Below are positions 1 through 64,000 of a stretch of DNA of 64,000 bases, one piece after another. The position numbers and the translations under genes are program-made. Below the pieces are notes generated by a model. That model did not search any database and was not told the DNA's origin. It saw nothing but the letters and a program-made list of their open reading frames with translations. Location: the NCBI RefSeq assembly GCF_002968285.2, contig NZ_CP134400.1, positions 2,046,001-2,110,000 on the forward strand, read 5' to 3'. Within the stretch, counting starts at the first letter, position 1. The number at the start of each line of letters is the position of its first letter. The DNA comes from Mycobacterium sp. ITM-2016-00318 (GTDB taxonomy: Bacteria > Actinomycetota > Actinomycetes > Mycobacteriales > Mycobacteriaceae).

Positions 1-213
1 ATCAGGGTCTCGGGCGTTGCCGACCGCGAACAGGAGCGCTACCCGCACCTCGACGAGCGCATGGAACTCGACCTGTCGGCGCTATCTGACGAGGAGCGGG
101 CGCGGGTACTCACGGTCGTACAACGTGCGATCGACCAGGTCTGCACGGTCGGTCGCACCCTCAAATCCGGGACTCAAGTGACATTTGAGGTTAGTGATGC
201 AGGAGTTAGCTGA
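1..213 (+). CDS. OsmC family protein (3' end only)
   Basis: The window opens inside a gene; the open frame runs from base 1 to a TGA at 211-213 and gives the last 70 residues. The tail contains RAIDQVCTVGRTLK and ends near VTFEV, which fits the C-terminus of an OsmC/Ohr-fold protein, where a conserved cysteine lies in the Q-x-C-x-V region. OsmC-family proteins are thiol peroxidases acting on organic hydroperoxides. Position supports this: in M. tuberculosis an OsmC-like gene (Rv2923c) precedes acyP and smc. The 3' end overlaps the start of acyP by 17 bases. The N-terminal half and the first redox cysteine lie outside the window, so catalytic competence cannot be judged. Confidence 0.75.
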   Translation: MRVSGVADREQERYPHLDERMELDLSALSDEERARVLTVVQRAIDQVCTVGRTLKSGTQVTFEVSDAGVS

Positions 214-481
214 GGTACGGCTGACCGCATGGGTGCACGGCCACGTGCAGGGGGTCGGATTTCGGTGGTGGACCCGGTCTCGGGCCCTCGAACTGGGGCT
301 GACCGGGTTTGCGTCGAACAGGCCCGACGGGCGTGTCCAGGTCGTCGCGCAAGGCCCTCGCGATACGTGTCAGCGGCTGCTTGACCTGCTGGAAAGCGGA
401 AACACTCCCGGCCGCGTCGCCAAAGTTGTCGCCGAGTGGACAGAAGTCGGCGACGCGATGACCGGCTTCACCGAGCGTTAG
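197..481 (+). CDS. acyP: Acylphosphatase
   Basis: A 94-residue protein hydrolysing the carboxyl-phosphate bond of acyl phosphates in the cytosol. The family signature is plain: near residues 14-20 it reads GHVQGVGFR (phosphate-binding loop with the catalytic Arg), followed by the [14 protein letters not shown] segment that carries the catalytic Asn. Length matches the usual 90-98 residues. I prefer the ATG at 197; a GTG at 194 and a TTG at 185 are also in frame. It overlaps the end of the upstream OsmC gene and is followed 26 bases later by smc, as in M. tuberculosis (Rv2922A). Its physiological substrate is not known in mycobacteria. Confidence 0.93.
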
Positions 482-507
482 CCCCTCCGGCTGTAGTGTG
501 GCCCATC

Positions 508-3500
508 GTGCACCTCAAGAGTCTGACGCTGAAGGGCTTCAAGTCCTTTGCCTCGCCGACGACTCTGCGCTTCGAACCGGGCATCACATGCGTCGTCGGA
601 CCCAACGGCTCGGGCAAGTCGAACGTGGTCGACGCGCTCACCTGGGTGATGGGCGAGCAGGGTGCCAAGACGCTGCGCGGCGGCAAGATGGAAGACGTCA
701 TCTTCGCAGGCACGTCGTCGCGGCCGCCGCTGGGCCGCGCCGAGGTCACCGTGACCATCGACAACTCCGACAATTCGCTGCCGATCGAGTACTCCGAGGT
801 GTCGATCACCCGCCGGATGTTCCGCGACGGCGGCAGCGAGTACGAGATCAACGGCAGCAGTTGCCGTTTGATGGACGTACAGGAACTGCTCAGCGACTCC
901 GGCATCGGCAGGGAGATGCACGTCATCGTCGGGCAGGGCAAGCTCTCGGAGATCCTGGAGTCGCGGCCGGAGGACCGACGGGCCTTCATTGAAGAGGCCG
1001 CGGGTGTCCTCAAGCACCGGAAACGCAAAGAGAAGGCCGTCCGCAAGCTCGACTCGATGTCGGCCAACCTTGCGCGGCTGACCGACCTCACCACCGAATT
1101 GCGCCGTCAGCTCAAACCGCTCGGCAGACAGGCCGAGATGGCGCGCCGCGCCCAGACCATCCAAGCCGATCTACGCGATGCCCGGCTCCGGCTCGCGGCG
1201 GACGATTTGGTCAGCCGCAGAGGCGAATTCGACAACACCAACCAGGCCGAGGCGGCGCTGCGCCGCGAGCACGACGAGATGACCGCCCGGCTGCAGACCG
1301 CCACCGTCGAGCTCGACGCGCACGAAAGCGCGGTGGCCGGGCTCAGCGAGCGCGCCGAGGCCGCCCAGCAGAGCTGGTTCCGATTGTCGGCGCTCGCCGA
1401 GCGGGTCAGCGCGACCGTACGCATCGCCAGCGAACGCGCCCAGCACCTCGACACCGAGCAGGAGGTGTCAAGCGGAGCCGATCCCGACGCGCTAGAGGCC
1501 GAGGCCGACGAGGTGGCCGCGCACGAACGTCGGCTGCAGTCCGAGCTGGCGCACTCCCGCGAGCGGCTGACCGCGGCACGCGACGAGCTGGCCGAACGCG
1601 ACCGCGTCGCCGCCGAGGCCGAGCGCGCCCATCTGGCGGCGGTGCGTGCCGAAGCCGACCGCCGCGAGGGCCTGGCCCGGTTGGCCGGCCAGGTGGACAC
1701 CATGCGCACCCGGGTCGAGTCCATCGACGAGACCGTGGCCCGCCTCAGCGAGAACATCGAGGAGTCGGGCACCCGCGCGCAGCAGGCGAAGGCCGATTTC
1801 GAGACGGTGCAGAGCCGCGTCGGCGAACTCGACGCGGGCGAGGTCGGCCTCGACGATCAGCACGACCGGAGCGTGACCGCGCTGCGGCTGGCCGACGAAC
1901 GCGTGGCCGAACTGCAAGCCGGTGAACGCAGCGCCGAACGGCACGTCGCCTCGCTGCGCGCCCGCATCGACGCCCTCTCGGTCGGCCTAGACCGCAAGGA
2001 CGGCGCCGCTTGGCTGCAGCGAAACCTCTCCGGCGCAGGCCTTTTCGGCTCACTGGCAAGCCTCGTCAAGGTGCGGCCCGGCTGCGAGGCGGCCGTCGCG
2101 GCCGTGCTCGGGGCCGCCGCGGACGCCGTGGCAGCCGAAAGCTTCGGAGCCGCCCGCTCCGCCGTCGCAGCACTCAAGGCGTCCGACGGCGGCCGCGCGG
2201 CGATCGTGCTGGGCGACTGGCCCGTTCAGGCGCCACCGCCGACGCCCCCGCCGGAGGGGGCGCAGTGGGCGACCGATCTGGTCGACATGCCGTCTCGGCT
2301 GCGCGGTGCGCTGACCGCGATGCTGTCCGGCGTCGCGGTGGTAGACGATCTGCCCGCTGCACTGGACCTGGTGGCGGCCCGTCCGGAGCTGCGGGCGGTC
2401 ACCGTCGACGGCGACCTCGTCGGCGCCGGTTGGGTCAGCGGCGGCTCGGATCGCAAACCCAGCACGCTCGAGCTCACCTCGGAGGTGGAGAAGGCCCGCA
2501 CCGAGCTGGCACAGGCCGAGAACCAGGTCAACGAGCTCAGCGCCGCGCTGGCCGGTGCGCTGGCCGAGCAGAAAGCCCGTCAGGACGCCGCCGAGCAGGC
2601 GCTGGCCGCGCTGAACGAGTCCGACGCCGCGATCTCGGCGATCTACGAACAGCTCGGCAGGCTCGGCCAGGAGGCCCGCACGGCCGACGAGGAGTGGCAG
2701 CGGCTGATCCGCCAACGCGACGACCTGGAGTCCGGCCGGGTGCAGACCGTCGAGGAGCTGGCCGCGCTCGAGCAGCGGCTGCACAACGCCGAGCAGGCGC
2801 CGCTGGTGGATTCGGCGCCCGCCGACCGGCAGCAGACCGTCGCGGCGGCCGAGGCCGCCCGCGCCGCGGAGGTGGAGGCCAGGCTTTCGGTTCGCACCGC
2901 TGAAGAACGCGCGAATGCCGTTCGGGGACGGGCGGATTCGCTGCGCCGAGCGGCCACCGCCGAACGCGAGGCCAGGTTGCGGGCCCAGCGTGCTCGCGAA
3001 GCCCGTGAACACGCCGCGGCTGTCGCGGCAGCGGTCGCCGAGTCGGGACGCCATCTCGCGAACCGACTGCACTCGACGGTGACCGTCGCGTCCCGCCGAC
3101 GTGACGAGCTGGTCAGCGAGCGCCATCAACGCATCGAGGCACTGGCCGGAGTTCGCGAGCAGGTCACCGAATTGACCACGAAGATCGCCGCCGTCACCGA
3201 GGCGCTGCACCGCGACGAGGTCGCCAAAGCCCAAGCCGCACTTCGGATCGAACAGCTCGAACAGCAGGTCCTCGAGCAGTTCGGGATGGCGACCGCCGAC
3301 CTCATCGCCGAATACGGACCCGACGTTGCGCTACCGCCAACGGAGTTGGAGATGGCCGAGTACGAGCAGGCCCGCGAGCGGGGCGAGCAGGTCACCGCGC
3401 CCGCGCCGATGCCCTTCGACCGGCCGACCCAGGAGCGACGCGCCAAAAAAGCCGAACGGGAACTCAACGAGCTCGGCCGCGTCAACCCGTTGGCGCTCGA

Positions 3501-4089
3501 GGAGTTCGCCGCATTGGAGGAGCGCTACAACTTCCTGTCCACCCAGCTGGAGGACGTCAAGGGCGCGAGGAAGGATCTGCTCGACGTCATCTCCGACGTC
3601 GACACCCGCATCCTGCAGGTGTTCACCGAAGCCTTCATCGACGTGGAACGTGAGTTCACCCAAGTGTTTTCGACGCTGTTCCCCGGCGGCGAGGGCAGGC
3701 TGCTGCTCACCGACCCCAATGACATGTTGACCACCGGTATCGAGGTCGAGGCCCGGCCGCCGGGCAAGAAGATCAAGCGGCTCTCGCTGCTCTCCGGTGG
3801 AGAGAAGTCGCTGACGGCGGTCGCGATGCTGGTCGCGATCTTCCGGGCAAGGCCGTCGCCGTTCTACGTGATGGACGAGGTCGAGGCGGCGCTGGACGAC
3901 GCCAACCTGCGCCGCCTGATCTCGCTGTTCGAGCAGCTACGGGAACGTTCGCAGCTGATCGTCATCACCCACCAGAAGCCGACGATGGAGGTCGCCGACG
4001 CGCTCTACGGCGTCACGATGCGCGATGACGGCATCACCGCGGTGATTTCGCAGCGCATGCGGGGACAGGAACTGGTCACCGCGGGCTGA
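508..4089 (+). CDS. smc: Chromosome segregation ATPase SMC
   Basis: A 1193-residue condensin ATPase that compacts and helps segregate the chromosome with ScpA/ScpB. Walker A is at residues 31-38 (GPNGSGKS). Two long Glu/Ala/Arg-rich coiled coils flank a hinge at roughly 490-660. The ABC signature LSGGEK is at 1095-1100 and Walker B with the catalytic Glu (MDE) at 1122-1124. The start is the GTG at 508, giving [14 protein letters not shown], which lines up with the family N-terminus; an in-frame upstream extension from 436 lies inside acyP and adds no family sequence. It is a little shorter than the ~1205 residues of the M. tuberculosis protein. It faces the convergent fni gene across a 70-bp gap. 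Confidence 0.97.
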
Positions 4090-4159
4090 GGGACCATGCC
4101 GAGATCGACGTTTCGGCGCGATCAACTCACACTTTTGCGCCTGTTTGTCGGTTTCGGCG

Positions 4160-5179
4160 TTAGGGGCACGGGCGCACGCCACGGCGGCGCAGGGCGGCCA
4201 GGTCGGCGGCGCCGCAGCCGTGCAGGCAGATGTGCAGCTCGGAGATGAAGTTGGCAAGCCAGTCCAGCACCGCCGCAGCGGAGTCGATGGCGGGGGCGAG
4301 CAGTGGCCGGGCCACCGCGACGACGTCGGCGCCCATCGCCAGCGCCTTGGCCGCGTCCATGCCGGTCCGGATGCCGCCGGAGGCGACCAGCGACATGCCG
4401 GGCAGCGTCTGGCGGACCTCGGTCAGGGCCTGTGCGGTCGGGATGCCCCATTCGGCCAACGTCGGATGGCGGATCTCGCCGTAGCGGACGTACTGCTCGA
4501 CGCGGGCCCATGACGTTCCGCCCGCGCCCGCGACGTCGACCGCGGCGATCGGACAGTCCACCAGCTCGGCTGCGGCCGTCGCCCCGATACCGTGGCCGAC
4601 CTCCTTCAGCATCACTGGATAGCCGATGGAGCGAGCGATGTCGCGGAGCCGCCCGATGGAGCCGGAAAAGTCGGTGTCACCCTCGTGCTGCATTGCTTCT
4701 TGCAACGGATTCGTATGCACTGCAAGGGCATTCGCGCCGACCCGGTCGAGGGCCGCGACAAGCTCTCCCACCAGCTCGTCGGAGAGCTGCGCAAGCCCGA
4801 TGTTGCCGATCAGCAGCGCCTCGGGTGCGACGTCGCGAACCGCGAAGCTCGTCGAGGCCACCTCGTCGCCGAGCATGATGCGCTGCGAGCCGAGCATCAT
4901 GCCGATGCCGAGCTTCTCGGCGGCCGCGGCCAGGTTGCGGTTGATGACGCCGGAGAGTTCGGCACCGCCCGTCATCGCCCCGATCAACACCGGCGCCTCC
5001 AGGCGGACACCGAGGAACTCGGTATGCAGGTCGATCGCCCCGAGGCTGGTCTGGGTCAGCGCGTTGTACGGCAACACGAGGCGCTCCAGACCGGTCGTCA
5101 CGGTCTGGTAGTCCACGGCCTCGGTCAAGCACACGTCGATGTGCTTGGCCTTGCGGGACTCCATGGGGTCCATCGTCAC
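4160..5179 (-). CDS. fni: Type 2 isopentenyl-diphosphate delta-isomerase
   Basis: An FMN-dependent TIM-barrel enzyme of about 339 residues interconverting isopentenyl and dimethylallyl diphosphate for isoprenoid synthesis. Family landmarks visible in order: RKAKHID near the N-terminus, IGAMTGG (FMN/substrate loop, about residues 67-73), [17 protein letters not shown], the SGGIRTG phosphate loop, and HGCG near the C-terminus. Three starts are possible: GTG 5179, ATG 5173 or ATG 5164. The gene is divergent from ftsY (start 5208), so the 28 bp between them must hold both promoters or they lie within coding sequence. M. tuberculosis has a type 1 enzyme elsewhere (Rv1745c) and nothing at this locus, so this is an insertion relative to that backbone. 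Confidence 0.92.
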
Positions 5180-5207
5180 CGTCTACCCATATTGGGACAA
5201 TGACTGC

Positions 5208-6530
5208 GTGTCCGAGTCTTTGTGGATCGCAATCGCGGTCATCGCCGTCCTGGTCGTCGCTGCAGTCGTGGTGTACGGCCTCGTCCGATACCGCCGCGGC
5301 AAGATCAAGCTCGACTCGTCCACCAGCACCGACACTGCCACACCGGTCGATCGGTCAGGCGGATACGCCGCCTCTTCGACCATCACGTTCACACAATCGT
5401 CAGCATCTGCGACGGCCCCGCCGCCCACCAAGGCGCCACCGGAACGCCTCGACACCAGCGGTCTGCCCGCGGTCGGCGACGACGCCACCATCCCGCGTGA
5501 TGCGCCCAAGCGGCCCATCGCCGACGTGGCGCTGCCCGAAGCGCCCAGCGCGCCCGCAGCGCCCGAGGTTGAACAGGAAGCGCCCGCGGCCCCCGATATC
5601 GGCGCTATCGCACCGACGGAAGGTCGCCTCGAGCGCCTACGCGGGCGTCTGTCCAAGTCGCAGAATGCGCTCGGCCGCAGCATGCTCGGCCTGCTCGGCG
5701 GCGGCGACCTCGACGAGGACTCGTGGCAAGCCGTCGAGGACACGCTCCTGGTCGCCGACCTCGGCGCGGTGACGGCCGAATCGGTGGTGACGGCGCTGCG
5801 CGGGCGGCTGGCCAGCGGCCGGGTACGCACCGAAGCCGACGCGCGCGCGGTTCTGCGCGAGGTGCTCGTTGCCGAACTGCAGCCCGACCTCGACCGTTCG
5901 GTCAGAGCGCTGCCGCACGACGACCACCCGTCTGTGCTGCTGGTCGTCGGGGTCAACGGAACCGGCAAGACCACCACGGTCGGGAAGCTGGCGCGGGTGC
6001 TAGTCGCCGACGGCCGCAGGGTGGTGCTCGGTGCGGCGGACACCTTTCGCGCAGCGGCGGCCGACCAGCTGCAGGCATGGGCGTCCCGGGTGGGCGCACA
6101 GGTCATTCGCGGCGCACAGGGCGCCGACCCCGCATCCGTGGCGTTCGACGCCGTCGACAAGGGCATCGAGACCGGCGCCGACGTCGTGCTCATCGACACC
6201 GCGGGCCGGTTGCACACCAAGACCGGTCTGATGGACGAACTCGGCAAGGTCAAGCGCGTGGTGAGCAAGCGAGCAGCGGTCGACGAGGTGCTGCTTGTGC
6301 TCGACGCGACGATCGGACAGAACGGCCTGGCGCAGGCCCGGGTATTCGCGGACGTCGTTGCCATCACCGGTGTCGTGCTGACCAAACTCGACGGGACAGC
6401 AAAAGGTGGAATCGTGTTTCGCGTCCAACAGGAACTCGGTGTGCCGGTCAAGCTGGTCGGTCTCGGCGAGGGCCCCGACGATCTGGCCCCATTCGAGCCC
6501 GAAGCGTTCGTCGACGCACTCCTCGGTTGA
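5208..6530 (+). CDS. ftsY: Signal recognition particle receptor FtsY
   Basis: A 440-residue SRP receptor GTPase that docks SRP-ribosome complexes at the membrane. The start GTG at 5208 gives a single N-terminal hydrophobic helix (residues about 4-26) followed by RYRRGK, so the protein is membrane-anchored, as in mycobacterial relatives. A Pro/Ala-rich acidic linker covers about 35-150. The NG domain follows: Walker A/G1 GVNGTGKT at 248-255, an ADTFRAAAADQL segment, DTAGR near 332, and TKLDG near 392. The C-terminal F-E-P-E-A-F stretch is typical. Its partner ffh lies 4.5 kb downstream on the same strand. Confidence 0.97.
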   Translation: MSESLWIAIAVIAVLVVAAVVVYGLVRYRRGKIKLDSSTSTDTATPVDRSGGYAASSTITFTQSSASATAPPPTKAPPERLDTSGLPAVGDDATIPRDAPKRPIADVALPEAPSAPAAPEVEQEAPAAPDIGAIAPTEGRLERLRGRLSKSQNALGRSMLGLLGGGDLDEDSWQAVEDTLLVADLGAVTAESVVTALRGRLASGRVRTEADARAVLREVLVAELQPDLDRSVRALPHDDHPSVLLVVGVNGTGKTTTVGKLARVLVADGRRVVLGAADTFRAAAADQLQAWASRVGAQVIRGAQGADPASVAFDAVDKGIETGADVVLIDTAGRLHTKTGLMDELGKVKRVVSKRAAVDEVLLVLDATIGQNGLAQARVFADVVAITGVVLTKLDGTAKGGIVFRVQQELGVPVKLVGLGEGPDDLAPFEPEAFVDALLG

Positions 6531-6558
6531 CGAATACCATCTTTGAAAACCGCTCGAT

Positions 6559-6606
6559 GTAACACCGGCGAAACGTAACCAGCGCATCCGTTCACACGAG
6601 CGAAAC
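6559..6606 (+). promoter_or_regulatory. Two GlnR-type boxes upstream of amt
   Basis: GTAAC at 6559-6563, six bases, then GAAAC at 6570-6574 matches the actinobacterial GlnR half-site pair (GTNAC-n6-GAAAC). A second copy, TTCAC-n6-GAAAC, lies at 6591-6606, offset by 32 bp (about three helical turns). They sit 103-150 bp upstream of the amt start. GlnR activation of the amtB-glnK-glnD operon under nitrogen limitation is established in M. smegmatis; binding here is inferred. Confidence 0.7.
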
Positions 6607-6708
6607 GCACAGGCGTCTTAGACGAAACAACCACTCAGCATTGTCTGAAGACCAGGCAACGGTCGGAAACCCTTTGCGGCCGTGCCTTGTCGAAGGAGGA
6701 AACAGCGA

Positions 6709-8438
<1,730 letters not shown>

Positions 8439-8511
8439 CCAGGCGAAGTGAGACGTCGTCTCCCGGTGCAACGTGAGCGTTAAAAGGTAAAGGGCCGGGG
8501 GAGGACACGAA

Positions 8512-11019
8512 ATGACAAAGCAAAAACCAGATTCCGCCGCCGGCGTTCCCCTAGCAAGCTGTGGGCCCACCCCATCGGGGGTTCCGGCGGCGGTTTCGTC
8601 GAAGGCCGCGACCGATCTGACCGCGGCATGCGCCCAGTTGCTCTCCGGTTCCCACCACCTCGATGCCGCTGCGCTTCGCGATGCATGGGTCGAACTGCAC
8701 GAGTTCTGGCTTTCGACGAAGGCCACCGAGATCGGGATCACCCGAACCAGCGGGTTCGCGATCGTCGCCACCGGTGGCCTCGGGCGCCGCGAGCTGCTGC
8801 CGTTCTCCGACCTCGACCTGATGCTGCTGCACGACAACCTGCCCAAGAAGGTCGTCAGCGAGGTCGCCGAGAACCTGTGGTATCCGTTGTGGGACGCCAA
8901 TATTCGGCTGGACCACAGCGTGCGCACCGTAGCCGAGGCGATGACGGTTGCCGCACAGGACATCTCGGCTGGGCTCGCGATGCTCGAGGTCCGCCACATC
9001 GCCGGTGACGCCGATCTGTCGTCACTGCTTGTCGGCGGCGCGCGTAGGCAGTGGCGCACCGGAATCGCCTCACGCTTCGACGAACTCGTCGAACACACCA
9101 GGCAACGATGGCAACGCAGCGGCGAAATCGCCCACCGCGCCGAGCCGGATCTGAAAGCTGGCCGCGGCGGCCTGCGCGACGTGCAGCTTCTCAATGCGCT
9201 GGCGATCGCTCAACTGGCCGACGTGTACCCGAGCCGGTCGCTGGCCTCACCGACCGAAACACTCGGCGAGGCGCACCTCGCCCTGCTCAACGTGCGCACG
9301 GAACTGCACCGGGTTTCGGGCCGCGGCCGCGACCTTGTGCTGGCCCAGCACGCCGACGAGATCGGTGCCGCGCTGCACATCGGCGACCGTTTCGACCTGG
9401 CGCGCACGCTGTCCGACGCCGCGCGCACGATCAGCTTCTATGTCGACGCCGGGATACGCACCGCCGCCAATGCTCTTCCGCGTCGGGGCTTCGCCGCGCT
9501 GCGGCGCCCCGTCCGTCGCCCGCTCGACGAAGGTGTCATCGAGTTCGGCGGCGAGGTCATCCTGGCCCGCGAGGCACGGCCCGAGCGCGACCCGGGGCTG
9601 ATCCTGCGGGTGGCCGCGGCGTCGGCGACCACCGGCCTGCCGATGGCGGCGTCCACACTCGCCCGGCTCGGCCAGACCGCGCCCGAATTGCGCACCCCGT
9701 GGCCGCAGCAGGCCCTCAACGACCTCCTTGTGATGCTCGCCGCAGGGCCGTCGGCGGTCGCGACCATCGAAGCGCTCGACCGCACCGGCCTGTGGGGTCG
9801 GCTGTTCCCGGAGTGGGGCGCCGTTCGTGACCTGCCACCGCGCGACGTCGTGCACATCTGGACCGTCGATCGCCATCTCGTCGAAACCGTTTCCCGGGCA
9901 AGCGCATTCACCACCCGGGTGTTCCGGCCCGACCTGCTGCTGCTCGGTGCTCTCTGCCACGACATCGGCAAGGGCCGAGGGGGCGATCACAGCGTGATCG
10001 GAGCGGAACTCGCCACGCAGATCGGCACGCGGCTCGGGCTGTGGCCGTCCGACATCGAACTGCTCGCCAAGGTGGTGCGGCACCACCTACTGCTGCCGCA
10101 CACCGCAACTCGCCGGGACCTGCAGGACGCGAAGACCATTGAAGCGGTCGTCGAAACACTCGACGGCGACACCGTGCTGCTGGAGTTGTTGCACGTGCTG
10201 GCCGAGGCCGACTCGCTGGCGACCGGTCCCGGTGTGTGGGGCGACTGGAAGGCGTCCCTCATCCGCGACCTCGTGCAGCGGTGCAGGCTGGTGATGGCGG
10301 GTGAGGCGCTGCCACGTCCGGAACCCCTTGATCCCCGCTTCATTTCGCTCGCCTCAACCGTCGGTGTGCATGTCGAGATGACGCCGGGTGAGGGCGCACA
10401 CATCTACGACGTCACGATGATCGCACCGGACCGGCGCGGGCTGCTGTCGAAGGCGGCCGGTGTATTGGCACTGAATTCGCTTCGGGTGCACTCGGCTTCG
10501 GTCAACGCTCATGAGGGCTCGGCGATCAACACGTTCGTCGTCTCACCGCACTTCGGTTCGCCGCCAGCCGCCGAACTGTTACGCCAACAGCTCATCCTCG
10601 CCCTCGACGGCGAACTCGACGTGCTGGCGTCGTTGGACCGTCGCGACCGGGACGCCGCACAGTACGGCACGGCCCGCGCGGGCGAAGTGCCCGCCGGTGT
10701 GCCGATAAACCATGCCTCGGCGCCGCCGAAGATCCTCTGGTCGGAGGGTGCCGAACCGGGCGAGCTCGTCGTGCAGATCCGATCCAGCGACCGCGGGGGC
10801 CTGCTGGCGCGGCTGACCGCGGTGTTCGAGCGCGACGGTGTCGACATCGCGTGGGCGAAAGTGACCACCTTGGGCTCGTCGGTTGTCGACCTGTTCGGCA
10901 TCGTGATCCCTGCCGAGAAAGCAGCGGACGGCTCGACGGTCCGCGACGAGCTCGACAAAGATCTCTATGAGGTTCTGCCGGCGCCGCCGCCCGCGAAGCC
11001 GGTGTCCGAGGCCGGTTAG
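8512..11019 (+). CDS. glnD: PII nucleotidylyltransferase GlnD
   Basis: An 835-residue enzyme that modifies and demodifies the PII T-loop tyrosine. The nucleotidyltransferase motif [15 protein letters not shown] is at 88-102 with metal-binding Asp100 and Asp102. The HD demodifying domain has LCHDIGKG around residues 482-488. Two ACT domains follow at about 630-700 and 750-825 (each with a D-R-x-G-L-L motif) for glutamine sensing. Experimentally characterised corynebacterial homologues use ATP (adenylylation). A strong purine-rich site (GGGGGAGGA) precedes the ATG. The 73-bp gap from glnK contains no evident terminator, consistent with one operon. The N-terminal 35 residues are not conserved-looking. 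Confidence 0.96.
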
Positions 11020-11028
11020 GCTAGCTGC

Positions 11029-12585
11029 GTGTTTGAATCTCTGTCCGACCGGTTGACCGGTGCCCTGTCGGGCCTGCGTGGCAAGGGGCGGTTGACCGAC
11101 GCCGACATCGACGTGACCACCCGTGAGATCCGGCTGGCGCTGCTCGAGGCCGACGTCTCGCTGCCCGTGGTGCGCGAGTTCGTCAGCCGCATCAAGGAGC
11201 GGGCGCGCGGCGCCGAGGTCTCCGCAGCGCTGAACCCGGCCCAGCAGGTCGTCAAGATCGTCAACGAGGAACTCATCGGAATCCTCGGCGGGGAGACCCG
11301 TCAGCTGGCATTCGCCAAAACCCCGCCGACCGTGGTGATGCTTGCGGGCCTGCAGGGTTCGGGTAAGACGACTCTGGCCGGCAAACTCGCGAAATGGCTG
11401 AAGGGACAAGGCCATACGCCGCTGTTGGTGGCCTGTGACCTCCAGCGCCCCGGCGCGGTGAATCAGCTTCAGGTCGTCGGCGGCCAGGCAGGGGTCGAGG
11501 TTTTCGCGCCGCATCCCGGCGCGTCGGCCGACGGTTCCGTCGACACTGACGCCAGCGCCCCGGTCAAGGTGGCCTCTGACGGCCTCGCCGAGGCCAGGGC
11601 CAGGCACTTCGACGTGGTCATCGTCGACACCGCGGGCCGGCTCGGCATCGACGACGAGCTGATGGCACAGGCCGCCTCGATCCGTGAGGCCGTGGATCCC
11701 GACGAAGTGCTGTTCGTCGTGGACGCGATGATCGGCCAGGACGCCGTCACCACAGCGGAGGCGTTCCGCGAGGGCGTCGGGTTCACCGGCGTGGTGCTCA
11801 CCAAGCTGGACGGCGACGCCCGCGGCGGCGCCGCGCTCTCGGTGCGCGAGGTCATCGGCGTGCCGATCCTGTTCGCGTCGGCGGGCGAGAAACTCGACGA
11901 CTTCGACGTCTTCCACCCCGACCGGATGGCCAGCCGCATCCTCGGCATGGGCGATGTGCTCACACTCATCGAGCAGGCCGAGCAGGTCTTCGACGCGCAG
12001 CAGGCCGAGGATGCCGCAGCCAAGATCGGCTCGGGCGAACTCACGCTGGAGGACTTCCTCGAGCAGATGATGGCCATCCGCAAGATGGGGCCGATCGGCA
12101 ACCTGCTCGGCATGCTGCCCGGCGCCGGGCAGATGAAGGATGCGCTGGCCGCGGTCGACGACTCTCAGCTCGACCGGGTGCAGGCCATCATCCGCGGCAT
12201 GACACCGCAGGAGCGCGCCGAGCCGAAGATCATCAACGCGTCCCGACGGCTGCGCATCGCCAACGGCTCCGGTGTCACTGTGTCGGAGGTCAATCAACTC
12301 GTCGACCGGTTCTTCGAAGCCCGCAAGATGATGTCGCAGATGGCAGGCCAGATGGGAATGCCGTTCGGCCGCAAGGGTTCGTCGCGCAAGAGCGCGAAGG
12401 GCAAGAAGAAGGGCAAGAAGGGCGGGCGGGGTCCTACACCGCCGAAGGTCAGGAGTCCGTTCGGCGCCGGTGCCGGTGTGCCGGAGGGCTTCCCCGATCT
12501 GTCGAACATGCCGAAGGGTCTCGACGAGCTGCCGCCCGGCCTGGCCGACATCGACCTGTCGAAGCTGAAGTTCCCCAAGAACTAG
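11029..12585 (+). CDS. ffh: Signal recognition particle protein Ffh
   Basis: A 518-residue SRP54 GTPase that binds signal peptides and 4.5S RNA. The N domain is at 1-90. The G domain carries Walker A GLQGSGKT at 107-114, DTAGR near 200 and TKLDGDARGG near 260. A methionine-rich M domain follows (for example MMSQMAGQMGM near 436), then a basic Lys-rich segment (SSRKSAKGKKKGKKGG) and a Gly/Pro-rich tail typical of actinobacteria. It contains a mycobacterial-style insertion of about 15 residues (HPGASADGSVDTDAS) in the G domain. GTG start 11029, nine bases after glnD. The 4.5S RNA gene was not seen here. Confidence 0.97.
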   Translation: MFESLSDRLTGALSGLRGKGRLTDADIDVTTREIRLALLEADVSLPVVREFVSRIKERARGAEVSAALNPAQQVVKIVNEELIGILGGETRQLAFAKTPPTVVMLAGLQGSGKTTLAGKLAKWLKGQGHTPLLVACDLQRPGAVNQLQVVGGQAGVEVFAPHPGASADGSVDTDASAPVKVASDGLAEARARHFDVVIVDTAGRLGIDDELMAQAASIREAVDPDEVLFVVDAMIGQDAVTTAEAFREGVGFTGVVLTKLDGDARGGAALSVREVIGVPILFASAGEKLDDFDVFHPDRMASRILGMGDVLTLIEQAEQVFDAQQAEDAAAKIGSGELTLEDFLEQMMAIRKMGPIGNLLGMLPGAGQMKDALAAVDDSQLDRVQAIIRGMTPQERAEPKIINASRRLRIANGSGVTVSEVNQLVDRFFEARKMMSQMAGQMGMPFGRKGSSRKSAKGKKKGKKGGRGPTPPKVRSPFGAGAGVPEGFPDLSNMPKGLDELPPGLADIDLSKLKFPKN

Positions 12586-13680
12586 ATGACGTCGCCGCAG
12601 CGCCTCCACGTCAGAGGTCGGGGATTGCCCGACGGCGAGCCGGTTGAGTGGTGGATCGTCGACGGGGTGCTGAGCGCCGAACCGGTCGCCGACGCGCAGA
12701 CCGTCTTCGGTGCCGACGGTGTCGGCGGCTGGATCGTGCCGGGTCTGGTAGACGCGCACTGCCATGTCGGCCTCGGCGAGCACGGCCCGCTCGACAACCT
12801 GGACGACTGCATCGAGCAGGCCGAGACCGAACGCGGGGTGGGCGCGCTGCTGCTGCGCGATTGCGGCTCACCGATCGACACGCGTGCCCTCGACGAGCGC
12901 GACGATCTGCCTCGCATCATCCGGCACGGCCGCCATCTGGCCCGGCCGAAGCGCTACCAGCGCGACTTCGCGATCGAGTTGGAGGACGAATCGCAGCTGC
13001 CGGAGGCGGTCGCCGAGCAGGCGCGCTGGGGCGACGGCTGGGTCAAGCTGGTCGGCGACTGGATCGACAGAGAGGTCGGAGACCTGGCGCCGCTGTGGTC
13101 CGACGATGTGCTCGAGGCGGCGATGAAGGCGGCGCATGCCGAGGGTGCGCGGGTGACCGCTCACGTGTTCGGCGAGGACGCGCTGCCCGGTCTCATCACG
13201 GCCGGGATCGACTGCATCGAACACGGCACGGGACTGACCGACGACACGGTCGCGCTGATGGTCGAACACGGAACCGCGTTGGTGCCGACGCTGATCAACA
13301 TCGAGAACTTCCCGGGGATCGCCGACGGCGCGGCGAAGTACCCGCGGTATGCCGGCCACATCCGCGACCTCTACGAGAAGAGCGGCGCCCGGGTCGCGGC
13401 CGCACACGAGGCGGGGGTGCCGATCTTCGCGGGCACCGACGCGGGCAGCATGGTCGCCCACGGCCGCATCGCCGAGGAGATCGATGCGCTGAAACGGATC
13501 GGGATGACACCGACCGAAGCGCTCGGCGCGGCGAGCTGGACCGCCCGCGGCTGGCTGGGCAGGCCTTCGCTGGAGCACGGCGCCCCCGCGGATCTCGTCT
13601 GCTACGCCGAGGACCCGCGCACCGGTGCAGCCGTCATCAACGACCCGGACGTGGTCATACTGCGTGGCCGCGTCCACTAG
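12586..13680 (+). CDS. Amidohydrolase family protein
   Basis: A 364-residue metal-dependent hydrolase of the imidazolonepropionase/amidohydrolase superfamily, orthologous by position to Rv2915c. Metal-binding landmarks are visible: VDAHCHVG near residues 52-58, a candidate carbamylated lysine region (WVKLVGDW), HVFGEDALP, IEHGTG, and a late Asp in IFAGTDAGS. The ATG follows the ffh stop with no gap, so the two are coupled. The substrate is unknown; relatives act on cyclic amides, dipeptides or organophosphates. The 3' end overlaps the next gene by 17 bases. Confidence 0.88.
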   Translation: MTSPQRLHVRGRGLPDGEPVEWWIVDGVLSAEPVADAQTVFGADGVGGWIVPGLVDAHCHVGLGEHGPLDNLDDCIEQAETERGVGALLLRDCGSPIDTRALDERDDLPRIIRHGRHLARPKRYQRDFAIELEDESQLPEAVAEQARWGDGWVKLVGDWIDREVGDLAPLWSDDVLEAAMKAAHAEGARVTAHVFGEDALPGLITAGIDCIEHGTGLTDDTVALMVEHGTALVPTLINIENFPGIADGAAKYPRYAGHIRDLYEKSGARVAAAHEAGVPIFAGTDAGSMVAHGRIAEEIDALKRIGMTPTEALGAASWTARGWLGRPSLEHGAPADLVCYAEDPRTGAAVINDPDVVILRGRVH

Positions 13681-14452
13681 TTCCCGGCGGCTGCGCGCCG
13701 CGGCCGCACTGCTGACGGTGCTGGCGCTGGCGGCCGGCACGCCGTGCGCGGTGGCCGACCCCAACGCCTTGTGGGACATCGTCAACGGCCAGTGCGTGCC
13801 CGCCGAGCTGACGGTGCACCGGCCCGCACCGTGCGCACACGTCGATCTGGGCGGCGGCTACGCAGTGCTGAAGGACTTCGTCGGCGCGACGCAGTTCCTG
13901 GTGATCCCGACCGCGCGCGTAGCAGGTATCGAAAGCCCTGAGGTCCTCGCCTGGAATGCGCCGAACTACTTCGCCGATGCGTGGCGCGCCCGCGCGTATG
14001 TCGAGCAGCGCGCAGGGCGCGGGCTGCCGCGCGACTGGGTGAGCCTGGCCGTCAACTCCGCTGCGGCGCGGTCGCAGAACCAGCTGCACATCCACGTCGA
14101 CTGCGTGCGCGCCGACGTCCGGAAGGCCCTGGCGACGCACGCCGGGGCCATCGGACCGACGTGGTCGGCGTTTCCCGTGCCGTTGGTGGGGCAGCAGTAC
14201 CGCGCGATCGCGGTGGCCGCCGACGGGCTGGACGGCGTCAACCCGTTCCGGCTGCTTGCAGACGGCCTTGCCGGCGGAGATGTGATGGCGGCGCAGACTC
14301 TGGTGGCGGTCGGGACCACCGGCGTCGACGGAGCGCCCGGATTCGTTCTGCTCGCAGGACGCGCCGACGCCGCTGATCCAGGCAGCGGCCATGGCGAAGA
14401 CCTTCAGGATCACGACACGTGCCCGCCGCCTGCCGAGGTGATGGGCAAATAA
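13664..14452 (+). CDS. CDP-diacylglycerol pyrophosphatase-like secreted protein
   Basis: A protein of about 262 residues with an N-terminal signal peptide (GTG at 13664, then RRLRAAAALLTVLALAAGTPCAVA). The mature part matches the CDH family: GQCVP, PCAHVDLGGGYAVLKD, an IPTARVAGIESPEVL stretch and the NQLHIHVDC histidine motif of the HIT-like fold. CDH enzymes cleave CDP-diacylglycerol to phosphatidate and CMP. Four cysteines in the mature region could form disulfides outside the membrane. M. tuberculosis has its cdh (Rv2289) elsewhere, so this locus differs from that backbone. The start overlaps the amidohydrolase, and the stop lies 3 bp from the convergent dacB-type gene. Confidence 0.82.
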   Translation: MAASTSSRRLRAAAALLTVLALAAGTPCAVADPNALWDIVNGQCVPAELTVHRPAPCAHVDLGGGYAVLKDFVGATQFLVIPTARVAGIESPEVLAWNAPNYFADAWRARAYVEQRAGRGLPRDWVSLAVNSAAARSQNQLHIHVDCVRADVRKALATHAGAIGPTWSAFPVPLVGQQYRAIAVAADGLDGVNPFRLLADGLAGGDVMAAQTLVAVGTTGVDGAPGFVLLAGRADAADPGSGHGEDLQDHDTCPPPAEVMGK

Positions 14453-14455
14453 GGC

Positions 14456-15283
14456 TCAGGGTTGCGCGAAGCCCCAGTCGAAGAGGCTGATCGCCTGACC
14501 GTACAGATCGCCGTCGCCGTACATCTCGACGACGACGAGCCTGCGGTTACCTCTCTGGGCCGCTGCGACGAAGGTGTCGCGCGCGAGGTTCGTGTAGCCC
14601 GTCTTGCCGGCGATCGTGCCGGGATAGCGTGACAGCAGCTGGTTCTGCGCGGTGATCGTCTTACCGGGGAAGGCTGCCGATGGCTCGCGGAAGATCTGTG
14701 CGATCAGCGGATAGGTGAGTGCCGTGCGGTAGATCACCGCGAGATCGTGGGGAGTGGTGATCGACTCCCATCCGGGGCCGTCGAGGCCGGACGGCGACGA
14801 CGCACGCGTGCTCCGTGCGCCGACAGCGGCCGCCTTGCGGTTCATCGCGGCGACCGCGACCTGCTGCCCGCCCAGCATGTCGGCCAACATGTTCGCCGCG
14901 TCGTTGCCCGACACCATCAGCAGGGCTTCCAGCAGCTGCCGGGTGGTGTAGACCTGGCCGGGTTCCAGCCCGACACATGAACATTCGACTTCGGTGTGGG
15001 ATTGGTTGGCGCGCGCGAAGTTGTCCGGCCGCAGATTGTCGAGCACGACCATGGCGAGTAGGGGCTTGATCGTGCTGGCAGGCGCATGCTCCCCGAACGG
15101 GTCGTGCGACGCCAGAATGCGTCCCGAGTCGAGATCGGCGACCAGCCACGCCTGTGCCGGACCGTCAGGGAGAGCGACCGCGCCGGCCGGTTGGACACCC
15201 GGCTCAGCTGACGCGGTCGGCGCGGCGACCGCAGAGCCCGTCACAGCGAGCGCGGTTGCCAAGGCTGCCAACATATTTCGCAC
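14456..15283 (-). CDS. D-alanyl-D-alanine carboxypeptidase (DacB2-type), copy 1
   Basis: An exported penicillin-binding protein (type 5) of about 275 residues that trims the terminal D-Ala from peptidoglycan stem peptides. From the GTG at 15283 there is a short basic start and a hydrophobic signal ending near ASA. Active-site motifs are complete: STIK (Ser70-Lys73), SGN, and KTGYT. The open frame extends to a TTG at 15307 and an ATG also lies at 15274, so the exact start is uncertain. It is a tandem paralogue of the next gene on the same strand. Orthologous by context to Rv2911 (dacB2). Confidence 0.9.
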   Translation of the reverse strand: MRNMLAALATALAVTGSAVAAPTASAEPGVQPAGAVALPDGPAQAWLVADLDSGRILASHDPFGEHAPASTIKPLLAMVVLDNLRPDNFARANQSHTEVECSCVGLEPGQVYTTRQLLEALLMVSGNDAANMLADMLGGQQVAVAAMNRKAAAVGARSTRASSPSGLDGPGWESITTPHDLAVIYRTALTYPLIAQIFREPSAAFPGKTITAQNQLLSRYPGTIAGKTGYTNLARDTFVAAAQRGNRRLVVVEMYGDGDLYGQAISLFDWGFAQP

Positions 15284-15386
15284 GAACGCCGAGAGTAACC
15301 TGCGCAAACACCGGTTTCGGCCGCGCGCAGGTCTCGGATCCGTTGCGGATCAACAACTTTTGACTACGTTTGTTTAACGTCGATCG

Positions 15387-16283
15387 CTACAGCGACGCGA
15401 CGCTCAACTGCGTGTCCTGGGCGAAGCCCCAGTCGAAGAGGCTCACCGCCTGATCCCAGTACGTCGGGCCACCCTCCTTGACCAGCCCGTACATCATGGC
15501 GATCACCAGCCGGCGTCCGTTGCGGTCGGCGGCGGCGACGAACGTCTTGCGCGCGGCGTCGGTGAACCCGGTCTTGCCGCCGAGCGTGCCTGGATAGCGG
15601 TGCAGGAGTTGGTCGTCGTTGACGATGGGGCTGTCGCCCGTCTTCGTCGGGAACGTGGCCGCAGGCTGGGCGATGATCCGTGCGAACACCGGGTTGGCCA
15701 TCGCCGCGCGGAAGATGACCGCAAGGTCGCGCGGCGTGGTGGCCCCTGGGCCCGCCGGTCCGTCGAGACCCGACGGTGTCGACGCGTAGGTGCCGAGCGC
15801 GCCGATGGCGGCGGCCTTGGCGGTCATCTTGGCCACCGCGACGTCGTAGCCGCCGATCATGTCGGCCAGTGCATTGGCGGCGTCGTTGCCCGACATCAGC
15901 AGGACCGCTTCGAGCAGCTGCCGTGCGGTGTAGGCGCGGCCCGGCTCGACGCCTGCGCACGTGCACTCGACCTGGGTGTCCGCCTCGGTTCCGAGGACCG
16001 TCGCATCGAGATCGGTCACCTCGTCGAGCGCGGTCAGCACCAACAGTGTCTTGATCGTGCTGGCCGGGGGATGAGGGACGTTCATCTCACGCTCGGCGAG
16101 CACCTGCCCCGTGTCCATATCCGCGACGATCCACGCCGGTGCGGGACCCTCGGGCGGCGGCGACACGTTGCCGACCGGCTGGACGACGGGCTCCGCCTCG
16201 GCCATCGGCACGTCGGACAACGGTGCCACCGACAACGAGAGCATGCTCAGGCATGCGGCCACGACCGCGAAAAACCTCCCCAT
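15387..16283 (-). CDS. dacB: D-alanyl-D-alanine carboxypeptidase (DacB2-type), copy 2
   Basis: A 298-residue exported penicillin-binding protein. The ATG at 16283 gives a clean signal peptide (MGRFFAVVAACLSMLSLSVA); the longer frame from 16343 would overlap the divergent SnoaL-like gene. Motifs: STIK (Ser75-Lys78), SGN and KTGFT, so the serine acyl-enzyme machinery is intact. It shares long blocks with copy 1, including SGLDGP, TPRDLAVI, LLSRYPGT/LLHRYPGT and the WGFAQ end, showing duplication. The mature protein begins with a Pro/Glu-rich linker. It probably acts in the periplasmic space on lipid II or peptidoglycan pentapeptides. Confidence 0.92.
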   Translation of the reverse strand: MGRFFAVVAACLSMLSLSVAPLSDVPMAEAEPVVQPVGNVSPPPEGPAPAWIVADMDTGQVLAEREMNVPHPPASTIKTLLVLTALDEVTDLDATVLGTEADTQVECTCAGVEPGRAYTARQLLEAVLLMSGNDAANALADMIGGYDVAVAKMTAKAAAIGALGTYASTPSGLDGPAGPGATTPRDLAVIFRAAMANPVFARIIAQPAATFPTKTGDSPIVNDDQLLHRYPGTLGGKTGFTDAARKTFVAAADRNGRRLVIAMMYGLVKEGGPTYWDQAVSLFDWGFAQDTQLSVASL

Positions 16284-16341
16284 GGGTTTAGCACAATAAC
16301 CCTGATCCACGGGTGGCCGCTGGCCGGTGTTCAATCGACCC

Positions 16342-16764
16342 ATGCTGAGCCTCGAAGAAATCTCCGACCGCCTCGAACTGCAACACCTGCTGATCAGCTA
16401 TTCCGAGGCCATCGACCGTCGCGAATTCGACGAGCTGGACGACATCTTCACCCAAGACGCCTACATCGACTACCGCGACACCGGAGGCGTCGACGGCCGA
16501 TATCCGCAGATCAAAGCCTGGCTGGCCGAGACGCTGCCGACCTATTTCGAGCGCAACGCCCACATGCTGGGACTGCCTGCGATCACGCTCGCAGGCGATA
16601 CCGCCACCGCGCGCACCTTCTGCTTCAACCCGATGATCCTCAAAGGGGAAAAGCCCAAGGTGATGCAGGTCGGCGTCTGGTACGACGACGAGTTCGTCCG
16701 CACCGCCGCCGGCTGGCGGCTGTCCCGCCGCGTCGAGATCAAGTGCTACGACAAAATCTTGTGA
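16342..16764 (+). CDS. SnoaL/NTF2-like protein (Rv2910c orthologue)
   Basis: A 140-residue protein of the SnoaL-like NTF2 fold, a cone-shaped alpha+beta barrel used by small hydratases, isomerases and ligand-binding proteins. The sequence shows the typical helix LLISYSEAIDRREFDELDDIF followed by AYIDYRDTGG and a closing WRLSRRVEIKCY strand. Position and sequence match Rv2910c, next to rpsP. I choose the ATG at 16342; a GTG at 16327 is in frame. It is divergent from dacB with a 58-bp gap. No function is known. Confidence 0.85.
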   Translation: MLSLEEISDRLELQHLLISYSEAIDRREFDELDDIFTQDAYIDYRDTGGVDGRYPQIKAWLAETLPTYFERNAHMLGLPAITLAGDTATARTFCFNPMILKGEKPKVMQVGVWYDDEFVRTAAGWRLSRRVEIKCYDKIL

Positions 16765-16777
16765 GGCCGCCGCAGCA

Positions 16778-16811
16778 CGATTTCGCCCGGTAGCGGCTGT
16801 TCTGGCACAAT
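16778..16811 (+). promoter_or_regulatory. rpsP promoter-like bipartite motif
   Basis: CGATTTC (16778-16784), 16 bases, then TCTGGCACAAT (16801-16811). The same two blocks at identical spacing lie upstream of rplS at 21029-21062. The second block ends in a -10-like CACAAT and the first fits a -35 position. rpsP starts 128 bases downstream. Confidence 0.6.
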
Positions 16812-16939
16812 GGGCGGCTGTCCGCCGCAGGACCACGGCCCCGCGGCGGTCACACACGTAAGGCAAAACCGGATCCGGGCAACCGCCCGCGGTCGCTGAA
16901 TTGCAGCGTGGCAACTGCACGAGGAGAGTTCGCTTAATC

Positions 16940-17503
16940 ATGGCTGTCAAGATCAAGCTCACCCGGCTTGGCAAGATCCGCAATCCCCAGTACCGCATCG
17001 CCGTCGCCGACGCGCGCACCCGCCGCGACGGACGCTCGATCGAGGTCATCGGCCGGTACCACCCGAAGGAAGATCCGAGCCTCATCGAGATCGACTCGGA
17101 GCGCGCCCAGTACTGGCTCAGTGTCGGCGCCCAGCCCACCGAACCCGTGCTCGCGCTGCTGAAGATCACCGGCGACTGGCAGAAGTTCAAGGGCCTGCCC
17201 GGCGCGGAAGGCACGCTGAAGGTCAAGGAGCCCAAGCCGAGCAAGCTCGATCTGTTCAATGCGGCGCTCGCCGAGGCCGACGGCGGCCCCAGCACCGAGG
17301 CCACCACCGCCAAGAAGAAGAAGGCGCCCGCGAAGAAGGCCGCCAAGGTCGCCGGAGCCGATGCGTCGGCGACATCAGAGGATGCGGAGACCACCGAGGC
17401 GCCGGCCGTCGAAGCCGAGGCCGCTCCCGTCAAGGACGAGTCCGAGCCGGCAGCTGAAGGCGCAGACGCCACGGTGCCTGCCGAGCAGGCCGACCAATCG
17501 TGA
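16940..17503 (+). CDS. rpsP: 30S ribosomal protein bS16
   Basis: A small-subunit ribosomal protein of 187 residues. The S16 domain occupies about the first 85 residues ([20 protein letters not shown], then GRYHP and [14 protein letters not shown]). An unusually long tail follows: a Lys-rich patch ([13 protein letters not shown] near 120) and an acidic Ala/Glu-rich end. Such tails are typical of mycobacterial S16 (about 160 residues in M. tuberculosis), so this one is longer still. GAGGAGAG lies upstream of the ATG. The stop overlaps the khpA start (GTGA), beginning the rpsP-khpA-rimM-trmD operon. Confidence 0.97.
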
Positions 17504-17742
17504 GTTCGGTCGTCGTCGACGCGGTCGAGCATCTGGTCCGCGGCATTGTCGACAACCCCGACGACGTCCGGGTCGACATGGTGACGTCCCGCCGCGGCCG
17601 CACCGTTGAGGTGCACGTGCACCCCGAGGATCTCGGCAAGGTCATCGGGCGCGGCGGCCGGACGGCAACCGCGCTGCGCACCCTGGTCGCGGGCATCGGC
17701 GGCCGGGGCATCCGCGTCGACGTGGTGGACACCGACCAGTAG
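17500..17742 (+). CDS. khpA: KH-domain RNA-binding protein KhpA
   Basis: An 80-residue single KH domain protein. The GxxG RNA-binding loop is GRGG in [17 protein letters not shown] (about residues 45-61), preceded by the [11 protein letters not shown] strand. KhpA forms complexes with KhpB in Gram-positives and binds many small RNAs. It overlaps the rpsP stop by four bases, and its stop is nine bases before rimM, implying translational coupling with ribosome-maturation genes. Orthologue of Rv2908c. Confidence 0.95.
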
Positions 17743-17751
17743 CAGTCCACG

Positions 17752-18273
17752 ATGGACCTGGTAGTCGGACGTGTCGTGAAGGCTCACGGCATCACCGGCG
17801 AAGTTGTCGTCGAGGTTCGCACCGACGATCCCGACACGCGTTTCGCGCCGGGCACGCGACTACGGGCACGACCGTCGCGAGGCGGGCCGCAGCGCGAACT
17901 CGTCATCGAATCGGCCCGCGAGCACAGCGGGCGGCTGCTGGTGCGATTGGAAGGCGTCGCTGACCGCAACGGTGCCGAAGCGTTGCGCGGCAACGTCTTC
18001 CTCGTCGACACCGAGGATCTGCCGCCGATCGACGACCCCGACGAATTCTACGACCATCAGCTCGAGGGGTTGCGGGTGGTGACCATCGACGGCCGGCTCG
18101 TCGGAAACGTCAACGAAGTGCTGCACACCGCGGCGGGCGAATTGTTGTCGGTGACGTCGGAGACGGGCGCCGAAGTGCTGGTGCCGTTCGTCAGCGCCAT
18201 CGTCACTGAGGTGTCGCTGCAAGACGAGACCATCGAGATCGACCCGCCCGAAGGTCTTCTGGAGCTTCAATGA
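17752..18273 (+). CDS. rimM: Ribosome maturation factor RimM
   Basis: A 173-residue factor for late 30S assembly that binds ribosomal protein S19. The N-terminal RimM domain shows [15 protein letters not shown] and the PRC-barrel C-terminal half has [21 protein letters not shown] and [12 protein letters not shown]. Length is normal. It is the third gene of the rpsP operon, with trmD 12 bases downstream. Confidence 0.96.
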
Positions 18274-18285
18274 GGATGGCCAACC

Positions 18286-18972
18286 GTGCTCATTGAGGTC
18301 GTGACGATCTTCCCCGACTACCTGGATCCGCTGCGACAGTCGTTGCCCGGCAAGGCGATCGAGGCCGGCACCGTCGACCTTCGGGTGCACGACCTGCGGC
18401 ACTGGACGCATGATGTGCATCGGTCAGTCGACGACTCCCCGTACGGCGGGGGGCCGGGAATGGTGATGAAGGCCCCCGTGTGGGGTGACGCGCTCGACGA
18501 AATATGTTCGCCGCAAACACTTCTCGTTGTCCCGACGCCCGCAGGGCGGCTGTTCACGCAAGCGACGGCACAACGCTGGGGCGAGGAGTCGCACCTGGTG
18601 TTCGCGTGCGGCCGATACGAGGGCATCGATCAGCGCGTGATGGACGACGCCGCGCAGCGGATGCGCGTCGAAGAGGTTTCCATCGGCGATTACGTATTGC
18701 CCGGCGGCGAGTCGGCTGCGCTGGTGATGATCGAGGCCGTCGTGCGCCTGCTACCGGACGTGTTGGGAAATCCCGCGTCACACCAAGAGGATTCGCACTC
18801 AGACGGTCTGCTGGAGGGTCCGAGTTACACCCGGCCGCCGAGTTGGCGCGGCCTGGATGTGCCCGATGTGCTGCTCTCGGGGGACCACGCGAAGGTCGCG
18901 GCGTGGCGACGGCAGCAGAGCCTGGACCGCACCCGCGAACGCCGACCGGATCTGATCGACGGGCCCGACTAG
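18286..18972 (+). CDS. trmD: tRNA (guanine-N1)-methyltransferase
   Basis: A 228-residue SPOUT methyltransferase making m1G37 in tRNA, which prevents +1 frameshifting. The trefoil-knot AdoMet site is visible as [11 protein letters not shown] and [13 protein letters not shown] (about residues 106-145). The preceding PYGGGPGM loop and the closing [14 protein letters not shown] are standard. GTG start at 18286. Its stop TAG overlaps, on the opposite strand, the stop of the convergent lppW-like gene within a CTAG palindrome at 18969-18972. Confidence 0.97.
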
Positions 18973-19895
18973 ATCTTGCCGCCGGGGAACATCGTCTTGA
19001 CCGCCTGGGTCATCCTGTCGCGCGCCGCCGCCGCACCGGTCGGATCCAGCGATCCCATCGCCATGACATAGCGACGGTCGGGTCCGATCGCGCCGGTGGA
19101 GACGTGCAACTGGTTGCCGCCGTTCCAGCAGCAGAACCAACCCTGTTTGACTGCGACGGGCTGGGCATAGAGGCCCTCGGGAATGCCGAAGCGCTGCGGG
19201 TAGCCATCGATCCCGGTCGGCGTCGACTGTGCGAGGTTGCCCATGATGACGGCGGCCTGTTCGGCTGGGAGGCCGCCGCTGCCGTCCAGCAGCATCTTGT
19301 AGTAGCGGACGAGATCGCTTGCGGTGCTGGTAGTGACATCCCAGTGCCCGTTCCAGGGCGCCGCAGTGCCGCCCAACCCGTACCGCGCCTTGACGCGGGC
19401 GATGACGGCGTTGCCTCCGAGGCGGTCCCAGAACGTCTGGGCCGCGCCGTCGTCGGAGGACCGCAACATGACGTCAAGGGTCTTGCGGTCGGTGGGAGAC
19501 AGTGTCGTCTCGCCCTTGGAGTCCCTCAACAGCAGTTCGTCGGCGATGAACAGCTTCACCACCGAGGCGATCGGAAACGATGAGCCGCTCCCTACCGAGA
19601 CGGTCTGGCCGGTGTTGCGATCCAGCACGACAACCGACATGTCGGCGCCGGCGTTCGCCGCGTCGGCGACGGCCTGCCGGGTGCGTGCGTCGAGGCCGTC
19701 GAACCCCGCAGAGGGTGCCTTCGGCGGCGCCTGGGGCATCGGCAGAGTGTTGTTCTGAGGCTCGACGATGGCCGCCTGCGGTGCATCCGAATCCGGTGGT
19801 GTGCCGGAACCCTGCGCTTCACAACCGGCAACGAGCAGCGCCGCGCACATGATGGCCGCGATCGCCGTCGACCGACTCGACGGCTGCCCACGCAT
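18969..19895 (-). CDS. LppW-like lipoprotein, serine beta-lactamase fold, copy 1
   Basis: A 308-residue lipoprotein: signal peptide with lipobox LVAGC (Cys25), a Pro-rich linker to about residue 65, then a class A beta-lactamase-like domain. Active-site-like motifs are SVVK (Ser111-Lys114), SSDD in place of SDN, and VKQGW at the K-T-G position. So a serine nucleophile is present but the third motif is non-canonical. A good site (AGGAGAG) precedes the ATG at 19895. By position it is the LppW (Rv2905) orthologue. The open frame continues upstream to 20942 but only by running out of frame through copy 2. Function in envelope biology is not known. Confidence 0.85.
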
Positions 19896-19999
19896 AGCTC
19901 TCCTCACAGGAACGATGAACAAGTCTTTACCCGGCGAGGCGATGCGCCAACCATGATGCGACACCTGCCGTCCGCGCGGTCCCAGCCTAGTAGGGCGGG

Positions 20000-20917
20000 C
20001 TAGATCCGCCCGCCGGGGAACATCGTCTTGACGGCCTGGGTGATGGTCGCTCTGGCCGCGTCCGGGGTCGCAGGCTGGTCCGACGCGATCGCCATGACAT
20101 AGCGGTGGTCGGACCCGATGATGCCCGTCGAAAGATGCATCCAGTCGGCGCCGACGCAGCACATCCAGCCCTGTTTGACCGCGACCGGTTCGGCGTAGAG
20201 GCCTTCGGGGATGCCGAACCGCTGCGGGTACACGCCGCCCGGCATCATCCCGTCGATTCCCGTCGGGGTGGACTGCGCGAGGTTGTCGACGATCATGTCG
20301 GCCTTGTCCCGGGGCAGGCCGCCTGCACCGGACAGCATCATGTCGTAATAGCGCACCAGGTCGGCCGCCGTGCTGATGGTGTTGAACCACAGTCCGTTCG
20401 GTCTGGTGCCGGAGAGCCCGTAGCGGGCCGCGACCCGCGTGACGATTGCGCTTCCGCCATTGCGTTCCCAGAACACCTGCGCCGCGCTGTCGTCGGAGGA
20501 CCGCAGCATCGACTGGAAGTACTTGAGGCCCTCCGGCGAGAGCGGCGGACCGCGCAGAAGCATGTCGTCGGCGATGAAGAGCTTGACCACCGAGGCGATC
20601 GCGATGCCTCTGCCGTTGCCGTTGGTGATCCGTTGACCCGTCGACCGGTCGAGCACGACCGTGGTGATGTCGGCGCCCTTGGCGGCGGCGTCCGCGGTGG
20701 CCTGCGTGGTGCGGTCGTCGAGTCCGTTGAACGACGAGGCGGGTTCGTCGGGCGGTGCCTCGGGCAGCGGTGCCAGCGGTCCCTGCGGCGCGACGACGGT
20801 CAAGGTAGGTGGGTCCGGCCTGGCCGACGGCGGTGTGCCGTACGACCGGGCCTCGCACGCGGCCACAGCAAGCGCCGCTGCGATCACCGCGACCAGCCTC
20901 GATGGCCGCCGACGCAT
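20000..20917 (-). CDS. LppW-like lipoprotein, serine beta-lactamase fold, copy 2
   Basis: A 305-residue tandem paralogue of the preceding lipoprotein. The lipobox is AVAAC (Cys21). The catalytic-like motifs are SVVK (Ser109-Lys112), SSDD and VKQGW. The C-terminal AVKTMFPGG is shared with copy 1, as is QSTPTGIDG plus [13 protein letters not shown]. The two copies differ most in the linker and around WMCC versus WFCC, where paired cysteines suggest a conserved disulfide. The 104-bp gap between copies has no clear terminator. Both sit between trmD and rplS, on the opposite strand, splitting what is one operon in many other bacteria. Confidence 0.85.
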
Positions 20918-21028
20918 ACGAATCCTCCAAGAAGTGCTTCAAGCGGGGAACGGGCGTGGCTGACGCCGCCCGCCCGTAGTCGTCAGCCTAACCAATTGGC
21001 GGTTGCCTGTGCGCCCCGGCGAGGCGAG

Positions 21029-21062
21029 CGATTTCACTGCATGCGGACCCGTCTGGCACAAT
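21029..21062 (+). promoter_or_regulatory. rplS promoter-like bipartite motif
   Basis: CGATTTC (21029-21035), 16 bases, TCTGGCACAAT (21052-21062): both blocks and the spacing equal those at 16778-16811 upstream of rpsP. The remaining 140 bases to rplS form a GC-rich untranslated leader in which I recognise no riboswitch. Confidence 0.6.
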
Positions 21063-21202
21063 TGACCAGTTGTCTGTGCGGGATGCGGGCACGGCCGGGC
21101 CGTGAACCGCGAGATGCACAAGATACGCCCGAACCCATCGGCGCGGCGACGCGTGACACCGCGGGGCCGCCGAGAGCCGCGAACAGCAAGGAAGAGTCAC
21201 CG

Positions 21203-21544
21203 ATGAACACGCTGGACTTCGTCGATCAGTCGTCGTTGCGCGACGATATTCCGGACTTCAGCCCCGGGGACACCGTCAACGTGCACGTCAAGGTCATCGA
21301 GGGCGCCAAGGAGCGCATCCAGGTGTTCAAGGGCGTCGTGCTGCGTCGCCAGGGCGGCGGCATCCGCGAGACCTTCACCGTGCGCAAGGAAAGCTACGGC
21401 GTCGGCGTCGAGCGGACCTTCCCGGTGCACTCGCCCAACATCGACCACATCGACGTCGTCACCCGTGGTGACGTGCGTCGCGCCAAGCTGTACTACCTCC
21501 GCGAACTGCGTGGCAAGAAGGCGAAGATCAAGGAAAAGCGCTGA
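21203..21544 (+). CDS. rplS: 50S ribosomal protein bL19
   Basis: A 113-residue large-subunit protein at the 30S-50S interface. Family sequence is clear: [42 protein letters not shown] and the basic ending [19 protein letters not shown]. The true start is ATG 21203 after GCAAGGAAGAG; the frame open from 20105 is antisense to the lppW copy and not coding. Followed 43 bases later by lepB. Confidence 0.97.
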
Positions 21545-21587
21545 CGTCGCACGCGGTTGTCAGACGCGTCGTGGCTACGCTGATCCC

Positions 21588-22427
21588 GTGAGCGGATCCA
21601 CGGACTCCCCAGACTCCTCAGCTGAGCGCACGCTCGACAACGACGCCGAGGCGACCGACGAGCAGGCCGACGAGGCCGACGACAAGAAGAAGCGCAAGGG
21701 CGGGGCACTCCGCGAGGCCGCAATTCTCGTGGTGATCGCGGTGGGTCTGTACTACCTCATGCTGACTTTCATCGCCCGGCCCTATCTCATCCCGTCGGAG
21801 TCCATGGAACCCACGCTGCACGGCTGCACAGGATGTGTCGGCGACCGCATCATGGTCGACAAGCTCACGTACCGGTTCACCGAGCCAAGGCCGGGCGACG
21901 TGGTCGTGTTCAAGGGGCCGCCGAACTGGAACGCCGGCTACAAGTCCATCCGCTCCGACAACCCCGCTGTGCGGTGGGTGCAGAATGCGCTCTCGTTCAT
22001 CGGCTTCGTCCCGCCGGACGAGAACGACCTCGTCAAACGGGTGATCGCGACCGGCGGCCAGACCGTGGAATGCCGTCAGAGCACCGGTCTGACCGTGGAC
22101 GGCAAGCGGCTCGACGAGCCGTATCTGGACCTTGCGACGATGAACGTGCCCGATCCCGACAAATACCGGTGCTTCGGGTTCGAGTTCGGGCCCGTCAAGG
22201 TGCCCGACGAGCGGGTGTGGGTGATGGGCGACAACCGCACGCATTCGGCCGATTCGCGGGTGCACTGCGTCGACAATCCGGCCGACTTCCAGAGCGGGAT
22301 CAAGTGCACCGGTGACCCGAACGCCGGAACCATTCCGCTGGACAACGTCATCGGAAAGGCGCGATTCATCGCCTGGCCGCCATCGCGATGGGGTGGGGTT
22401 AGCTCGGTGGATCCGCAGACGCAGTAG
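21588..22427 (+). CDS. lepB: Signal peptidase I
   Basis: A 279-residue membrane-bound serine protease that removes signal peptides from exported proteins. A charged Asp/Glu then Lys-rich N-terminus precedes one transmembrane helix (about residues 44-62). The catalytic serine is Ser72 (PSESMEPT) and the general base Lys150 ([11 protein letters not shown]). [11 protein letters not shown] forms the later conserved box. A cysteine-bearing insert (HGCTGCVGD) after the Ser box fits mycobacterial enzymes. GTG start at 21588. Its stop overlaps rnhB by one base. Confidence 0.96.
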
Positions 22428-23149
22428 TGCCTGCGACCTGGCCGCCGCGAACGGTCATCCGCAAGTCCTCCGGGCTGCGCACGCTTGAGTCGGCGCTGTA
22501 CCGCTCCGGCCTCGGGCCTGTGGCCGGAGTCGACGAGGTCGGCCGCGGCGCCTGTGCCGGACCCCTGGTCGTCGCCGCGTGCGTGCTCGGGCCGAACAGG
22601 CTGGAGAGCCTGGCCGCGCTTGACGACTCGAAGAAGCTCACCGAAAAGGAACGCGAGCGGCTGTTTCCCTTCATCCGCCGGTACGCCGTGGCGTATCACG
22701 TGGTGTTCATCTCGTCGGCCGAGGTGGATCGCCGCGGGGTTCACGTGGCCAACATCGAGGGAATGCGACGGGCGATCGCGGGGCTGTCGCTGCGGCCGGG
22801 ATACGTGCTGAGCGACGGGTTCCGGGTACCCGGCCTCGCGGCGCCGTCCCTGCCGGTGGTGGGCGGCGACGCGGCGGCGGCCTGCATCGCCGCGGCGAGT
22901 GTGCTGGCGAAGGTCAGCCGCGATCGGCTGATGGTGAAGATGGAGGCAGAACATCCGGGCTACGGATTCGCCGACCACAAGGGCTACAGCACGCCGGCCC
23001 ACGGGGCCGCGCTCGCCCGACTCGGGCCGTGCAGCCAGCACAGATACTCGTTCATCAACGTTCGGAGGGTGGCCACGCCGACGGGCACCAAGGTCGTCAC
23101 CGAGCTCGTGGGTGACTGCCTACCGGAGCAGCGCGGCGAATTCGGGTAA
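22427..23149 (+). CDS. rnhB: Ribonuclease HII
   Basis: A 240-residue enzyme that nicks RNA-DNA hybrids at embedded ribonucleotides. The catalytic [11 protein letters not shown] motif is at residues 36-46 (Asp36, Glu37); the remaining acidic residues lie in LSDGF and in the [14 protein letters not shown] block. The GTG start shares one base with the lepB stop. Downstream 41 bases is the DUF2469 gene. The long C-terminal [20 protein letters not shown] tail is mycobacterial. Confidence 0.95.
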
Positions 23150-23190
23150 GGGAAGATGGTTCTAAACGATCACGAAGGACTGTTGAAGCG

Positions 23191-23496
23191 ATGAGTGCCG
23201 AAGATCTCGAGAAGTACGAGACCGAGATGGAGCTCTCGCTGTACCGCGAATATAAGGACATCGTGGGGCAGTTCAGCTACGTGGTGGAAACCGAGCGGCG
23301 GTTCTATCTGGCAAACAGCGTGGAGCTGGTGCCCCGCAACGCCGACGGCGAGGTGTACTTCGAGCTGCGGCTGGCCGACGCCTGGGTGTGGGACATGTAC
23401 CGACCCGCCCGGTTCGTCAAGCAGGTTCGGGTCATCACCTTCAAGGACGTGAACATCGAAGAGGTCGAGAAGCCGGAGCTGCGGCTGCCCGAGTAG
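23191..23496 (+). CDS. DUF2469 protein (Rv2901c orthologue)
   Basis: A 101-residue acidic protein, highly conserved in actinobacteria, of unknown function. It begins MSAEDLEKYETEMELSLYREY and contains YVVETERRFYLAN and WVWDMYRPARFVKQVRV. Its place next to rnhB and lepB is conserved from M. tuberculosis to streptomycetes. The ATG is preceded by a weak GAAGGAC-type site. No catalytic motif is obvious. Confidence 0.93.
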   Translation: MSAEDLEKYETEMELSLYREYKDIVGQFSYVVETERRFYLANSVELVPRNADGEVYFELRLADAWVWDMYRPARFVKQVRVITFKDVNIEEVEKPELRLPE

Positions 23497-23500
23497 CGGG

Positions 23501-24205
23501 TCAGCTTTCGGTCTCGTGCAGGTGCTCGCCGAAGAAGGCGAAGACCCGCGACCAGGCATCCTCCTCGGCCGCCGCGTTGTAGCCGAACCCGAAGATGCGG
23601 ACGAGCGGTTGGGCGGGCAGCTGGTTGGCGAAGCCGTGTCCGGCACCCGGATATGCCTTGATGTCGGCCGGGATGTCCATCTCGTCGACGGCCTTCTGCA
23701 GTTTGTCCGCCGCCCCGATACCGATGGGGTCGCGACGGCCGAAGCTGGCGACGATCGGGCAGGCCCCGTCGAGCGTCTCGCGCAGGTTGCGTGGCAGCGG
23801 CGTGCCGTAGAACGGCGCCGAGGCGCCGAAGCCCTTGGGGGACATCACGAGTGCAAATTGGCCGCCCATGCAGAAACCCGCGATGCTGACGGCGCCGGTG
23901 GCCTGCGGCATGGCGAGCAGGTGATCTCTGGTGGCCAGGATGTCGTCGAGCGCACGGCCGCGCTGGCTCAACAGCTCGCGAAAGACCCGGGTGATGCACC
24001 GGGCCCGCCCGCCGCGGGCGAACATGTTCGGCGTGATCGTGATGTACCCCGCGGCGGCCACCTTTCGGGAGATTCGCTCGTTGTCAGGTCCGTAGCCGAT
24101 CGCGTCGTGGACGATCACCACGCCCGGCCACGGTCCCATTCCGTCGGGAACGCTGCACAGCGCGTCGATCGGACCGTCGGGTGCGTTGATCGTGATGGTG
24201 TCCAC
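23501..24205 (-). CDS. Dienelactone hydrolase family protein
   Basis: A 234-residue alpha/beta hydrolase. The nucleophile is Cys112 in GFCMGG, as in true dienelactone hydrolases, with Asp159 (GRRDP) and His190 (GAGHGF) completing the triad. The oxyanion region VVIVHDAIG is present. The substrate is unknown; relatives open dienelactones from aromatic ring cleavage or act as carboxylesterases. Convergent with DUF2469, with four bases between the stops. It belongs to the accessory stretch not present at this place in M. tuberculosis. Confidence 0.88.
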   Translation of the reverse strand: MDTITINAPDGPIDALCSVPDGMGPWPGVVIVHDAIGYGPDNERISRKVAAAGYITITPNMFARGGRARCITRVFRELLSQRGRALDDILATRDHLLAMPQATGAVSIAGFCMGGQFALVMSPKGFGASAPFYGTPLPRNLRETLDGACPIVASFGRRDPIGIGAADKLQKAVDEMDIPADIKAYPGAGHGFANQLPAQPLVRIFGFGYNAAAEEDAWSRVFAFFGEHLHETES

Positions 24206-24298
24206 GCTGCCAATCTAACGGCGACGCCGAGCGTGGGCCTTGTGTACGGAAAAGGCCCGAACTCCTGACCTCAGGCACACGCGCGATGTCGGGCATCG

Positions 24299-25489
24299 TC
24301 ACGACAACTGGGTGGCGATCTCGTCGAACGCGGCGATCGTCGGGAACAACTTCCCAGGGTCTTCGGGCAGCGGCCAGCTCGACAGCTTGGCGGCGACCAT
24401 ATCGGCTGCGCGGTTGACGTAGATCAACTGGCCGTGAATCCCGGTGCACACCAGCACGTTGTTGCCCGGATACGGGAACCAGACCTGGTTGCGGTACATC
24501 CCGCCCGGCATTCCGGTGTCGCGCGGGCTGGCTGCGAACGCCGTTCGTGAGTCGAGCCCGCCCGCGAACGTGTCGGCGATCCACGACAACGAGACCACAC
24601 GTTCGCCCGTCGCCGATGTGCCGCCGTTGAGGAACAGCGAACCGACTCGCACCAGGTCGGACATGCACGCGTTGATGCCGCCGTCGAACATGCCGGTGCC
24701 GACGGAGTCGACGCCGATCGACGCGTTGATGCGCGCCCCGAGTTTGGACCACAGCAGCTGCGACATCAGCTCGGGCATGCGCATCCCGCCCGCCGCCTCG
24801 CAGATCCAGCCGAGCACATCGGTTTCGCAGGACCGGTATTCGAACGGCCCGCCGTGGGGTGACTTCTGCCGCAGTGAGACCAGGAAGTCGTACATCGTCG
24901 ACGGCAGGTCGGCCACCGTTCGCGGTGCCCATCCGATGGCCTGCTCTATCAGACGCACCTCGGCCATCGGGTCCTGGTAGTCCTCGGAGAACTTGATGCC
25001 CGAGCGCATGTCGAGCAGGTTGCGCACTGTGGCCCCCGCATAGCCGGACTCGGCGAGCGCGGGCACATAGTGGGTCACCGGGGCGTCGGGATTCACGGCG
25101 CCGCTGCTTACGAGCGCACCGACGACCGTCGCTACCAGCGTCTTGCTCACCGACATCAGAATGTGTGGCGAGTCGGCCGTCATGCCGCCGTAGTAGTGCT
25201 CGCCGAGCAGCTTGCCGTGCTGGGTGACCATCCAGCCGTCGGTGATGGTCGCATCCATCACCTCGCCGACGGTCGTCCGCCTGCCGTTCGTCCGGTCGTA
25301 CAGCGGGATGCCGGCCAGCTCCGTCGGGGCCTGCGACATCTCGGCGACCGGGCCGGTCCCGCGGGAGATCACCGCGGTGGGCAGGAATTCGGCGACGTGC
25401 TGAAACGCCCAGTGCAGCTGGGGGGCCGACTGCCAGTTGGCCAGCGTCACGCCCGGCGGCACCCGTCCGGTGTCGCCTCCGAGAGCCAT
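24299..25489 (-). CDS. Serine hydrolase, beta-lactamase/class C esterase family
   Basis: A 396-residue cytosolic-looking protein of the beta-lactamase-related family (EstB/6-aminohexanoate hydrolase type). The nucleophile motif is SVSK (Ser113-Lys116), followed by the LLDMRSGIKF signature and a tyrosine motif in FEYRSCETDVLGW. The frame is open for 96 more codons upstream, but those encode the C-terminus of a cytochrome P450, so I place the start at ATG 25489 (reading ALGGDTGRVPPG); no strong ribosome site is seen. Lying directly after a P450 remnant in one frame suggests the two once formed an operon. Substrate unknown. Confidence 0.8.
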   Translation of the reverse strand: MALGGDTGRVPPGVTLANWQSAPQLHWAFQHVAEFLPTAVISRGTGPVAEMSQAPTELAGIPLYDRTNGRRTTVGEVMDATITDGWMVTQHGKLLGEHYYGGMTADSPHILMSVSKTLVATVVGALVSSGAVNPDAPVTHYVPALAESGYAGATVRNLLDMRSGIKFSEDYQDPMAEVRLIEQAIGWAPRTVADLPSTMYDFLVSLRQKSPHGGPFEYRSCETDVLGWICEAAGGMRMPELMSQLLWSKLGARINASIGVDSVGTGMFDGGINACMSDLVRVGSLFLNGGTSATGERVVSLSWIADTFAGGLDSRTAFAASPRDTGMPGGMYRNQVWFPYPGNNVLVCTGIHGQLIYVNRAADMVAAKLSSWPLPEDPGKLFPTIAAFDEIATQLS

Positions 25490-25494
25490 GGCGA

Positions 25495-26475
25495 CGACTG
25501 TAGTGGCCCAGCTGCTCAGCCGGGCCACCGCTTTTTCCGACGGTGGGTGCACAGACCTGCGCGGGTTGCGTGTGCGCGTGCACGACACCTGGAGTGTCAT
25601 CTCCCGGTGGGGAAGGGTGGCGATGCCGCGGGGCACAGCACGGGGCGGTTTGCGCCTTCGTTCGGTGCGGGACACCGTCAGGTCGACGTCACCCATGATG
25701 GTGCCGATCGCGATCGTGAGCTCGTTGTGCGCGAACGCCGCTCCTGGACAGCGCCGGTAACCTCCGCCGAACGGCACGTATTCGAAGGGGTCGGGGTGCG
25801 GTCCAGGAACCGATCGGGATTGAATCGTTCCGGGTCGCGCCAGATGGATGGGTTGGAATGCAATGCAGGAACGGCGGTCCGACGATATCGCCGGCCCGGC
25901 ATTTCCTTCCGATGACGGTTCGCGGCTCCGCGAGTTTGCGGTGCGGTGTTGGCGTTCAACAACTCCGACACCACCCGTTCGAATGCGTCGCTGCCTGAGC
26001 CGGGTGCGACACCGAGAACGGTTTGGATGATGATCCGCTTCGTGATCGCCTGCGAGATGTGGTGAAGCCGCACCCGATCGCCCTGTCGCAACTGCTGCGA
26101 GTCAGTCGCGACGGCGTGCGCCATCGCGCGAGCCCGATCACGTATCTGGGCACCGCGAAAGGCGGGGGACAGGTGCCGGCGCTGACGTCGGTGCTGTTCA
26201 CCTGAGGTCAGGATCACCGAGGACGGCCCGACGATCGGTTCGATGGGGTTCGGTGTCGGCGCGCACAGCACATCGCGCGGCAACGTCAGGATCTCGCGCG
26301 CGCCCTCGGCTGTCGCGACGAAGTGGACACGGCCCATGCCGGGAAAGATGACGGTGAACGGTTCGGTGCGCTCCGCACACTCGCGCATGACGCCGTCAGG
26401 GTCGAAGCCGGCGCGCAAGGACCGCCACCAGTCCCCGCACCAGCGCGTGAGCGCGCCCGGCCAACGTGTCTGCAC
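25495..26475 (-). pseudogene. Cytochrome P450, degraded (internal deletion plus frameshifts)
   Basis: The first ~190 codons from a GTG at 26475 read as a P450 N-terminal half (FTVIFPGMGRVHFVATAEG, SGEQHRRQRRHLSPAF helix C). After SELLNANT near 25965 the frame breaks: the I-helix with its oxygen-binding Thr and the K-helix E-x-x-R are absent. Pieces of the later part survive in different frames, namely WRDPERFNPDRFLD near 25810-25850 and, one frame over, PFEYVPFGGGYRRCPGAAF with the haem cysteine (25730-25790). A loss of one base near 25800 explains the last shift. The tail reads straight into the serine hydrolase. No functional P450 can be made. Confidence 0.85.
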
Positions 26476-26559
26476 ATCTGACTACGACGACTGTGTGCAG
26501 CCCAGGGTTCGGGTTACCTCGCTCACACCGACGGTTACGCATTTGCCGAGAGGTTCGCG

Positions 26560-27162
26560 TCAGTCGAGCCGCAGTCCGTTCAGCACGTGGCTCAACTCGG
26601 CAAGCGCCCTGCGGTGAGCCGCCTTCTGGTTGTCGGCCCGCGCGACGTTCATCGATGTCTCGCACAGGGCGCCGTAGAGGAACACGGCAAGGGGTGTGGC
26701 AGGCCGTGGCGCGATCCGGCCCGCCTCCACCGCCTGGAGGATGGCGGTCTCCATCATCTCCATCATCGGGGCCTCTATGCGGCGCACGCCTTCCCATCCC
26801 ACCGCCGCGAGCGCGTCGAGCAGCATGATCCGTTGCAGTCCCGGCTCGAGGCACTCCTCCAGGAAGGCCCGGCAGCACGCCTCGAACGCGTCCCACGGGT
26901 CACGCTTGGACGCGTAGACCTCGGGCATCACCGCGCACAGGCGGTCGACCTCGCGTGCGAACACAGCCTCGAACAGCTGCGGTTTGCCCTCGAAGTGGTG
27001 ATAAACGGCGCCTTTGGTGACGCGGGCTTTGGCCGCCACCGCATCAAGCGAGGTGTCCGCGTATCCGTTTCGGGCGAAAAGTTCGCGCGCGGCGTCGACG
27101 AGCGCGGTGATCGTCGCCTCGGTGCGCTCCGACTGAGTTCGTCTTGCCTGCTTGGTCGGCAC
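26560..27162 (-). CDS. TetR family transcriptional regulator
   Basis: A repressor of about 200 residues. The N-terminal helix-turn-helix is typical: ITALVDAARELFARNGYADTSLDAVAAKARVTKGAVYHHF. The C-terminal ligand-binding half is all-helical (CCRAFLEECLEPGLQRI). I choose GTG 27162 (VPTKQARRTQSERTEA); the frame opens at 27189. It lies downstream of the DUF3237 gene and the broken SnoaL gene on the same strand. A 7-bp-arm palindrome sits before that operon and is the natural candidate for its operator. Ligand unknown. Confidence 0.9.
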   Translation of the reverse strand: MPTKQARRTQSERTEATITALVDAARELFARNGYADTSLDAVAAKARVTKGAVYHHFEGKPQLFEAVFAREVDRLCAVMPEVYASKRDPWDAFEACCRAFLEECLEPGLQRIMLLDALAAVGWEGVRRIEAPMMEMMETAILQAVEAGRIAPRPATPLAVFLYGALCETSMNVARADNQKAAHRRALAELSHVLNGLRLD

Positions 27163-27213
27163 GAACTCACGATAACGGCTGCTCAGCAACGGCCTGCTCC
27201 AACCCGCGCCGGG

Positions 27214-27720
27214 TCACAGAACCCGGTAGATGCGGTAGTCGATGTGATCGGGCGACAGCACGTTGTAGCCCACGGCGACAATCTCGTTCAGCCACGTGTA
27301 CCGCTCGTCGGCGGTCTCGAACTTCGGGGTCGTGCGCACATAGGTCTGCTCGAATCCCAGCACCTCGCCCGCCGCGAGCCGCTCGAGGCCGTCGGCGGGA
27401 ATCTTGATCACACCTCTGGTCTGGTAGTGGATGAGGGCGCCGTCGTGAGTGCGCAGCGTCGCGCGGACGTCTATCCGGCCCACCTGGTCGGTGCCCACAA
27501 GCAGCCAATCCCCGCCACCGGGCAATATCTCGCCGCGTAGCCGCGGCCCGTCGATGACGCCGCCTCGTGCGATGAAAGTCAGCCTGGTGCCCACCGCCGT
27601 TGGAATCATTTGTGCAGGTTGAAGATCGACGTGCATGTCGAAGAGATGCTCGGCAGGTAACCGGTCGAACAGTGGAAGCTGCTCGGCTGGGCTGCCACTC
27701 TCGGTGGCGATGGCGGTCAT
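27214..27720 (-). CDS. DUF3237 domain protein
   Basis: A 168-residue protein matching the DUF3237 family of small beta-barrel proteins: GTRLTFIARGGVIDGPRLRGEILPGGGDW, then DVRATLRTHDGALIHYQTRGV and a closing WLNEIVAVGYN. No catalytic activity is established for the family. It starts with ATG overlapping the stop of the upstream SnoaL pseudogene (ATGA), so the three genes SnoaL-DUF3237-tetR form one transcription unit. The association with a SnoaL-like partner suggests a shared small-molecule substrate, an inference only. Confidence 0.85.
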   Translation of the reverse strand: MTAIATESGSPAEQLPLFDRLPAEHLFDMHVDLQPAQMIPTAVGTRLTFIARGGVIDGPRLRGEILPGGGDWLLVGTDQVGRIDVRATLRTHDGALIHYQTRGVIKIPADGLERLAAGEVLGFEQTYVRTTPKFETADERYTWLNEIVAVGYNVLSPDHIDYRIYRVL

Positions 27721-28112
27721 CGGTTCGCGGCCTCCATTGCGGCCTGCAGTTGGACCGAGTCGATGAACGTGTCCTTGCGCGCGACGAGGCCGTCGGGGGA
27801 GACCACGACGATATCGAGGCAGTCGAAACGGATGTCGCCCGAGATCAGCGCCCAGTCAAGCACCCAGTGGTCGTCTCCGTAGAACACTCGATACGTCTCG
27901 AACGCGAAGTCGGGGAACAACTCGAACAGTTGCGAGAAGGTGGCGCGGACGGCATCGCGTCCGTCGACAGGATCGCCGCCGGTGTGTGTCCAGAACCGGG
28001 TGTCTTAGGTGTGCAAGGCGACGATCGCGTCCGGATCGCGCTTCGCCCATGCGGCGAAATAGCGCTCGGAGGTCGCTTTGATGTCAATGGCGGCAGCGGC
28101 GGTGGGGGACAT
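27717..28112 (-). pseudogene. SnoaL-like protein interrupted by one nonsense codon
   Basis: Reading from ATG 28112 gives 35 codons of a SnoaL/NTF2-like protein (MSPTAAAAIDIKATSERYFA, then KRDPDAIVALHT). A TAA follows at codon 36 (28007-28005), then in the same frame DTRFWTHTGGDPVDGRDAV and 95 codons ending EAANR at 27717. SnoaL relatives usually have Glu or Pro here before D-x-x-F, so a GAA to TAA change explains the break. No other lesion is present, so this may be a very recent mutation, a sequencing error or a rare recoded stop. Downstream genes remain intact and coupled. Confidence 0.85.
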
Positions 28113-28145
28113 GAGGGCTCCGATCTCGCGATGATACATACTCTA

Positions 28146-28163
28146 GGTAGGTAATAACCTACC
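28146..28163. promoter_or_regulatory. Palindromic operator, probable TetR site
   Basis: GGTAGGT-AATA-ACCTACC, two perfect 7-bp arms around 4 bp, lies 34 bases upstream of the SnoaL start and between it and the end of the methyltransferase gene. Size and position fit the operator of the TetR regulator encoded two genes downstream, giving autorepression. Confidence 0.6.
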
Positions 28164-28201
28164 ACGGGTATGCAATTTGTCCATCCCGATGGGTCGCGAG
28201 G

Positions 28202-29308
28202 TCAGCGTTTGAAGCCGTACACCATCGACGTCGGACCGATGAGGTGTCGCACCTTGATGTCTTGAAATCCACTGAAGAGCAATGATTCCGCGCACTCAGA
28301 GGTGGTGGATTCATAGCCGTCACGCGTCTCGAGCATGATGTTGAGGCTCGACAACAAGCTGTGGAAGCGGTTCTTCGACCGGCCGGGCATGGGCATCGCG
28401 TCGTAGACGATCAGCGCACCTCCGGAAGGCAGAGCCTCGCGCGCCTTGCACACCAGTTCGCGCCTGCCGTCGTGGCTCTGCCCGTGGAAGACGTGTCCGA
28501 AGGACAGCACGTCGGCGGCCGGCAGCGGGCCTTCGAAGAAGTCGCCTGCGGCGAACCCGAGCCGGTCGTGAAGGCCGAACGACTTCACGTAGTCGGTGAA
28601 GACCGGCTCGACGACGGGAAGGTCGAAGCCCGTGCCGTGCAGGTGTGGGTGGGTCAGTGCGACCCGCACCGCCAACGCACCCTGCGCGCAGCCGACATCG
28701 GCGAACGTCGCGAAGCGTTTCCACGGAAAGCGGGCAGCCAGCAGCGTGACTTCCCCGGTGGAGATGCCCGTCATTCCGGACAGAAACCTCCTGAGTGCGA
28801 CTGGGTCGCGGTAGAGGACGTCGAAGAACTCGTTCCCGTCGTGCTCCTCGACGGCCGCGGGGACACCCGTCTGCAGCAGATCGTCGAGGCCGGACCAGAG
28901 GTCGTACAGCCGCGTGCTCGACAGTTCCATCAAGCCGCCGATGTAGGTCGACTTGTGCCGGTCGAGGAACGTCGACGCCCGCAGCGTGTTCGCATATCGG
29001 CCCGCCCTGTCGCGCCGAAGCAGGCCCGCGGCGACCAGCGCGTCGAGTGCGGTCGCTGCGGCCCGCGGGTGCCAACCGAGTCGTTCGGTCAGCTCTCCCG
29101 CCGACATCGGCCCCTGCGCCAGCAGCGTGAACACGCCTTTCTCGACGGCCGTCATGACCAGCCGCGACGACCAGAACGCCATCCCGCTCTCGATGATGTC
29201 CTGCGGATTGACCAACCTGCGCAGTAGCGCGGACACCACCGGGTTCTGAAAGGCGCGCATCAACCGACGTTCACGCTGCACATCGACTGTGGACCTGTCA
29301 TCTGACAT
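28202..29308 (-). CDS. SAM-dependent O-methyltransferase (family 2 type)
   Basis: A 368-residue protein with the two-part plan of plant-type/antibiotic O-methyltransferases. An N-terminal winged-helix dimerisation domain covers about residues 40-110 (EKGVFTLLAQGPMSAGELTERLG). The Rossmann domain carries the AdoMet motif FADVGCAQGALA at about 205-216, then GFDLP and AGDFFEG. The expected catalytic His lies in GHVFHGQSHDGR. GGAGG (29315-29319) sits just upstream of the ATG. Relatives methylate polyketides, phenols or isoprenoid quinone-like compounds; the substrate here cannot be told. It is divergent from the HAD gene across 68 bp. Confidence 0.87.
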   Translation of the reverse strand: MSDDRSTVDVQRERRLMRAFQNPVVSALLRRLVNPQDIIESGMAFWSSRLVMTAVEKGVFTLLAQGPMSAGELTERLGWHPRAAATALDALVAAGLLRRDRAGRYANTLRASTFLDRHKSTYIGGLMELSSTRLYDLWSGLDDLLQTGVPAAVEEHDGNEFFDVLYRDPVALRRFLSGMTGISTGEVTLLAARFPWKRFATFADVGCAQGALAVRVALTHPHLHGTGFDLPVVEPVFTDYVKSFGLHDRLGFAAGDFFEGPLPAADVLSFGHVFHGQSHDGRRELVCKAREALPSGGALIVYDAMPMPGRSKNRFHSLLSSLNIMLETRDGYESTTSECAESLLFSGFQDIKVRHLIGPTSMVYGFKR

Positions 29309-29376
29309 ATCGCACCTCCGCTCCTTGATTGTCGCGAAGGCCGGAACCGGCCGAACGGAATTGGCAGACTAGGCGG

Positions 29377-30150
29377 GTGGAATCCGCGCGCCACTGCTGG
29401 CTGACCGATATGGACGGTGTTCTCGTCCACGAGGATCGTGCTCTGACGGGGGCCGCCGAGTTCCTGCAACGACTCGTGGAGAAGAAGCGCCCCTTCCTCG
29501 TCCTGACCAACAACTCGATCTTCACCCCGCGCGACCTTTCGGCGCGGTTGGCCCGATCCGGCCTGTCGGTGCCGGAGTCGGCGATCTGGACATCGGCGCT
29601 GGCCACGGCGGACTTTCTCGGCGACCAGCTGCCCGGCGGGTCGGCCTACGTCATCGGGGAGGCGGGGCTGACGACCGCTCTGCACGAGGTCGGCTACACG
29701 CTCACCGATGTCGCGCCGGACTTCGTCGTGCTCGGCGAAACGCGCACCTACTCGTTCGAGGCGATCACCAAGGCGATCCGGCTGATCCTGGCAGGCGCTC
29801 GGTTCATCGCGACCAATCCCGACGTCACCGGACCGTCGGCAGAAGGCCCGACGCCCGCCACGGGTTCGGTCGCGGCGATGATCACCAAGGCCACCGGGCG
29901 GGAGCCCTACTTCGTGGGCAAGCCCAACCCGATGATGTTCCGCAGCGCGCTCAACCGCATCGAGGCGCACTCCGAGGACACCTACATGGTGGGTGACCGG
30001 ATGGACACCGATGTCGTGGCCGGAATCGAGGCCGGCTTGGAGACCATCCTGGTCTTGACCGGGTCGACGACGCGCGACGAGGTCGAGCGGTATCCGTTCC
30101 GGCCCAGCCGCATCCTGCCGAGCATCGCAGAAGCCATCGAGCTGGTGTGA
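29377..30150 (+). CDS. HAD-superfamily phosphatase, NagD type
   Basis: A 257-residue HAD hydrolase of subclass IIA. Motif I is DMDGVLVHE with the nucleophile Asp near residue 11; motif II is VLTNNS; the Lys is in FVGKPNPMMF; motif III is MVGDRMDTDV. Start chosen at GTG 29377 (VESARHCWLTDMDGV); the frame opens 48 bases earlier. Members dephosphorylate small metabolites such as nucleotides, sugar phosphates or 4-nitrophenyl phosphate. First gene of a tightly spaced six-gene operon; its stop overlaps the next ORF (GTGA). Confidence 0.88.
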   Translation: MESARHCWLTDMDGVLVHEDRALTGAAEFLQRLVEKKRPFLVLTNNSIFTPRDLSARLARSGLSVPESAIWTSALATADFLGDQLPGGSAYVIGEAGLTTALHEVGYTLTDVAPDFVVLGETRTYSFEAITKAIRLILAGARFIATNPDVTGPSAEGPTPATGSVAAMITKATGREPYFVGKPNPMMFRSALNRIEAHSEDTYMVGDRMDTDVVAGIEAGLETILVLTGSTTRDEVERYPFRPSRILPSIAEAIELV

Positions 30151-30311
30151 TTCCGTCGATCGGCGCCAGAGGTCCTGGCCGAAAGGCCAAGAACGAGATT
30201 TTCGACGGCGCCACCCCATACACGACCTATGTTCGGGGAGTGATCGTCGACGGGGACCGCGGAGTGCTGCTGACCGGCAGGGACGACAGCGCGCTGATCA
30301 CGGAGGGTTAG
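30147..30311 (+). CDS. Small ORF, 54 residues, unknown
   Basis: A GTG-started frame that shares four bases with the end of the HAD gene (GTGA) and stops three bases before the ureohydrolase start. The 54-residue product has a positive N-terminal third (ARGPGRKAKNE) and a GVIVDGDRGVLLTG strand-turn-strand pattern. I recognise no family. Tight packing on both sides argues for translation, while its shortness leaves open that it is only a translational bridge. Confidence 0.45.
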   Translation: MIPSIGARGPGRKAKNEIFDGATPYTTYVRGVIVDGDRGVLLTGRDDSALITEG

Positions 30312-30314
30312 CCG

Positions 30315-31232
30315 ATGGCCGAGATCGAACTGATCGGAGTTCCGTTCGACGGCTACGGGCGACCGGGCAACCAGGCTCGGGCGGCGGTCGCTCTGCGTGA
30401 CGCCGGCCTGCTCGACGCCTTCGAACACCATCACGTCGCAGGACACGGTGATCTCGAGTTGCCCGCAGGCGACCCCGCCCGCGGTCCGACCAGCCTGGTC
30501 AACGAGGCGGCATTGCTGGCGATGACGCGGGCGCTCAACGAGCGCGTCGGATCGGCGGTGACGGCGGGCAGGTTGCCGATCGTCTACGGCGGCGACTGCT
30601 CAACACTGCTCGGCATCGTCACCGCACTGCGCGATCACGTCGGCGACGTCGGCCTCGTGTTCATCGACGGCCACGAGGACACCATGCCGCTCGATGTGTC
30701 CGAGGACGGTGAGGCGGCCAACACGGAACTCGGGCTGCTGCTCGGGCTGACGGGCCGCACGCTGGCGGGGGGACTCGGCGACCGGCTGCCTGCGCTGCGC
30801 CGTGACCGGCTCGTGGTGCTGGGCCCTCGCGACGACGCGTGGCGCCGGCAGTTCAACGTCGGCACGCTCGCCGACAACGGGGTCTGGGTGGCGCCGCTCG
30901 CCGAGGTCGCCGACGACCCCGCAGGCGCGGGACGCCGGGCCATCGAGCAGCTCGCCAGTCGGGTCGACCGGTGGTGGCTGCACATCGATCTCGACGTACT
31001 CGATCCGGTGGAGTTTCCCGCCCAGGGTGTGCCGGACTTTCCCGACGAGCCCGGCGGCCTCACCTGGGAGCAGCTCACCGACATGGTGATGGCGCTTTTC
31101 ACCACGTCGGCCTCGTGCATCGGCGGCAGCGTCGCGATCTACGACCCCGACCAGGATCCGGACTCAAGGGGCGCCGCGCAGATCGTCGCGTTCATCCGTA
31201 ACGTAGTGGCCCGCCCCACGATCAGTCGCTGA
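30315..31232 (+). CDS. Arginase/agmatinase family protein with altered metal ligand
   Basis: A 305-residue ureohydrolase-fold protein. Five of the six usual Mn-binding residues are present: Asp118, His120 and Asp122 in DGHED, and Asp225 and Asp227 in HIDLDVLDP. The sixth, normally His in GGDHS, is replaced by Cys95 (GGDCS). The N-terminal IGVPFDGYGRPGNQ resembles arginase. Family enzymes hydrolyse guanidino or related C-N bonds; the Cys substitution makes ordinary arginase activity uncertain. It lies in an operon with a 2-oxoacid dehydrogenase, a CoA-transferase-family protein and a thioesterase, 12 bases before the E1 gene. Confidence 0.8.
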   Translation: MAEIELIGVPFDGYGRPGNQARAAVALRDAGLLDAFEHHHVAGHGDLELPAGDPARGPTSLVNEAALLAMTRALNERVGSAVTAGRLPIVYGGDCSTLLGIVTALRDHVGDVGLVFIDGHEDTMPLDVSEDGEAANTELGLLLGLTGRTLAGGLGDRLPALRRDRLVVLGPRDDAWRRQFNVGTLADNGVWVAPLAEVADDPAGAGRRAIEQLASRVDRWWLHIDLDVLDPVEFPAQGVPDFPDEPGGLTWEQLTDMVMALFTTSASCIGGSVAIYDPDQDPDSRGAAQIVAFIRNVVARPTISR

Positions 31233-31244
31233 ACCAGGAGACCC

Positions 31245-33419
31245 GTGGCCGAACACATCGACGAGCACTTCACCGCTGCCGTCGCGGCGATGAACTCCTC
31301 GACGCGCCGAAGCCCGGATGACCAACCGGTGCGCGACGGGTCGTCGTTAACGGCGCGAGTCTGCCTGGCGCTGTTCGACGTTCAGGTGGTTAGTCGGCAT
31401 CTCGACCTGGCCGCGCGGTGGTTGCGTTCGCAGGGCAGGGGTTACTACACCATCGGGTCGTCCGGCCACGAGGGCAACGCCGCCGTCGCCGCCGCGCTGC
31501 GTCCCACCGACCCGGCGCTGCTGCACTACCGCTCAGGTGCCTTCTTCCTTGCGCGCGGCGTGCTGGTCGACGGGCGCGAGCCGCTTCGCGATGTGCTCCT
31601 CGGCCTGGTCGCGGCCACCGACGAACCGATCGGCGGCGGGCGGCACAAGGTGTTCGGCCGCCATGACCTCCACATCATCCCTCAGACGTCGACGATCGCC
31701 TCGCATCTGCCACGCGCGCTGGGGGTCGCGTTCTCGATCGCGCGGGCGAAGAAACTCGGTGTCGCCTGCGCGTGGCCCGACGACGCAGTGACGGTGTGCA
31801 GCTTCGGCGACGCGTCGGCGAACCACTCGACTGCGGTCGGGGCGATCAACGCTGCGCTGCACTCGGCGTACCAGGGCGTCCCGCTGCCCCTGTTGTTCGT
31901 GTGCGAGGACAACGGCATCGGCATCAGCGTCAAGACACCGCGCGGCTGGATCGAGCAGAGCTACCGAAACCGGGACGGTTTGGCGTATTTCGGCGCCGAC
32001 GGATGCGACCTGCCCGACGCGTTCGACGCCGCGACCGCGGCCGCCGACTGGGTGCGCACCCGTCGCCGCCCGGCGTTCCTGCATCTGCGCACGGTTCGGC
32101 TGATGGCCCACGCCGGCTCCGACTACGAACCGGCCTACCGCAGGCCCGACGAGATCGCCGCCGATTACGAACGGGACCCGTTGGTGCGCACCGCCGAACT
32201 GCTGGTGTCGGCGGGGGTGCTGACGCCCACCGAGGCGATCGAGCGCTACGAGGCCAAACGCGCCGAGGTGATGGCGGTGGCCGCCGATGTCGCCGACTCA
32301 GCACAGCTCGACAGTGCGGAGGCGGTGATGGCACCACTGGCGCTCGGTGCGGCAGACGTGGCAGGTGCGGCGCCCGCTTCGCTGGCCGCGTCGGTGCGGG
32401 CGGGTGATCCCGACGCACCGATGACCGTCGCGATCGGGATCAACCGCGCGCTCGCCGACATCCTCGACCGCCATCCCGAGGCGATCGTCTTCGGCGAGGA
32501 CGTCGCACGCAAAGGCGGCGTCTACGGGGTCACCCGCGGCCTGCTCAACCGGACCAGTTCGGCGAGGGTGTTCGACACGCTGTTGGACGAACAGTCGATT
32601 CTGGGCTTGGCGCTCGGCGCAGGCGTTTCCGGACTGCTGCCGATACCGGAGATCCAGTACCTCGCCTATTTGCACAACGCGGCGGACCAGATTCGCGGCG
32701 AGGGCGCGACGCTGCAGTTCTTCTCCAATCGGCAGTACCGCAACCCGATGGTCGTGCGGGTGGCGGGTTACGGCTACCAGAAGGGATTCGGCGGGCACTT
32801 CCACAACGACAATTCGATCGCCGCCATCCGCGACATTCCCGGCGTGGTGATCGCGTCACCCGCGCGTCCCGACGACGCGGCGGCGATGCTGCACACCTGT
32901 GCCGCCGCCGCGAAGACAGCAGGCGCGGTGTGCATCTTCCTCGAGCCCATCGCGCTGTACCACACCCGCGACCTTCACTGCGACGGCGACGAGCAGTGGC
33001 TCGCGGGCTATCCCGCCGCGGGGGTGGTCGTGGGCAGAGCTCGAACCTACGGCGAGGGAACGGATTTGACGATCCTCACCTTCGCCAACGGTTTGCGGAT
33101 GAGCCTGCGCGTCGCGCGACGACTCGAGGCGCGTGGCATCGCGGCCCGCGTCGTCGATCTGCGGTGGCTGGCGCCTCTGCCCGCCGTGGACATGCTGCGC
33201 GAGGCGAACGTCACCGGTAAGACGCTGATCGTCGACGAAACCCGGCAGACCGGGGGAGTCGGCGAGGGCGTCATCGCCACGCTGCTCGAGCACGGCTATA
33301 CCGGAGAGCTGGCCCGGGTCGCCAGCGCGGACAGCTTCATTCCGCTCGGCGACGCGGCGCTCGAGGTGCTGCTGTCCGAGGAGACCATCGAGGCGGCGGC
33401 GGTCAAACTGGCAGGCTGA
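31245..33419 (+). CDS. 2-oxoacid dehydrogenase E1, fused alpha and beta subunits
   Basis: A 724-residue thiamine-diphosphate enzyme. The alpha-like half (1-385) carries the ThDP motif from GDAS at 188 to EDN at 221-223. The beta-like half begins near 395 (MTVAIGINRALADIL) with GEDVARKGGVYGVTRGL and DEQSILGLALG, and ends with a transketolase C-terminal domain (LRVARRLEARGIAARVVDLRWLAP). Fusion of the two subunits is known in a minority of branched-chain or related E1 enzymes. No E2 or E3 gene lies nearby. AGGAG precedes the GTG start. Likely reaction: decarboxylation of a branched or substituted 2-oxoacid. Confidence 0.85.
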   Translation: MAEHIDEHFTAAVAAMNSSTRRSPDDQPVRDGSSLTARVCLALFDVQVVSRHLDLAARWLRSQGRGYYTIGSSGHEGNAAVAAALRPTDPALLHYRSGAFFLARGVLVDGREPLRDVLLGLVAATDEPIGGGRHKVFGRHDLHIIPQTSTIASHLPRALGVAFSIARAKKLGVACAWPDDAVTVCSFGDASANHSTAVGAINAALHSAYQGVPLPLLFVCEDNGIGISVKTPRGWIEQSYRNRDGLAYFGADGCDLPDAFDAATAAADWVRTRRRPAFLHLRTVRLMAHAGSDYEPAYRRPDEIAADYERDPLVRTAELLVSAGVLTPTEAIERYEAKRAEVMAVAADVADSAQLDSAEAVMAPLALGAADVAGAAPASLAASVRAGDPDAPMTVAIGINRALADILDRHPEAIVFGEDVARKGGVYGVTRGLLNRTSSARVFDTLLDEQSILGLALGAGVSGLLPIPEIQYLAYLHNAADQIRGEGATLQFFSNRQYRNPMVVRVAGYGYQKGFGGHFHNDNSIAAIRDIPGVVIASPARPDDAAAMLHTCAAAAKTAGAVCIFLEPIALYHTRDLHCDGDEQWLAGYPAAGVVVGRARTYGEGTDLTILTFANGLRMSLRVARRLEARGIAARVVDLRWLAPLPAVDMLREANVTGKTLIVDETRQTGGVGEGVIATLLEHGYTGELARVASADSFIPLGDAALEVLLSEETIEAAAVKLAG

Positions 33420-33461
33420 GCAACCCGAGGGCGTCGGTATCACGCTTGATAGCTTGAGCCG

Positions 33462-34667
33462 GTGACTGATGTCCCGAGCGCCGCGCAACCCCTGTCCGGA
33501 GTGCGGATCGTCGAGATCTCCAGCTTCGTCGCAGTGCCGTTGGCAGGCATGACCCTCGGTCAGCTCGGCGCGGAGGTGGTGCGGGTCGACCCGATCGGCG
33601 GGGCCGCCGACTACCACCGCTGGCCGGTCACCGACGAGGGCACCAGCATCTACTGGGCAGGGCTCAACAAGGGCAAGCGGTCGGTTGCCGCCGACTTCCG
33701 GTCGCCGGAGGGACAGGAGCTCGTGCAGCGGCTGATCGCCGACGCCGGGGTGCTGATCACGAATGTCGCGGGACGCGAATGGCATTCCTACGACACGCTC
33801 ACCGAGCTGCGACCCGACCTGATCCACGTCGAGGTGTCGGGGCGGACCGACGGAGGCACTGGCGTGGACTACACCGTCAACGCCGGCGTGGGATTCCCCT
33901 TGGTGACCGGACCTGCCGACCTCGCTACTCCCGTCAACCACGTGCTGCCCGCCTGGGACGTGTCATGCGGTCTGTATGCGGCGCTGTCGGTGGTGACTGC
34001 GCTACGACACCGCGACACCACAGGACGCGGCCAGCGGATCTCCATTCCGCTCGAGAACGTCGCGCTGGCGACGGCGGGCAACCTCGGCTTCCTCACCGAG
34101 GTGATGGTGAACGGCGAGACGCGGCAACGGATCGGCAATTCGATATACGGTCAGTACGGTCAGGAGTTCGCCAGCGGCGACGGAACGTCGTTCATGGTCG
34201 TCGCGCTCACCCGGCGGCACTTCCGGGACCTCACCGAACTCACCGGAACGACGAATGCCGTTGCCGCGTTGGAAGAATCACTCGGCGCCGACTTCACCGA
34301 CGAAGGTGACCGGTACCGGCACCGCGACGCGCTGAGCGGACTGTTCGCCGAGTGGTTCGCCGCGCACCCGGCCGCCGACGTCGCCGACGCGCTGTCGGCG
34401 TCGTCGGTTCTCTGGGAGCGCTACCGCACCTTCGCCGAGGTGGCCGTCGACGAGCGGGTGACGGCCAATCCGTTGTTCACCCGGCTCGACCAGCCTCGCA
34501 TAGGCGAATACCTCGCACCGGGCCTGCCGGTGGCGATCGACGGTGTTTACGCTCCCGCGGTCGCCGCGCCTGAGCTCGGCGCGGACACCACGGAGGTGCT
34601 CGCCGAGTGGCTGGGGCTCGGCGCGGGTGACGTCGAGGCAATCAAAGAATCGGGGACCGTCCGGTGA
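33462..34667 (+). CDS. Class III CoA-transferase family protein, 2-methylfumaryl-CoA isomerase (Mct)-like
   Basis: A 401-residue CaiB/BaiF-fold protein. Recognisable blocks are VPLAGMTLGQLGAEVVRVDP, GGAADYHRWPVT, YWAGLNKGKRSVAADFRSPEG, DGGTGVDYTVNAGVGFPLVTG and VNHVLPAWDV. From memory these match the mesaconyl-CoA C1-C4 CoA transferase (Mct) of the 3-hydroxypropionate bicycle more closely than formyl-CoA transferases. The candidate catalytic Asp is in GVDYTVN. Mct moves CoA within C5 mesaconate; the substrate here is inferred to be a related methyl-branched diacid. The stop overlaps the tesB-like start (GTGA). Confidence 0.75.
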   Translation: MTDVPSAAQPLSGVRIVEISSFVAVPLAGMTLGQLGAEVVRVDPIGGAADYHRWPVTDEGTSIYWAGLNKGKRSVAADFRSPEGQELVQRLIADAGVLITNVAGREWHSYDTLTELRPDLIHVEVSGRTDGGTGVDYTVNAGVGFPLVTGPADLATPVNHVLPAWDVSCGLYAALSVVTALRHRDTTGRGQRISIPLENVALATAGNLGFLTEVMVNGETRQRIGNSIYGQYGQEFASGDGTSFMVVALTRRHFRDLTELTGTTNAVAALEESLGADFTDEGDRYRHRDALSGLFAEWFAAHPAADVADALSASSVLWERYRTFAEVAVDERVTANPLFTRLDQPRIGEYLAPGLPVAIDGVYAPAVAAPELGADTTEVLAEWLGLGAGDVEAIKESGTVR

Positions 34668-35479
34668 GCCGGCTGCTTCGACTACTGGAGCTTCACCGTG
34701 GTCCCGACGACGGCACGTGGGTCGGACCGGCCAGCGGCCCGGAAGGCAAGCGCTCCTTCGGCGGTCAGTTCGTCGCGCAGAGCCTGGCCGCCGCCTGCCG
34801 CACCGTCGGATCGGACCGCTCGCCGACCAACATGCACCTTCAGTTCCTGCGCGGTGGGCAGGCAGGCGATCCCGTCGAGTACACGGTCACACCGGTGTTC
34901 GACGGACGGACCGCGGCGGCCCGCCGGATCGACTGCCGCCAGGATGGGCGGCTGCTGACGACGTCGTCGGTGTCCTTCGCGGTGGACCTTGCCGGACCCG
35001 AGCACGGCCGTCGGGATGTCATGCCGGGCGATCCGGATGCGCTGCCGAGGACCGGGCCTGCCGGGCCCGCGCCGTCGATGCCGCTCGACGAGCTGGACAT
35101 CAGGATCGCCGACGACAACAGCGGCCACGAGTTCGTACGGCGGTTCTGGTGGCGGGCAACGGTTCCCATCCCCGACGAGCCGCTCATTCACACGCTGGTC
35201 GCGGTCTATGTCACCGACGTGTACATGATCGACCCCGCGCTGGCTGTGCACGGTCATTCGATGCAGGCAAGGACTCACCGCAGCGGCACCACCGATTCGT
35301 CCATCTGGTTTCACCAGCCGGTGCGCGCCGACGAGTGGAACCTGCTGGAGACCAGGTCGCCTGCCGCCGCGCGTGGACGCGGTGTCGTGACGGGCAGCCT
35401 TGTTCGCGCCGACGGGGTCGTCGCTGCGACGCTGGTTCAGGAAGGGCTCATCGCAGAGCGGGAACCGAAGCCGCAGTAG
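34664..35479 (+). CDS. Acyl-CoA thioesterase II (TesB-like)
   Basis: A 271-residue double hot-dog thioesterase releasing free acids from acyl-CoA. The N-terminal hot-dog shows FGGQFVAQSLAAACRTV and the typical LQFLRGGQAGDPVEY; the second has HGHSM, SSIWFHQPVRADEWNLLE and the terminal ATLVQEGLI, in which the Gln of the D-T-Q active site normally lies. Last gene of the operon; translationally coupled to the Mct-like gene. The 3' end overlaps the convergent adenylation/acyltransferase gene by 32 bp. Confidence 0.9.
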   Translation: MSRLLRLLELHRGPDDGTWVGPASGPEGKRSFGGQFVAQSLAAACRTVGSDRSPTNMHLQFLRGGQAGDPVEYTVTPVFDGRTAAARRIDCRQDGRLLTTSSVSFAVDLAGPEHGRRDVMPGDPDALPRTGPAGPAPSMPLDELDIRIADDNSGHEFVRRFWWRATVPIPDEPLIHTLVAVYVTDVYMIDPALAVHGHSMQARTHRSGTTDSSIWFHQPVRADEWNLLETRSPAAARGRGVVTGSLVRADGVVAATLVQEGLIAEREPKPQ

Positions 35480-37946
35480 CGGCGCCCCGGCTGCGCTCGC
35501 GGATGCGGGTGCGCGTCGCGTTGACCAGTCGGGTGATCAACACCCCAACGACGATCGCGCCGATGACGCCGAGCAGCGGATGGGCATCGAACAACGGGTA
35601 GATCTGGTAGTGCGTCAGGTAGGTGTACAGCGATGCCTCCGCGACGGTTCCCGCCACGGCCGTGCACCATGCCGGGCAGCGGATCGCGGGTAGCCAGATC
35701 AGCAGCAGGAAACCCGCCAGCACCAGCATCTCGCGGTGCGTGTTCTCGAAATAGCCGTACATACTAACGATCAGCACCACCGTCACCAGCAGCCGTTGCC
35801 ACACCGTCGACGACTTCGCCGCCACCCAGCCCACCGCGAAGAACCAGAAGGCCAGGATCGTGAACCACGCCTCGCGACCGAAGTGCAGGCTCAACAGGTC
35901 GTAGCGCACCGCCAGCCCGAAGGCGAGGAAGGCGGCGGCGAAAGCGAACGGCCGTCGACGTTCCAGCCGGTCGGCGGCGGGTAGCCAGACGACAAGGGTC
36001 AGCGCCAGCAGGATCCACACCAGCACCTCGATGAACCACAGGCGGCCTGCGGTCATGCTGTCGTCGGGGCCGAAGAACTTCTCGACCAGGAGCAGATTCG
36101 TCCAGTGGTAGTCGTCGGTGATGACCAGCGCAAGCGCGATCCAGATCGCCGAGGGCACGATGATCCACGTCATCGTCTTGCGTAGGTGTCGGACACGATT
36201 TGCACGAGGAACGGGCGTCAGGCAGAACCGGCCGAAGTTGTAGCCCGCGATCCCCAGCAGGAGGTGCGCGCCGCCCCACATCTCGTAGAGCGTGGCGTGG
36301 GAGCCGACGATCAGCACGATCGCCGCCGCGCGCAGCGCGACGCTGGTTTCCAGCGTCGCGCCGAGCCACGGCCACGACCGGCGGCTCGGCGGTGAGGTGC
36401 GCTCAAGCTCGGCAAGTGGCCGTCGCTGCCAATCCGACGGGAGCCTGCCGAGAGCCCGCTCCAGCCGAACCGACATCGCCACGTAGGACAGGGAATTTCC
36501 GCCGAGGTCGACGAAGCTCTGCTCGGGGCGGATCGTGCCGGCATCGATCTGCAGCACGTCGGCGAACAACGCGCGCAGGTCGCCGGAGGACTTTGCGGTC
36601 TCGCCCGTTCGGTGAGCCTCGTCTCGGATGGCTTGGTAGTCCGGTTTACCCGACGGCAGCAGCGGCAGTTCGGCCATGGAGATCACCCGAACGGCGGTCG
36701 CAGGCAGTCCGGATGCAGCCACCGTAATGCGTTGCACGGCAGCACTCTCACCGCTGACGGCCGCGATCACCAGGCGCTCGTCGTCGTCGACGCAGAACGC
36801 CGTCACGCCTTCTTCGCGCAGCGCGGCCTCCACCCGCTGCAGGTCGATCCGCAATCCGTAGAGCTTGACGAAGCGGCTGCTTCGGCCGATCACCTCGTAG
36901 AGCCCGTCCGGCGCGCGTCGAGCGACGTCGCCGGTGCGCAGCGTGTCGACCGTCTTGCCGAGCGCCAGGTCTGCCGGGCTGTGCGCGTAGCCCATCATGA
37001 CGTTCGGACCCTGGTACACCAGCTCGCCGACGTTTGGTTCGGACCACCCGTCCAGCGGTTCGAGTGAGAATGAGCCGCCGGCGATGGGGCGCCCGATGAA
37101 GGCGGGCTGTGACTCAGCGAGTTCCGGTGGCAGATAGGCCATTCTGGCGGTAGCTTCGGTCGCGCCGTACATGACGAACAGTTGCCAGCCGTTGTTTCGC
37201 CCGAGGGCCGCGAAGCTGCGCACGCGTTCGGGTGGCAGCCTGCCACCGGCCTGGGTGACGTAACGGAGGTCGGGTAGATCGGTGCCGTCGAAGCCGATCC
37301 GGTCGAGCATCTCGAACGTGTAGGGCACGCCGGCGAACGAGGTGCCGTGGTGCTCGCGAAAAACCGACCAGAAGTCGTCGTCGACGACCGAGCGATCGGT
37401 CACGATGAGGCCGGCGCCGCGGATCAGATGACTGTGGACCACAGACAGGCCGTAGCAGTACGACATCGGGAGCGTCGTTGCAGCTCTGTCGATTTCGCTG
37501 ATGTCCAGAAACTCGGCGATCGACTCGGCGTTGGCCACCAGGTTACGGCGCGACAACCTGACCAGTTTCGGCGAGCCGGTGCTGCCCGAGGTCGACAGCA
37601 GCAGCGCCAGGTCAGGGTGCAACCGGTGCGCAGTGCCGTGCCGCCGCTCGTGGAAGCCGCCGCTGTCGACGATGACGTCGGGGTCATAGGCCTGCAGCAC
37701 GGCAGAATGACTGCGGCCGGGAGAAATCGGAAGCACCACGTGATCGCCCGCGAGCGCACCGAGATAGTGCACCAACGTGGTCAGGTCGTTGCGGGTTTCG
37801 ACCATGACCAGCCTGCGGGTCGGACCCAGCATGGCTGCGATGTCAGCCGCCCGGTCGGCGAGTTCACGGTAAGTCAGCGAAGTGGCGTCGGTCAGCACAG
37901 CGACCCCGTCGCCGTGGCTGCGCAGATGGTCGACGAGCAGTGTCAT
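35448..37946 (-). CDS. Adenylation-carrier-acyltransferase 3 membrane fusion protein
   Basis: An 832-residue three-domain protein. Residues 1-450 are an adenylate-forming domain: P-loop STSGSTGSPK (118-127), YGATEATARM, RTGDVARRAPDG, KLYGLRIDLQRVEAAL and the catalytic Lys in LPSGKPDY. A carrier domain follows with DLGGNSLS, the serine near 485 being the phosphopantetheine site. From about 535 to the end is a polytopic membrane domain of acyltransferase-3 type, with the N-terminal LRAAAIVLIVGSHA (candidate catalytic His) and LWFIEVLVWILL. The A domain lacks the FDxS alpha-amino-acid anchor, so a simple carboxylic acid is the likelier substrate. The ATG at 37946 overlaps the ABC ATPase stop (ATGA). 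Confidence 0.85.
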   Translation of the reverse strand: MTLLVDHLRSHGDGVAVLTDATSLTYRELADRAADIAAMLGPTRRLVMVETRNDLTTLVHYLGALAGDHVVLPISPGRSHSAVLQAYDPDVIVDSGGFHERRHGTAHRLHPDLALLLSTSGSTGSPKLVRLSRRNLVANAESIAEFLDISEIDRAATTLPMSYCYGLSVVHSHLIRGAGLIVTDRSVVDDDFWSVFREHHGTSFAGVPYTFEMLDRIGFDGTDLPDLRYVTQAGGRLPPERVRSFAALGRNNGWQLFVMYGATEATARMAYLPPELAESQPAFIGRPIAGGSFSLEPLDGWSEPNVGELVYQGPNVMMGYAHSPADLALGKTVDTLRTGDVARRAPDGLYEVIGRSSRFVKLYGLRIDLQRVEAALREEGVTAFCVDDDERLVIAAVSGESAAVQRITVAASGLPATAVRVISMAELPLLPSGKPDYQAIRDEAHRTGETAKSSGDLRALFADVLQIDAGTIRPEQSFVDLGGNSLSYVAMSVRLERALGRLPSDWQRRPLAELERTSPPSRRSWPWLGATLETSVALRAAAIVLIVGSHATLYEMWGGAHLLLGIAGYNFGRFCLTPVPRANRVRHLRKTMTWIIVPSAIWIALALVITDDYHWTNLLLVEKFFGPDDSMTAGRLWFIEVLVWILLALTLVVWLPAADRLERRRPFAFAAAFLAFGLAVRYDLLSLHFGREAWFTILAFWFFAVGWVAAKSSTVWQRLLVTVVLIVSMYGYFENTHREMLVLAGFLLLIWLPAIRCPAWCTAVAGTVAEASLYTYLTHYQIYPLFDAHPLLGVIGAIVVGVLITRLVNATRTRIRERSRGAATAASVPALR

Positions 37947-39019
37947 CTCAGCACGACCCCGTTGCCGATCACGTCGATTCGCACTTTGGCGTCGATCGGC
38001 GGCGGGTCGAGGCTGTGCTGCCGCACGATGATCGGTGCGATGTCGTCCGCGGGGTCGATCGTCAGGAGCACGTCGTGGCCGAGAAACTCGGTGGCCACCA
38101 CCGTGCCGATGCCGTTGTCGGCTTCCTGTCCTTTGCTGCTCACGTGCGCGGCGCTGTCGGAGATGACCGTCGCCACAAGCTGTTCGGGCCGAAGCGCAAG
38201 CGTGGCGGGCCCGTCGCCGAGCGAGGTCTGCACAGGCACCCCGCCCAGCGCGCAGTGGGCGAAACCGGAGGAGACGGTGCACGGCAGGGCGATGCAGTCG
38301 CCGAGGAACTCGGCGGTGAAGCGGTCGTTGGGCCGGCGGTAGACCTCCTGCGGGGCGCCGACCTGGGTGAAACGTCCGTCGCGCATGACCGCTATCTGGT
38401 CGGCGATCGACAGCGCCTCCTCCTGGTCATGCGTCACCAGCAGCGTCGTCACCCCGGCCTCGGCCAGCAATCGGGCGACCGCTTTGCGGGTCGACGCGCG
38501 CAGTCCGGTGTCCAGCGCGCTGAACGGTTCGTCGAGGAGCATCAGCACCGGCTTGCGCGCCAACGCACGGGCGAGCGCCACGCGCTGCTGCTGACCACCT
38601 GACAACTCATGCGGCTTGCGCGACGCGTATGAGGCGTCAAGGGAGACGGTTTCGAGCAGTTCGGCCACCCGATTGCGAACCTCGCGACTGCGGGCCGAGC
38701 CCGCCAGCCCGTACGCCACGTTCTGTCCGACGGTCAGATGGGGAAACAGCGCACCGTCCTGCGCGACGTAACCGACGCTGCGGCGGTGGGACGCGACCGA
38801 CCGATCGGGGGCTGCCACTTGGCGGTCGGAGATGGTGACCGTTCCGGCGTCGGGGGTCTCGAATCCGGCGACCAGCCGCAGCAGCGTTGTCTTGCCGCAG
38901 CCCGACGATCCGACCACGGCGGTCGTGCTGCCCGCTTCCACATGCAGGTCGATGTGGTCGAGCACCGTGTTGCCGTTGAACGACTTCGCCAGTCCGCGGA
39001 TATCGAGCATGGTGGTCAC
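37943..39019 (-). CDS. fbpC: Ferric iron ABC transporter ATPase (FbpC-like)
   Basis: A 358-residue ABC ATPase of the CUT/Fbp type powering ferric iron uptake. Walker A GSSGCGKT is at 37-44, the signature LSGGQ at 139-143, Walker B LMLLDEP near 159-165, and the switch His in VTHDQEEAL. A C-terminal regulatory beta domain of about 110 residues follows, ending RIDVIGNGVVLR. The GTG start at 39019 overlaps the permease stop (GTGA), and its own stop overlaps the next gene (ATGA), so all are coupled. The metal is inferred from the binding protein and the iron box. Confidence 0.9.
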   Translation of the reverse strand: MTTMLDIRGLAKSFNGNTVLDHIDLHVEAGSTTAVVGSSGCGKTTLLRLVAGFETPDAGTVTISDRQVAAPDRSVASHRRSVGYVAQDGALFPHLTVGQNVAYGLAGSARSREVRNRVAELLETVSLDASYASRKPHELSGGQQQRVALARALARKPVLMLLDEPFSALDTGLRASTRKAVARLLAEAGVTTLLVTHDQEEALSIADQIAVMRDGRFTQVGAPQEVYRRPNDRFTAEFLGDCIALPCTVSSGFAHCALGGVPVQTSLGDGPATLALRPEQLVATVISDSAAHVSSKGQEADNGIGTVVATEFLGHDVLLTIDPADDIAPIIVRQHSLDPPPIDAKVRIDVIGNGVVLR

Positions 39020-40590
39020 AGCGCGGCCACCTTCGTCGACTGCCGGAACAGGATCAATGTCACTGGAATGGCGAGCACCACGAGCGCGAGTGCATACGGT
39101 GCCGCCGACGCGTAGTCCAGCTCGCTGCTGAAGGACCAGAACAGCATCGACAGCGTGCGGGTGCCGGTCGGGGCCAGCAGCAGTGTGGCCGTCAATTCGG
39201 TTGCCACCGCCACGAATACCAGGGATGCGGCCGCGGCCGCGGCGGGTGCCGTGAGCCGAAGGGTGACCCGAAGGAAGGTGGCGCCCGGCGAACGCCCCAG
39301 CGACCGCGACGCCTCCTCGAGGCCCGGCGGCACCTGCGCCAGACCTGCGCGCACATTGACCAGGGCACGCGGCATGAACAACAGAACGTACGCGAAGACG
39401 ATCAGCGGAACGGTTTGATACAGGGGCCGGACGAAGTGGATCGCGACGGTCACCAAGGCGAGCGCGGTGACGATACCGGGCAGGGAGCTGGTGACGTAGT
39501 TGGCGCCCTCCACCGCGCGCGCCAGCACCCCGTTCGACCGGACCGCCACCCATGCGACGGGAAACGCCAGCACCGTCGTCAGCGCCGCCGCGACGCCCGC
39601 CAGCGCGACCGTCTGACCGAGCGCGTTGGCGATCTCGCCGATATCCCACACTCGTGCGCCGCCGATCCACAACCAGCGCATGATGGTCCACACCGGAACG
39701 CCGATCGCCAGCACGGCAAGCATCAACAGGCCTACTGTCGCCGGGATCGTGTTGCGGCCAAGGGCAACCGGCACGGCGGCACGGGGTACGCCCGCGCCGA
39801 TCCTTGCGTACCTTGCCCGACCGCGCGCGGCGGCTTCGGCGATCAGCAGCACCAGGCACAGCAGCACGAGCACGCCCGCCAGCATGCTGCCCGCGGCTCC
39901 GTCGAAGGTGACCTGGAACTGTTGGAAGATGGCGACGGTGAAGGTGTCGAACCGGACCATGGCGAACGCGCCGTACTCGGCGAGCAGATGGACGCCGATC
40001 AGCAGCGCGCCGCCGAGGATCGCCAACCGCAACTGCGGCAGCACCACCCGGAAGAACACACCGGCGGTATCTGATCCGAGCGTGCGCGCTGATTCTTCGA
40101 CGGCCGGGTCGAGCCTGCGCAGCGTCGCGGCGACGGGCAGATACATGAACGGGAAATACGACAGCGTCGTGATCAACACACCCGCCCACAAACCGTTCAT
40201 CGACGGGATCGCGGCCACCCACGCATAGCTGTTGACGAAGGCCGGAACCGCTAGCGGCGCAACGAACAACGGGCGCCAGAACGCCCGGCCCGGCAGGTCG
40301 CTGCGCTCAACGAGCCACGCCACCCCGACGCCGATCACCACACACAGCGGCACGGTCACCACCACAAGGGCGACGGTGTTGACGAGCAGCTCGGCGACAC
40401 GAGGGCGGACAACCAGTTCGTAGGCGCGGGTCCAGCCGACGTCGATCGCGCCCCAGACCACGTAACCCAGCGGGATCGCCGTGGTGGCGACCAGGAGCGC
40501 GACCGTGGCCGACACCAGCGGACCGGGACGGGCGCCCGGATCCGACCGCGGAGCCGGTGCCGCGGGGCGCGAGACTGGGGGAGCGACCAC
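39016..40590 (-). CDS. fbpB: Ferric iron ABC transporter permease (FbpB-like)
   Basis: A 524-residue permease made of two fused halves with about 12 membrane helices. Each half carries an EAA coupling loop: EESARTLGSDTAGVFFRVVLP (about 165-185) and EEASRSLGRSPGATFLRVTL (about 435-455). This duplicated layout is characteristic of FbpB/SfuB/ThiP permeases. A Pro-rich cytosolic N-terminus precedes the first helix. The GTG start at 40590 abuts the stop of the binding-protein gene. Works with the FbpC ATPase and the lipoprotein encoded on either side. Confidence 0.9.
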   Translation of the reverse strand: MVAPPVSRPAAPAPRSDPGARPGPLVSATVALLVATTAIPLGYVVWGAIDVGWTRAYELVVRPRVAELLVNTVALVVVTVPLCVVIGVGVAWLVERSDLPGRAFWRPLFVAPLAVPAFVNSYAWVAAIPSMNGLWAGVLITTLSYFPFMYLPVAATLRRLDPAVEESARTLGSDTAGVFFRVVLPQLRLAILGGALLIGVHLLAEYGAFAMVRFDTFTVAIFQQFQVTFDGAAGSMLAGVLVLLCLVLLIAEAAARGRARYARIGAGVPRAAVPVALGRNTIPATVGLLMLAVLAIGVPVWTIMRWLWIGGARVWDIGEIANALGQTVALAGVAAALTTVLAFPVAWVAVRSNGVLARAVEGANYVTSSLPGIVTALALVTVAIHFVRPLYQTVPLIVFAYVLLFMPRALVNVRAGLAQVPPGLEEASRSLGRSPGATFLRVTLRLTAPAAAAAASLVFVAVATELTATLLLAPTGTRTLSMLFWSFSSELDYASAAPYALALVVLAIPVTLILFRQSTKVAAL

Positions 40591-41604
40591 CTACAGCAGG
40601 CCCGCCTTCGTCATCAGATCGTTCACCTTCTGCGCATCCAGTGTCGACGGGTCGACCTTCGGCGCCTGCAACGAATCAAGGGGCGGCAGAGCGGAGTTCG
40701 CAGGCACGCCGCTGGCCACCGGATACTCGAACGAGGTGCCCTTCTCCAGGACTTCCTGGCCGGCCTTGCCCGTGACGAACTTGACGAACTGCTGTGCCTG
40801 CTCGGCCTTCTCGCTCGACTTCAGCACACCGCCGCCGGACAGGCTGACGAACGCGCCCGGGTCCTCGTTCTTGAAGTAGTGCAACGCCGTATTGCCGCTG
40901 CCCTCTTTGGTATTGGCCTGATCGCGGAACCAGTAGTAGTGGTAGATGATGCCGCCGTCGACTTCACCCGCATTGACGGCCTTCATCGTCGCGATGTTGT
41001 CGTTGTAGATCGTGGCGTTGGCCTTCATGCCCGCCAGCCATTGCGCGGTCCCGGCTTCGCCCTTCAGCTGCAGGTACGCCGCGACGATGGCCTGGAAATC
41101 CGCCTTGGCCGGCGCGCCGCCCCAGCGCCCCTTCCAGGCGGGCTGCTGCAGGTCTGCCATCGACTTCGGCAACTGATCGGGCGTCAGCCTGGTCTTGTTG
41201 TAGACGAACACGGTGCTGCGCGCGGCCACCCCGGTCCATTTGCCGGTGGCGGGCCGGTAGGAGCCCGGAACCTGATCGAGGGTGTCGCGGTTGACGTCGG
41301 CGAACAGGCCCGCCTTCTCAACGGCCGCCATGGCGGGGGAGTTCTCGGTCAAGAAGACGTCGGCGGGTGAGGCATCACCCTCGGCGACCAGTTGATTACC
41401 CAGCTCGGTGTCGCCGCCCTGCCGGTAAGTGACCTTGATGCCGGTCTCCTTGGTGAAGGCGTCGATCCATTCCTTGGTCAGGGATTCGTGCTGAGCGTTG
41501 TAAATGAGCAGATCGTCGCCCTCACCCGAGCTCGAACAAGCGGTCATTGCGAGCACGACGGCGAGCGTCGTCACGAGTGCGGCGAGCCGGCTCTGGGGTC
41601 GCAT
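40591..41604 (-). CDS. fbpA: Ferric iron-binding lipoprotein (FbpA-like)
   Basis: A 337-residue class II periplasmic-binding-type protein anchored by a lipobox (AMTAC, Cys23). The mature part starts DDLLIYNAQHESLTKEW, as in ferric-binding proteins, and has the tandem tyrosines typical of iron coordination in IIYHYYWF near residue 224. The VFVYNKTRL and PAWKGRWGG segments are also family-typical. I choose the ATG at 41604 over 41622 for signal-peptide quality. An IdeR-like box lies 30 bases upstream. Other ABC substrates (thiamine, phosphonate) are less likely given the YY motif and iron box. First gene of the operon. Confidence 0.9.
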   Translation of the reverse strand: MRPQSRLAALVTTLAVVLAMTACSSSGEGDDLLIYNAQHESLTKEWIDAFTKETGIKVTYRQGGDTELGNQLVAEGDASPADVFLTENSPAMAAVEKAGLFADVNRDTLDQVPGSYRPATGKWTGVAARSTVFVYNKTRLTPDQLPKSMADLQQPAWKGRWGGAPAKADFQAIVAAYLQLKGEAGTAQWLAGMKANATIYNDNIATMKAVNAGEVDGGIIYHYYWFRDQANTKEGSGNTALHYFKNEDPGAFVSLSGGGVLKSSEKAEQAQQFVKFVTGKAGQEVLEKGTSFEYPVASGVPANSALPPLDSLQAPKVDPSTLDAQKVNDLMTKAGLL

Positions 41605-41633
41605 CCAGCGTCCCTTCCGCACCTGACGGCGCT

Positions 41634-41652
41634 TTAGCTGAGGTTTACCTAA
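41634..41652. promoter_or_regulatory. IdeR/DtxR-type iron box
   Basis: TTAGCTGAGGTTTACCTAA matches the 19-bp mycobacterial iron box (TTAGGTTAGGCTAACCTAA) at 15 of 19 positions, including the terminal half-sites TTAG and ACCTAA. It is 30 bp upstream of the iron-binding lipoprotein start and overlaps the expected promoter, so iron-loaded IdeR should repress the operon. Confidence 0.75.
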
Positions 41653-41817
41653 ATGAAGATACCCTTTGCCGCCCGCCCGAACTGCCGCCCCGTCGGAAAC
41701 CGAAACCTATGAAACTGTTGGCACGTCGTGGCTTGCCACGTGGAAGACTTTCAGCACTGCTGGCCTGCAACGAACCGAGCGGTGTCAAGGCAATGAAGCG
41801 GTCTGCAACTGTGCAAA

Positions 41818-41840
41818 GGCCCGCGTGTATTTGGCGGGCC
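41818..41840 (-). terminator. Hairpin after the DUF1206 gene
   Basis: On the minus strand GGCCCGC, a 9-base loop and GCGGGCC form a perfect 7-bp stem followed by TTT. It begins six bases past the DUF1206 stop, where a transcript end is expected, and insulates the iron operon promoter region. The T-run is short. Confidence 0.5.
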
Positions 41841-41845
41841 GGTCG

Positions 41846-42667
41846 CTACATCCGGCCGTGCTTGCTCCGGACGAAGCTGTATGCGCCGAAGGCGGCGATG
41901 CCGAGCGCGGCGACGATCAGAAGAATCTTGCCGAACGGCGCCTGACCGAGCGTCTTGACGGCGGAATCCAATCCGGACGCCTTCGCGGGGTCGGCCTGCA
42001 GTGTCGCGAGGATGACCAGCAGTCCCGCACCGGCGAGGACGACACCCTTGGCGACATAGCCGGCGACGCCCACAGCGGTTATCGCGGTACCGCCGGAAAC
42101 CTGAAGGTCCTTGAGGAACTTCTTCGACGCGCCCTTGTAGACGTGATAGCCGCCGACAGCGGCCACGCCGAGCCCAACAGCGATCAGAAGCGCTTTACCC
42201 CATCCCGATTGCATGAGCTGGGCCGAAAGCCCGCTGTTCTGCTGGCCGCTCGCCTGTCCGCTGCCCATCGCGAACTTGAGCGCCGAGAAGGCGATCGCGA
42301 AGTTCACAACGGCCAGTGCCAACGCTTTAACGCGTTTCCACGCCGGCGAGTGGTCCTGCTGCTGTCCGCCATAACTCTCACCGGGTTTGGTGCCGATGAC
42401 GGCTTCGCCGACGCGCCAGAGGCCGAGCGCGAACAGGCCGATCGCGGCGATCCATAGCATCACCGAGCCGCCGGGTTGCTTGGCGAGTGTGCTGAGTGCG
42501 CCGGACTGGTCGGCGTCGCCGCCGGACCCGAACGCCAGCCGAAGGATGATGAAGGCGACGAGCAAATGAAGCACACCACTGGCCGCGAAGCCGGCTCGGG
42601 CGGTGTATTCGAATGCCTTGCTGTCGGCCGCGCGGTTGACGGCTCCATGGACTGAAGTGTTGGTCAT
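41846..42667 (-). CDS. DUF1206 membrane protein
   Basis: A 273-residue membrane protein with three internal repeats of two helices each (starting near ARAGFAASGVLHLLVAF, RVKALALAVVNFAIAF and AVGVAGYVAKGVVLAGAG), the DUF1206 pattern. The linkers are Gly/Gln/Ser-rich. Function is unknown. A strong GGAGG lies just upstream of the ATG. A SigF-type promoter at 42689-42715 suggests expression in stationary phase or under envelope/oxidative stress. It ends in a lysine/arginine cytosolic tail. Confidence 0.88.
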   Translation of the reverse strand: MTNTSVHGAVNRAADSKAFEYTARAGFAASGVLHLLVAFIILRLAFGSGGDADQSGALSTLAKQPGGSVMLWIAAIGLFALGLWRVGEAVIGTKPGESYGGQQQDHSPAWKRVKALALAVVNFAIAFSALKFAMGSGQASGQQNSGLSAQLMQSGWGKALLIAVGLGVAAVGGYHVYKGASKKFLKDLQVSGGTAITAVGVAGYVAKGVVLAGAGLLVILATLQADPAKASGLDSAVKTLGQAPFGKILLIVAALGIAAFGAYSFVRSKHGRM

Positions 42668-42688
42668 TCGACCTCCTCGCCGACGCTT

Positions 42689-42715
42689 GTACCCCTTTGT
42701 TGACGTGGGCGAAAC
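42689..42715 (-). promoter_or_regulatory. SigF-type promoter for the DUF1206 gene
   Basis: Minus strand: GTTT (42715-42712), 17 bases, GGGTAC (42694-42689). This fits the mycobacterial SigF consensus GTTT-n15-17-GGGTAT with one change in the last base. The predicted transcript start is about 15 bases before the ATG, leaving room for the GGAGG site. Confidence 0.6.
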
Positions 42716-42818
42716 CCCGGGGTCACTCGGTCATGCCGAGATCCTTCCTGGGGGTCGATTAAACACCTGCGACGAATGAATGTGCTGCGCGTAGGGTTCT
42801 GGCCGAGGAGCCTACTGC

Positions 42819-43299
42819 GTGACCTTGTCAATCGTGTTAGCCGTGCTCTTCTCGGCGTTGTTGCACGCGACATGGAATTCGTTGGCGCACGCCGTTTCTG
42901 ATCGGCTGGTGGGCTTCGCGCTGATCGGGGTGGCAGACGGGCTGGGCGGCGGCTTGATGGTGGCCTTCGCAGGGCTGCCGCCCTCGAGCGCATGGCCGTT
43001 CATCATCGCGTCCGCGGTGCTGCATGTCGTGTACAACCTGCTCCTGCTCGCCAGCTACCCACCAATTGCGGTGCTCGCGGTGATCCGGCGCGGCCGCGGG
43101 CTGCCCGCCGCTGTCCGGGCCTCGGCGGGTCCCGGCCTCGTTGGCGGCGCCATCTCGATCGTCGCCTACACGATCGTGCTGTGGGCGCATCTTCGGCGCG
43201 TTGATCGGCGCGGTGTTTCTGGGGGAGCGGCTCGGCGCGAAGCGTGCGATGGCCGCAGCGGTGGTGTTGGCCGGGGTGGTCTTGATCAGCCTGCCGTGA
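42819..43299 (+). pseudogene. EamA/DMT transporter remnant
   Basis: The first 77 codons read as an EamA-family permease (SIVLAVLFSALLHATWNSLAHA, VVYNLLLLASY). After LLLLASY the usual second and third helices are missing and the frame resumes at PPIAVLAVIRRG and SIVAYTIVLWA. From 43189 the closing helix is one frame off: GALIGAVFLGERLG through AGVVLISLP with a TGA at 43297. Two internal deletions, the second shifting frame, have removed about half of the ~290-residue protein. The open frame otherwise runs on meaninglessly into the convergent hydrolase. Confidence 0.8.
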
Positions 43300-44011
43300 G
43301 GGCGGCGACGCGGCCGAGCAGTTCGGCCACCTTTGCCGACTCGGTGATCATCAGGTCGTGGCCGGTGTCGACATCCCACACGCGGCCGTCCGACTGCTCG
43401 AGCAGGAGGTCGACGTTGCGCAGGGACATGAACGCGGTCGTGCTGATATGCGACTGCGGAATCGATTGTAGCGCAGTCTCGTTGGTGAACTTCACAGGTT
43501 GTTCGAAACATCTCCAGGGATGGGGCGTCAACCGTTCACGCATCCATTCGAGGGTGCCAGGATCCGTCACGCCGTAGAACGGCAGGGTGTCGTCCCCCGG
43601 GAAGAGACACATCTCCACACCGTCGATGACTCGGCTGTCCGCTCTGGCCGCAGTCATGAACGGGCCCGAGACGTCGACCAGCGACTGGCCGTCGCGTGGA
43701 GGCTTCGCATCGAGGTAAACCCGGTGGCCGACCCGATCGGGGGCACGGTCGGCCGCACCCGTGATGACCATGCCGCCATAGCTGTGACCGACCAGGATGG
43801 CGTCGCGCAGATCCGCGTAGTGCAGGACGGCCACGATGTCGGTGATGTGGCAGTCGAGGTCGACGTCGGCCCGGAACAGGTGGGCCCGCTCACCGAGCCC
43901 TGTCAGCGTCGGGGTGTAGACGTCGTGGCCGTTTTCCCGAAGGACGCTTGCCAGCGGCTGAAAGCACCAGCCGCCGTGAGCGCCGCCGTGCACCAGAACG
44001 AAGGTCGCCAT
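43286..44011 (-). CDS. Alpha/beta hydrolase, esterase/hydroxynitrile lyase-like
   Basis: A 241-residue alpha/beta hydrolase. It starts MATFVLVHGGAHGGWCF (oxyanion loop HGG), has the nucleophile elbow GHSYGG with Ser near residue 78, the TPTLTGLGERAHL segment, and the terminal His in DTGHDLMI. This pattern matches the EstC/salicylate esterase-like group. The ATG at 44011 is chosen over the longer frame from 44059. Substrate unknown. Its 3' end overlaps the decayed transporter by 14 bp. Confidence 0.86.
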   Translation of the reverse strand: MATFVLVHGGAHGGWCFQPLASVLRENGHDVYTPTLTGLGERAHLFRADVDLDCHITDIVAVLHYADLRDAILVGHSYGGMVITGAADRAPDRVGHRVYLDAKPPRDGQSLVDVSGPFMTAARADSRVIDGVEMCLFPGDDTLPFYGVTDPGTLEWMRERLTPHPWRCFEQPVKFTNETALQSIPQSHISTTAFMSLRNVDLLLEQSDGRVWDVDTGHDLMITESAKVAELLGRVAALTAG

Positions 44012-44042
44012 CAAGGCATGACGATATCGATTCCGCGCCGAG

Positions 44043-44456
44043 TCAGTCGCAGTTCGCACATGCTCCGGTGAGAGACAACTGCATGCCGCAGGGGCAGAAG
44101 GCGCCCTCTCGGCGCTTGTCGAGTGTGCGCGCCGACCCGGGACGGACCTTGGTTACCGGATGCTCGACCCACCACGTGCCCTTCCGGGTGCTGGCGCCGC
44201 GGGTAGCGCCGCCTGCGATGCGGATGAGCTCGTCTTCGGAGAATCCGTTCGTGTACCCGAAGTTGATATGCAGGTTCCGATGACCGTCACGCCGCACCGC
44301 TTTGATGTAGGTCTTGCTGGTGGTCACCACAGCGTGGAACTCGACGACGCCGACCGCGCTGGTGATTCTTCGGATGAACTCGTGGTTCTCCGATGGGATC
44401 TGAGCCTTCGCCAATGCCTCGGTCAGGGATTCAGAAATCTGATTTCCCGTGGTCAT
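44043..44456 (-). CDS. Unknown protein with C-terminal zinc-ribbon-like cysteines
   Basis: A 137-residue protein I do not recognise. The body is mixed alpha/beta (VVEFHAVVTTSKTYIKAVRRDGHRNLHINFGYTNG). The C-terminus ends FCPCGMQLSLTGACANCD, four cysteines arranged C-x-C and C-x2-C, like a small zinc ribbon. A basic patch (TRKGTWWVEHPVTKVRPGSARTLDKRR) precedes it, compatible with nucleic-acid binding. The ATG at 44456 (MTTGNQISESL) is preferred over the longer frame to 44681, which runs into yraN. It is divergent from yraN. Confidence 0.7.
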   Translation of the reverse strand: MTTGNQISESLTEALAKAQIPSENHEFIRRITSAVGVVEFHAVVTTSKTYIKAVRRDGHRNLHINFGYTNGFSEDELIRIAGGATRGASTRKGTWWVEHPVTKVRPGSARTLDKRREGAFCPCGMQLSLTGACANCD

Positions 44457-44586
44457 GGTGATGACAGGATATGCGTTTCCCGTGAGCAATAGGCAAGAAG
44501 CGCGCAAATTGTGAGCAATCGCGCAACTGTTGATAACTCGGCCTCGCTGTCGTCGCGGTGTCCGCTGCGGTCTGCAGAGTGTCGGC

Positions 44587-44955
44587 ATGACCACATGGAG
44601 CCGTGCCGAGATCGGCGCTTTGGGTGAACAACTGGCGGTCGAGCACCTGGTGGCGCTCGGGCTGGAGGTGCTCGACCGCAACTGGCGTTGTCGCTACGGT
44701 GAGCTGGACGTCATTGCCGCCCACAAGGCAACGCGCACAGCTGTTTTCGTCGAGGTGAAAACGCGTACCTCCGACCGGTTCGGGGGAGTGCAGGAGGCGG
44801 TCACGCTCGAAAAGGTCCGTCGGCTGCGCAGGCTCGCCGGGCTGTGGCTCGCCGGTCACGGCGGAAACTGGTCGGCGGTGCGGATTGATGTCGTCGGTGT
44901 GCGCATCGGCAGGCAGCGCACGCCCGAGATCACTCATCTGCAGGCGGTCGGCTGA
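44587..44955 (+). CDS. UPF0102 family protein YraN
   Basis: A 122-residue protein of the YraN family with a restriction-endonuclease-like fold. The nuclease-type core is visible: GELDVIA, then VFVEVKTR (D...E-x-K). The start GALGEQLAVEHLVALGLEVLDRNWRC is family-typical. Its job is not settled; it is found beside comM-like and dprA genes in many bacteria, as here (Rv2898c-Rv2896c). It shares one base with the next gene (TGATG). Confidence 0.92.
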   Translation: MTTWSRAEIGALGEQLAVEHLVALGLEVLDRNWRCRYGELDVIAAHKATRTAVFVEVKTRTSDRFGGVQEAVTLEKVRRLRRLAGLWLAGHGGNWSAVRIDVVGVRIGRQRTPEITHLQAVG

Positions 44956-46466
44956 TGGCGCTGGGAAGAGCGTTCTCGGTGGCGGTGCGCGCGCTTGAGG
45001 GCGAAATCGTCGAGATCGAGGCCGATATCAGCTCGGGGCTGCCGGGTGTCCATCTGGTCGGGCTGCCCGACACCGCCCTGCAGGAGTCGCGTGACCGTGT
45101 GCGCGCCGCGATCACCAACTGCGGCAACAACTGGCCGCAGTCCCGGCTGACGCTTGCGCTTTCCCCTGCGACTCTTCCGAAGATGGGCTCGGTCTACGAC
45201 CTCGCCCTGGCCTGCGCCGTGGTCTCAGCCGAGCTGAAAAAGGAGTGGCCACGGCTCGAGAAGGCGGTTCTGCTTGGCGAACTCGCGCTCGACGGCCGCG
45301 TGCGGCCCGTCAAGGGCGTCCTTCCTGCCGTGCTGACGGCCAAAGGCCATGGGTGGCCCACCGTGGTGGTTCCCGTCGACAACCTGAGTGAGGCCAGCCT
45401 GGTTGACGGGGTCGAGGTGCTCGGTGTCCGAACGCTGGGACAACTGCACTCCTGGCTCGCAGGCAAGGGCGAACTGGCCGGGCGGATCGAGACACAGCCG
45501 CTGCGGCCCGAGCAGCCGACCGATCTGGCCGACGTGGTGGGCCAGATCCACGCCAGGTATGCCATCGAGGTCGCGGCCGCAGGTGCGCATCACCTGACCT
45601 TGACGGGGCCTCCTGGGGTGGGGAAAACGATGCTGGCGCAGCGACTTCCCGGTCTGCTGCCGGAGTTGTCGGCATCCGAGTCCTTGGAAGTGACGGCCAT
45701 TCATTCGGTGGCGGGCCTGCTGGCGGGGGACACGCCGCTGATCACCCGGCCGCCGTTCGTGGCACCGCACCACACCTCGAGTGTCGCCGCGTTGGTCGGC
45801 GGCGGTACAGGCATGGCCCGGCCGGGCGCGGTCAGCAGGGCCCATCGCGGGGTGCTTTTTCTCGACGAGTACGCCGAGATCGGTAACAGTGCCTTGGAGG
45901 CACTGCGTACTCCGTTGGAAGACGGTGAGATTCGACTGGCGCGTCGTGACGGCGTAGCGACATATCCGGCGCGCTTCCAGTTGGTGCTCGCGGCGAACCC
46001 GTGCCCGTGCGCGGCAACCGACCCGAAGGAATGCCTCTGCACCTCGACCGCGAGACGACGGTATCTGACCAAGCTGTCAGGGCCGCTGCTGGACCGGGTC
46101 GACCTGCGCGTGGAGATGCACCGCGAGAAGGCGCAAGCCTTCGAGGTGGAGGCGGCGGAGTCGACAGCGAAAGTCAGGGATCGCGTGCACTCGGCTCGTG
46201 CGGCGGCCGTCGACCGATGGCGGCCATACGGCATCCGGACCAACGCCGAAGTCAGCGGTGTGTTGCTGCGCCGTCAGTTCCGGCTCGGCCGGGACGTGAT
46301 GGCCCCCTTGAGGACGGCCGTCGACCGCGGCGTGCTGAGCCTGCGGGGCTGCGATCGCACTGTGCGGGTCGCGTGGACACTTGCCGATCTGGGTGGACGT
46401 ACGACGCCGAGCAAAGAGGATGTCACAACGGCACTGAGCTTTCGCGCGGCCGGAGCAGTGCGGTGA
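44955..46466 (+). CDS. Mg-chelatase-like AAA+ ATPase (ComM/YifB family)
   Basis: A 503-residue protein: an N-terminal Lon-like domain (GLPGVHLVGLPDTALQESRDRVRAA) followed by an AAA+ module with Walker A GPPGVGKT near 218-225, Walker B GVLFLDEYAE, and four cysteines in NPCPCAATDPKECLC. ComM is a hexameric helicase promoting branch migration in natural transformation; the mycobacterial version (Rv2897c) sits beside dprA, suggesting a linked recombination role. The dprA start overlaps its stop (GTGA). Confidence 0.94.
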   Translation: MALGRAFSVAVRALEGEIVEIEADISSGLPGVHLVGLPDTALQESRDRVRAAITNCGNNWPQSRLTLALSPATLPKMGSVYDLALACAVVSAELKKEWPRLEKAVLLGELALDGRVRPVKGVLPAVLTAKGHGWPTVVVPVDNLSEASLVDGVEVLGVRTLGQLHSWLAGKGELAGRIETQPLRPEQPTDLADVVGQIHARYAIEVAAAGAHHLTLTGPPGVGKTMLAQRLPGLLPELSASESLEVTAIHSVAGLLAGDTPLITRPPFVAPHHTSSVAALVGGGTGMARPGAVSRAHRGVLFLDEYAEIGNSALEALRTPLEDGEIRLARRDGVATYPARFQLVLAANPCPCAATDPKECLCTSTARRRYLTKLSGPLLDRVDLRVEMHREKAQAFEVEAAESTAKVRDRVHSARAAAVDRWRPYGIRTNAEVSGVLLRRQFRLGRDVMAPLRTAVDRGVLSLRGCDRTVRVAWTLADLGGRTTPSKEDVTTALSFRAAGAVR

Positions 46467-47596
46467 GCGACGACGCGCGCCTGGCGTTGGCGTATCTGTC
46501 CCGGGTGGCTGAACCGCCGTGTCCCGGGCTGATCGAGCTCGTGCGCCGAGTCGGGCCTGTGCAGGCCGCCGCGCTCGTCAAGTCAGGCGATGTCGATGAT
46601 GACCTTGGCCGCCACACCATCGCCCGTCGCGAAATCGACAGCGCGGCAGAAGATCTCGAACTGCTCGATCGACGCGGCGGACGGTTGGTCGCTGCCGATG
46701 ACGACGAGTGGCCGTTACTGTCCTTTACCGGCTTCGCCCGTGTGGATCACCGCCAACGGCCACAGGCTCATCCGCCGCTGGCGTTGTGGATGGTCGGCAC
46801 CGCGCGGCTCGACGACGTGGTGCGGCGGGCCGTCGCAATCGTCGGAACAAGGGCCGCAACGGCGTACGGAGAGCACGTGGCCGCCGACCTCGCCGCGGGT
46901 CTCGTCGAACGCGATGTGACGGTGGTCTCGGGCGGCGCGTACGGCATCGACGGAGCCGCGCACCGCGCGACGCTGGGCACTGACGGGTGCACGGTCGCGG
47001 TGCTCGCGGGCGGTATCGATATTCCCTACCCGTCGGGGCACGCCGGCCTGCTGCACCGGATCGGACAGGACGGACTGGTGGTCAGCGAGTATCCGCCCGG
47101 CGTGCGTCCCGCCCGCCACCGATTCCTCACCCGTAACCGGCTGGTCGCGGCGCTGTCGGGGGCGACCGTTGTCGTCGAGGCCGGTGCCCGCAGCGGGGCG
47201 GCGAACACCGCGGCATGGGCGCGGGCGTTGGGGCGGCCGGTGTGCGCGGTGCCGGGACCGGTGACGTCGGCGGCGTCGATCGGTTGCCACGCGTTGTTGC
47301 GGGACGACGACACGACCCTCGTCACGCGTGCCGCCGACGTCGTCGAGCTCATCGGACACATCGGCGAACTCGCACCCGACGAGGAGCGGCCCGAAACGCT
47401 GCTCGACGGTCTCAGCGAGGCCGAACAGCGGGTCTATGAGGCACTGCCTGCCCGCGGGCGCCGCACCGCCGACCAGATCGCGGTGGCCTCGGGACTGCCG
47501 GCGACGCAGGTGCTGGGACCGCTGTCGATGCTGGAAGTGTGCGGTCTGGTCACCCGAGCCGACGGTTACTGGAAGCTGAGCAGGCCGAAGACGTAG
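46463..47596 (+). CDS. dprA: DNA processing protein DprA
   Basis: A 377-residue DNA-binding protein that loads RecA on single-stranded DNA during transformation. The Rossmann-like core has AIVGTRAATAYG, VVSGGAYGIDGAAHRA, AVLAGGIDIPYP and RFLTRNRLVAALSGATVVVEAG. A C-terminal winged helix follows (RTADQIAVASGLPATQVLGPLSMLEVCGLV). The GTG at 46463 is the right start; the longer open frame lies within the upstream gene. Mycobacteria are not classically competent, so a recombination role is possible. Confidence 0.95.
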   Translation: MSDDARLALAYLSRVAEPPCPGLIELVRRVGPVQAAALVKSGDVDDDLGRHTIARREIDSAAEDLELLDRRGGRLVAADDDEWPLLSFTGFARVDHRQRPQAHPPLALWMVGTARLDDVVRRAVAIVGTRAATAYGEHVAADLAAGLVERDVTVVSGGAYGIDGAAHRATLGTDGCTVAVLAGGIDIPYPSGHAGLLHRIGQDGLVVSEYPPGVRPARHRFLTRNRLVAALSGATVVVEAGARSGAANTAAWARALGRPVCAVPGPVTSAASIGCHALLRDDDTTLVTRAADVVELIGHIGELAPDEERPETLLDGLSEAEQRVYEALPARGRRTADQIAVASGLPATQVLGPLSMLEVCGLVTRADGYWKLSRPKT

Positions 47597-47664
47597 GCGA
47601 CCACGGAATAGCGCGCGCTCGTATCCTTGTTGAGACTGGCTAACGAACAACAGCTGGAGGAACA

Positions 47665-48521
47665 GTGGCAGGACGTCCGGTGCACACCTTCGAGGTGCTG
47701 CGCACTGAGCAACTGACGCCGCCGCACATCGTGCGCGTGGTGCTCGGCGGCAGCGGTTTCGACACGTTCAAGCCCAACGACTTCACCGACTCCTACGTGA
47801 AGATCGTGTTCGTTCGGCACGACATCGACGTGGCGGCGCTTCCTCAGCCGCTGACGCTCGACAGTTTCAATGAGTTGCCCGTCGAGCAGCGGCCCACGGT
47901 CCGCACCTACACCGTGCGCAGCGCCGACACCGAAAAACGGGAACTCACCATCGATTTCGTCGTCCACGGCGGCCATGGTGTCGCAGGTCCGTGGGCGGAA
48001 GCGGCAAAACCCGGGCAGCCCGCTTACCTGATGGGTCCCAGCGGGGCCTATGCGCCCGACCCCGAGGCGGACTGGCACCTGATGGCAGGAGATGAGGCGG
48101 CTATCCCCGCGATCAGCGTGGCGCTGAAGGCGTTGCCCGACAACGCGATCGGCAAGGTCTTCATCGAGGTGGCCGGACCCGACGACGAGATTCCGCTGAC
48201 GGCGCCCCCCGGTGTGGAGGTGAACTGGATCTACCGCGGCGGCGCGCCGATTTGGTTCCCGACGAGGCGGCGGGCGATCACGCGCCGCTCATCGCCGCGG
48301 TGAAGGAGACCGACTGGCTGCCAGGCCAGGTCCAGGTCTTCATCCACGGCGAAGCGCAGGCGGTCATGCACAACCTGCGGCCCTACATCCCCAAGGAACG
48401 CGGCGTGGAGGCCAAGTGGGCGAACTCCATCTCCGGCTATTGGCGGCGTGGCCGCACCGAGGAAACGTTCCGTCAGTGGAAGCGCGAACTCGCCGAAGCG
48501 GAGCAAGGCGCCAACGCCTGA
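47665..48521 (+). pseudogene. viuB: Siderophore-interacting protein (ViuB-like), frameshifted
   Basis: The frame from 47665 encodes about 190 codons of a FAD-binding siderophore-interacting flavoprotein (RTYTVR, then FVVHGGHGVAGPWAEAAKPGQ, and the NAD-domain DEAAIPAISVALK). At about 48243, inside YRGG, the frame is lost. The continuation DLVPDEAAGDHAPLIAAV through [17 protein letters not shown] to EQGANA (stop 48521) is in the next frame. One missing base, expected GGCGGCCGCGCC against observed GGCGGCGCGCC, accounts for this. The intact family reduces ferric siderophores. The lesion may be real or an error in a GC run. Confidence 0.88.
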
Positions 48522-48546
48522 GCACCGGCCTGGCACGCTAGCGCGT

Positions 48547-49707
48547 ATGGCGTTCAGCGACTACCAACTCGAGATCTACCTTCAGGGCTTGTCCGGCGTC
48601 TTGCCGCCGCTGCCCATGTCCTTCGCCGAACTGGAGGCGAAGGCGCAGGCGGCGATGTCGCCCGGCATGTGGTCCTACGTCGCGGGCGGTTCGGGTGACG
48701 AGCGCACCCAACGGGCCAACGTCACCGCCTTCGACCACTGGGGCCTGATGCCCAGGATGTTCGTCGGCGCGAAGGAACGCGATCTGTCCATCGATCTGTT
48801 CGGGATGATCCTGCCCTCTCCTGCGATGATGGCGCCGGTCGGCGTCATCGCCCTCTGCGCACAGGACGGCCACGGCGACCTGGCCACGGCCCGCGCGGCG
48901 GCCAGAACCGGTGTGCCGATGATCGCCTCGACGATGTCGGCCGACCCCATGGAAGAGGTCGCCGCCGAATTAGGCGATACGCCAGGGTTTTTCCAGCTCT
49001 ACACGCCCACCGATCGCGACGTGGCGGCCAGCCTGGTGCACCGCGCGCAAGCGGCCGGATTCAAGGGCATCGTGGTCACACTCGACACCTGGATTCCCGG
49101 TTGGCGACCCCGCGATCTCAGCACCTCGAACTTCCCCTTCCTGCGTGGGCACTGCCTCGCCAACTACACCAGCGACCCCGTCTTCCGCGACAAGCTGCCT
49201 CAAACGCCCGAGGAGAATCCGCAGGGCGCGGTGATGCAGTGGATCCAGATGTTCGGTAACGCGCTCACGTGGGAGGACCTGCCCTGGTTGCGGTCGCTGA
49301 CGGATCTGCCGCTGATCATGAAGGGCATCTGCCATCCCGACGACGCACGCCGAGCCAGGGACGGCGGCGTGGACGCGATCTACTGCAGCAATCACGGCGG
49401 ACGGCAGGCCAACGGCGGTATTCCGGCGATCGACTGCCTACCCGATGTGGTCGCTGCGGCCGACGGGCTGCCGGTGCTGTTCGACTCTGGCATCCGCAGC
49501 GGCGTCGACATCGTCAAGGCGATCGCCCTCGGTGCCGCGGCTGTGGCGATCGGTCGGCCCTACGCCTACGGCCTCGCATTGGGTGGCGTCGACGGGATCG
49601 TGCATGTTCTGCGGTCATTGCTGGCCGAAGCCGACGTCACCCTGGCCGTCGACGGCTACCGCACGCTGAAAGATCTCACCCCGGACACGCTCCGGCGCGT
49701 CATCTGA
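48547..49707 (+). CDS. FMN-dependent alpha-hydroxy acid oxidase, lactate 2-monooxygenase-like
   Basis: A 386-residue FMN TIM-barrel enzyme. It begins [21 protein letters not shown] and keeps [42 protein letters not shown] and NFPFLRG, close to M. smegmatis lactate 2-monooxygenase as I recall it. The catalytic His (about 283) is in [11 protein letters not shown], with DSGIRSG binding FMN phosphate. It should oxidise L-lactate or a related 2-hydroxyacid, either to acetate plus CO2 or to pyruvate. Lies between viuB and xerC, where M. tuberculosis has no gene. Confidence 0.88.
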
Positions 49708-49739
49708 GCCGCTGCGACCGCATCTGCCACGGTGACTGG

Positions 49740-50642
49740 GTGGAGGCGATCCTCGAGCAGTTCGACGAACACCTCGCGTTGGAGCGCGGTCGCTCCGACC
49801 ACACCCGCCGCGCCTATCTGGGCGATCTGCGGTCACTGTTCGAGTTCATGTCCCTGCGTGCACCCGGCGCTGGGCTGAGCGGCCTGAGCCTGCCGGTGTT
49901 GCGGTCGTGGCTGTCGGCTCAGGCCGGTGCGGGTGTCGCACGCACCACGCTCGCCAGGCGCACCTCGGCGGTGAAGACGTTCACCGCGTGGGCGACGCGA
50001 CGGGGTCTACTTTCCACCGATCCGGCGACGCGCCTGCAGGTCCCGAAGGCGCGGCGGACACTGCCCGCGGTTCTGCGTCAGGATCAGGCGCTCGACGCCA
50101 TGGCCGCCGCCAATTCCGGTGCGCAGCAGGGTGACCCGATGGCGCTGCGCGATCGGCTCATCGTGGAGATGCTGTACGCCACCGGAATCCGGGTCAGCGA
50201 ACTGTGTGGCCTCGACGTCGACGACGTCGACATGTCGCGGCGGCTGCTGCGGGTGCTGGGCAAGGGCGACAAGCAGCGCACCGTGCCGTTCGGCTTGCCG
50301 GCGCAGGACGCGCTGACGGCGTGGCTGACCGACGGTCGGCCCGCCCTTGCCACCGGCGATTCCGGACCCGCGCTGCTGCTCGGCGCGCGCGGCCGTCGGC
50401 TCGATCAACGGCAGGCCCGCACGGTCGTGCACCAGACGGTCTCCGCCGTCGACGGAGCACCGGACATCGGCCCGCACGGCTTGCGGCACAGCGCGGCCAC
50501 GCATCTGCTTGAGGGCGGAGCCGATCTGCGCATCGTGCAGGAGCTGCTCGGGCACTCGACGCTGGCCACCACGCAGCTCTACACCCACGTCACGGTGGCG
50601 CGGCTGCGCGCCGTCCACGACCAGGCGCACCCGCGTGCCTGA
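49740..50642 (+). CDS. xerC: Tyrosine recombinase XerC
   Basis: A 300-residue recombinase that with XerD resolves chromosome dimers at dif. The SAM-like core-binding domain is at 1-95. Catalytic residues are Arg151 (TGIRVSEL), His246 and Arg249 ([10 protein letters not shown]), His272 ([10 protein letters not shown]) and the nucleophile Tyr281 (QLYTHV). The GTG at 49740 gives [19 protein letters not shown], the family N-terminus. Its position and length match Rv2894c. It ends at a hairpin shared with the convergent selO. Confidence 0.95.
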
Positions 50643-50646
50643 GTGT

Positions 50647-50695
50647 GATTTCGGCGCGTTAACCGACGCTCAGCGCACGTGAGCGCGCCGAAATC
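50647..50695. terminator. Long hairpin between convergent xerC and selO
   Basis: GATTTCGGCGCG (50647-50658) pairs perfectly with CGCGCCGAAATC (50684-50695), a 12-bp stem with a 25-base loop holding an alternative CGCTCA/TGAGCG stem. It starts 4 bp after the xerC stop and ends 8 bp before the selO stop, so it can end transcripts from both sides. There is no T-run. Confidence 0.55.
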
Positions 50696-50703
50696 CATGA
50701 GAC

Positions 50704-52143
50704 TTAGGTGCCGCAGAAGGTTTGGTAACAGCCGCCGAATTCCTCCGGGGCGGGTTCGGCGTAGCGCTCGAACCCGGGTCGGGGCTCGTACGGGGATGTC
50801 ACCGCCGCGAGCAGCTTCTCGAGTGGTTCGAGATCACCTGCGGTCGCGGCGGCCAGCGCCTCCTCGACGAGATGGTTGCGCGGGATATAGACGGGGTTCA
50901 CGCGGTCCATCGCGTCGGCGTCGGGCCCGAGCGCGCGCCAGCGAGCCACCCAGTCGCCGGATGCCGGACCCGCCTGACCGCGCGCCGCTTCGGCCAACCG
51001 ACGGAAGAACGATGTGTAGTCGAGGCGGTCGCGCCCGAGGAACTCGATCACCTGGTCGGCGATCTCACCGACCACTGTGTCGTCCACATCCTCGGAGAGG
51101 CCGAGCTTTCGCCGCATGCCCGCGGTCCACGCGGCCGCGTATCGCCGGGGGAAGTCCTGCAGCGATTCGGTCGCCAGCGCCATCGCGTGATCCTGGTCCT
51201 CGGCGAGCAACGGCAGCAGCGTCTCGGCGAACCGTGCGAGGTTCCAACCCGCCACCGTCGGCTGATTACCGTAGGCATAGCGACCCCACGAGTCGATCGA
51301 ACTGAACACCGTCGTGGGGTCGAAGGTGTCCATGAACGCACAGGGCCCGTAGTCGATCGTCTGACCCGAGATCGTCATGTTGTCGGTGTTCATCACCCCG
51401 TGGATGAACCCGACAAGCATCCACTGGGCGACGAGTTCGGCCTGTGCACCGATGACCGCGTCCAGTAGAGCGAGATACGGGTTGTCAGCGTCGGCGGCGG
51501 CGGGGTGGTGCCGTGCGACGGCGTGGTCGGCGAGCCGTCGCAGAACATCGACTTTGCCTGCCGCGGAGACATATTCGAAGCTGCCCACGCGCAGATGGCT
51601 GGCGGCGACCCTTGCGAGCACGGCGCCGTCGAGCAGAGTCTCGCGCTGCACCGGCCGCCCTGTTGCGACGACGGCCAACGAGCGAGTGGTCGGGACGCCG
51701 AGGGCGTGCATCGCCTCGCTGACGACGTACTCGCGAAGCATGGGCCCGACGGCCGCCAAGCCGTCCCCGCCGCGGGCGAACGGCGTGCGTCCGGACCCTT
51801 TGAGATGAAGGTCGCGCAACCGCCCGTGGCTGTCGACGAGTTCACCGAGGAGCAGGGCGCGACCGTCGCCGAGGCGGGGTACCCAGCCGCCGAACTGATG
51901 CCCGGCGTATCCCTGCGCGACTGGTTCGGCGCCTGCAGGCACCCGCGTGCCGGTGAGTAGGCCCAAGCCGTCGGCGCTGCGGAGCCAGCCGCCGTCGAGG
52001 CCGAGGTCGGCGGCCAACGGTTCGTTGAGCACCAGCAGCCGGGGCCGCGGGGACGATTCGGCCTTCCAGCGCACGGCGAGTTCGGGCAACTCGGTGGCGA
52101 ACCGGTTACCGAGGGCGACGGTGGTCTCGGGAGCGACACTCAT
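50704..52143 (-). CDS. selO: Protein adenylyltransferase SelO
   Basis: A 479-residue pseudokinase-fold enzyme that transfers AMP from ATP to Ser/Thr/Tyr of target proteins, linked to redox stress responses. Conserved blocks are [35 protein letters not shown], the metal-binding HGVMNTDNM and DYGPCAFMD, and NLARFAETL. The C-terminal CYQTFCGT keeps the cysteine that is selenocysteine in mammalian SelO. Length is typical for bacteria. It reads toward xerC; divergent from the small remnant at 52227. Confidence 0.93.
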
Positions 52144-52226
52144 CGCTCTCCAGCGTACGGACAGTGGATTCCCGCGCCGATCTCTCTAGAGTGAGAGCTG
52201 CCAACCCGGCGGCCCGAGGAGCGGCC

Positions 52227-52481
52227 ATGTCGACCCAGGAACCCACTTCCGACGACGTTGTCCGTGCCGCCGACGTGATCGTCGACGCTTTCGCGTCGAA
52301 CGACGGCGGCCTCCTACCTCTGGACGTATGCGGTGCGCAGCCCGATCGGTGCGACCATCCCGGCCTTCGTCTCACGTTCGTGCTCTACGGCCTGGCGATG
52401 TGGCGTGAGCGGACACGTCACCCGCGGGAGGACAGCACGCATCTCGCCGATGTCGCATCAGCGGAGCCTGCCGATGCGTGA
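52227..52481 (+). pseudogene. Chimeric remnant: SnoaL-like start joined to transporter end
   Basis: An ATG with a good site (GAGGAGCGG) begins a SnoaL-like N-terminus (SDDVVRAADVIVDAFASND). The following bases encode, in another frame, YLWTYAVRSPIGATIPAF, then after a small shift near 52370, in the first frame, LTFVLYGLAMWRERTRHPREDSTHL. These look like the last membrane helix and tail of a permease. A deletion seems to have fused two neighbouring genes and a frameshift has broken the rest. The stop overlaps the cyclase start by 8 bases. Identification of both parents is inferred. Confidence 0.55.
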
Positions 52482-53112
52482 GCTGAGCCATCCGATCACC
52501 CCGGGAATGCAGGTGTATCCGGGCGATCCCGCTGTCGACATCGGGCCGGCGCTGGTGCTCGCGCGCGACGGGGTCGACGTCGCTCTCCTGCATCTCGGCT
52601 CGCACACGGGCACACATCTGGACGCGCCATCGCACTGCATTGCCGGCGGTCGCACAACGGGCGCGATCGGGTTGGACGAACTCGTCGCGGACGCACTCGT
52701 CGTACACCTCGATCCGTTAGCCCCCCGCGCCACCTACGGCCTGGCTGAGATCTCGGCGGCGCTCGACGGCGGATTGCCGGGAAAGTTGCCCCCTGTCCTG
52801 GTTTTCGACACGGGATGGGCCGCGAAGTTCGGCAGCAGCGCTGCGCTGGACCACCCCGCGTTGTCGGTGGACGCCGCAACCGAGCTGGTCCGCCGTGGCA
52901 TGCACGTGCTGACGGTCGACACACTGAGCCCAGATCCCACCGGTGTTCCTGGCTCGGGTTTCCCCGTGCATCAGGTCGTGCTCGGCGCCGACGCGCTGAT
53001 CGTCGAGAACATCTGCGGTCTCGACGGCCTCGATACTCATGTCCGGATCGGCTTCTTCCCGCTGGCGATCGACGCCGACGGAGCACCGGTGCGCGCCGTC
53101 GCGTTCGTGTGA
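52474..53112 (+). CDS. Metal-dependent cyclase/kynurenine formamidase-like
   Basis: A 212-residue cyclase-family hydrolase. The metal-binding signature HTGTHLDAPSH (H-x-G-T-H-x-D-x-P-x-H) is at about residues 46-56, with further conserved VDTLSPDP and FPVHQVVLGADALIVENICGL. Members include kynurenine formamidase and isatin hydrolase. Following a probable permease remnant, it may once have worked in catabolism of an imported amide or lactam. No kynureninase gene is nearby, so the substrate is open. Confidence 0.85.
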   Translation: MRELSHPITPGMQVYPGDPAVDIGPALVLARDGVDVALLHLGSHTGTHLDAPSHCIAGGRTTGAIGLDELVADALVVHLDPLAPRATYGLAEISAALDGGLPGKLPPVLVFDTGWAAKFGSSAALDHPALSVDAATELVRRGMHVLTVDTLSPDPTGVPGSGFPVHQVVLGADALIVENICGLDGLDTHVRIGFFPLAIDADGAPVRAVAFV

Positions 53113-53194
53113 GTGAGGCCTGCCGCGCGAGCAGACGCAAAAGCACCCGATACGCCGCGGCGACACGCACTTTCGCGTGTGCTCGCGGGCGAAG

Positions 53195-53686
53195 TCAGCG
53201 GTGTAGGGGCTTGAGGCGGAGCGGGGTGGCGGCCAGCAGCCCGATCGGGTCGACGTAGTCGGCGTTGGCGGCCGGACCCCACATCGCACCCCAGTGCAGG
53301 CACGCAGGCGCGGGGCAGCCTTCGTGGCCGGCGACCACTTCGCCGAGCGGTGAACCCGCACCAACCAACTGACCCCGCCGCACCGCGGCGATCACGGGCT
53401 CGTAGCTGGTTCGCAGCCCGCCGGGATGAGCCACCGACACCACCGGGCGGCCGGCCAGGTCACCGGCGAACGCAACCGTGCCCCGCCCGGCCGCATACAC
53501 CGGCTGACCAGGCACTGCAGCCAGGTCGACACCGCGATGGCCGCGTTGCCAGTCCGGCGACGGCGCATCGAAGGCCCGCACAACTGCAGGTCGCGGCTGC
53601 AGCGGCCAGTTCAGTCGGCCTTCGTCGGCCGCTGCGGGCGCCGCGCACACCAGCGTCAGCACCGCAACGGCCGTCGCCAGACGCAT
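53195..53686 (-). CDS. Exported M23-family peptidase-like protein
   Basis: A 163-residue secreted LytM/M23 domain protein. A signal peptide ([20 protein letters not shown]) precedes a fold with [22 protein letters not shown], giving the His and Asp zinc ligands. The usual downstream H-x-H motif appears as CLHWG, so one ligand position reads LHW. The two cysteines in GCPAPAC may form a disulfide. Orthologous by place to Rv2891, before rpsB. It probably cleaves, or only binds, peptidoglycan cross-bridges. Confidence 0.85.
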
Positions 53687-53758
53687 ACGCCCAGCTCAAC
53701 GCGGCGAGGCGGAATCGGGAAGGTGCGAACTGCTCACCTGGGGATCAGGCCGTCGGTG

Positions 53759-53790
53759 TGGACAAAGCACCTGCTGACAGCGTGTAAACT
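53759..53790 (+). promoter_or_regulatory. Possible rpsB-tsf promoter
   Basis: TGGACA (53759-53764) and TAAACT (53785-53790) resemble housekeeping -35 and -10 elements but are separated by 20 bp, longer than ideal. They would give a leader of about 180 bases before rpsB, in a 291-bp gap that otherwise holds only GC-rich inverted segments. Confidence 0.35.
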
Positions 53791-53977
53791 CAGACCCGCA
53801 ATTCGCGCCAGCGGATTGACTTCGCGCGCCTGCCGCAGCCCCGTTCTTTCAGGGTTGATCCGCATGCCGGGCGGTCCCGAAACGGAGAACTCCCGATCGG
53901 GTCCGGCATGCAGCAGACGCCAGGGCCCGGCATCACCCGACGCCGGGCGGCAACCGACAACGCAAGGACATGGCCGA

Positions 53978-54841
53978 ATGGCTGTTGTAACCATGAAGCA
54001 GCTGCTTGACAGCGGCACCCACTTCGGGCATCAGACCCGTCGTTGGAATCCCAAGATGAAGCGGTTCATCTTCACCGACCGCAACGGCATCTACATCATC
54101 GACCTCCAGCAGACGCTGACCTACATCGACAAGGCGTACGAGTTCGTCAAGGAGACCGTCGCCCACGGTGGCTCGATCATGATGGTCGGCACCAAGAAGC
54201 AGGCGCAGGAGTCCATCGCCGAAGAGGCCACCCGTGTCGGCATGCCGTACGTGAACCAGCGCTGGCTGGGCGGCATGCTCACCAACTTCTCCACCGTGCA
54301 CAAACGTCTGCAGCGTCTCAAGGAGCTCGAGACGATGGAGCAGACCGGTGGCTTCGAGGGTCGCACCAAGAAGGAGATCTTGATGCTGACCCGCGAGAAG
54401 AACAAGCTCGAGCGGTCGCTCGGCGGTATCCGGGACATGCAGAAGGTGCCGTCGGCGATCTGGGTGGTCGACACCAACAAGGAGCACCTCGCGGTGGCGG
54501 AGGCGCGCAAGCTCAACATCCCGATCATCGCGATCCTCGACACCAACTGCGACCCCGATCTCGTCGACTACCCGATTCCGGGCAACGACGATGCGATCCG
54601 GTCGGCCGCGCTGCTCACCAAGGTCATCGCATCGGCCGTCGCCGAGGGTCTGAAGGCCCGCGCGGGCGCAGGCGGCAACGGCGACAAGCCGCAGGCCGAT
54701 GGCGCCGAGCCGCTGGCCGAGTGGGAGCAGGAGTTGCTGGCCAGCGCGACCGCTACCGCAAGCCCGACCGCCGAAGGTGCCGCGCCGGGCACCCCCGAGG
54801 CTGAGATTCAGACCGAACCCAAGCCCCCGACGAACCCCTAG
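53978..54841 (+). CDS. rpsB: 30S ribosomal protein uS2
   Basis: A 287-residue small-subunit protein needed for mRNA binding near bS1. The start [55 protein letters not shown] and [21 protein letters not shown] are family hallmarks. The last 50 residues (Gly/Ala/Glu/Pro-rich) form a mycobacterial tail. The ATG at 53978 is correct; the longer open frame from 53426 is not coding. tsf follows after 10 bases. Confidence 0.97.
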
Positions 54842-54851
54842 AAAGGCAGAT

Positions 54852-55667
54852 ATGGCGAACTACACCGCTGCCGACGTCAAGCGACTTCGGGACTTGACCG
54901 GCGCCGGCATGCTCGACAGCAAGAACGCGCTCGTCGAGGCCGACGGCGACTTCGACAAGGCTGTCGAGCTGCTGCGTATCAAGGGCGCCAAGGACGTCGG
55001 CAAGCGCGCCGAGCGGGCCACCGCCGAAGGCTTGGTCGCCGCCAAGGACGGCGCGCTGATCGAGCTGAACTCGGAGACCGACTTCGTCGCGAAGAACGCC
55101 GAATTCCAAGCCGTCGCCGACCAGATCGTGGCGGCTGCCGCTGCCGCGAAGGCCGCCGACGTCGACGCGCTCAAGGCCGCCAAGGTCGGTGACACCACCG
55201 TCGAGCAGATCGTCGCGGACCTGTCCGCCAAGATCGGCGAGAAGCTCGAACTGCGTCGCGCCGCGTACTTCGACGGCACCGTCGAGACGTACCTGCACAG
55301 GCGCGCTGCGGACCTGCCGCCTGCGGTCGGTGTGCTCGTCGAGTTCACGGGCTCCGACAAGGCGGCCGCGCATGCGGTCGCGCTGCAGATCGCCGCGCTG
55401 AAGGCGAAGTACCTGACGCGCGACGAGGTGCCCTCCGACATCGTCGACAACGAGCGGCGCATCGCCGAGGAGACGGCCAAGAGCGAGGGCAAGCCTGAGC
55501 AGGCGCTGCCCAAGATCGTCGAAGGTCGGCTCAACGGGTACTTCAAGGATGTCGTGCTGCTCGACCAGCCGTCGGTTTCCGACAACAAGAAGACCGTCAA
55601 GGCGCTGCTCGACGATGCAGGCGTGACCGTGACACGGTTCGTGCGCTTCGAGGTCGGCCAGGGCTGA
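54852..55667 (+). CDS. tsf: Elongation factor Ts
   Basis: A 271-residue nucleotide exchange factor for EF-Tu. The UBA-like N-terminus has [20 protein letters not shown]; the interaction residues lie in [12 protein letters not shown] (about 74-85); the dimerisation domain follows with [16 protein letters not shown]. Start ATG 54852 after GAAAGGCAG. Co-transcribed with rpsB and followed by a strong intrinsic terminator. Confidence 0.97.
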
Positions 55668-55683
55668 CCCGCCCGAGCCACAG

Positions 55684-55717
55684 AAGTCCCCGCCCGCTCG
55701 TCGTGGCGGGGACTTTT
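55684..55717 (+). terminator. Intrinsic terminator of rpsB-tsf
   Basis: AAGTCCCCGCC (55684-55694) and GGCGGGGACTT (55705-55715) form a perfect 11-bp stem with a 10-base loop, running into TTTT. It is 16 bases after the tsf stop and is the clearest rho-independent terminator in the window. Confidence 0.9.
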
Positions 55718-55736
55718 GTATTGGTAGGTTCGCCAT

Positions 55737-57152
55737 GTGAATCGCATCAGCGCCTTCGATTTCGGTGACGATGCCCTCGGAGACCTCGACGCGGTCGCTT
55801 TGGTCGAGGCGCTGAGCGCGGGCAAGGTCACCGCGTCGGAACTCGTCGAGGCCGCGATCGCGCGCACCGAGGCGGTGAATCCGGATCTCAACGGCCTGGC
55901 GTACGAGGCCTTCGACCGCGCGCGCCAACGTGCGAGGCAGTCGCGCCCGTACGGCGGCTACTTCGACGGCATCCCGACTTTCTTCAAGGACAACGTGGAC
56001 GTCGCCGGAATGCCGACGATGCAGGGGACCGATGCGTGGGATCCGAGGCCCGCGAAGGCCGACGGCCGGTTCGCGCGTCTCTTCCTGTCCACCGGCCTTG
56101 TGCCGCTCGGTAAGACGCAGATGTCGGAGTTCGGTTTCAGCGGTTCTGCGGAACATCCACGGATCGGTCCTGTCCGCAATCCGTGGAATCCCGAGCGCAC
56201 TGCGGGAGCGTCGTCATCGGGGGCGGGCGCGTTCGTCGCCGCAGGCGTGGTGCCGATCGCACACGCCAACGACGGCGGCGGGTCGATCCGGATACCGGCT
56301 GCCGTCAACGGATTGGTCGGCCTCAAGCCGACCCGCGGCAGGCTTCCGCTCGACGAGCAGGCCGCCCGCATGCCACTGCAGCTCGTCGCGAACGGCGTAT
56401 TGACCCGGTCGGTGCGCGACACCGCGGCGTTCTTTCGTGAAGCCGAGCGGGTGTACCGCAACCCGAAGCTGCCGCCGATCGGAGACGTCAGCCGACCGGG
56501 CAAGCAGCGGCTGCGCATCGCGTTCTGTACGAAGTCCATTGTGCGACAAGTCAGCCCGGAGATGCGCGAACTGACTTTGAAGGCCGCGGCGCTGCTCGAG
56601 GAACTCGGCCACAAGGTGACCGAGATCGACAATCCGGTGCCGGCCCGCTTCAAGGACGACTTCCTGCTGTACTGGCAGTTCCTCGCATTCGCCATCGTGC
56701 GCGGCGGGCGCCGGATGATCGGCCCGAGTTTCGACCGGGCGAAGCTGGACAGTCTGACCCTCGGCCTTGATGCGGGTGCGGCGCGCAATCTGTACAAGCT
56801 TCCCGCGGCGATCGCGCGGCTGTCGGCTTCGCGACGGATCACCGCCCGCCTGTCGGCCAGCTATGACGCCGTGCTCATGCCGACGCTGGCCGAAGAGACG
56901 CCGCGCATCGGACACCTCGATCCCACCGCACCCTACGAGCAGGTGATGGATCGGCTCATCGACTGGGTGGCGTTCACCCCGCTGCAGAACGCCACCGGCG
57001 ACCCGGCGATCTCGCTGCCGCTGGCGGAGTCGGCAGCGGGCATGCCGGTCGGCATGATGTTCTCGACGATCAGGGGCCGCGAGGCGCGCCTGCTCGAGCT
57101 CGCCTACGAACTGGAAGAGGCGCGGCCGTGGCCGCGTATCCAGGCGCCTTAG
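55737..57152 (+). CDS. amiC: Amidase (AmiC-like, amidase signature family)
   Basis: A 471-residue amidase with the Ser-cisSer-Lys triad: Lys84 (FFKDNVDVAG), the cis-Ser at about 161 (GASSSGAGAF) and the nucleophile Ser183 (NDGGGSIRIPAA). Family enzymes hydrolyse aliphatic or aromatic amides to acids and ammonia. Orthologous by place to Rv2888c. GTG start at 55737 just after the tsf terminator, so it must have its own promoter in about 20 bases or rely on read-through. Convergent with the marR gene; the ends overlap by 4 bp. Confidence 0.92.
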   Translation: MNRISAFDFGDDALGDLDAVALVEALSAGKVTASELVEAAIARTEAVNPDLNGLAYEAFDRARQRARQSRPYGGYFDGIPTFFKDNVDVAGMPTMQGTDAWDPRPAKADGRFARLFLSTGLVPLGKTQMSEFGFSGSAEHPRIGPVRNPWNPERTAGASSSGAGAFVAAGVVPIAHANDGGGSIRIPAAVNGLVGLKPTRGRLPLDEQAARMPLQLVANGVLTRSVRDTAAFFREAERVYRNPKLPPIGDVSRPGKQRLRIAFCTKSIVRQVSPEMRELTLKAAALLEELGHKVTEIDNPVPARFKDDFLLYWQFLAFAIVRGGRRMIGPSFDRAKLDSLTLGLDAGAARNLYKLPAAIARLSASRRITARLSASYDAVLMPTLAEETPRIGHLDPTAPYEQVMDRLIDWVAFTPLQNATGDPAISLPLAESAAGMPVGMMFSTIRGREARLLELAYELEEARPWPRIQAP

Positions 57153-57580
57153 CCGGAATCCGAGCCCAGGATCATCAGCATCCGCCTGAACTCGCGGCGC
57201 TGCTCGCTGGTCAGACCGGCCATCAACCGGCGCTCGGCGGCCTTGACGCCGGCATCGGTCTTCTCGAGCAGCGCGCGGCCCTCGCGCGTCAAGTGGGCGG
57301 GAAGCGACCGGCCCGACGACACGCTTGCCGGCCTGGTGACCAGACCGCGGTCCTCCAGCCCCCGCAGCACCATGTTCATCGCCTGCGGTGACACGTTGGT
57401 GTCGCGCGCAAGCTCGGCATTAGAGCGGTCCGGGAAGCGGTCGAGTATTCGCATGCAGATGTACTGGGGGAAGGCCAAACCCAGCGGTTCCAGAACGGCT
57501 GTGGTCACCTCGGAGCGCAGCGCGTTGGCCACCCTGTGCAGCAGGTAACCGAGCGGCTGCTCTTCCAGGAACTCACTCAT
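57149..57580 (-). CDS. MarR family regulator (Rv2887 orthologue)
   Basis: A 143-residue winged-helix repressor. The recognition helix region is SNAELARDTNVSPQAMNMVLRGLEDRGLV with the wing TRPASVSSGRSLPAHLT, nearly word for word the pattern of Rv2887. In M. tuberculosis Rv2887 represses Rv0560c, and loss of Rv2887 gives resistance to compounds that the enzyme methylates. Here the gene is divergent from an Rv0560c-like methyltransferase. Start either ATG 57580 or ATG 57589; inverted repeats in the 45-bp gap overlap both and should be its operator. Confidence 0.92.
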   Translation of the reverse strand: MSEFLEEQPLGYLLHRVANALRSEVTTAVLEPLGLAFPQYICMRILDRFPDRSNAELARDTNVSPQAMNMVLRGLEDRGLVTRPASVSSGRSLPAHLTREGRALLEKTDAGVKAAERRLMAGLTSEQRREFRRMLMILGSDSG

Positions 57581-57615
57581 ATCAAGCATATTGACATGTA
57601 TCAACCTACTTGATA
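57580..57615. promoter_or_regulatory. Nested inverted repeats, probable MarR operator
   Basis: TATCAAG (57580-57586) pairs with CTTGATA (57609-57615). Between them lies a second dyad, TTGA-n6-TCAA (57591-57604), whose left half reads TTGACA and may be the -35 of the methyltransferase promoter. The site lies over the start of the MarR gene and ends 10 bases before the methyltransferase ATG. Confidence 0.6.
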
Positions 57616-57616
57616 G

Positions 57617-58315
<699 letters not shown>

Positions 58316-58333
58316 CCGCTCCGGCACTGACCC

Positions 58334-58357
58334 CATAGCGGCTGTGTGGCCGCTATG
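58334..58357. terminator. Hairpin between the methyltransferase and pyrH
   Basis: CATAGCGGC and GCCGCTATG form a perfect 9-bp stem with a 6-base loop, 18 bases after the methyltransferase stop. No T-run follows, so it may be a weak terminator or a processing/insulating hairpin before the pyrH promoter. Confidence 0.5.
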
Positions 58358-58432
58358 AGGCAGGATTAGGGCTGGCCGTCCCGGCGAGCTCCGGGATGGC
58401 GATCTCATGCGAGGGCCGGGTGAAGGAGTCGG

Positions 58433-59185
58433 ATGGCGGAGCCCACGACCACCAACGGCGTCGCACCCCCGATTCGGCCGATGTATTCGCGAGTGCTGCT
58501 CAAGCTCGGTGGCGAGATGTTCGGCGGCGGCGAGGTGGGCCTCGATCCCGATGTGGTGGCCCAGGTGGCCCGCCAGATCGCCGAGGTGGTCCGCAGTGGG
58601 GCGCAGGTCGCCGTCGTGATCGGCGGAGGCAACTTCTTCCGTGGCGCCCAATTGCAGCAGCGCGGAATGGAGCGCACCCGCTCGGACTACATGGGCATGC
58701 TCGGCACCGTGATGAACAGCCTTGCGCTGCAAGATTTTCTGGAACGCGAAGGCATTGCTACCCGCGTGCAGACGGCCATCGCCATGGGGCAGGTCGCCGA
58801 GCCCTATATCCCGCTGCGCGCCGTTCGTCACCTGGAGAAGGGGCGCGTTGTCATCTTCGGCGCCGGTATGGGGCTGCCGTATTTCTCCACCGACACCACC
58901 GCCGCACAGCGGGCACTGGAGATCGGCGCCGAGGTGGTGCTGATGGCCAAGGCGGTCGACGGGGTCTTCACCGACGATCCGAGATCCAACCCCGACGCCG
59001 AACTGCTCACCGCGATCTCCCACCGCGAGGTCATCGACAGGGGCCTGCGGGTCGCCGACGCCACGGCGTTCAGCCTCTGCATGGACAACCGCATGCCCAT
59101 CCTCGTGTTCAACCTTCTTGTCGACGGCAATATCGCGCGAGCGGTCGCAGGTGAGAAGATTGGGACACTGGTCACCACCGACTGA
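58433..59185 (+). CDS. pyrH: Uridylate kinase (UMP kinase)
   Basis: A 250-residue hexameric amino-acid-kinase-fold enzyme phosphorylating UMP to UDP for pyrimidine and cell-wall sugar nucleotide supply. The phosphate loop [12 protein letters not shown], the IGGGNFFRG block, [20 protein letters not shown] and the [12 protein letters not shown] loop are all present. A 17-residue N-terminal extension is typical of mycobacteria. GAAGGAG precedes the ATG. frr starts 17 bases downstream. Confidence 0.97.
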
Positions 59186-59202
59186 CCCGAAATGGAGCAT
59201 TC

Positions 59203-59760
59203 GTGATCGACGAAACCCTCTTCGATGCCGAAGAGAAGATGGAGAAGGCGGTGTCCGTCGCACGCGACGACCTGTCATCCATCCGCACCGGTCGGGCCAA
59301 CCCGGGCATGTTCTCCCGCCTCTCGATCGACTATTACGGCTCGTCGACCCCGATCACCCAGCTGTCCAGCATCAACGTGCCGGAGGCCCGGCTGGTCGTC
59401 ATCAAGCCGTACGAGCAGTCACAGTTGAAGGCCATCGAGGACTCCATTCGCAACTCCGACCTCGGCGTCAACCCGTCCAACGACGGCAATGTGATCCGCG
59501 TCGCGATCCCGCAGCTGACCGAGGAGCGTCGGCGCGAGCTGGTGAAGCAGGCCAAGGCCAAGGGTGAGGACGCCAGGGTGTCGGTGCGCAACATCCGCCG
59601 CAAGGCGATGGAGGAACTGCACCGCATAAAGAAGGATGGCGAGGCGGGCGAGGACGAGGTCAAACACGCCGAGAAGGAACTCGACAAGACGACCCATACC
59701 TACACCAGCCAGATCGACGAACTGGTCAAGCACAAAGAAGGCGAACTGCTGGAGGTCTGA
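59203..59760 (+). CDS. frr: Ribosome recycling factor
   Basis: A 185-residue tRNA-mimic that splits post-termination ribosomes with EF-G. Landmarks are [57 protein letters not shown] and the C-terminal three-helix bundle. GTG start. The stop overlaps the cdsA start (TGATG), completing the pyrH-frr-cdsA operon. Confidence 0.97.
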
Positions 59761-60632
59761 TGGCCGAACAGCAAGCCGATCCCGTGTCCGACACCCCGGT
59801 CGAAGAACCGCAGAAGAAATCGCGGGCAGGACGAAACCTGCCTGCCGCGATCGGCGTCGGCGTCCTGCTCGGCGCGATGGCGATCGGCGTCCTGCTGTTC
59901 TGGCCGATCGGTTGGCTTCTGGTGCTGACCGTCTTCATCCCCGTAGCCGTCAACGAGGTGATTCGACGGCTGCGCGAAGCCGGCTACGCGTTGCCCGTCA
60001 TCCCGCTGCTGCTCGGCAGCGTGGCGATGATCTGGCTGACGTACTACGGCCCGACCGGTCTGCTTGGCGCCTACGGCGGCACGATCGTCGTCTGCATGGT
60101 GTGGCGTCTCGTGGGCCATGGAATCCGGGAAGCGCCAGTCAACTACCTGCGCGACATGGCCGCCACAGTGCTGCTGGCGACGTGGGTGCCGCTGTTCGCG
60201 AGCTTCAGCGCGCTGCTGATCTTCCAGGACCACGGTGGCGCTCGGACGTTCACCGTGATTGTGACCGTGGTGTTCGCCGACATCGGCGGGTACATCGCGG
60301 GAGTGTTGTTCGGCAAGCACCTGATGGTGCCTGCGATCAGCCCGAAGAAGTCGTGGGAGGGGCTGGGCGGTTCGCTCCTCTTCGGCATCACCGCGGCGGT
60401 GCTGTCGGTGGCGTTCCTGTTGGACAGGCCCGCATGGGTCGGCGTGCCGCTCGGACTGTTCCTCGTCATCACCGGTGTGCTCGGCGATCTCGTCGAATCC
60501 CAGGTCAAGCGCGATCTCGGTATCAAGGACATGGGCACGGTGCTTCCCGGCCACGGCGGCATCATGGACCGCATCGACGCGATGTTGCCGTCGGCGGCGG
60601 CCGGCTGGATCGTGTTGACTCTGCTGGCATAG
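59760..60632 (+). CDS. cdsA: Phosphatidate cytidylyltransferase
   Basis: A 290-residue membrane enzyme making CDP-diacylglycerol from CTP and phosphatidic acid, the precursor of PI, PIMs, PE and cardiolipin. A hydrophilic start of about 28 residues precedes about 8 helices. The CTP-transferase signature is intact near the C-terminus: ESQVKRDLGIKDMGTVLPGHGGIMDRID. The KSWEG segment is also conserved. Interestingly a CDP-diacylglycerol pyrophosphatase-like gene is present elsewhere in this window (13664). Confidence 0.95.
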   Translation: MAEQQADPVSDTPVEEPQKKSRAGRNLPAAIGVGVLLGAMAIGVLLFWPIGWLLVLTVFIPVAVNEVIRRLREAGYALPVIPLLLGSVAMIWLTYYGPTGLLGAYGGTIVVCMVWRLVGHGIREAPVNYLRDMAATVLLATWVPLFASFSALLIFQDHGGARTFTVIVTVVFADIGGYIAGVLFGKHLMVPAISPKKSWEGLGGSLLFGITAAVLSVAFLLDRPAWVGVPLGLFLVITGVLGDLVESQVKRDLGIKDMGTVLPGHGGIMDRIDAMLPSAAAGWIVLTLLA

Positions 60633-60733
60633 CCGCGCAGGGTCCACGGTGTGATCGCTGATCGCGACCTCAAACACCCTGTCGGTCGTTAAGTTTCGGC
60701 TTCGCAGTCAGGTTTCGACTGGCGGTGCGGGAT

Positions 60734-62221
60734 TCATGCTGCTTGATCGTTGGGTGGTTCGGGCCCACCGGGTGCCTCGCTGGTACCCAGATCCCACGGG
60801 GCGAAGTCGGTGTCGTTGCGTCGGTTCGGTTCTGGTGATTTCTGTTCGGGTGGCGCCTCGTCGTCGGGCGGTCTGAGGAGTGCTTCGGGGCGGTGAAGGT
60901 AGTTGATTCTGGTTTGGCCGTGGTCGAGGTCGGGCGGGGGGTGCCATTCGCATTCGCCGCGGGTGTTGATGGTGGTCTGCCAGCCGCCGTCGCTGTCGGC
61001 GAGACGGTTGTCGGTTCCGCAGGCCAGGGTCATGTCGTCGACGTTGGTGTTGCCGCCCTGGGCCCAATCTTGCGAGGCGTGGTGGGCTTGGCAGCCGTAG
61101 GCGCTGACGGTGCAGCAGGGTTTGGTGCATCCGCCGTCGCGGGCGATGAGCATGATCCGTTGAGCGGGGGACGCGACGCGTTTGGTGCGATAGAGCGCCA
61201 GTGCTTGACCGGTCGCACCGTTGAACACGGCAAGGTTGTGGTGGGCGTGCGCGCCCATGCGGATGACGTCGGCGATGGGCAGTTTGGTGCCGCCACCGGT
61301 GATACCGATGCCTGCGCGGCTTTCCAGGTCCTGCAGGGTGGTGCGGATGATGACGGTGACCGGGAGCCCGTTGAGGTGGCCCAGTTCACCGCTCATCAAG
61401 GCGATGCGGCCGACCGCCAGCATCGCGTCGTGTTGGCGTTGTTCGAGGGTGCGGTGGTCGTTGTCGATCTGGGCCTGCGACGGGGTGCCCGAGGTGCACG
61501 GCTGCTCATCGGCGGGATTGCACATCCCGGGGGCGGCGTACTTGGCGAAGATGACCTCCCACACCGCCCACGCCTCGGGTGTCAGATCGGCGGTCAGCGG
61601 TGTCATCGCGTCCCGGCCTTGTCGGCCCGCCGAGAGCCTGCGTTTGCGCTCACGCTCTGCGTCATCGGGTTCGGGGCCGTCCTGATCAAGAAGGAACAAC
61701 CGCAGCGCTGCGGTCTCGCGCAACTCCTTGGGGCCGACGCCGGCCGCAACCCGGACCAGGTCCACCTCGAACTGCGCCGTGGTGATCGTGTCGACCCACG
61801 ACGGCAGGCGCTTGATGGCGTCGCGGATCGTGGAGACGTGCTCGCCGGTGATCAGCCCCGCTGACTGAGCGGCCGCGACCGCGGGCAGCACCGGCGCCAA
61901 GGGCTGCCCCAGCAGGCTTTTCCGGGCTCCCAGTTCGGCCGCCTCATGCAGGCGCCGTGACGCTTCTGCCGAGGAGAGGCGCCAGCGGATGCGCAACACC
62001 TCGTTCCATGATTTGGCGCCCATCTGCTTGGGCGTGGTCTCCGCCTGCAGCCGAGTCAGCAGCCGATGGGACTGAGTGGGCGCTTGGCATGTCAGTGTCT
62101 CGAAATCGTCGATGACCGCGAGCAACTCGGTGCGATTCAACGCGTCGAGGTCGCAGGCGGCGAAGGCGTCGTAGGCGGCGCGCAGGTTCGCCATCGCCTC
62201 TCGTACCGCAGCCGCTGACAT
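60734..62221 (-). CDS. 13E12-family DUF222/HNH endonuclease-domain protein
   Basis: A protein of about 495 residues of the mycobacterial 13E12 repeat family. An N-terminal DUF222 helical region (RLHEAAELGARKSLLGQPLAPVLP, GLITGEHVSTIRDAI) is followed by an HNH-like motif: CTKPCCTVSAYGCQAHHASQDWAQGGNTNVDDMTLAC. The final histidine of classical HNH is replaced by the ACGTDNRL form common in this family. A Pro/Asp-rich tail ends the protein. An SOS box overlaps the alternative upstream ATG (62236), so I favour ATG 62221. Many family members are DNA-damage induced and often carried as dispersed repeats. Confidence 0.9.
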   Translation of the reverse strand: MSAAAVREAMANLRAAYDAFAACDLDALNRTELLAVIDDFETLTCQAPTQSHRLLTRLQAETTPKQMGAKSWNEVLRIRWRLSSAEASRRLHEAAELGARKSLLGQPLAPVLPAVAAAQSAGLITGEHVSTIRDAIKRLPSWVDTITTAQFEVDLVRVAAGVGPKELRETAALRLFLLDQDGPEPDDAERERKRRLSAGRQGRDAMTPLTADLTPEAWAVWEVIFAKYAAPGMCNPADEQPCTSGTPSQAQIDNDHRTLEQRQHDAMLAVGRIALMSGELGHLNGLPVTVIIRTTLQDLESRAGIGITGGGTKLPIADVIRMGAHAHHNLAVFNGATGQALALYRTKRVASPAQRIMLIARDGGCTKPCCTVSAYGCQAHHASQDWAQGGNTNVDDMTLACGTDNRLADSDGGWQTTINTRGECEWHPPPDLDHGQTRINYLHRPEALLRPPDDEAPPEQKSPEPNRRNDTDFAPWDLGTSEAPGGPEPPNDQAA

Positions 62222-62224
62222 AGT

Positions 62225-62240
62225 TCGAACATACATTCGA
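62225..62240. promoter_or_regulatory. LexA (SOS) box at the 13E12 gene start
   Basis: TCGAACATACATTCGA differs from the mycobacterial SOS consensus TCGAAC-n4-GTTCGA at a single base. It lies directly upstream of the ATG at 62221. LexA control of several 13E12 genes is established in M. tuberculosis; the site could also affect the divergent gene at 62318. Confidence 0.75.
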
Positions 62241-62317
62241 CTGCCGACACATCCAGTAACTCAAGCTGCGGTCGTGACTTGATCGAGGCCCGGAGCGCGC
62301 CGGTAGGTTTTACGCGC

Positions 62318-63310
62318 ATGAAGCTTTCGTGCGCCTTGGTCACCACCGTCGACTCGCCGGAACTGATCGCCGAGGCGGAACGGCTCGGCTACCACCGGGC
62401 GTGGCTGTACGACTCGCCCGCGATCACCTCAGACGTGTGGATGGCGCTGGCGCTGGCGGCGCAGCGGACGTCGACGATCGGCCTCGGACCGGGAGTGCTG
62501 GTACCGAGCCTGCGCCACCCCATGACGAATGCGGCCGCCATCGCCACCCTCGCCGCGCTTGCGCCCAGCCGGGTCGCGGTCGCTCTCGGGTCAGGCTTCA
62601 CCGGCCGCTACATTCTCGGAAAACGGCCGCTCCCATGGGCATTCGTCGAGCGGTACGTGACCGCGCTGCGGGCGTTGCTACGCGGTGACACCGTGCAGTG
62701 GGAAGACGCCCCGATCCGCATGCTGCACACCGAGGGGTTCGTCGCCGACCGTCCCGTCGAGGTCGAGGTGCTCATCGGAGCCGACGGCCCCAAAGGCACC
62801 GCGGTCGCCGAACGGGTGGCCGACGGGGTCTTCGCCGCGGGCGTGCCGAACCCGGCGGCAGCGGGCAGACCCTATTCGCTGCTGCAGTTCGGCACGGTGC
62901 TCGACGACGGCGAAGACTGCCACAGTGAGCGCGTACTGCAGCGCGCCGGGCACGGCCTTGCCGTGGTGTTTCACGCCCTGTTCGAACGCAACGGGCCCGA
63001 CGCCGTTCGCGCGCTACCCGGCGGCAAGGAATGGGTGCGGGCCATCGAGGCGATTCCACCCGCCGAACGTCACCTCGTCACCCATGAAGGTCATCTCGTC
63101 CGGCTAACCGCTGTGGACACCGAGGCGGTCGCGCTGGCGGCCGACCTGCTTCCGCAGTTCACTTTCAGCGGGACGGCCGGCCAACTCCGGGCACGCGTCG
63201 CCGAATACGAGGCGGGCGGCGTGACCGAGCTCGTCTATCAGCCCGCAGGCCCCGATATCGCAGGAGAACTCGGCCGCATGATGGCCGCCGTCGGTGACCC
63301 TTCGTCCTGA
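62318..63310 (+). CDS. LLM-class flavin-dependent oxidoreductase
   Basis: A 330-residue luciferase-like TIM barrel, probably F420- or FMN-dependent. Typical features are AEAERLGYHRAWLYDSP, STIGLGPGVLVPSLRHP, a SRVAVALGSGFTGRY strand and ADGPKGTAVAERVADGVF. The family in mycobacteria performs hydride transfers on many small molecules; no specific substrate can be named. ATG 62318 is chosen; the frame is open from 62279. Divergent from the 13E12 gene and near the SOS box. Confidence 0.85.
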   Translation: MKLSCALVTTVDSPELIAEAERLGYHRAWLYDSPAITSDVWMALALAAQRTSTIGLGPGVLVPSLRHPMTNAAAIATLAALAPSRVAVALGSGFTGRYILGKRPLPWAFVERYVTALRALLRGDTVQWEDAPIRMLHTEGFVADRPVEVEVLIGADGPKGTAVAERVADGVFAAGVPNPAAAGRPYSLLQFGTVLDDGEDCHSERVLQRAGHGLAVVFHALFERNGPDAVRALPGGKEWVRAIEAIPPAERHLVTHEGHLVRLTAVDTEAVALAADLLPQFTFSGTAGQLRARVAEYEAGGVTELVYQPAGPDIAGELGRMMAAVGDPSS

Positions 63311-63500
63311 CGCTGTTTACGGGACACGCGAGCGTTCAGCCAACACGCCGCCGCGCCGACGCCCAGCCCGACGGCGATTCCAATGTCCGGCCGTTGACCG
63401 AGCATCAGCCAGGAGAGCACCCCGGCAACGGCGGGAATCACCGCGAACAGCATCGCCACCGCCGCCGCGCCGTAATTGCCGATCGCGCGCACGCCAATCA
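63238..63500 (-). pseudogene. C-terminal remnant of an EamA transporter
   Basis: On the minus strand the frame encodes the last two helices and tail of a DMT-type permease (AMLFAVIPAVAGVLSWLMLGQRP, IAVGLGVGAAACWLNAR, then KQRQDEG). Upstream of this the sequence becomes the antisense of the rlmN start, so the first eight helices are gone. Its end overlaps the oxidoreductase gene by 73 bp. No start codon gives a plausible protein. A truncated relic left by a deletion against rlmN is the simplest reading. Confidence 0.7.
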
Positions 63501-63538
63501 ATTTCCGCCAGCTGTGGATGGGATACTGACAAAAGCCC

Positions 63539-64000
63539 ATGCCAACCTCTCTGCCGCTGATTTTCGATCCGCCGCGACGCTCGATGCCGCCGCGCCACTT
63601 CGCCGACTTCGACGAGGCCGGTCGCGTCGACGCCGTCGCTGAGCTCGGCCTGCCGAAGTTCCGTGCCAAACAGCTGGCCAACCAGTATTACGGCCGGTTC
63701 ATTGCCGACCCGCGCGACATGACCGACCTGCCCGCCGCGGCGCGTGAACAGGTGGCCGAGGCGTTGTTCCCCCGGTTGCTCGACGCCGCGCAGGAGATCG
63801 AATGCGATGCGGGGGAGACCCGCAAGATGCTGTGGCGCGCGGTGGACGGCACGACGTTCGAGTCGGTGCTGATGCGCTACCCACAGCGCAACACGGTGTG
63901 CATCTCGTCGCAGGCGGGATGTGGGATGGCGTGTCCCTTCTGCGCTACCGGGCAGGGCGGCCTCAAGCGCAATCTGTCGACGGCCGAGATCCTCGAACAG
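63539..64000 (+). CDS. rlmN: 23S rRNA/tRNA adenine-C2 methyltransferase RlmN (5' part)
   Basis: The frame from ATG 63539 is open to the window edge (154 codons). It encodes the N-terminal part of the radical-SAM enzyme that makes m2A2503 in 23S rRNA and m2A37 in tRNA. The accessory domain has [18 protein letters not shown]. The iron-sulphur cluster motif is C-x3-C-x2-C with Cys128, Cys132 and Cys135 ([11 protein letters not shown]). Place after cdsA matches Rv2880c. The catalytic C-terminal cysteine lies outside the window. Confidence 0.95.

Follow-up and report, generated by a model that had tools for sequence, protein, structure and literature searches.

A mycobacterial operon joining an FbpABC-type ferric importer to an adenylation-carrier-AT3 fusion enzyme behind a predicted iron box

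The window, a stretch of 64,000 nucleotides from Mycobacterium sp. ITM-2016-00318 (contig NZ_CP134400.1, positions 2,046,001 to 2,110,000), contains a minus-strand operon of four genes preceded by a predicted iron box (Table 1). The genes are joined stop to start. The fbpA stop leads into the fbpB GTG at 40590 with no gap between them, the fbpB stop and the fbpC GTG at 39019 overlap as GTGA, and the fbpC stop and the ATG of the fourth gene at 37946 overlap as ATGA. These coordinates bear out the stop-to-start operon proposed in the preliminary description, and Pfam supports the order of adenylation, carrier and AT3 domains that it gave for the fourth gene. In 15 of 22 linked relatives fbpC and the fusion gene overlap by 4 nt, and in four by 1 nt; in the remaining three, the gene caller set the fusion start 44 nt downstream. 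This simple caller, based on codon usage, also supplied the neighbour maps and the control genes, and its start sites are approximate.

Table 1. Features of the operon in window coordinates
Feature	Position	Strand	Remarks
IdeR/DtxR-type iron box TTAGGTAAACCTCAGCTAA	41634-41652	.	Predicted; ends 11 nt before the fbpA GTG
fbpA	41622-40591	-	GTG start; lipobox Cys29; SBP domains
fbpB, double permease	40590-39016	-	GTG start; BPD_transp_1 in two stretches (Pfam)
fbpC, ATPase with weak TOBE domain	39019-37943	-	GTG start; ABC_tran 3e-37, TOBE_2 3e-4
Adenylation-carrier-AT3 membrane fusion, 832 aa	37946-35448	-	ATG start; Pfam and alignments
Adenylation domain, about residues 1-445	37946-36612	-	Gly166, Lys434; alignment to LgrA
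Carrier domain	36578-36411	-	PP-binding; phosphopantetheine serine Ser485
Predicted AT3 acyltransferase membrane domain	36350-35532	-	R and H motif, Arg539-X10-His550

The first three genes are, judged by their sequences, a ferric importer of the known SfuABC/YfuABC type. In phmmer searches FbpA is nearest to YfuA (1xvx, E 3e-125) and SfuA (1xvy, E 1e-122), with a match at E 4e-57 to the chain 1d9v of an H. influenzae-type FbpA. The alignment with YfuA and SfuA keeps YNAQHE, LTENSP and, within YHYYW, the Tyr-Tyr pair; His45, Glu93, Tyr229 and Tyr230 are candidate Fe(III) ligands, in line with the FbpA literature. The double permease and the ATPase share the operon with FbpA, as expected of the SfuABC/FbpABC class. 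The assignment as a ferric ABC importer thus stands; its supposed novelty in mycobacteria does not, since MSMEG_3633-3636 of M. smegmatis is already known (PMC6684656). According to that paper, the M. smegmatis operon supports siderophore-independent growth at low iron, and a strain without either siderophore grows less well at low iron once a permease of the operon is deleted. Two genes of the operon are also up under citrate (PMC10597346). The M. smegmatis system differs in that it is described, in PMC6684656, as three genes without an acyltransferase.

The fourth gene encodes a fusion in which Pfam finds only adenylation (AMP-binding, 5.5e-40), carrier (PP-binding, 5.4e-9) and acyltransferase (Acyl_transf_3, 1.9e-7) domains, with no condensation or IucA/IucC domain. 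The Acyl_transf_3 match (PF01757) reaches 30.9 bits, slightly below the curated cut-off of 31. Of seven homologues with the same layout, four (L059, L061, L066 and L069) pass the cut-off at 34.5-49 bits, L033 falls below it at 28.5 bits, and L027 and L072 give no match at 1e-3. The acyltransferase assignment also draws on Arg539 and His550, since the R/K-X10-H motif expected in the first helix of AT3 proteins occurs, as R-X10-H, in 24/24 AT3 rows; in the full alignment 25/26 rows carry the motif, and only an SGNH-type protein (L064) does not. A model of the domain has HGSNAT as its top PDB match, with a probability of 0.97 but an E value of 0.12. The residues expected of the other two domains are invariant, both Lys434 of the adenylation domain and Ser485 of the carrier domain being kept in all 26 aligned proteins.

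In amino-acid adenylation domains such as those of NRPSs and DltA, an Asp binds the α-amino group of the substrate. This residue is absent from the fusion; alignment to LgrA places Gly166 at its column, which holds Gly in 26/26 rows. An amino acid is thus an unlikely substrate. The nearest enzymes of solved structure include ligases for oxalate, malonate and succinylbenzoate, which brought an oxalate- or malonate-type acid into consideration; it is not named here, as the alignments show no pocket that fixes the acid.

The operon box TTAGGTAAACCTCAGCTAA agrees with the degenerate consensus TWAGGTWAGSCTWACCTWA at 16/19 positions; the iron-box consensus is given in PMC10317159. The strict consensus TTAGGTTAGSCTAACCTAA finds no site within the window at up to three mismatches, and the W-degenerate form was then taken for the box scans. 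At up to three mismatches in the whole 5.46 Mb genome, this form gives four sites including the operon box, against one for a reversed-pattern control. A gene for a siderophore-interacting protein lies directly downstream of one of the other three sites, indicating that the genome scan does find iron genes. In all 21 relatives scored, those in which fbpA leads the operon, a box of 14-16/19 precedes fbpA. The proposal of an IdeR-like box ahead of the operon is thereby upheld.

The distribution of the fusion follows that of FbpA. Across 396 genomes of the genus, FbpA is present in 149/153 fusion carriers versus 24/243 non-carriers, and across 190 genomes of the order in 25/25 versus 33/165, all as plain counts that ignore kinship. 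The four genus carriers lacking FbpA are drafts of 80-92% completeness, and the order carriers are spread over nine genera and seven families. It had been allowed that the fusion gene might prove usually unlinked to fbpABC; this is not what the genomes show, for at least 112 of the 150 copies listed lie within 7 kb of FbpA on the same strand, and genomes with unlinked copies still carry FbpA. Gene order varies: the mycobacterial order is fbpABC-fusion, two genomes (G076, G442) have fusion-fbpABC, two more (G466, G544) have the units diverging from one intergenic region, and in two Agromyces they converge. In G014 and G052 the fusion follows a second type of FbpABC, whose FbpA is about 40% identical. 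FbpABC occurs without the fusion in 24 FbpA-only genomes of the genus, one of which (G297) ends at a contig edge.

Where fusion and importer are apart, each usually has a box of the same type. Among the 28 lone genus fusions drawn from 38 unlinked copies listed, many of them near relatives whose boxes are not independent, 21 have a box scoring at least 13/19 versus 6/127 other genes, a few of which may lie divergent from fbpA or a fusion and have its box in common; the other seven score only 9-11. Outside the genus, boxes of 14-17 precede 12/12 fusions that lead their transcript, and the further fusions of G076, G066 and G080 have boxes of 16, 14 and 14. Unlinked fbpABC is similar, with boxes of 14-16 in 8/8 type-2 loci examined in the genus and of 15-18 in 7/7 examined outside it. 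The fusion of G066 sits in a polyketide cluster.

The joint task foreseen for enzyme and importer gains support from this co-occurrence, from the linkage and from the presence of FbpA in genomes with unlinked copies; the genome comparisons support retention of the fusion with FbpABC as a functional pair. Since many bacteria retain both, a role of the enzyme in iron collection is probable. No description of an adenylation-carrier-AT3 fusion with a ferric importer was found in open-licence papers, by title or abstract opening, among the matches listed. The earlier statement that this composition has no described precedent therefore holds for the fusion on that search, the importer half being known, and the fusion is apparently a conserved partner, hitherto undescribed, of an importer already known.

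Two known acyl-transfer systems resemble the fusion. The Dlt system consists of the ligase DltA, the carrier DltC, the MBOAT protein DltB and DltD. By analogy, the fusion would likewise activate its substrate in the cytoplasm, load it on a carrier and transfer it across the membrane. It differs from Dlt in being a single polypeptide, in having AT3 in place of MBOAT, in its Gly166, which speaks against an amino acid, and in its iron-type box. A likeness to Dlt is also offered by L064 of Photobacterium, an adenylation-carrier-SGNH protein with an MBOAT partner, whose carrier is seen in the alignment without a Pfam match. The second system is the AT3 acyltransferases, a family to which mycobacterial SucT belongs. 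The fusion shares with OafB and OatA the R-X10-H motif (PMC9558356) in what is predicted to be an AT3 membrane domain, and differs in that the donor module of adenylation and carrier domains is fused N-terminally. In that review, the commonest fusion partner of AT3 proteins is a C-terminal SGNH domain, and acyl-CoA is favoured over a carrier protein as donor. A carrier-fed form would be added to the AT3 family.

Relatives outside Actinobacteria suggest what this chemistry serves. Catenovulum has an unfused adenylation-carrier protein and a separate AT3 protein inside a polysaccharide locus, the A-carrier-GDSL/SGNH protein of Photobacterium adjoins an MBOAT gene, and two non-actinobacterial relatives in all adjoin MBOAT. 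Given these neighbours, the enzyme is likely to acylate a glycan or small molecule that is exported. FbpA is found near none of 15 non-actinobacterial adenylation-carrier loci, and the iron role therefore looks like a later recruitment.

In mycobacteria, iron-regulated and envelope-associated iron acquisition is the province of mycobactin, and the same features are predicted here. The MbtI-type salicylate synthase, whose absence is only a proxy for absence of mycobactin, is present in 32/153 fusion carriers versus 178/243 non-carriers of the genus (kinship ignored), leaving 121 of the 153 carriers without it. In the genome under study the best salicylate synthase match (1.7e-48) reaches 166 bits where the cut-off is 325, and the only two NRPS condensation domains lie in one NRPS locus. 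Since most carriers lack the synthase and this genome has just these two domains, the fusion-importer module may substitute for mycobactin. One study reports that each of its 73 genomes has a mycobactin-like cluster (PMC10517868), and another, which counted other mbt genes, reports that M. porcinum lacks mbtI (PMC10667711). A scan for the PF13434 hydroxylase as a sign of mycobactin loss was dropped; it also misses genomes that have the salicylate synthase (G001, G006) and so says nothing about MbtG.

These observations fit an iron-starvation module in which a ferric importer is served by a dedicated transmembrane acylation enzyme and iron is gathered at the envelope, an explanation to which, taken whole, we give an even chance. 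An iron-sensing repressor at the IdeR/DtxR-type operator would release the operon under iron limitation, and FbpA would capture Fe(III) for import by FbpBC. From its domains, the fusion would adenylate a carboxylic acid other than an α-amino acid, load it on its own carrier at Ser485 and hand it through the AT3 domain to an acceptor outside. The two remaining steps are the least certain. The enzyme may acylate a glycan or glycolipid exported to the envelope, or else a small sugar-like molecule that is exported, and the acyl groups so attached would gather Fe(III) near FbpA, replacing the mycobactin that most carriers may lack. Tentatively, an outer envelope glycan decorated with a chelating acid could act as a cell-bound ferric trap feeding FbpABC, a wall-borne siderophore in place of mycobactin; the neighbour maps place no glycan gene beside the mycobacterial operons.

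The enzyme might instead make a small diffusible chelator, an exported small acceptor esterified or amidated with a chelating acid, whose ferric complex feeds FbpA. The co-occurrence and iron-box data fit this too, as does the tendency of carriers to lack salicylate synthase, and the genome itself has, besides its two condensation domains, no IucA/IucC match at 1e-20 and no iron box of 14 or more at its NRPS locus. Against it, the operon lacks genes for tailoring, for export or for making a ligand, SfuA/FbpA-type proteins bind bare Fe(III), and the AT3 review concerns carbohydrate acylation (PMC9558356); a diffusible product is possible but doubtful. Rather improbable is a remodelling of the envelope in iron starvation, in charge or permeability, by an enzyme that captures no iron and is merely co-regulated. 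The three loci of Catenovulum and Photobacterium, whose Pfam content suggests that envelope or polysaccharide is acylated, and the existence of fusion loci without adjoining fbpABC would suit it, but a general starvation gene needs no FbpA in 149/153 genus and 25/25 order genomes, nor would four gene orders with fbpABC be expected of it. Acylation of a lipid-type siderophore, for which the dedicated iron-responsive genes thought to acylate mycobactins offer a model (PMC2170428), or of the FbpA lipoprotein is very improbable, given the two condensation domains and the lack of a salicylate synthase above cut-off in this genome, and the lack of any lipoprotein-modifying AT3 in the literature consulted. 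That the genes are chance neighbours joined by inherited gene order can hardly be credited, for although most linked copies belong to one genus with common flanking genes, the pair is co-present when unlinked, has separate boxes and takes several gene orders in other families and in Agromyces.

The presumed substrate of siderophore-independent ferric importers is bare Fe(III), a form of very low solubility. In these genomes the fusion seldom occurs without such an importer and shares its type of iron box, and it thereby points to a step still missing in the passage of iron across the mycobacterial outer membrane to ferric importers. It suggests a possible route to iron for mycobacteria without a mycobactin-type salicylate synthase.

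The four reading frames of the operon (listed below) follow one another without gaps. The preliminary description had them joined stop to start, and the junctions were confirmed: the fbpB start comes immediately after the fbpA stop, fbpB and fbpC overlap by GTGA, and fbpC and the gene of the adenylation (A)-carrier-AT3 fusion overlap by ATGA. Among the 22 linked relatives, this last overlap measures 4 nt in 15 and 1 nt in 4; in the remaining 3, the gene caller used here picked a later fusion start. The solved structures nearest to FbpA are YfuA (E 3e-125) and SfuA (E 1e-122), and it has the iron-ligand motifs of this class. The ferric importer itself is already known in mycobacteria. As excerpts of two studies report, deleting msmeg_3635 hampers growth at low iron in the absence of both siderophores (PMC6684656), and citrate raises msmeg_3635 and msmeg_3636 (PMC10597346).

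Features of the fbpABC-fusion operon (window coordinates)
Feature	Position	Strand	Description
fbpA	41622-40591	minus	lipoprotein, ferric-binding
fbpB	40590-39016	minus	double permease
fbpC	39019-37943	minus	ABC ATPase
fusion	37946-35448	minus	832 residues
iron box	41634-41652		IdeR/DtxR-type, 19 bp

The strict IdeR consensus, allowing up to three mismatches, finds no site in the window. At the same tolerance, its W-degenerate form finds four sites in the whole genome versus one for the reversed pattern; one of the four lies upstream of fbpA and another precedes a siderophore-interacting protein gene. Scored as matches out of 19, the box reaches at least 14 in all 21 scored relatives in which fbpA leads the operon, and in 4 of 4 further ones.

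A small gene, from a cluster of 17 members, is divergent from fbpA in relatives; the one tested (locus L037:5776-6126) encodes a haemophore-type MHB protein (PF16525), and eight of the 17 score at least 15 for the box they share with fbpA. Just 193 nt separate the box from the next gene in the window, too little space for this small gene. Elsewhere in the genome, a 273-aa protein without a Pfam or NCBIfam match (L092:7923-8744) has two iron boxes, one ahead of its start and one at its end, and its gene adjoins genes for a thioesterase and, identified by reading only, urease-like proteins. In the same genome, the next gene after that for the iron-boxed siderophore-interacting protein encodes a sulfatase (L093:3906-7163); M. 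wolinskyi has a related sulfatase, divergent from its lone fusion (L043:7486-9828).

Across 396 genus genomes (fusion called at E up to 1e-100, FbpA at E up to 1e-40), the fusion is found in 153 and FbpA in 173: both in 149, the fusion only in 4, FbpA only in 24, and neither in 219. All four genomes with the fusion alone (G252, G315, G328, G414) are draft assemblies, 80-92% complete. Among 190 genomes of the order, with the fusion called at E up to 1e-90, FbpA is present in 25 of 25 fusion carriers versus 33 of 165 others and, with the genus removed, in 17 of 17 versus 31 of 153. Fisher's tests of this co-occurrence, uncorrected for phylogeny, give 7e-77 (genus), 2e-15 (order), and 4e-11 (order minus genus).

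At least 112 of the 150 genus fusion copies among the matches listed lie within 7 kb of a same-strand FbpA. The fusion is placed ahead of fbpABC in genomes G076 and G442, diverges from it in G466 and G544, and converges with it in two Agromyces, which have separate boxes before the fusion and before fbpA. G486 shows the fbpABC-fusion order with a distant FbpABC, G014 and G052 with the 40%-identity FbpABC type (type 2). Where fbpABC is missing from its usual place, the fusion often keeps its syntenic position (for example, loci L044-L047, L050, and L062). Two neighborhoods have further genes: in Mycobacterium sp. PO1, a manganese/zinc-type ABC importer lies downstream of fbpABC-fusion on the same strand (L052:12609-15147), and in G066 the fusion sits within an apparent polyketide cluster, judged by sequence reading, with a FAAL-carrier-KS-AT protein, a reductase, a thioesterase, and a carrier (L099:1-8848).

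A fusion lying away from fbpABC usually has its own box. Of the 38 unlinked genus copies among the matches listed, 28 were fetched; 21 score at least 13 and 7 score 9-11, while of 127 other genes in the fetched stretches 6 reach the lone-fusion threshold (Fisher 5e-15, many of the genomes being near relatives). Type-2 fbpABC located elsewhere in lone-fusion genomes scores 14-16 in each of the 8 cases fetched. Outside the genus, transcript-leading fusions score 14-17 in 12 of 12 newly fetched loci and unlinked fbpABC 15-18 in 7 of 7, versus at least 14 in 7 of 44 other genes. As for the other five of the 17 carriers there, G076, G066, and G080 score 16, 14, and 14, the G486 fusion sits inside an operon whose fbpA box scores 17, and the G542 fusion, left out of box scoring, starts at a contig edge. 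Co-occurrence, arrangement, and regulation all point to a partnership of fusion and FbpABC within a single iron regulon, and on this genomic evidence the partnership is very probably real.

Pfam assigns AMP-binding and PP-binding domains to the fusion, with Acyl_transf_3 at 30.9 bits versus a cut-off of 31. Four of seven scanned homologues of the same layout pass that cut-off; L033 reaches 28.5 bits, and neither L027 nor L072 matches Acyl_transf_3 at 1e-3. The AlphaFold models have a mean pLDDT of 84, the A part matching many A-domain structures and the AT3 part weakly matching HGSNAT. Carrier Ser485 and A-domain Lys434, Gly166, and Arg268 are invariant in 26 of 26 aligned homologues. An Asp in amino-acid A domains holds the substrate alpha-amine; Gly166 aligns with this column in its place, making an alpha-amino acid an unlikely substrate. 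The R-X10-H residues Arg539 and His550 are present in all homologues but one (25 of 26), a Photobacterium protein with a GDSL/SGNH domain in place of AT3, and the motif is invariant across a 24-row AT3 alignment. In the portion searched, a review of the AT3 family mentions this motif, favors acyl-CoA as donor, lists SGNH as the most frequent fusion partner, and contains zero occurrences of the term AMP-binding (PMC9558356). No published description of the fusion was found among the literature matches listed, judged by title or abstract start. The gene is broken into two frames in MAG WOFB04 (L060:10049-12710).

The fusion is predicted to acylate something beyond the inner membrane, a role we consider probable. 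Its product, envelope-bound or diffusible, is a putative aid in gathering Fe(III) for FbpA, a step we favor only slightly. Relatives outside Actinobacteria hint at the origin of this design. The fetched stretches, some short, of 15 non-actinobacterial loci encoding A-carrier proteins of the family have no FbpA match; most score 10-13 and one Photobacterium 15, with the IdeR rather than the Fur consensus. Catenovulum has an unfused A-carrier protein together with a flippase, polymerase, glycosyltransferase, and separate AT3, two Photobacterium loci join the A-carrier part to an SGNH domain followed by MBOAT, and an A-only relative (L073) is accompanied by a carrier, ketoreductase, LuxE, and LuxC. 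Because of these neighbors and the missing FbpA, the parts of the fusion look like a transmembrane acylation device that may have been recruited to iron in Actinobacteria.

An MbtI-type salicylate synthase exceeds the cut-off in 210 of the 396 genus genomes, and the fusion occurs in 32 of these versus 121 of the 186 without it (Fisher 5e-25). Neither is found in 65 genomes, whose iron acquisition is explained by neither. As far as excerpts of two studies go, a mycobactin-like cluster is present in all 73 genomes of one (PMC10517868), and M. porcinum lacks mbtI with other mbt genes present (PMC10667711). The genome studied here has no MbtI-type salicylate synthase above the cut-off, no IucA/IucC match at 1e-20, and just two condensation domains, both in one NRPS locus that has no box of at least 14. 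The anticorrelation, for which salicylate synthase is a proxy only, and these missing siderophore genes suggest that the fusion module substitutes for mycobactin.
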